From Ochromonadaceae sp. CCMP2298 (Eukaryota; Sar; Synurophyceae; Ochromonadales; Ochromonadaceae): a stretch of 26,495 bases of DNA. Where the stretch lies: contig MU633731.1 in the NCBI GenBank assembly GCA_026770595.1, positions 1-26,495 of the forward strand, in the 5' to 3' direction. Under the pieces are notes generated by a model. That model did no database searches, was not told the DNA's origin, and was given only the letters and a program-made list of their open reading frames with translations. Position numbers and translations under genes: made by a program. Every line of letters begins with the position of its first letter. The first letter of the stretch is position 1. Below are positions 1-26,495 of this stretch, piece after piece.

Positions 1-451
1 TATACCTATATATTATCTTTGCCGCATTACTACATGGGTGCAGCAGCATCTTGGAGCACGCCTGCGCGCGTCGATACAAGATTGAATCCAGGCATGCCTG
101 CGCAGCACCTCGTGAGGCCCTTTTGGTAAAATATGTAGTCAATATGCATATAAAAGCAGGAAATACCGAATGGGCCTCGCGAGACGCACAGTGCCAGCCT
201 CTAGACGATCTACAATACACTACAGGGCAAGAATCTCGAGCAGGTCGAAATCTCAGCCCACCGTGCTGGAAAGGTCCCGCAGCACCCTGTGACGCCCCAT
301 ACCCCCCTTACAATAGGTTATCTTTGATACCTAAGCAGAGAGTAGAATGGGGGGGTGGGGGAGATATATGCTACAAGTGCGCGATTTCAATACTGACCGG
401 TGTAGCCATTCCTGACCATTTTTGGGAGTCCTCTAGCGAAGTCCACCATGG

Positions 452-530
452 AGGGAAACTGACCCAACTGAATAAATCTGTTAGAAAGGTGTATAGAAAT
501 CATTAATTAACTAATTGGGTCAGTTTCCCT
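452..530. repeat. 16-bp perfect inverted repeat around a 47-nt loop
   Basis: The left arm 452-467 (agggaaactgacccaa) is the exact reverse complement of 515-530. The 47-nt interior is AT-rich. No target-site duplication is obvious beside the arms. It could be a small terminal-inverted-repeat element or a stem-loop; the sequence alone does not decide. Confidence 0.8.
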
Positions 531-667
531 GCCACTCTCCGACCTCAGGCTGCGATCTTGGGAAGCAGGAAACCAAATGACTCCACCAGAGGTCCAGAGG
601 CTCCTTACCTGGTCGCTTTTCTCCGTTGTTTCCCGCTACGCACTTCCCCAGGAGGCCTATCTGGGAG

Positions 668-704
668 ATTTCAGATGACCATTCGCGCCCGCCCCATCTG
701 AAAT
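668..704. repeat. 10-bp inverted repeat
   Basis: The arm atttcagatg at 668-677 is matched by its reverse complement at 695-704, with a 17-nt GC-rich spacer. It is short enough that it may be chance. Confidence 0.5.
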
Positions 705-959
705 GGCTACGATATCTGAACAACTTGTGGAGCGCGTAGATAATGGACGAAGTGCTCATGAGGACATTTTCCAGGATTTCGGCGGACCCCAAAAATACGG
801 GAGTTGTGCAGACGCCACGCACAGAAACGGCTTTTTTGAACATAGCCGACGCCAGTGATGGTACAGTGTGATGGACTAAGGATTCTCATACCTGATCTGT
901 GTATCGATGCCAGTTTGTCGGACACAGATCACAAAAGAAAAAACTGAAACGTTGAAAAA

Positions 960-997
960 GGCGCCCCGAAAAAATTAAGGGCGCCTGTAAGGCGCCC
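960..997. repeat. GC-rich hairpin cluster at the 3' side of the GT61 gene
   Basis: Three 7-nt elements alternate: ggcgccc (960-966), gggcgcc (979-985) and ggcgccc (991-997). The middle copy can pair with either neighbour, with an A-rich loop on the left or a 5-nt loop on the right. This gives two mutually exclusive stems about 100 nt beyond the minus-strand stop codon. Confidence 0.6.
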
Positions 998-1086
998 CAA
1001 ACGCTGTTCGGAGAGAATTAGCAGAGGCTGAAGCCAATAAATCACCCTACTGCCCACTACTGCTCCACTGCTGCTGCCCCCGGCTG

Positions 1087-2890
1087 CTACTTCAAGAGGA
1101 AGCGCATGAAGTTCGCCGCCTCCTTGGTGACTTGAAGGGGGTCCAGGGGCTGCTTGCCCTTCCAGTCGTAGTAGTGCAGCAGGTGGTGCACGCCGAAGAC
1201 CGCGCCCAGCGACCCGTGGTACCCGCACAGCGGCAGCATGCGCCCGTCAAACTGGCCCATAATCTCCACCACCAAGCTGCCCACAGGCATGAACATGATG
1301 TTGGTCAGCCCGGCGCCGTGCAGGCCCACCAGCATCTGCGCGGAGCTGTAGAGCAGCACCTGGCAGGCCACGCAGTCAGCCCAGCGCTCGTCCTCGGAGT
1401 TAATCAGCACCACCTCCACACCTGGAAATCCCGTCTGCAGCGCCTTCTGGAAGGCCAGGGCCTGGGGGTCGGCCCAGAAGCGCCACGTTGAGCACTCCTT
1501 CTCACTGCGGCAGGGTCGGTGCTGCAGAACGATGCGCTATGCCATGTGCCGAGAGGGGGGGGGAAGAGAGGTGGGGAAAAGAGAGGGGGGGGAAGAGAGG
1601 TGGGGGAGTTAGTGAAATGATGCATCACGAGGGAAGAAGGAGTGTCAACTGGTGCAGTGCAAGCACCCCCCACTGCCTGCTGCCAACTGCCAGTGTGCTT
1701 ACCCTCCTTCTCCCGCCGCCCCGCAGCATCTTCATCATGTCCTCCGGCAGGTCCTTCGCCCCCTGCACCACCCTCAGCGCCTCCCTGCGCATGAAGTCCA
1801 CCAGCAGGCGCAACTCCAGCGCAGAAGCGAGTGGGTAGTTGCACTTAACTGCGCGGGGCAGTAAAACCTCATCCGCCAAAACAACCCCCGACACGAATCG
1901 GTCCTCGCCCAGGCCCAGCAGGCGCAGCAGGTGTCCACGCAGCCGCACGCCCTTGCCCGCGCGTCCCTCTTTGGCGTACTGGTCGAAGCGGCGGATGTGG
2001 ATCTTCACATCGGGGTTGGCGCGCAGGAAGGGGATGCTGCGCGCTAGGCGGCTGAGGGAATCCACCAGGAAGTGATGGAAGTTGTGGTCCCATGCAGCGC
2101 TGATCACCAGCACGCGGCTGTGCCTGGTGAGCGGCGTGCGCACCGCGTCCATGCAGCCTGACATGTTGAAGGACGCTAGCAGAGCCTGCGTCTCTGCGTC
2201 CACTGCACCCCCCACTGCCGCCGCGACCACATCTGTGCCCGTGCCTGTGCCATTGACAGTGGGGAGGTTCTTCCACTGGGAGGGCCAGGTGGCGCCCTTA
2301 TCCTTGAAGCTCTTGTGGCACTTGTTCCACCACTTCCTACCAATGAACTTGAAGATGGTCTCGCACCCCTCGATTGGCTGGAAGTAGCCGCAGGGCAGAC
2401 CCACGATGCCCGTCTCGTGGATCAGCGCGTGCGCCGCCCGGATAGTGTAGAACTCCACGTTGTGCCTGTATTTGGAGTAGATCTCGACTGAAGTCTCGCC
2501 AGTCAGCCGAGCCACGCGCACGCAGTTGCGCTTGTCGTTGCGCGGGTGGTCCTTGGCTAGCTGCCAGCTGTTGGAGGTTTGGTTGGCCCACCGGTCCGCG
2601 ATGGACTTGCCCGCCACCAGCCCCAACCCCAGCATGGGGTTGCTGCTGGTGAGCGTGGGGGGTATATTCTTGAAGGCTTGCAGCTCGACCTGGTTGGGCT
2701 TCATGTCCATCACCTGCAGCGTGTTGGACGCCGCCGCCACCGTCGACGTGGAACTGATCAGCTGCTGCGGGCAGTTGCCGAAGGCGTTTTGCGCTATCGA
2801 GACTGTGAGATTCTGCCACTGACCGGAGATACAGCCCATGCACACGATCAGCAGGAGCACCCAGCAGCGCAGGGACTTGCGCGGCGCCAT
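1087..2890 (-). CDS. GT61-family (DUF563-like) glycosyltransferase, 2 exons
   Basis: A type II membrane glycosyltransferase, expected to act in the Golgi or ER lumen on glycans of secreted or wall material. Exon 1 is 2890-1703 and exon 2 is 1521-1087; the 181-nt GT-AG intron is in phase 0, giving 540 residues. ATG 2890 is the first ATG of the open frame and is followed at once by a hydrophobic anchor (CWVLLLIVCMGCISG, residues about 8-22). Several N-glycosylation sequons follow. The catalytic half has WDHNFHHFLVD (267-277) and, in exon 2, LINSEDERW (435-443) and HGAGLTN (464-470) followed by PVGSLVVEI, the usual C-terminal block of GT61 enzymes. Members include plant beta-1,2-xylosyltransferase and EOGT; the donor sugar cannot be read from the sequence. 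It is transcribed head-to-head with the TTLL gene. The family call is firm, the substrate unknown. Confidence 0.85.
1522..1702 (-). other. Intron of the GT61 gene
   Basis: The 181-nt intron has donor GTAAGC and acceptor TTCTGCAG and lies between codons in phase 0. Its 3' half is a polypyrimidine tract built from a near-perfect tandem duplication (1551-1576 and 1581-1606). Joining the exons restores the GT61 C-terminal block. Confidence 0.88.
1551..1606. repeat. Tandem 26-nt purine/pyrimidine repeat within the intron
   Basis: Two copies of a unit starting gagaggggggg and ending aagagaggtgggg lie at 1551-1576 and 1581-1606, separated by aaaa. On the transcribed strand this is a long polypyrimidine tract just upstream of the acceptor, so it probably serves splicing. 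Confidence 0.8.
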
Positions 2891-3376
2891 GGCTGCTGCC
2901 TCGATGTGTTGGAGGTTGCGACCGGACGGTTGTCGCGGGCGACAGAGGACGCGCTGGACCAAGACCGAGTCTGAGCCGCAAGAGCTCGCGCCTGTCCAAC
3001 CCCGTGCCAGCGGAGAGAAGGAGCTGTGAGCTCGAGAAATGCTAGAACGCAGCACTGGCAGAGCGAGTGAACCAATGCCAGAATACGTGTAGGAAGGGCC
3101 TTGGTCTTCAGATGGCGATAAAATTGTGCAGAGACCGAATTATAGTTGCACGAAAATGGGACAAAAGGGGGGGACCTCTTTTACAACGGCTCGCTCTGAA
3201 TGTTGTCGATGTGAAGCTGGAGCTCTTCTACCAGCTGTGGCCGAACTGCTGTCGCTCAGCTGCAGCATCTACAGCAGTTCTGGCACTCTGCGGGCGCTTC
3301 TATTCGACCGTGGGATTCGGGTCTGATCAGAATCGCTAACAGCGGCCCCACGCGTCTTTCGGAAGCTCTTAGAACG
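2891..3376. promoter_or_regulatory. Divergent spacer between GT61 (-) and TTLL (+)
   Basis: This is 486 nt between the two start codons and must hold both 5' UTRs and promoters. No TATA box or clear shared element was found. The left part is GC-rich and the part near 3100-3180 is AT-richer with a run of G. Confidence 0.4.
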
Positions 3377-3853
3377 ATGGAGAAGGAGAAGCCGTTTCTG
3401 TATACTGATCTCATCCCGCCAGATGAAGTGGCCAACTACCAACCCGACGACGAGGACGATGTCATTCCGATCCGGACCTGGTCCAGAGGCAACCCCTACA
3501 ATATCGAGGGCGGATCGTTTCTCTCCGCAGGCCGGAAGGCTTACGAGAGAGAGTCAGGGTCGACGGACGGTATGTTGAACTATACTTCCATCGAGCAGAC
3601 CTTCGAGGACCAGGAGAAGGCCATGGTCAAGAAGGGCAAGAGCAAGCACGAAGAGTCTGGGATGGAGTATGCGGAGGAGTTCGAGCGGGAGTATGAGGGA
3701 GAGGAGAGTGGCGGCGAGGTGGGAGAGGAGGGGGATGGGGGGGAGGAGGACGATGGAGACGAGGAGGAGATCATGCCTTCTTATGGAGCCCGGGTGTCCA
3801 TGGAGGGCGACCAGGTGAACATGGGCGAAGACTATGAGGAAGATGAGGAGGAC

Positions 3854-3887
<34 letters not shown>

Positions 3888-6800
3888 GGGAAGAGTGGGA
3901 GGAGGGGGAAGAGAACGAGGAGGAGGGGGAGGAGGGGCAGGACCAGCTGTTCGAGGAGGTGGCTCTGTCTCCCAAGGAGCTAGACCTGCTGGCCTCTGGT
4001 CCTGCGGAGGGTCTGGAGGATCTGCTGCACATTATGGGCGAGTACGATGAACTGGTCAACTACCTTGACAGTCCCCGGAAAGACAAGAAGGGGGGCCAGG
4101 GGGATAGCGGCAGCAAGCGCGCCCGCGCAGCGGCCACGATGGCAGGCTTGAAGCAGGGGGAGAAGGGGAAGGGGCTGAAGGGGAAACAAAGTCACTCCAA
4201 GGCCTCGTCGCTGCTGGACGGGGACGAGGTTTCTTCTGGGGACAGCGAGGCCTCCCCCGCATCGCACGCCCTCACCCTGCACGCGTTGCACCGGCAGACC
4301 AAGAGCATTGTCGCGGCGGCCGCGGGGGTGTCTGGGGCTGGGGCGGGATCTGGGGCGGGATCTGGGGCAGTGTCTGGGGCGGGCAAGAAGCAGGCCACTG
4401 CCCCCAAGCGCGTGCCCCGCAAAGTGCACGAGGACCTTGGCATGGGCGGCGGCCCTGGTGCTGGCTTTGGTGCTGGGTTTGGGTTCGGGGCAGAGGGAGA
4501 CCTGGATGAGCGAGTGCCCCGGAAGGTCAATAAGGGCGGCAAGGGTAATGGCAAGAAGAAGCTGTTCGGGTACGCCAAAGAGCAGGCATTGCAGGAGGCG
4601 ATCAAGAACAAGGTAGTGGGTATGGAGGGGCGGGTGGCTAGGAAGAACAAAGCCTACCTGGCGTCGCTGGCCGAGGGGCGGCGCAGGGAGGAGGAGGAGA
4701 TTAGCAAAGAGCTGGAGCGAGCACAACAGCGGAGGAAGAAATTCAAAGAGGCTTTGTTGGAGAAGGCGCTGAGAGCCAGGCAGTTGCAGGAGCAGGAGGA
4801 GGCGGCGCTGGAGATGGAGGACCAGAGTGCGGGTGCGGGGGTGGGGGCGTCGCCGGGCGCAGGCTCGCCCGGCCGTCCGAAGAAGAAGAAGGAGGAGGGT
4901 CAGGGGGGATCGGGCAGCAAGGTACCTGGTTTCCTTGCCCCTACGCGTGCCTGCCCCTCGGTGCAGCCGAGGACTGCCGCGCAGGTGGTGTTCACGGAGG
5001 AGGATCTGGTCAGGCAGGAGGCGGAGAAGCGTGACCACATTGCCGGCATCAGACGAAAATTCAAGGAGCAACATAAGAAGATCTTGCTAGCGCTGGCGAC
5101 CAAGAAGCAGGAGGAGGAGCGCAGGGTGGAGGGGGAGGTGCTAAGGGAGGCGGCGATGAAGGAGAGGAAGAGGATCAAGCTGCAGCGTATGCTGGAGCAG
5201 AAGCAGGACAGACAGGAGGCGGGGTCGGCAGATGACGCTGGAGTTGAGGGAGCGGGAGTGGAGCGCAGACCAGTACCCCCCAAGGCGCCCCACTCTGCAG
5301 GTTTTGTGCGCGGAGCTAGCGCGCCCGTGGCTTCTGACGCCTCTGACGGGGCCTCTGACGCAGACAGGCGCGGCGCTGCGGGGGGCGGGCTAGCTGCTAT
5401 CCGTCGACGCGCCCGGTCGCTCAGCCAGCCAAATGCACCGGGCAGCAGTGCGGAGGGGCAGGGGGGTCAGGGGCTGTTGGCGCAACAGCGGCTGGCCCTA
5501 CAGGAGGAAAGAGAGGCGGTAGACACGGCGGAGGGGCTGGAGCGCGAGGCTGCGCAGAGGCAGGTGCGCAAGGCTGCATCGAAGGAGCAGCACGCCAAGC
5601 TGTCCTCCTACCTCACGGGCATCGCTGAGAAGCGCAAGGAGGAGGAGGGGGAGCGCAAAAGGAAGGAGGAGAGGGCGCGCAAGCGTAAGGACCTTCTTAG
5701 CAGCCGCCTGATGCAGGAGGCAGCGGAGCGCAAGCTTATGGGGGTGCAGGACGACCTACCTAGGGCAGAAAGGGCAGAGCCCGATAGAGCAGAGCGCGAA
5801 AAGGAGAGGGCAGAGAGGGCGGAGAGGGAGCGGGTAGAGAGGGTGGAGAAGGTGGAGAGCAGGCGGCCGGAGGAGCAGAAGCCCCCCAGACAGTCTGCCT
5901 TCGCCTCTGCAGTGGAGGCTAAGGAAGCACGCGAGGCCAGGGATGCCAGAGAATTAAGGGATGCTGCTAGGGATGGGGCCAGATTGGCGGCAAGGGAGGC
6001 AGCGAGGGAGGCTAAGGAGAAGCCCAGGAAGGAGGAGAAGCCGGAGAGGGAGAGGGCTGAGAGGGATAAGACGGAGAGGCCTGAGCGGAGTGAGAAGGAG
6101 AAGTCTGACAGAGCGGAGAGGGAGAAGAAGCGTCGCAGTGAGCTTTCTTCCTCCACCGAATTCGACAGCAAGGACAAGGACGGCAGCAAAGAGAATCGCG
6201 AGAATCGCGAGAACAAGGAGAACCGGGAGAGCTACGTCTCAAACGTGCCTGCTAGAGACTTCGCCGACTGGAAGCGCAAAAACGGCTGTCCTGCTGATGC
6301 GCAGGTGTTCGCAATGACTGGCTGGTATCCCTGCGTTAAAGAGGCCCTCCTACAGAGAGGCTGGTTCTTCAACCCCGACTCCGCCTCCTCACACTTCCAC
6401 CTCAAGTGGACCCTGCGCTCAATCGACGTGGCCCAGGAGGTCCTTCTGCCCTGGCAGCTGACCAACCACTACCTCAAGAACGTAGCGATCACCACCAAGG
6501 CTGGCCTGATCAAGTCCCTGCAGAGTCTAGTGTGGACAGCAGACGTGGACGCGAACGACATCATTCCCAGGGGCTATGACCTGTCCAACACGGGGGAGAT
6601 GCAGGCCTTCATTGACGACTTCAGATGCCAGAAGGCGGAGGGTGTGCTGAAGAATCTGTACCTATTGATGACTGGGGTGGAGGCGCCAGACCTGGGCAGG
6701 GACAGTAGAGGAGGGGGGGCCAAGATGCATGCTGCTGTTATGGAGCTGGCGGACGAGGCAGAAGGGGTAGAGGAAGGAGCAGAGGAAGGGGTAGATGATA

Positions 6801-8839
6801 GGGCTGATGATGGGGTAGAGGAGTCAACGGAATCGTCCGTCGGCACCATCCAGTCGCCCAAGCAGCAAAACGATGCAACCACTACTGTCACTGCAACTGC
6901 CGTTGTCACGGCTGGCGCTGTCGCTGCCACCGCTGCCACTGGTGCGGAGGGGCAGGACGAGATCGAGCTGCCCCCCACGCCGCTGCTGCTCTCCTCCTGC
7001 CGCGTCAACAGCGCGGTCTTCGAGGCTGCCTGCTGCGTGCTGGAGAAGCAAGTGAGGCCCTACGAAGACAATTATGTCGACGACGTGCAGCACGGGGAAA
7101 AGGCGGTGTCAGACCTGGAGTGGGAGCTGCTCGCCTACTGTGTCCAGAGCATACACGAGCTGCCCCCCGACGTGCCCGAGGCCGTAGATGCCTTTCTAAG
7201 AGATAGGGAGGATCCGGACAACAAGCCCTCTGTGCAGCAGCAGCGCGATAAGCGCAGGCAGCATCGGATAGACGAGGAGGCGCGCGAGCAGGCTGGGCAG
7301 ATGATAAAGCAGTGTCGGGAGCTAACACAGGAGGACCTACAGCGGATGCACTACCTGCTGTGCTCCCTGCTGCAGCGCGGGCAGGCAGGCATCAACGGCG
7401 CCTGCAGCTCCAACATGTGGATCGTCAAGCCCGCCGCCAAGTCCCGAGGTAGGGGCATCTCCACCTTCGCCGACCTACCCAAGCTACTCAAGTACGTAGA
7501 TGCGGGCTCGGGGCGGTACGGGGGTTCCCAGTGGGTGGTGCAGAAGTACATCGAGAACCCTTTGACGATCGCTAAGCGCAAGTTCGATCTGCGTCAGTGG
7601 GTGGTAGTGACCAACTGGAATCCCCTGACGATCTACTACTACGACGAGTGCTATGCGCGCTTCGGCGTGGACGAGTACTCCACCGACGCGGCTGACCTTG
7701 AGAACAGCTTCGTGCACCTAGTGAACAACTCGATCACCAAGAACTCAGCCAACTTCAACAAGGGCTTCGAGGCGGAGAATGGAGAGAGGGTAGAGGGGTA
7801 CATGTGGGACTACGCACAGTTCTCCAAGTTCGTCAAGCATCAGTCAGGGTCCGATTTGATGGATTCGAAGATCCGACCGCGCATGAAGGAGATCGTCACG
7901 TGGTCCCTGATGTGTGCATCGGAGACCATCGAGCACCGAAAGAACTCGTGGGAGCTGTACGGCTTCGACTTCATGATCGACGACGCCTACAACGCCTGGC
8001 TGATCGAGATAAACTCCTCACCCGCGTGCGACTACTCCACCCCCGTTACAGAGCGGTACGTACAAAAAGCACTGGTGGAGCTGCTGGCAGTGGTGCTGGA
8101 CACGCGTGAGTGGGATGCAGCACCCAAGAAGGGCCGTGGGGATGCCCCTGCTACTGGGGGGTGGGAGAAGATCTACCAGGGGCCTTTGCTGGACATGCCT
8201 GTGGGCGCGTTTGGCACGGATATGAGCCTGAAGGGGGAGGGGGTGAAGGGTCTGCCGAGAGCCTCTCAGGGGCAGACCCTGCAGCTGGACGTGAGCAGCA
8301 AGCTGACGTCGGGCAGGAGTTTGCGCGCGAGCTCGGAGAAACTGCCGCAGGGGGCGCAGGCCTCCCCCAACCGCCCCCCGCGCCCTACCCGCCAGCTCAG
8401 CAGCGGTGCGGGTATGGGAGTGGGCAGTGCAGAAGGTGCTAGCTACGGGGCGCGGCGGGCAGCAGGCGGGGGCACAGCACAGCACATCTCAGAGGAGGGG
8501 GGCGGGGAGGGGCAGGAGGACGGGGAAGGGGAGACGCCTACCTGCTCGGACGAGGGGGAGGGGGGAGCTTTTGACGATTCTGACGACGACTCGTCTGCAG
8601 GCAGGACCCGGCAGCCCAAACCCAAGGTTATGCTGAGCTCGCTGACCAAGGGACAAGCGAAGGCGAAGGTGTCCCCTCGCGGCGAAGACGTGGGTGTTGG
8701 CGGGGGTATGGGTGGGGGTATGGGCGGGGGCGGGGGCGTGTTGGGCGTGGTGGGTCGCGGGGCCAGTAGCAGGGGCATGAAGGTGGGGTCCACAGCCGTA
8801 GCCCCCATCCCCATCAAGGTGTTCTCCGTGGAGTTCTAG
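3377..8839 (+). CDS. TTLL3/8-like tubulin glycylase with long N-terminal extension
   Basis: A tubulin-tyrosine-ligase-like ATP-grasp enzyme of the type that adds glycine to tubulin side chains in cilia. It has 1,820 residues in a single exon. Residues 1-950 are not catalytic: an acidic Glu/Asp stretch (about 100-195), Gly/Ala-rich linkers, then long charged Lys/Arg/Glu segments likely to form coiled coils. The TTL region spans about 954-1585, interrupted at about 1116-1200 by an acidic and Thr/Ala-rich insert. Visible ATP-grasp signatures are WIVKPAAKSRGRGI from W1348 (K1351), VVQKYIENP (K1390), KFDLRQWVVVTN (1402-1413) and WLIEINSSP (E1544, N1546). The pairing of SRGRGI with KFDLRQW and NPLTIYYYDECY resembles TTLL3/TTLL8 glycylases rather than glutamylases. 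A Gly/Ser-rich tail ends the protein. It implies a ciliated or flagellated organism. Glycylase versus another TTLL activity is inferred from motif resemblance only. Confidence 0.9.
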
Positions 8840-9189
8840 AACATTATAGAACAACAGCATCCACACCCACACCCGCGTTTCTAGAACTCCAGACTTCTTT
8901 GACCTGTAGATATCCAGACCTGTAGATCATTAACGAAGAGTATTACGTGTATCGTGTTGATTGGAGCTTTTCTTTTCCTACGCACTTTACAAAGGTCAGT
9001 TCGCGCCAGGCTGATGCAAGACACGCGAGAAATCAAAACTAAACTAAATAGAGGCTATCAGTAGGGCCGACGTGGGCTGGTTAGCTGTCCTGCAGACTGC
9101 GCGGCTCCCCTCTAGTGGCGACCGCAGCTCCTGTCCGGCTAGGTGGGCAGCTCGAATCAACCGGCTCGCGAGCTCCAAAACGCGCAGGT
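8840..9189. other. Convergent 3' spacer between TTLL and the OST4-like gene
   Basis: It holds the 3' UTRs of two genes facing each other. The 11-mer gacctgtagat occurs at 8901-8911 and again at 8917-8927. No RNA gene or canonical AATAAA was recognised. Confidence 0.5.
8901..8927. repeat. Short direct repeat in the TTLL 3' region
   Basis: Two exact copies of gacctgtagat (8901-8911, 8917-8927) start 16 nt apart, 60-90 nt after the TTLL stop codon. Confidence 0.7.
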
Positions 9190-9309
9190 CTAATCTTGCG
9201 CATCCTTGGGCGTGGCTGTCAGAACGTGATACAGCACTATCGAGGAAAAGGTAATGACGCCGAGGATGTTTACGAACACCATAAGGTTGGCATCCATGTC
9301 GTTCCCCAT
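9190..9309 (-). CDS. OST4-like small subunit of the oligosaccharyltransferase
   Basis: A 39-residue single-pass membrane protein, the expected size of OST4 (about 35-40 residues). OST4 is the smallest subunit of the ER oligosaccharyltransferase that transfers glycans to Asn; it stabilises the catalytic STT3 subunit with its neighbours. The core NILGVITFSSIVLYHVL followed by a short polar tail with Pro-Lys matches the family layout: short polar N-terminus, one transmembrane helix with LGV near its start, VLYH at its end, then a -PK- tail. ATG 9309 has A at -3 and G at +4; a second ATG at 9297 would give 35 residues and is equally possible. A longer open frame runs upstream to 9495 but its added residues look like translated 5' UTR. 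It sits tail-to-tail with TTLL. It fits an organism that N-glycosylates, in line with the GT61 gene nearby. Confidence 0.83.
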   Translation of the reverse strand: MGNDMDANLMVFVNILGVITFSSIVLYHVLTATPKDAQD

Positions 9310-9958
9310 AGTCGACGAGTGTGCACCGCTGTGGTGAGATGCAAAGAGCCTACTGTGTCCGCAAGCCAAGCACAACTGTAGCGGTAGAGCGCAACTGCTG
9401 GGGATGCCAAGGGGGCAGAGAGAGAGAGAGACCTCTTGTCTATTTGGGTCGCTCGGTGATGAAGGCACAAAAACTTTGGACTTCCGAAAATCCATGGACT
9501 AAGTTACACATTTTATATGGGAACTGCGCATAAATACCATATTTTAAACTGCTTCTTCAGCTCGACCATCTATGTTTAAAGTATTTCTGAGACAAGTCTT
9601 GTATGACAAATTGATACTTGTACACTGAGTGCAAGAGTGTCGCATTGAAAAATAGCCTATACAGCGATTTCTGTCCAAAAAATGGTCCCGTCCCCTTTTC
9701 TCGGTTTCCCCTATTTCAACCCTACCGGTAAGGTAAACATAAATATATACCCCTGTTCGGCCCGGAGGCCAGATTTTTTTTTTTGCAAAGAAGAGTTTTT
9801 AATTGTTTTATATTCATTACTTCTCACAAGGAAATGACGGCTGGAAAAGCTGATGTCAGCCGTATCAATTCAATATGTACACAATGAAAAAGAAGCACGA
9901 TTGCTGGTGCGAGAACCGCGATTTCCAAGATCCCGGTCCCACACATGAAAGCCTGACT
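9310..9958. other. Spacer between OST4-like start and BRM end
   Basis: AT-rich. It carries an (AG)7 tract at 9417-9430, a TACCGGTA palindrome at 9723-9730 and a T-run near 9774-9784. It should contain the OST4-like promoter and the BRM 3' UTR. No further gene was found. Confidence 0.55.
9417..9430. repeat. (AG)7 microsatellite
   Basis: Seven AG units in tandem, about 110 nt upstream of the OST4-like start codon, possibly in its 5' UTR or promoter. Confidence 0.8.
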
Positions 9959-12900
9959 TCAGCGGCGGCGGAAGGACAGAGAAAGGGTTAACGGTTTCGC
10001 CCCGTTCGCCCCGTCGCCCGCCTCCTCCGCATCCCCGCCATCCTCTGGCCTCTTGCGTTTTCTAATGCTAAGCGACAGGCTGGAGGTTGGCTGACCATGT
10101 CCCAGCCCCAGCTGCTGCTGCGCCAGAGCCTGCGCGGAACTGGAGCTGGAACTGCTCGCCGCACCCGCACCCGCCGCCGCCGCTCCCGAGCTAAGTTTCT
10201 GCTTCTTGCCCGGCGCCGGACCCCCACCCCCGCCATCATCTGCTTGCTTGGCCTTGCTTGGCCTAACCCTAACCCTGGGCTTGCTCTTGGCCTTGGGCGC
10301 TGGGGCCTGCACGTCTGCCGCACTACCCATGCCCATGCCACCCATACCCCCGCCCATGCTCTCCTCGTCCTCGTCATCCTCCGCCACACTGCTAAGCTGC
10401 ATACTGGGCACGTGCGTTTCGCGGTAGAGCATGTGGTGCCCCACGGGCAAGGGTGTGTACCCCTTATAGACGCCGACCGACACGCCGTAGCGCCTGAGCA
10501 GCGGCAGCGAGCGAGAGTAGAACTCCGCCCTGATCGTCTCGCAGTCCTGGAAGATGGGGGACGTGTCGAGGTTGAAGGTGCGCGCGTTGTGGCTCATCAG
10601 CGCCAGGTCACCCTCCAACTCCTCGAAGTAGCGGTAGTCTGCGCGTCTCAGCTTTATGCCGATCTGCTTCAAAGCGATGGGATGCGTCACCAGCTGGTAG
10701 TAGTCGGGGTACAGGGCCTTGGGGGGCTTGTCCACAAACAGCGCAGCCAAAAAAGACCCGTCATCTCGCTTGATCTTCTGCAGATCGTTGACGAGCGTGA
10801 CGAGGTCCCGGAATATCGTACCCGCCAGCTTATCCACCTTCTGCGCCTTCTCGGCCTGCGCCTGCTGCGCGGCTACGTCCTGCTGCTTCTCTATGAAGCG
10901 CTGGAACTGCTTCTCCGTCATGTGGTCGTCGTAGGCCACCTCCTGCCTGTTGCGCATGACCTTACCCGCCACCTTGTACCCGTCCTCCTCCTCCTCTGAA
11001 ATCTCCCCCTCCTCTCGCTCTCGCTCCTCCACACGCTCCTTCCGGCGCCCCTTCTTCTTATCCAACTTGACAGACATCTCCATCTGCGTGCCCTTGGCCT
11101 GCGTGGTGATGTTCATCATATCGCCCATAATGGTCTGGTACTTGGTAGGCCAGCAGTCGTTCGTCAGCCACTCAGGCAGCTCGTGGCTCTCCATCAGGCG
11201 GGGCGGCAGGGGAGAGGTGTAGCCCAGCTGCTCCCAGCGCAGCGTCCGCTCCTGTATGTAGGTCGTGTCTAGGTTCTGGTACAGCTGCAACTCCTGGACA
11301 GAGGAAGCCATCATTTCGTTGAGCGCGTCGTCCTCCCCCTGGTCCGTGTCCACCACCTGCTCCTCGTCCCCGTCCGCCAGCGCCGCCCCCGATGACCACT
11401 CCTTCAGCAGGCTCTCCATCATCTCCTTACTCTCCTGCTGCGCAGAGGCCTTTTTTTGCGCGTTGAACTGGCCCGCCTCCACCACCAATCCGTTAAGATT
11501 TCGCTTGTCCGTCGCCCGTGCTAGGATGCGCTCCTCCACGGGAGAGTTGGTGAGCAGTCTGAACACACGCACCTCTTTCTTCTGCCCGATGCGGTGGGCT
11601 CGGTCTTGCGCCTGTTCATAGTGCATAATATTCATAGTACATTATGTTAGTACGTTGCATAAATAGTATATATATTACCGTTATATTGATAGTACATATA
11701 TAGTACAAATTTATAGAAAGTACCTGTGCGTCCATCATGGGGTTCCAGTCGCTGTCGAAGATGATGACCGTGTCCGCAGTGGCCAGATTGATCCCCACCC
11801 CGCCCGCCCTAGTGGACAGCAGGAATATGAAGTAGGGGGAATCCTCCTTGTTGAAGTTGGCTACCCGCAGCTCTCTCTCCTCTGCGGTGGTGTTGCCGTC
11901 CAGGCGGCAGAAGGGGTACCCCCTGTGCAGGAAGAACTGCTCGATAAAGTTCATGGACTCCACCATCTGAGAGAACATCAGCACCCTATGACCCCCCGCC
12001 TTCAGTTTGGGCAGCATGCGATCGAGCAGGGCGAACTTCCCAGAGGCGCGTATGAGGTCCTCATCCACATTGTAGTCGCGCATGAACAGGTAGGGGTGGT
12101 TGCACACTTTGCGCAGTTGCATGATGGTGTTGGATAGACCGCCCGAGGGCCCGTCTTTCGCCTTGTTTAGTCCCTTATGCACGATGGACTGATACATCTT
12201 ACGCTGCCATCCCGAGAGGTTGCAGCGCAGCACCTTCTCCACCTTCTCCGGAAGCTGCCCCAGCACCTGGCTCTTTACTCGCCTCAGTACGAAGGGCCTC
12301 AGCACCTCGTGCAGCCTGTGCACGATCAGCAACCGCTCCTCCTGAGACAGGGCCGCCTCCGCTGCCTCCTCGTCGCCCCCCGCGGCCGCCACCGCGCCCT
12401 CTACTTTTGCCTGGTTTCTGAAGGCCGCGAATGGCTTGTTGAACCACTGGTCAAATGTGTCCACAGAGCTAAAAATGGTAGGCAATAGGAAGTTCAGCAG
12501 TGCCCACAGTTCTGGGAGGTCGTTCTGCAGAGGCGTGCCGGTGAGCAGAATGCGGTGCTTGGACTGGTACACTGTGCCTAGGATTTGTGCGAACTTTGAC
12601 TGCGCGTTCTTCATGCGGTGCCCCTCGTCCACGATGATGTACTGCCACACGAGCTTGCGCAGATACGACTTGTCCTTCATGATGTACTCGTACGTGGTGA
12701 GCAGCACATTCAGCTGGCCAGCCTCCACCTCCTCCTTGAACAGACGCTTGCGCTCGTCAGGCGTGCCCTTGTACACCACCTTGATGCAGTCGGGGGCCCA
12801 CTTGTTGAACTCGTTGACCCAGTTGGACAAGGTGGAGAGCGGCACCACTATCAAGAAGGGGCCCATGTTGTTCTTGTACTCCATCAGGTAGCACACCATG

Positions 12901-14857
12901 GAGATCGTCTGGATGGTTTTGCCCAGCCCCATCTCGTCTGCCAGGATGCCATTAAGGTTGTTGTTGTACAGAGATATGAGCCACTGCAGGCCCGCCAGCT
13001 GGTACTCCTTCAAATCCCCACCGCGCATCATAGTGGGCTGCACTACTGTCTCCACCTTGCTGTGCGTCTCATTGTAGTAGTTCTTAGAGGTGGGCTCGAT
13101 TTTGCTCCGCGGTGAACTTGCCTCCTCCACCGCCGCCTCCTCGCCCTCATTGGCCTCCTCCCTTTGCTCCTGGATCATCCGGTTGATGGTGGATATATAC
13201 GAGTCCGTCTCGTTGAGTAGGAACTTGAGTCGACCGTTCTTGGTCTCCTGCACGAGGTTCGTGTACGCCTCCATGTCGTTCTCTTTCAAAGCCTGCAGTC
13301 GCCTGATCTCCGCCCTAGCCCCGTCCTTCTCCTTGCGCACATCTGCCGCCTCCACATGCGCCTTGACCGCCCTCGCCGCTTTGCCGCACTCCATCTTCTT
13401 GTTCTTGTGAAACCGGAAGAATTCGTCTTTGTGGGCCATCAGTGTCTTGTGGTACTCCGTGGAGCGTCTCTTGCGTCGATCCTCAACCTCCAGTCTCCTG
13501 CGTCTCTCCTCCCTCTCCCATGCCTTCACGTCCTTGCGCATTTGCTTCTTGGTGCGGTAGAAGTTGCGGTAGGGCAGCAGCTCTGCGAGGTAGTTGGAGG
13601 GACCCAGGGCCACAGCGGGATGGAAGCTGGGAACCGGGAAGACCATCTGGGTGGGCCGCTGGGAGGAGGGGTACCACTTCGCATCTTCTTGTGCGATGAC
13701 TGCTGCTGCGGAGGACAGGCCGGCTGCTGCTGCGCGCGCCTCTGTGCTCACCGTCACCACGTGCTGCAGTGCCTGTGCGCGCATGCGCCGCTGCACTGCC
13801 CATAGGGGAGGGGGCAGCAGGGACACAGGGGGGGCTACTGGTGCCACTTCCGCTACAGGCGCCCCTGTGCTAGTGGTCTTGCTATCGCTACTGTTCGTCA
13901 CGCTAGGCTTGCCGTTAGCCACAACGACCGTTATGCTCGAGCTGGAGGGCTCGCCCCTGTTGCCGTTGCCCTCTGCGCTGCCGTTGCCATCCATACTAGC
14001 ACCAGCCGGTGTCTCCGCAGAGGAATCTGCCATAGCGCTCACCACATCCTCTGTCTTCCCTGCCTCCTGCGCTGGTACCACATCCATAGCACCCACTACC
14101 GCCTCTGCCGTCCCATTCTCTGCTGCTTTCTCTGCACCGGCCTTGGTTGTAGCAGCATCGGCAGCGGTGGCACTGGAAGCTGCACCGATGGCTTTCAAAG
14201 CTACCGGGGGCTCCATTGCCTTTTTGGCTGCAACTCTGAGCACAGACTCTCTCAGGGAGACGGCGTAGGGCATGGTGACTACCAGGGGCAGGTGCGCGGA
14301 TTTCATGAAACAGCCGAAGTCCTGTAGGGAAAGAGAGTAGATAGGCATGGCGGGAAGATCGAGGAGGTGTTAGGAATGAGCAGGAAAAGGGAGTTGACAA
14401 AGAGGAAAAGTAGAGAGTGCAATCGCAGTCAGGCGCTGCAAGGAGAGGGCAGCGGACTGGCGACTGGGCCGGTCAGCAGTCCGCTAGGAGGTTGCGATCG
14501 CGCACTCACCGACGATGCAAAAGAGATTGCCCCATCCTGCGGAAAGCGGCTGGGCCCGCAGAAAAGCAGCGAGTTGAAGCACTGCCAGCTCAGGGAGGGC
14601 GCGGCGGGCTGGGTAGGCGCCGGCACGGGCGCAATGACGACCTCCTTGTGCACCTCCTTGGCAGCAGAGGCAGCCACAGCAGCGGCCCTTAGAGCCTCGG
14701 CTTGGCTGATCTGCAGTGCCTCTATGAGCTTGGGTATCTTCGACTCCGCGAACTGCTTCTGGAGATTTTTAAACTGGCGGATCTGACTCTGCAGTGACTC
14801 TATCTGCTGCGGGTTCAGAGCGCTGGGAAGAGAACCCGGGTTCGGAACCGCGTTCAT
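9959..14857 (-). CDS. BRM/Snf2-type SWI/SNF chromatin-remodelling ATPase, 3 exons
   Basis: Catalytic ATPase of a SWI/SNF (BAF/RSC-like) complex, which slides or evicts nucleosomes in the nucleus. Exons are 14857-14510, 14321-11724 and 11611-9959; both introns are in phase 0, giving 1,532 residues. Domains in order: QLQ (about 13-40, [16 protein letters not shown]), HSA (about 361-430, basic, binds actin-related proteins), Snf2 ATPase with [11 protein letters not shown] (about 575-585), DEGH (681-684), [23 protein letters not shown] and [10 protein letters not shown] (from 983), SnAC-like region (about 1034-1114), and bromodomain (about 1242-1354) with the acetyl-lysine-binding Asn at 1329 in ARTFN. 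This domain order is diagnostic of BRM/BRG1/STH1. The C-terminus has a Gly/Met/Ser-rich linker and a basic tail. Intron 2 falls between ATPase motifs V and VI. All key motifs are intact, so the enzyme should be active. Confidence 0.97.
11612..11723 (-). other. BRM intron 2, AT-rich and internally repetitive
   Basis: A 112-nt intron with donor GTACTT and acceptor GAACAG, strikingly AT-rich beside its exons. On the transcribed strand it contains four spaced GTACTA/GCACTA motifs after the donor GTACTT. One of them forms a perfect TACTAAC branch-point heptamer (plus-strand coordinates 11646-11652), about 35-40 nt from the acceptor. Confidence 0.9.
14322..14509 (-). other. BRM intron 1
   Basis: A 188-nt intron with donor GTGAGT and acceptor CCCTACAG in phase 0. 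Removing it joins ISFASS to DFGCFMKS and links the QLQ exon to the ATPase exon. Retained, it would add an in-frame stop. Confidence 0.85.
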
Positions 14858-16089
14858 CTGGCCAGTTCGGGAGCTATCTATTTACAATAGTGCGCTAGAA
14901 GCGCTTATCTGAGCAGTACTTTAGAAGTAGAAGTTCGAGCTGCTTCGTCTTGCTCGTTCCGTGGAGGAAGTATCTGAGAGTGTAGACAAGAGAAGGCGGT
15001 CAAACTGCTTCGGGAAGGCCAGGGGGCAGAGGATGGCGTCACCTCGGAAAAGGAATCTCAATTTCTCCCAACCACTCACATCCGCGGTAACGCCAATTTC
15101 ACTGACCGTGCGTGATAGAGTGTAATTTTCACCACTTGCGACGCCTCAATTGGGTACACGGATTGTATTCTCCCCAGCCCAAACTTGGGTTTTTAAAGAA
15201 AAAGGTGAAATTCTTGTCTTTCTTGTTATTGACGTCGCGTATGGCGAGGCCTTACCAAATCCACGCCAATATGAGGCGAGACAGCGAGGGGACCCTCTTT
15301 TTCGGGGGACCTCGCGAAATGGAGCAAAAAGGTGTAAAAATTGGAAAACGTATGCCAACTGCGCATAAACAGTGATATCAGAATCACGTTTTTCATGATT
15401 AAAGACGAATAACTTAATGCCCATTTCTAAGAACATTTTAGCACAGTAACAAAATTATTACACATCGGATGAGCTAAATTTGGAAAGCGATGTCTAGAAA
15501 AAAAAAGTTTTCTCGGTACTTTAGGGGTGTATCATTTGTCAATCTACAGTAACCTATCCCAGGTGATATCCAATGTGCAATAGGTGTTGTAATAAAATAT
15601 TCTTTGGAATGGGTATTACATAGTTGTATAGCATGATTATGTATTCTCATAGCTTTTGTTTTTGTGCACTTGTTTACGTTTTCGCAGTTTTGCGACTGCG
15701 CAATGGTACTGACTAGCGCACCCGATACGGCCAGTTAAACTGGCGTTTCTGTGTTCATTATTTCTGTATTCATTAGCTCGCAGCTTTCCGAGATATAATT
15801 TATCGAAATTGCTCTCCCAGGTATACTTCTCATTGCTGCATGCTGTCTGCTATCTGCTAGTACGGTAGGACTACTCCACCTTCTTGAGTGCAAACTGCGC
15901 AGTGCGCCTAAGGGTGTTATCGAACTGATAAAAACAACAAAAGCCAATGAGGCATATCAAAAGTTTCAAATACTTTTTTAAAGAAAAATTTCAGACTTTT
16001 TCCGACAGTGTTGAGTATGAACGGTCTTGGCTATGAACAAGAGGTAGAGTATGAACAATTTTTGTCGGCCGCGGTGGAGCTGGGTTTCG
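14858..16089. other. 1.2-kb AT-rich spacer between BRM start and PX gene end
   Basis: It must hold the BRM promoter and 5' UTR and the PX gene 3' UTR. Open frames at 15112-15436 and 15735-15947 overlap in several frames, lack recognisable domains and differ in composition from the real genes. No tRNA, snRNA or mobile element was recognised. Confidence 0.55.
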
Positions 16090-17214
16090 CTAGTCCCCGC
16101 CAATGCCCGCCTGGCGCCTGGCCTTGCCCTTGAGCACCTGCACACGCAACAGCGCACATACGAGCGTGAGCAGCAGCAGCGTGGCCAGGAGGTCCTGCGG
16201 CTGACTGCTCGACACGTCCACTGCACCCACCACCACGAGCAGCAAGTAGAGGGGAGCCACGAGGAACAGTAGAGAATTGAGGAAGAGGGGCTGCAGCTGC
16301 GCGCGCAGGCTGGTCACCACTGCCGCCTCTGCCTCCTCTGCATCCCGCTGCCTGGCGCTGAAGCTTGCACTGGTACTAGTACTGGCCCGCACGCTGTCCC
16401 CCACCAGCGGCATGGCGGGAGGGTCAGGAGATTCGTCAGCGCTGATCCAACTACGGCTGTGACCCCGACCCCCCTGCCCGCTGCGCAGCCCTACGCCCAA
16501 GCCGTCACTCCTACTGCGCAGAAGCACCTCCTCCTCCCTCGACGCTCTTGTCTGCCTCTCAGTTGTAGACGCAGATCCAGACGTAGACGGGGCCGATGTA
16601 GAGGCAGAGGCGGGCGCGGATGCGCGGGTGAGCTGGGTAGAACTACCCACCTCTGGCATCTGCAGGGGCAGGGGCTGGTACACGTGCCTCACCTGAGATG
16701 GGCTCTGCAGTCCCGTAGGCCCACATATACCCTCCATACCCATATCCATATCACCCATGCCCGCATCCGAGGATTCATCGGCCTCAGATATGGGGCTCTG
16801 CAGAGCGAATGAAGAACCAATAGACCCCACAGAGGAAGGAGAGCTCAGAGATGCAATACGCGCCTTGGAGCGGATGGCGAGCGACTTCACGAGGCGCTCG
16901 CTGATGCCGAGAAATTCCTCCGCCTCCCCCAGCAAGGGCGTCTGCGCCACCAGCAGCTGCAGCAGCTCGTCGAAGCCTGCCTTCCGGCGATCTTTTGTGG
17001 ACTGCGCGCTGTTGCTAAATAAACTTTTGTTGGGGAACTTGTATTCGCGCGAAATGGAACTCTTCGCTACGGCGTGGAGTGCTTTGAAGGCTGAGTACCT
17101 CTTTCCAACAGTGTGGGAACGACTCCCATACGTCACAGTTACAATATACGTGGTGATTATCTCGCCCGTCGGGCTGGTCACATCCTCGAGGTCGGAGATT
17201 ACCGCGCTAAACAT
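16090..17214 (-). CDS. PX-domain protein with C-terminal membrane hairpin
   Basis: A 374-residue single-exon protein. Residues 1-110 are a PX phosphoinositide-binding domain: the GKRYSAF motif with R39 and Y40, the FPNKSLF loop (60-66) and a basic KDRRK helix start (74-78), then a Leu-rich helix ending in EEFLGI. These positions correspond to the residues that contact PI3P in sorting-nexin-type PX domains, so binding to endosomal or vacuolar membranes is likely. A Ser/Thr-rich, low-complexity middle (about 120-300) follows. The last 70 residues hold two hydrophobic helices (about 308-330 and 339-357) with a short loop and a basic tail, a likely membrane hairpin. I do not recognise the whole architecture. 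Role inferred: tethering or trafficking at a PI3P-containing membrane. It is divergent from the phosphate transporter gene. Confidence 0.85.
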   Translation of the reverse strand: MFSAVISDLEDVTSPTGEIITTYIVTVTYGSRSHTVGKRYSAFKALHAVAKSSISREYKFPNKSLFSNSAQSTKDRRKAGFDELLQLLVAQTPLLGEAEEFLGISERLVKSLAIRSKARIASLSSPSSVGSIGSSFALQSPISEADESSDAGMGDMDMGMEGICGPTGLQSPSQVRHVYQPLPLQMPEVGSSTQLTRASAPASASTSAPSTSGSASTTERQTRASREEEVLLRSRSDGLGVGLRSGQGGRGHSRSWISADESPDPPAMPLVGDSVRASTSTSASFSARQRDAEEAEAAVVTSLRAQLQPLFLNSLLFLVAPLYLLLVVVGAVDVSSSQPQDLLATLLLLTLVCALLRVQVLKGKARRQAGIGGD

Positions 17215-17875
17215 GATCGATCGTGCAGAATCCCAAGATTTATAAGTTTCAAAGCATCAAGCCGAATCTCATCGCCGTTCCCCTCTCTTCGGCGGCGGCA
17301 AGATACTTTCCTCGCCACAAGACAAGACTTGTACCTGTGAGCTGTAAAGTGAATTCTGGGAGTGGATCCATCTACAGTGTTAGATTGCCTATACCGGTAT
17401 ATGTACGAGAATAGGCTTTCGTTTGGCAAGTTCCAGGAAAACCCTGGTCAAAATGACACTATCCCAGTCAAAGCCCCTAAAAAACCCAGCCACCAAACCC
17501 CCCGCACCAAACATTCAATCTCCCCCCAAAAGGCTTGTGGTTTGGTTGGGTTTTGGAGTGTTTTGAGGGTATTTTTTCAGTTTTTCAAGAAGATTCACTT
17601 TTTGGTTTCAAGAAGATTGACTTTCTCTTGCAAGTGTCCCAGAATTGGGGCTTCGCTCACATTTTGTGTTGCGTGCAAAGAGTTCAACAAGTTCAAAAAC
17701 CGAATGTTCATGACGCTCTCTCACCATCAACATTCACCCAAGCGAGCAGCAAGCAACTAGGGGTGCATTTTCACAGGAGAACCTCCACACACAATCACAA
17801 ACTACACGCACACATCTCCTGCTCTTTCCACAGTCTCATCACTCATCGCGCCATCGACCCCACCCTCAACGAGCC
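17215..17875. promoter_or_regulatory. Divergent spacer between PX gene (-) and phosphate transporter (+)
   Basis: 661 nt. A TATAAAT-like sequence on the minus strand (plus coordinates about 17238-17245) lies only about 25 nt before the PX start codon, so it would need an ultra-short 5' UTR to be its TATA box. Also present are a 12-bp palindrome tataccggtata (17390-17401), a C-rich block followed by a G/T-rich block (17460-17580) and an 18-bp direct repeat (17584-17624). An open frame at 17362-17760 has no recognisable domain. Confidence 0.4.
17584..17624. repeat. 18-bp direct repeat upstream of the phosphate transporter
   Basis: Two copies of ttcaagaagattSacttt (17584-17601 and 17607-17624) differ at one base and start 23 nt apart, about 250-290 nt upstream of the transporter start codon. 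Confidence 0.75.
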
Positions 17876-19847
17876 ATGTTCTTCGATCCGACCGCCAAGT
17901 TCTTTAAATCAGTCGCTCGTGGGTTGGCCGTACTGCTGCTCGTCGCTGCATTCTCCGACCCCTCCATGGCCATTGTGTACGACAACACCAAGGATTTCAC
18001 CTGGCTCGTCGTGTTCGCAGGCATAATCGCGTTCTTGGCTTCCTGCGGCATCGGCGCAAACGATGTTGCGAACGCCTTCGCGACGAGTGTAGGAGCCAAG
18101 AGTGTCACGATCTTCCAAGCAGTCTGCATCGCGAGCGTCTTCGAGTTCCTGGGCGCAGTGCTTTTGGGCTCGCAGGTGGTGAAGACGATAAGTAAAGGAA
18201 TCGCGGACACGGACTGCTTCGCGGACAACCCCGGTTTGCTCATGTACGGCATGACCGTCGTAATTATGACCACCGGCTTGTGGCTGGCTATCGCCTCATA
18301 CTACGAGATGCCCGTGAGCACCACGCACAGGTACTATCCCCTTCTCCTTCTCCCCACCCCTACCCATCCCCCACCCCCTCACCCCTTACTCACCCTTACC
18401 GCCCCCCAACCTCATCCCCTCACAGCACTATAGGCGGGATCATCGGTATGACCATGATGACTAGAGGCTCCGAATGCGTCCTCTGGTCCGAGCATGCGGA
18501 CGAGTTCCCCTACCTCAACGGCGTGTCTGCCATCGTCGTCTCCTGGGCCGTGTCTCCAGTGGCCAGCGCCTGCATTGCGGCAGCGCTCTACGGCATGACG
18601 TACCTCCTCGTGCTAAAGGACAAGGAGAACTCCTTCTACCGCGCCACGTGGGCCTTCCCCATCATTGTGGGCTTCACGGTGTCCATCAACGCGGGCATGT
18701 TCATCCTCAAGGGCGCCAAGGGAAAGGCCGAGGAAATGGGCACGGACGATATCATCAACAACGCAAAAGACGGAGACGGACACAAGCTCGCGATCGTGCT
18801 GCTCATCAGCGGTGCGGTGTCCTTCGCTGTCACGATGATGCTTACGCCCTTCCTGGTTAAGAGGTGTGAAGAGGCGGTACAAGCTGAGGCGGCGAAGTCG
18901 GTCACTGGGCTGGAGGCGAACGAGGCTGGCACCATCAAGGCCATCAAGAGTGAAGATGCCAGAGAGGTGAGCTCCTCCTCACATCGCAGTGCACTTACCC
19001 TCGCTACTGCTTCCCCTCCTGCACCTTTCAATCCCCCTTCTCGATCTTTTACTTACGACCTTACCTTCTCAATGCCCCTCCCCACCAGGCGAAGGAGACT
19101 CAGGAGGATGACTGGATGACCATCTGGATGACCAAGAATCTTCCCACCGTCTTGAAGGACGCCGTGGACTACGTACGCTACCAGGTCAACCGCGACCCCC
19201 ACGATATCCTGAAAGAGGATCATAACCAGGACAAGATCACGGAAATGCAGGACGTGACAGTAGGCATCAAGGCTGTGGTGGACATGCACAACCAGTGCGA
19301 GCGCCACGACCCCCGCACCGAGGAGCTGTTCAAGTATGTCCAGGTCTTTACTGCCATCGTCGACTCCTTCTCCCACGGTGCCAACGACGTGGCTAACGCC
19401 ATGGGCCCCTTCGCAGCCGTGTACGTCATGTATAGGGATAACACCGTCGTCTCCTCGAAGGACATCGGAGGCGACATGTACTGGATCCTAGCTATCGGAG
19501 GGCTGGGAATCGTGCTAGGCCTGTCCACCTACGGGTACAAGATCATGACCGCCCTGGGCGTTAAGCTCGTGACCGTTACACCCTCCAGAGGGTACTGCAT
19601 CGAGCTGGGGGCCGCCTTCGTGGTAATGTTCGGCTCCACGCAGGGCTGGCCGCTGTCAACCACCCACTGCCAGGTGGGCGCCACCGTGGGTGTGGGGCTG
19701 TTCGAGGGCACGGGGGGCGTGAACCCGCGCACGCTGGGCATGGCAGTGCTGGGCTGCCTCGCCACCCTGGTAGTCTGCGGGATGACCGCTGCCCTGATCG
19801 TGGGACCTAACCCGGAGGGCTCGCCTAGTGCATACGGTAGTTCCTAG
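17876..19847 (+). CDS. PHO4/PiT-family inorganic phosphate transporter, 3 exons
   Basis: A membrane symporter importing inorganic phosphate with Na+ or H+. Exons are 17876-18330, 18426-18966 and 19089-19847 (phase 2, then phase 0), giving 584 residues. Both halves carry the family's duplicated signature: GANDVANAFATSVG at 60-73 and GANDVANAMGPFA at 429-441. The first junction rebuilds the conserved STTHSTIGGIIG motif and the second half has LSTTHCQVGATVG. About ten or more hydrophobic helices are visible. A cytoplasm-sized hydrophilic loop (about 300-415), rich in charge, separates the halves; intron 2 falls in it. The N-terminal hydrophobic stretch LAVLLLVAAF may be a signal peptide or first helix, so plasma membrane versus plastid or vacuole cannot be decided. 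ATG 17876 is the first start in the frame before this helix. Confidence 0.97.
18331..18425 (+). other. Phosphate transporter intron 1
   Basis: A 95-nt intron with donor GTACTA and acceptor CTCACAG, almost wholly pyrimidine-rich. Its removal rebuilds the conserved STTHSTIGG motif, which proves the junction. Confidence 0.93.
18967..19088 (+). other. Phosphate transporter intron 2
   Basis: A 122-nt intron with donor GTGAGC and acceptor CCACCAG, pyrimidine-rich. Removal puts the second half of the transporter in frame (EDARE joined to AKETQ). Confidence 0.9.
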
Positions 19848-19895
19848 AGAGGGCCAGGTACTGTGAGCTAGCATTTAACTCGTACTGCTGCGCGG

Positions 19896-19976
19896 ACAGG
19901 TTCCGTGTCGTAATGCGTGTCGTACTATTTTTTTGAAATCATTAGACAGAGTCTTACAGGTTCTGTGTCGTAATGC
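19896..19976. repeat. 21-bp direct repeat, 60-nt period
   Basis: 19896-19916 and 19956-19976 match at 20 of 21 positions (shared core gtgtcgtaatgc). A third partial copy, gtgtcgtac, is at 19917-19925. They lie 50-130 nt after the transporter stop codon, so inside its likely 3' UTR. Confidence 0.85.
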
Positions 19977-20010
19977 TGTTCTCTCGCAACTCATCAGCGT
20001 TTTTTGGGAG

Positions 20011-20016
20011 TTTATT
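20011..20016 (-). terminator. Candidate poly(A) signal for the minus-strand repeat gene
   Basis: TTTATT on the plus strand reads AATAAA on the minus strand, 100 nt beyond the minus-strand stop at 20116. Confidence 0.35.
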
Positions 20017-20019
20017 TAG

Positions 20020-20025
20020 AATAAA
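20020..20025 (+). terminator. Candidate poly(A) signal for the phosphate transporter
   Basis: AATAAA lies 173 nt after the transporter stop codon and 4 nt from the opposite-strand hexamer. Confidence 0.4.
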
Positions 20026-20115
20026 AAGATTCATGCTTTGAAGATTGATGAAATTTGGGATTTGCTAGTAGATGCTTGCTAGTCTGATGAGATACCGGTA
20101 CCTCTCTAATAAACG

Positions 20116-20604
20116 CTACTGTGGCTCAGAGGGTTGCCGTATATATGTCAGTAACACGCAGAACAGGGCAGCGAGCCAGGACCTGAGAGCTAGAACACTT
20201 GAAGACGGTGCCGCAGTGGGAGCACTGCTCGGATGGCTGGTCGGTTGCGTCGACGGCTGAGCGCTGGGCACCAACGCGGGCTGCCTAGTGGGATCTGCGG
20301 AGGGTTGTATGGTGGGGCCTGCGGAGGGCTGTTTGGCGGGGCCTGCGGAGGGCTGTTTGGCGGGACCTGCGGAGGGCTGCTTGGTGGGGCCTGCGAAGGG
20401 CTGCCCCTCTCCGCCCATTGCGGGGAGAGGCACGCCCCGCTTGTGGAAATACGCGCCTCTACCCAGCATCTCCTGCGCTTCCTGCGGATCAGAGGAGGGC
20501 GATGGTGGCAGAAAGATTACCTCCTTCGCTGAGAGAGCAGACACGCCCTCGTCCTCCTCGTGCTCTTCTCCCAGCTTGCGCTGCATCTTGTTCATCTTGT
20601 TCAT
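20116..20604 (-). CDS. Pro/Ser-repeat protein with PSAGP repeats and hydrophobic C-terminus (probable)
   Basis: An open frame whose first ATG gives 162 residues; it is open further upstream to about 20718 with non-ATG starts. A charged N-terminal part (MNKMNKMQRK) is followed by about four and a half copies of an eight-residue repeat of the form QPSAGPAK, then Ser/Pro/Thr-rich sequence (PSTQPTSHPSSAPTAAPSSS). It ends in a hydrophobic helix (LALRSWLAALFCVLLTYI) with a short tail, as in GPI-anchor signals. Such PSxxPT repeats are common in surface and wall proteins of secondary algae. No signal peptide is in this exon. A hydrophobic stretch in another frame at about 20694-20762 (RPIAATISCLLVLNLWSLL) could belong to an upstream exon: an 86-nt phase-0 intron with a weak GTGGTG donor and a CCAGCAG acceptor would join them, but no ATG precedes it. 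Whether this is a complete gene is uncertain. Confidence 0.42.
   Translation of the reverse strand: MNKMNKMQRKLGEEHEEDEGVSALSAKEVIFLPPSPSSDPQEAQEMLGRGAYFHKRGVPLPAMGGEGQPFAGPTKQPSAGPAKQPSAGPAKQPSAGPTIQPSADPTRQPALVPSAQPSTQPTSHPSSAPTAAPSSSVLALRSWLAALFCVLLTYIRQPSEPQ
20292..20405. repeat. 24-bp tandem repeat encoding the PSAGP repeats
   Basis: Units begin at 20292, 20316, 20340, 20364 and 20388 (last one partial) and share the core cctgcggagggctg. The two middle units are identical. A 24-bp period keeps the frame, adding eight residues per copy on the minus strand. Confidence 0.88.
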
Positions 20605-21053
20605 CTTCTGCTGGTGTGGGGGTGTGTGTGGGTCTGCAGCGCATAGGAGGAGCCGCTCATTGCCTGCGCTGGCATCGATTTTATCCGCACCACGCCCTGC
20701 ATACACAACAGTGACCACAGATTCAAGACCAGCAAACAGCTAATGGTAGCAGCGATGGGCCGTATCCGGTGGTGTTGAATAATCCCCTGACAGGAGCCTG
20801 ACAGGTGATCGACAATTGCTGAATAGGTTCCTCGCTTCCATCCGGAACACCTCCGATTGATCAACCCCCCCCACCCCCATCTGCCTTCCCATCAGCCTTC
20901 CCCTTCCCAGCCCCTTGCTGATGACTCCAGCACGAGAGCGATGCCGCACGTCGAACGAAGGGTGCGCTGGATTTCCGCTCAAACAAATTTCCTGACAAAT
21001 CAGTTATAAAAACCCTCAATTATGATAGGTTTATAGAGTAATGCTCAGTGAAC
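20605..21053. other. Spacer upstream of the short ORF and photolyase-like gene
   Basis: It may include an upstream exon of the minus-strand repeat gene. Also visible are an 11-bp tandem duplication with core cctgacagg (20786-20794, 20797-20805) and a TATA box at 21005-21012. Nothing else is recognised. Confidence 0.45.
21005..21012 (+). promoter_or_regulatory. TATA-box-like element
   Basis: TATAAAAA lies 42 nt upstream of ATG 21054 and 342 nt upstream of ATG 21354. A start about 25-30 nt downstream would put both ORFs on one transcript. This is inferred from spacing only. Confidence 0.4.
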
Positions 21054-21242
21054 ATGGAGGATTTTGTAAAATCCAACTTCCAGTTTGAATCTCAGGAGGA
21101 GCCCCCCCTCCTTCTGAGCCATCTGGTGGAGAGGCTCCCGAGGCATCGTGCTCATTTCGCTGGTTGCGTCCGTTGTGCTCGTTGCGGCATCGTGGTGGCG
21201 GAGCATCAGCTCGAGTTGCACGTGTATCAGCTGGGAGCTTAA
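21054..21242 (+). CDS. Short Cys/His ORF, possible zinc-binding peptide or leader exon
   Basis: 62 residues from ATG 21054, with an in-frame stop just upstream at 21039. The C-terminal half contains CVRCARCGIVVAEHQLELH, so a C-x2-C-x6-H-x4-H pattern that could bind zinc; the family is not recognised. It lies 42 nt after a TATA box and in the same frame as the giant ORF, with stops at 21240 and 21333 between them. It could be a small protein, an upstream ORF of the next gene's mRNA, or a first exon. I found no phase-compatible consensus splice pair that joins it to the next ORF. Confidence 0.3.
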   Translation: MEDFVKSNFQFESQEEPPLLLSHLVERLPRHRAHFAGCVRCARCGIVVAEHQLELHVYQLGA

Positions 21243-21353
21243 GTTGAGGACACAAGGCAAAGGGAGCCGAAACCTTCGATGGGTGCGACGCCAAACGTGC
21301 GAGAGCGAAGCCAGCAGGAGAGAACTTCCCAATAACGTCAGACCGGAGCAGCC

Positions 21354-22289
21354 ATGGACGACCGAGGAGACAGAAACCCCACAGACCCCACAGACTCCAG
21401 AGATCTTAGGGACCTGGGGCCTCTGGTGGCGTTTGCAGAGGAGCAGCTGCAAGGGGTCGGACTGGGCGGACTGGGGCCAGTTTCCCTGCACTCCCTGCGC
21501 GTATGCCTGCCACCAGCCGGAGTGAACGTCAGGAATGCCAGAGATAGTCGGAATGGCAGTGACAGCGGGTATACTGGGGATGCTGGGGGTGGCGGGGATA
21601 GGGACGGAAATGGCGGAGGGGAGTGCCTGCGCGTGCTGGATACGGTGGACAGGGCGCCGCCCCCGGGGCTGTGGAAGGCATTGCGCGAAAGCGAGCGGAC
21701 GCGGGAGCGGGAGCAGGAGCGGGAGCAGGAGCCCCCTTCTCTAACTCAAGCCCAGGGCAAGCAGAGGCAGGGGCAGAGGCAGAGGCAGAGGAGGGGCTCG
21801 CAGGGAGGGAGTGGTGACAGATCCGATTCATCACACACACATACGCACACGCCTGGGGACACCGCCGCATCCGCTGCCCCTATCCACACAGCACTTGCCC
21901 CTGTGGTCGCTGAAGCTGCCCCGGTGGACGCTACTGATGGCGGTTCGCAGCGCAGGTCTTCCAGGCTCTCGTCGAGGCACGGGAGCTCGCTCAGTCACAC
22001 ACAGGGGCAGCAGGAGCAGACGCAGGGGGCCCAGTCCCAGACCCAGTCCCAGTCCCAATCCCAGCTTCAGTACTATTCTCAGTCGCAGTCTCAGTCCCAG
22101 TTCCATGCTGACTCCCAGTCTCAGTCCCAGTCCCAGTCTGCTTTGCTGAGCGGTGGCAGTAGGGCCAGCAGACGCAGCAGAGGAGCTGAGGGTGGTGCAC
22201 CAGTACAGCAGATGCAGAGGACGCGGAAGAGAGCGGCAGATTTAGAGGCAGAAGCAGAGGCTGAGGCAGCGGCAGAGGCAGAGGCAGAG

Positions 22290-22321
<32 letters not shown>

Positions 22322-25300
22322 AGCGATAGAGACAGAGGCAGCGACAGAGGCAGAGGCAGCGACAGAGGCAGCGACAGAGGCAGAGGCCATCGTCGCCCCG
22401 TCACCTTCCTCTAACAAGCGCGCCCGAAGCCCTCTCAGCTCCCGCGGCTCCCGCACGCGCAGTGGGAGCACAGGGGGCAGTGGAAGCCGTGCCCGCCTAG
22501 GCAGCGTGAGCAGTGTAGACACAGGAGGCTTAGGGGGCGAAGGGGGCTCGGGCGATAGTGAAAATTTATTGGGCAGAGGCTTGGGGCCGGAGGAGAGCAG
22601 GGGGAGCAGGGGGAGCAGGGAGAGCAGTGGGAGGAAGGAGAGCAGGGGGGCCACCGGGAGCAGGGAGGGCAGTGGTCAGAGGGTGCTCAGGAGCAGCAGG
22701 CTCAACCACAGTTTAGATTGGAGCATGAGCGGCGATGGGGACGGGGACGAGATTGGGGGCTGCGCTGTGGGTGGCGTTGGTTCGGACATGAGCAAGAGAG
22801 GGGATTTGGAGGGAGAGATAGAGGGAGACAGGGGAGGAGGCGGAGGGGGGTGTATAGATAGGGGGAATCGCTCTCCTGGAACAGAAAGGAAGAAGCAGAG
22901 GCTGAGGGAAGGACAAAGGCAGAGGGAGGGGCAGAGGGAGCTGCCGGGCATTTCGGACCTACCCCCCAAGGCACTGTTCTGCTCCTCACCCGTGTCTGCA
23001 CCCACGCCCACATCTGCACCCTCTCCTGCAGCACCTACACACGTGCCCATACCTGATCCTCATAGTGCTGTTATTGCCGATGTCGGCGATGCAAGTTGTG
23101 CTTGTGCTCCCGATGCCGGTGCTCCCGATGCTGGTGCTGGTACTGGTTCTGCTGCGTGGCCTGTGCGGTTCTCACGCAGGGGAGCAGCCAGTCAGGTCAT
23201 GCCCCCGCCCGGCATCAACCCCTGCACCGTCCCCACACTCCCTCCCGCGCCCATACTCGCTCAAGCATCCGCACTCGCAGCGCCCCCCGCCTGCACCGCA
23301 GTGTCCGTCACACCTGCGGGGGCGGGGTCCGATGCAGTGTCTGCGACTGCGCCTGTGCCTGTGCCTGACTCTGTGTCTATGTTTGTGCCTGACTCTCCAC
23401 CGGCACCTGTGCCTGCACCTGTGCCTGCCTCAGGCTGGGCTAGAGGAGACTTCCTGTCCACACTGTGCGCCAGAGAGGCCCGGGGTAGGCACTGGGTGCT
23501 CAACGTACCCCTCCCCCTGCCCCTCCCCGCAAGCGCTGGCGACGCCCCCTCCTGTCCAGGCCCCAACCCTAGCCCCTGCCCCTTAGAGCTCAACCCCGAC
23601 CTCAGCCCCTTAGAGCTCAGCCCCGACCTCAGCCTGATCGACGGGGGCGGCGGCAAGGTGGTCTACTACTGGGTGGGCCAGACTTTACGCACTCAGGACA
23701 ATCTTGCCCTGGCCGCAGCCGTGCACCTGTCAGTGGCCCTGGGGCTGCCTTTGGTAGCGCTGGTGCTGGTGCAGACTGTGGCGCTGCGGGGACTGCTGCA
23801 GTGCTCTCTGGGCACGCACCCAGGCCCGAACCCAGACCCCCATACACCCCACCTAGGCACCAACACCCCCCACCCTCTACACCCAGTCCCCTACACCCCA
23901 AGCACAGGCCCTCATACCACATCTTACTCAGGCCCCCACATCCCCTACCAAGCCCCCTACCCAGGCTCCCACTTCGGCCCCCATCTAGGTCCCCAGCAGA
24001 GCCCTTCTTGCCCCTACCCCTCCTCTTTGCATATGCAGACACCAGCCCCCAGTAGACCCGGCAGCAGCGCCGCACTAGTCACCCTGCCTAGCACCAGCAA
24101 CAACACCAAAAGCAGCAGCAGCAACAGCAACATAGCTTATGCCACAGGCACAGGCACAGGCGCAGTGGTGACGACAGAGAAGCCCCCCAGCCACCCTGCC
24201 CCTGTCACTGCCTCTGGTGCTCGCAGTACGTACAGTGGTGGTCGGGAGGCTTTGCAGGCAGCTGTGCTGAGGAGGAGCGCAGCTAGGCTGTCTGCTCTGT
24301 CTGCCCTGCAGGCTGAGCTTCAGCAGATGGGGGTGCCGCTGCTGGGCATAGCATATGCAGCAGAGGACATGCAGGTGTCCCTGGGCCCCAACCCCTACCC
24401 CCCATTCCACATACCCTACCACCCTTCTGCCCCGCATGCCCCGTGCGTCACAGGGTCAGGGGGGTCCATGCCCCAGGCCCTGTTTGTGGCAGAGCCAGAG
24501 GGGCAGGGGCAGGGGAAGCAGGGGCAACCAGCCCCCCATCCCGTGGAGCACCCCCTGGCGGAGATTCTCATAGCCGCTCTCTCAAAGTCTAGCTCCCTGC
24601 CCGGCCTGCGCCCGCCCCTGTTCCGCCCCCAGGGCCTCAGGGCCTATCCCCCCTACACCGCCGCTGCCCTCTTCTGCGACGGAGCCTCATGTCCAGTGAC
24701 GCGTCTGGTGGCAGCTGCGGTGGGGAGCAGGCTGGGGTTGGCGGTGGTGGCTCTGGACTCGAATGCACTCACGCCCGTGCCCCCGCCGCAGTCGCTGTCG
24801 CAGCATAATACTAAGCAGCAGCAACAGTACAATTATGAGCAGCAGCAGCGGGTGCGGGGGCGGGGATCGTTCGCACCCTTCTTCGGTTCGCAACTACAGG
24901 CAGCGCTGCGCTGGGGTGAGGGGGGCAAGGGACAGAGCGGGGAAGGAGGCGAGAAAGCGGGCAGGGGACAGGGCCTGGGTGCTGGCTGGTGCTTTGACTG
25001 GGAGGTAGAGAGTGAGAGGGAGGGTGAGAAGGGGAAAGAGAATGAGAAAGAGAAGGATGCAGCGGAGGTGGGTATGAGTATGGGTGTGGGCGCGTGTGCG
25101 CCAGAGGGTGTGGCGGCGGCTGATGCGGAGGCGGAGGCACTGCTGCTGTGTGCTTTGGGCGAGGTTCAACGGTCCTGCCTGCAGCTTCCTTCCTCCACCT
25201 CCACCTCCACCGCGCCCATGCCTGTGCAGCAGCCCAGCAGCCTGAGCCTGGAGACTCCATGCCAGCAGCTGCGTCTGGTGCAAGTGGACTGGGCGCAGGT

Positions 25301-26495
25301 GCAAAGGGCGCTGGGAGGGTACTACGGTGGTGGTGGGGGTGAAGGTGGCGGTTGCATTAGTAGTGGTAGCAACAGTAACGACAGTGGCTGTGCCGGTGAC
25401 AGTAGCTGTGGCGATGGCTTGCTGGATCGACTGGGTGGCTGGAGTGCTGCGGGTGCACAGGATGTGCTGGCTGGGTACCTGGAGAAGGGAAAGCAGAGGG
25501 GCGACGGTGGCAGTAGCAGCCAAGGCGTGGGCGGGGGCTGCTGCGACGTGCTGGGCTGCTGGCTGGCGGGCCTACTGTCCCCCACAGACATGGCCAGAGC
25601 CGCACTGATGCCACCACCACTACTTCTGCAACTGCCGCCACCGCTGTCACTGCTCGCTGCGCACGAGTGGCAGTGGACAGAGCAGGAGGAACAGAGGGTC
25701 CAGGGGACACAGGAGCAGCAGGAGGCAGAGGGGGCACAGGAGCAGCAAAAGACTCAGGGGATTCAGGGGACTCAGGGGCAGCTGGTGGTGCAGGGGCAGC
25801 AGGGGACCCAGGCCAGGGGTCCCCTGTTCCACGCGCTGCTGCAGGCCGAGCTCACTAGGCACCGCTGCTGCCTTGCCATGGGGGGAATGACTGGGGATGG
25901 GGGAGGTGCGGGGGGAGATGCGGTTGATGGGGGTGAGAAGGGTGCGGGGGGTTTGGGTGGGGGACTAAGCATGGCTGCGGCACTGCCACACATAATCCCC
26001 ACGGCCCCGCCCACCCACACCCTCACACCCCACAGACAGCCCCAATACCTCTCCCTGTCCCTGTTTCACGGTGGGCCCTTGCCCCAGAGGCTGCTGTGGG
26101 CTGCTGACTTGCTGAAGCTGCTGCCCCCGCAGAAGGCTGAGCTGCTGCGGATGCTGGACGCGCAGGGAGCCTTTGCGGGGGCACGGGCGCTGGAAGTGGC
26201 TGGGGGAGCGGGGGGCTTGGGCGCAAAAATGGGCGGAAATGGGGTCGGGAGCAGAAGTGTGTGCAGGCGCGGGAGCGGGGGGGGAAGTCTGCAGGCACGG
26301 CTGTGCGCGGGCCTCACCGGCTGTGACGCCTTCGACCACCTGCAGAGACGCCTGCTTACAGGCCTGCCGCTGTATGGGTGCCTTGGTGTGTGCTGGCTGC
26401 TGCACGCTGCGTTGCTGCTGGGATCCGCTGCAGCCGCGGTCTCTGTGTGCGGCAAACTGGGGGCTGCCCTGTGCAGGCACGGGATGGGGGCGGGC
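21354..26495 (+). CDS. Giant class II photolyase/cryptochrome-like protein, 3' end outside window
   Basis: An uninterrupted frame of 1,714 codons from ATG 21354 (good context, GCCATGG; in-frame stop at 21333) to the window edge with no stop. Residues 1-767 are low-complexity: Gly/Arg/Ser-rich, a Gln-Ser tract (222-261), a Glu-Ala tract (298-345) and Pro/Ala/Val-rich repeats. Six blocks then follow in the order of class II photolyases: VVYYWVGQTLRTQDNLAL (768-786, Rossmann-like antenna start), 964-1006 (LQAELQQMGVPLLGI), 1102-1143 (ending VVALDSNALTPV), LGCWLAGLLSPTDMARAAL (about 1400-1418), FHALLQAELTRHRCC (about 1492-1506) and DAFDHLQRRLLTGLPLYG to W1681. Class II enzymes are about 450-500 residues; here the same span exceeds 900 because of insertions. 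Several cofactor and substrate positions look replaced, so it may be a signalling or structural relative rather than a repair enzyme. The frame is certain, the family likely, the function unknown. Confidence 0.8.
22018..22137. repeat. Gln-Ser coding repeat (cag-tcc hexamers)
   Basis: Imperfect cagtcc/cagtct hexamers encode a Gln-Ser-rich tract at residues about 222-261 of the photolyase-like protein. Confidence 0.8.
22245..22388. repeat. Glu-Ala coding repeat (gag-gca hexamers)
   Basis: About two dozen hexamers of gaggca with gcgaca variants encode alternating Glu-Ala/Thr at residues 298-345. Variation among the copies preserves the reading frame. Confidence 0.85.

Follow-up and report, generated by a model that had tools for sequence, protein, structure and literature searches.

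An open frame of 1,714 codons at the end of the window (the whole stretch of DNA that was analyzed, 26,495 nucleotides from Ochromonadaceae sp. CCMP2298) contains a single domain of the photolyase/cryptochrome kind, namely the N-terminal antenna domain at residues 764 to 1146, and the FAD domain is unrecognizable in the part of the gene that is sequenced. The frame, with its one firm domain, is a genuine oddity and falls short of a demonstrated new photoreceptor. The reading that we tentatively prefer, giving it a little less than an even chance, is that this is a nuclear gene for a strongly or fast-diverged paralogue of class II (CPD) photolyase, with an FAD domain that is diverged or incomplete and a product that is most likely a non-catalytic binding or scaffold protein. 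The features discussed below are as follows.

21354..26495, + strand: open frame, residues 1 to 1714, from an ATG at 21354 with no stop before the contig end
21354..23642, + strand: leader, residues 1 to 763, containing tracts of low complexity (Gln/Ser, Glu/Ala, and Pro-rich)
22244..22387, + strand: 24 tandem copies of the 6-base unit AGAGGC, coding for Glu/Ala
23643..23807, + strand: antenna block 1, residues 764 to 818 (strand 1, D-N motif, helix 1, strand 2; PF00875)
23808..24236, + strand: low-complexity insert 1, residues 819 to 961, Pro/His/Thr/Ser-rich
24237..24383, + strand: antenna block 2, residues 962 to 1010 (helix and third strand)
24384..24536, + strand: insert 2, residues 1011 to 1061
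24537..24791, + strand: antenna block 3, residues 1062 to 1146 (strands 4 and 5 and the helix that separates them)
24792..26495, + strand: residues 1147 to 1714, the place of the FAD/helical domain, unrecognizable

The original prediction of a single frame open for 1,714 codons is borne out. The other five frames over the same interval carry 30 to 50 stops, and local dinucleotide shuffles made in 150-base pieces (n = 300, three frames each) averaged 40.3 stops per frame with a minimum of 25; the longest open run among them was 425 codons. In addition, the period of the tandem repeats is divisible by three in all 16 rows inside the frame, in 13 of 13 rows inside a neighboring frame of 1,820 codons, and in three of the four rows elsewhere in the window (rows overlap). 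Given the stop counts and these repeat periods, the frame is very likely translated. It seems quite unlikely that one or more of the inserts is instead an intron, stop-free by chance and a multiple of three in length, which would make the protein smaller than the frame. Single introns of this kind are possible, since short, C-rich introns interrupt the genome's ordinary class II photolyase gene, and insert 1 is itself 45% C, with no in-frame stop found and 3.4 expected. However, a complete lack of stops over the leader and inserts together is unexpected from the shuffles, and the repeats keep the frame in every row. Because the window is the whole of its contig (C58), the 3′ end of the gene lies outside it; the last 300 bases had no match at an E value of 0.001 or below on the other contigs of the assembly (11,247,203 bases in 724 contigs).

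Evidence for the antenna domain depends on how the inserts are treated. For the whole frame, the only Pfam family listed at an E value of 10 was PF00875 (DNA_photolyase), at residues 771 to 808 and with 17.2 bits, below the family cut-off of 26.6 bits. Residues 764 to 1146 alone scored 22.1 bits, and the three blocks joined without the two inserts scored 30.1 bits, above the cut-off, with the match extending to position 75 of the 164 in the profile; about 13 bits of the joined score come from block 2. As an ordered chain, residues 764 to 1146 fitted the class II antenna columns with z values of 5.7, 7.9, and 11.5 (one for each of three gap settings), none of 300 shuffles reaching any of them, and the reversed control profile gave 0.35 to 1.1. 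The joined-block score and the chain together place the frame in the photolyase superfamily by its N-terminal antenna domain. With block 1 left out, the chain from 819 to 1146 still gave z values of 2.5, 3.1, and 3.4 (reached by six, one, and two of 300 shuffles), compared to 1.2 to 1.7 on the reversed profile.

The blocks were also scored singly, among 12 segments picked by eye and run on four profiles (two forward and their reversed controls) with 1,000 shuffles per segment. The class II profile was built from 113 proteins, those of 391 to 619 aa among 120 listed relatives, and the class I profile was built from 78 proteins (of 80 loci). Block 1 reached a z of 11.3 on the class II profile and of 6.7 on the class I profile, with no shuffle reaching either, and its first class II antenna motif matched at 10 of 20 residues, a match equaled by none of 200 shuffles; the antenna-domain start with its D-N motif, predicted from the letters, holds from residue 768 onward. 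Block 2 scored 6.3 on class I and 0.0 on class II. Block 3 gave a z of 2.7 (P = 0.018) on class II, ending at the class II column VDAHNIVPC, and 2.1 on class I, although there it was placed outside the antenna domain. Ordered-chain and segment scores that beat shuffles show that the antenna domain is real. Block 1 leans to class II and block 2 to class I, and we infer from the sequence that the ancestor was probably a class II and not a class I protein. Six class II blocks had been predicted, in order; the supported and ordered ones are the three at 764 to 818, 962 to 1010, and 1062 to 1146, all of them in the antenna domain, and the second does not score as class II. What stands of the class II photolyase-like label is an antenna domain leaning that way, and not a complete class II core interrupted by inserts.

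It is very improbable that these matches reflect chance resemblance or a pseudogene in decay. Protein searches found no homologue at an E value of 10, either with residues 765 to 1714 (among 7,980 candidates sharing most words, a search probably crowded by low-complexity words) or with the joined blocks (among 7,994 such candidates), and the Ala/Leu-rich composition eases loose matches, with shuffles averaging 46 matched columns in the helical-domain alignment described below. Nevertheless, PF00875 is over its cut-off once the inserts are omitted, the antenna chain beats all 300 shuffles, and no stop interrupts the 1,714 codons.

Beyond the antenna domain, the class II blocks predicted in residues 1147 to 1714 were not confirmed. 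No Pfam family was found there at an E value of 10, and the eight later segments gave P values of 0.148 or more on both forward profiles; two of them reached 0.060 and 0.037, on the reversed controls. When the frame was aligned with the class II proteins by MAFFT, it matched 45 of the 152 conserved columns of the helical domain, compared to a mean of 46.0 in 100 local shuffles, 61 of which reached 45. This column test is blunt, since even the antenna columns matched at only 23 of 58, against a shuffle mean of 17.2, with five of 100 shuffles reaching that number. As ordered chains on class II, residues 1147 to 1512 gave z values of 1.57, 1.65, and 0.75 (reached by 20, 20, and 62 of 300 shuffles) and residues 1513 to 1714 gave 2.11, 2.52, and 1.18 (9, 3, and 32 of 300), the latter a weak signal; neither ever exceeded all 300 shuffles. 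A weak remnant may be present in this region. On class I, the helical-domain tests were at chance level (z of −0.29 and −0.12).

Catalytic motifs of class II were not recognizable in the sequenced part: SPYxHFGQ, RRELxDNFC, LWNAAQ, RMYWAKKILEW, and DGRDPNGY were all at shuffle level. Of eight class II motif strings, the seven besides the first, including the antenna motif VDAHNIVP, were equaled in 44 to 195 shuffles out of 200; in a gene cut by the contig end, the catalytic motifs may lie past the edge. In the part of PMC5885780 drawn on here, the class II tryptophan triad is Trp381-Trp360-Trp388 in M. mazei numbering; the frame gave no reliable alignment in the corresponding region. PF03441 was silent on the frame, which says little because the genome's ordinary class II gene escapes it as well. 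TIGR00591 had no match at an E value of 10 on the whole frame and gave 13.8 bits on the joined antenna pieces, against a cut-off of 550.05, for a gene that is incomplete; the ordinary class II gene, searched in pieces, likewise fell below that cut-off. A significant profile match, the lack of which was to count against the original prediction, was found for the antenna domain and for nothing else in the sequenced part.

Since the frame runs off the contig, the FAD domain may be decayed, absent, or past the edge. If it lies wholly or mostly past the edge, residues 1147 to 1714 would be an expanded interdomain linker in a working class II-type photolyase or photoreceptor. We consider this possible but rather unlikely. 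The contig does end inside the open frame, and the antenna domain, already stretched by inserts, keeps its D-N motif; on the other hand, 568 residues pass after that domain without one recognizable FAD-domain motif, and no orphan FAD domain turned up on the other contigs, where TIGR00591 matches only C163 and C504, in an assembly that may be incomplete. Alternatively, the antenna domain might have been joined with an unrelated C-terminal part, or kept beside one, the photolyase helical domain being missing altogether; no Pfam or class II signal exceeds its threshold in residues 1147 to 1714, as this reading would have it. It seems unlikely, given the weak class II chain signal in residues 1513 to 1714 and a predicted model of the frame that looks class II-like, with class II rows as its input.

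The low-complexity leader and inserts are there as predicted. The leader had no Pfam match over cut-off (the best was TFIIA, with 14.8 bits and a cut-off of 36.2). At least 47 DNA matches to the frame were found in the assembly, one of them the self-match; of the remaining 46, 43 fall in or around the Glu/Ala repeat. DNA resembling this repeat occurs at dozens of places in the assembly, for example, L099 to L105. Low-complexity leaders and inserts are present elsewhere in the genome as well; such padding is a habit of this genome, and because the tracts recur genome-wide, the size and layout of the protein are partly that habit. The largest members of the photolyase/cryptochrome family are put at about 1,000 aa in the part of PMC9498864 drawn on here, a size that the frame, with at least 1,714 codons, exceeds. 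Of the proposal that the layout is without precedent, the unusual size remains, whereas the leader and inserts, having parallels elsewhere in the genome, make it less special.

The rest of the window contains several other genes. A 1,820-aa frame at 3377 to 8839 (+) has a tubulin-tyrosine ligase family domain near its end (PF03133, 218.2 bits) and many in-frame low-complexity repeats of its own. Two adjoining frames at 9959 to 14348 (−), with SNF2 helicase parts followed by SnAC and a bromodomain, look like one SNF2/BRG1-type remodeler split by an intron. A frame with a PX domain (22.1 bits; cut-off, 21.6) lies at 16090 to 17214 (−), a PHO4 phosphate transporter with at least two exons lies at 17876 to 19847 (+), and a 200-aa frame at 20116 to 20718 (−) contains a 24-base tandem repeat coding for the Pfam “PT” disordered repeat.

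Separately from the frame, contig C163 (about 1700 to 3740, minus strand) carries an ordinary class II photolyase gene of normal size and with normal motifs, matching TIGR00591 in pieces of 192, 148, 120, and 78 bits. Among the relatives listed for its protein, identities were 55% with Ochromonas, 58% with Dinobryon, 54% with Tribonema minus, and 59% over 60% of the query with a chrysophyte single-cell genome; animal sequences are also listed, mostly at 46 to 51%. Contig C504 carries a 151-base copy of part of this gene (L006, 1495 to 1645; 92% identical), with a second match of 73 bases (82%) nearby. A PF00875 search of the genome at an E value of 0.001 found the C163 gene only; since it missed the domain in the window, further diverged copies could have escaped. 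The genome also encodes a chlorophyll-binding protein (PF00504, 87.2 bits). Together with the relatives of the C163 protein, this suggests an ochrophyte-like alga.

In the reading that we prefer, a diverged paralogue in the nuclear genome, the antenna (Rossmann-like) domain would have been kept, with two low-complexity inserts stretching it at points between strands and helices, and the FAD/helical domain would have diverged past recognition or be incomplete. Repair of pyrimidine dimers would be left to the gene on C163, and the oversized protein itself probably lacks repair activity, judging from its sequence. Most likely it would function without flavin photocatalysis, in binding or as a scaffold, a photolyase fold with long disordered arms. 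One can go further and envision that the protein, at least 1,714 residues long and with long disordered arms, is specific to its lineage and has kept the antenna domain while giving up flavin catalysis for a light-sensing, nucleic-acid-binding, or scaffold role undescribed for the superfamily; we regard this stronger version as doubtful, though worth entertaining. Should loss of the FAD domain prove genuine, the protein would have a photolyase fold but no further use for flavin, and would help to reveal other functions of the antenna domain; should the FAD domain lie past the contig edge, this would be an exceptionally large photolyase and a measure of the low-complexity sequence that the fold can accommodate. 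In both cases, insert-rich algal genes can drop below standard domain cut-offs, as the whole-frame score did here, which calls for caution.

That leaves the comparison with known systems. Class II CPD photolyases (TIGR00591), of which those of Methanosarcina mazei (2xry) and rice (3umv) have been solved, share block 1 with the window protein, in motif residues (10 of 20) and profile score (z of 11.3), and the column at which block 3 ends. The window protein differs from them in its size (at least 1,714 aa compared to about 500), in a block 2 without class II score, in having no recognizable FAD domain in the sequenced part, and in a TIGR00591 score of 13.8 bits against 550, on an incomplete gene. 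Class I photolyases of the E. coli PhrB type are matched by block 1 (z of 6.7) and block 2 (z of 6.3), but block 1 fits class II better and the helical-domain tests of the frame are at chance. With the ordinary photolyase on C163, the antenna domain is common to both, whereas the DNA match to the window frame is 47 bases only. An enlarged relative also surfaced, in the E. coli PhrB search alone: chain Ff in PDB entry 7pua, an 848-aa putative DNA photolyase, whose likeness to the window protein would be one of enlargement. We take 7pua to be a trypanosome mitochondrial ribosome assembly particle, and hence a precedent for a photolyase relative in a non-repair role.
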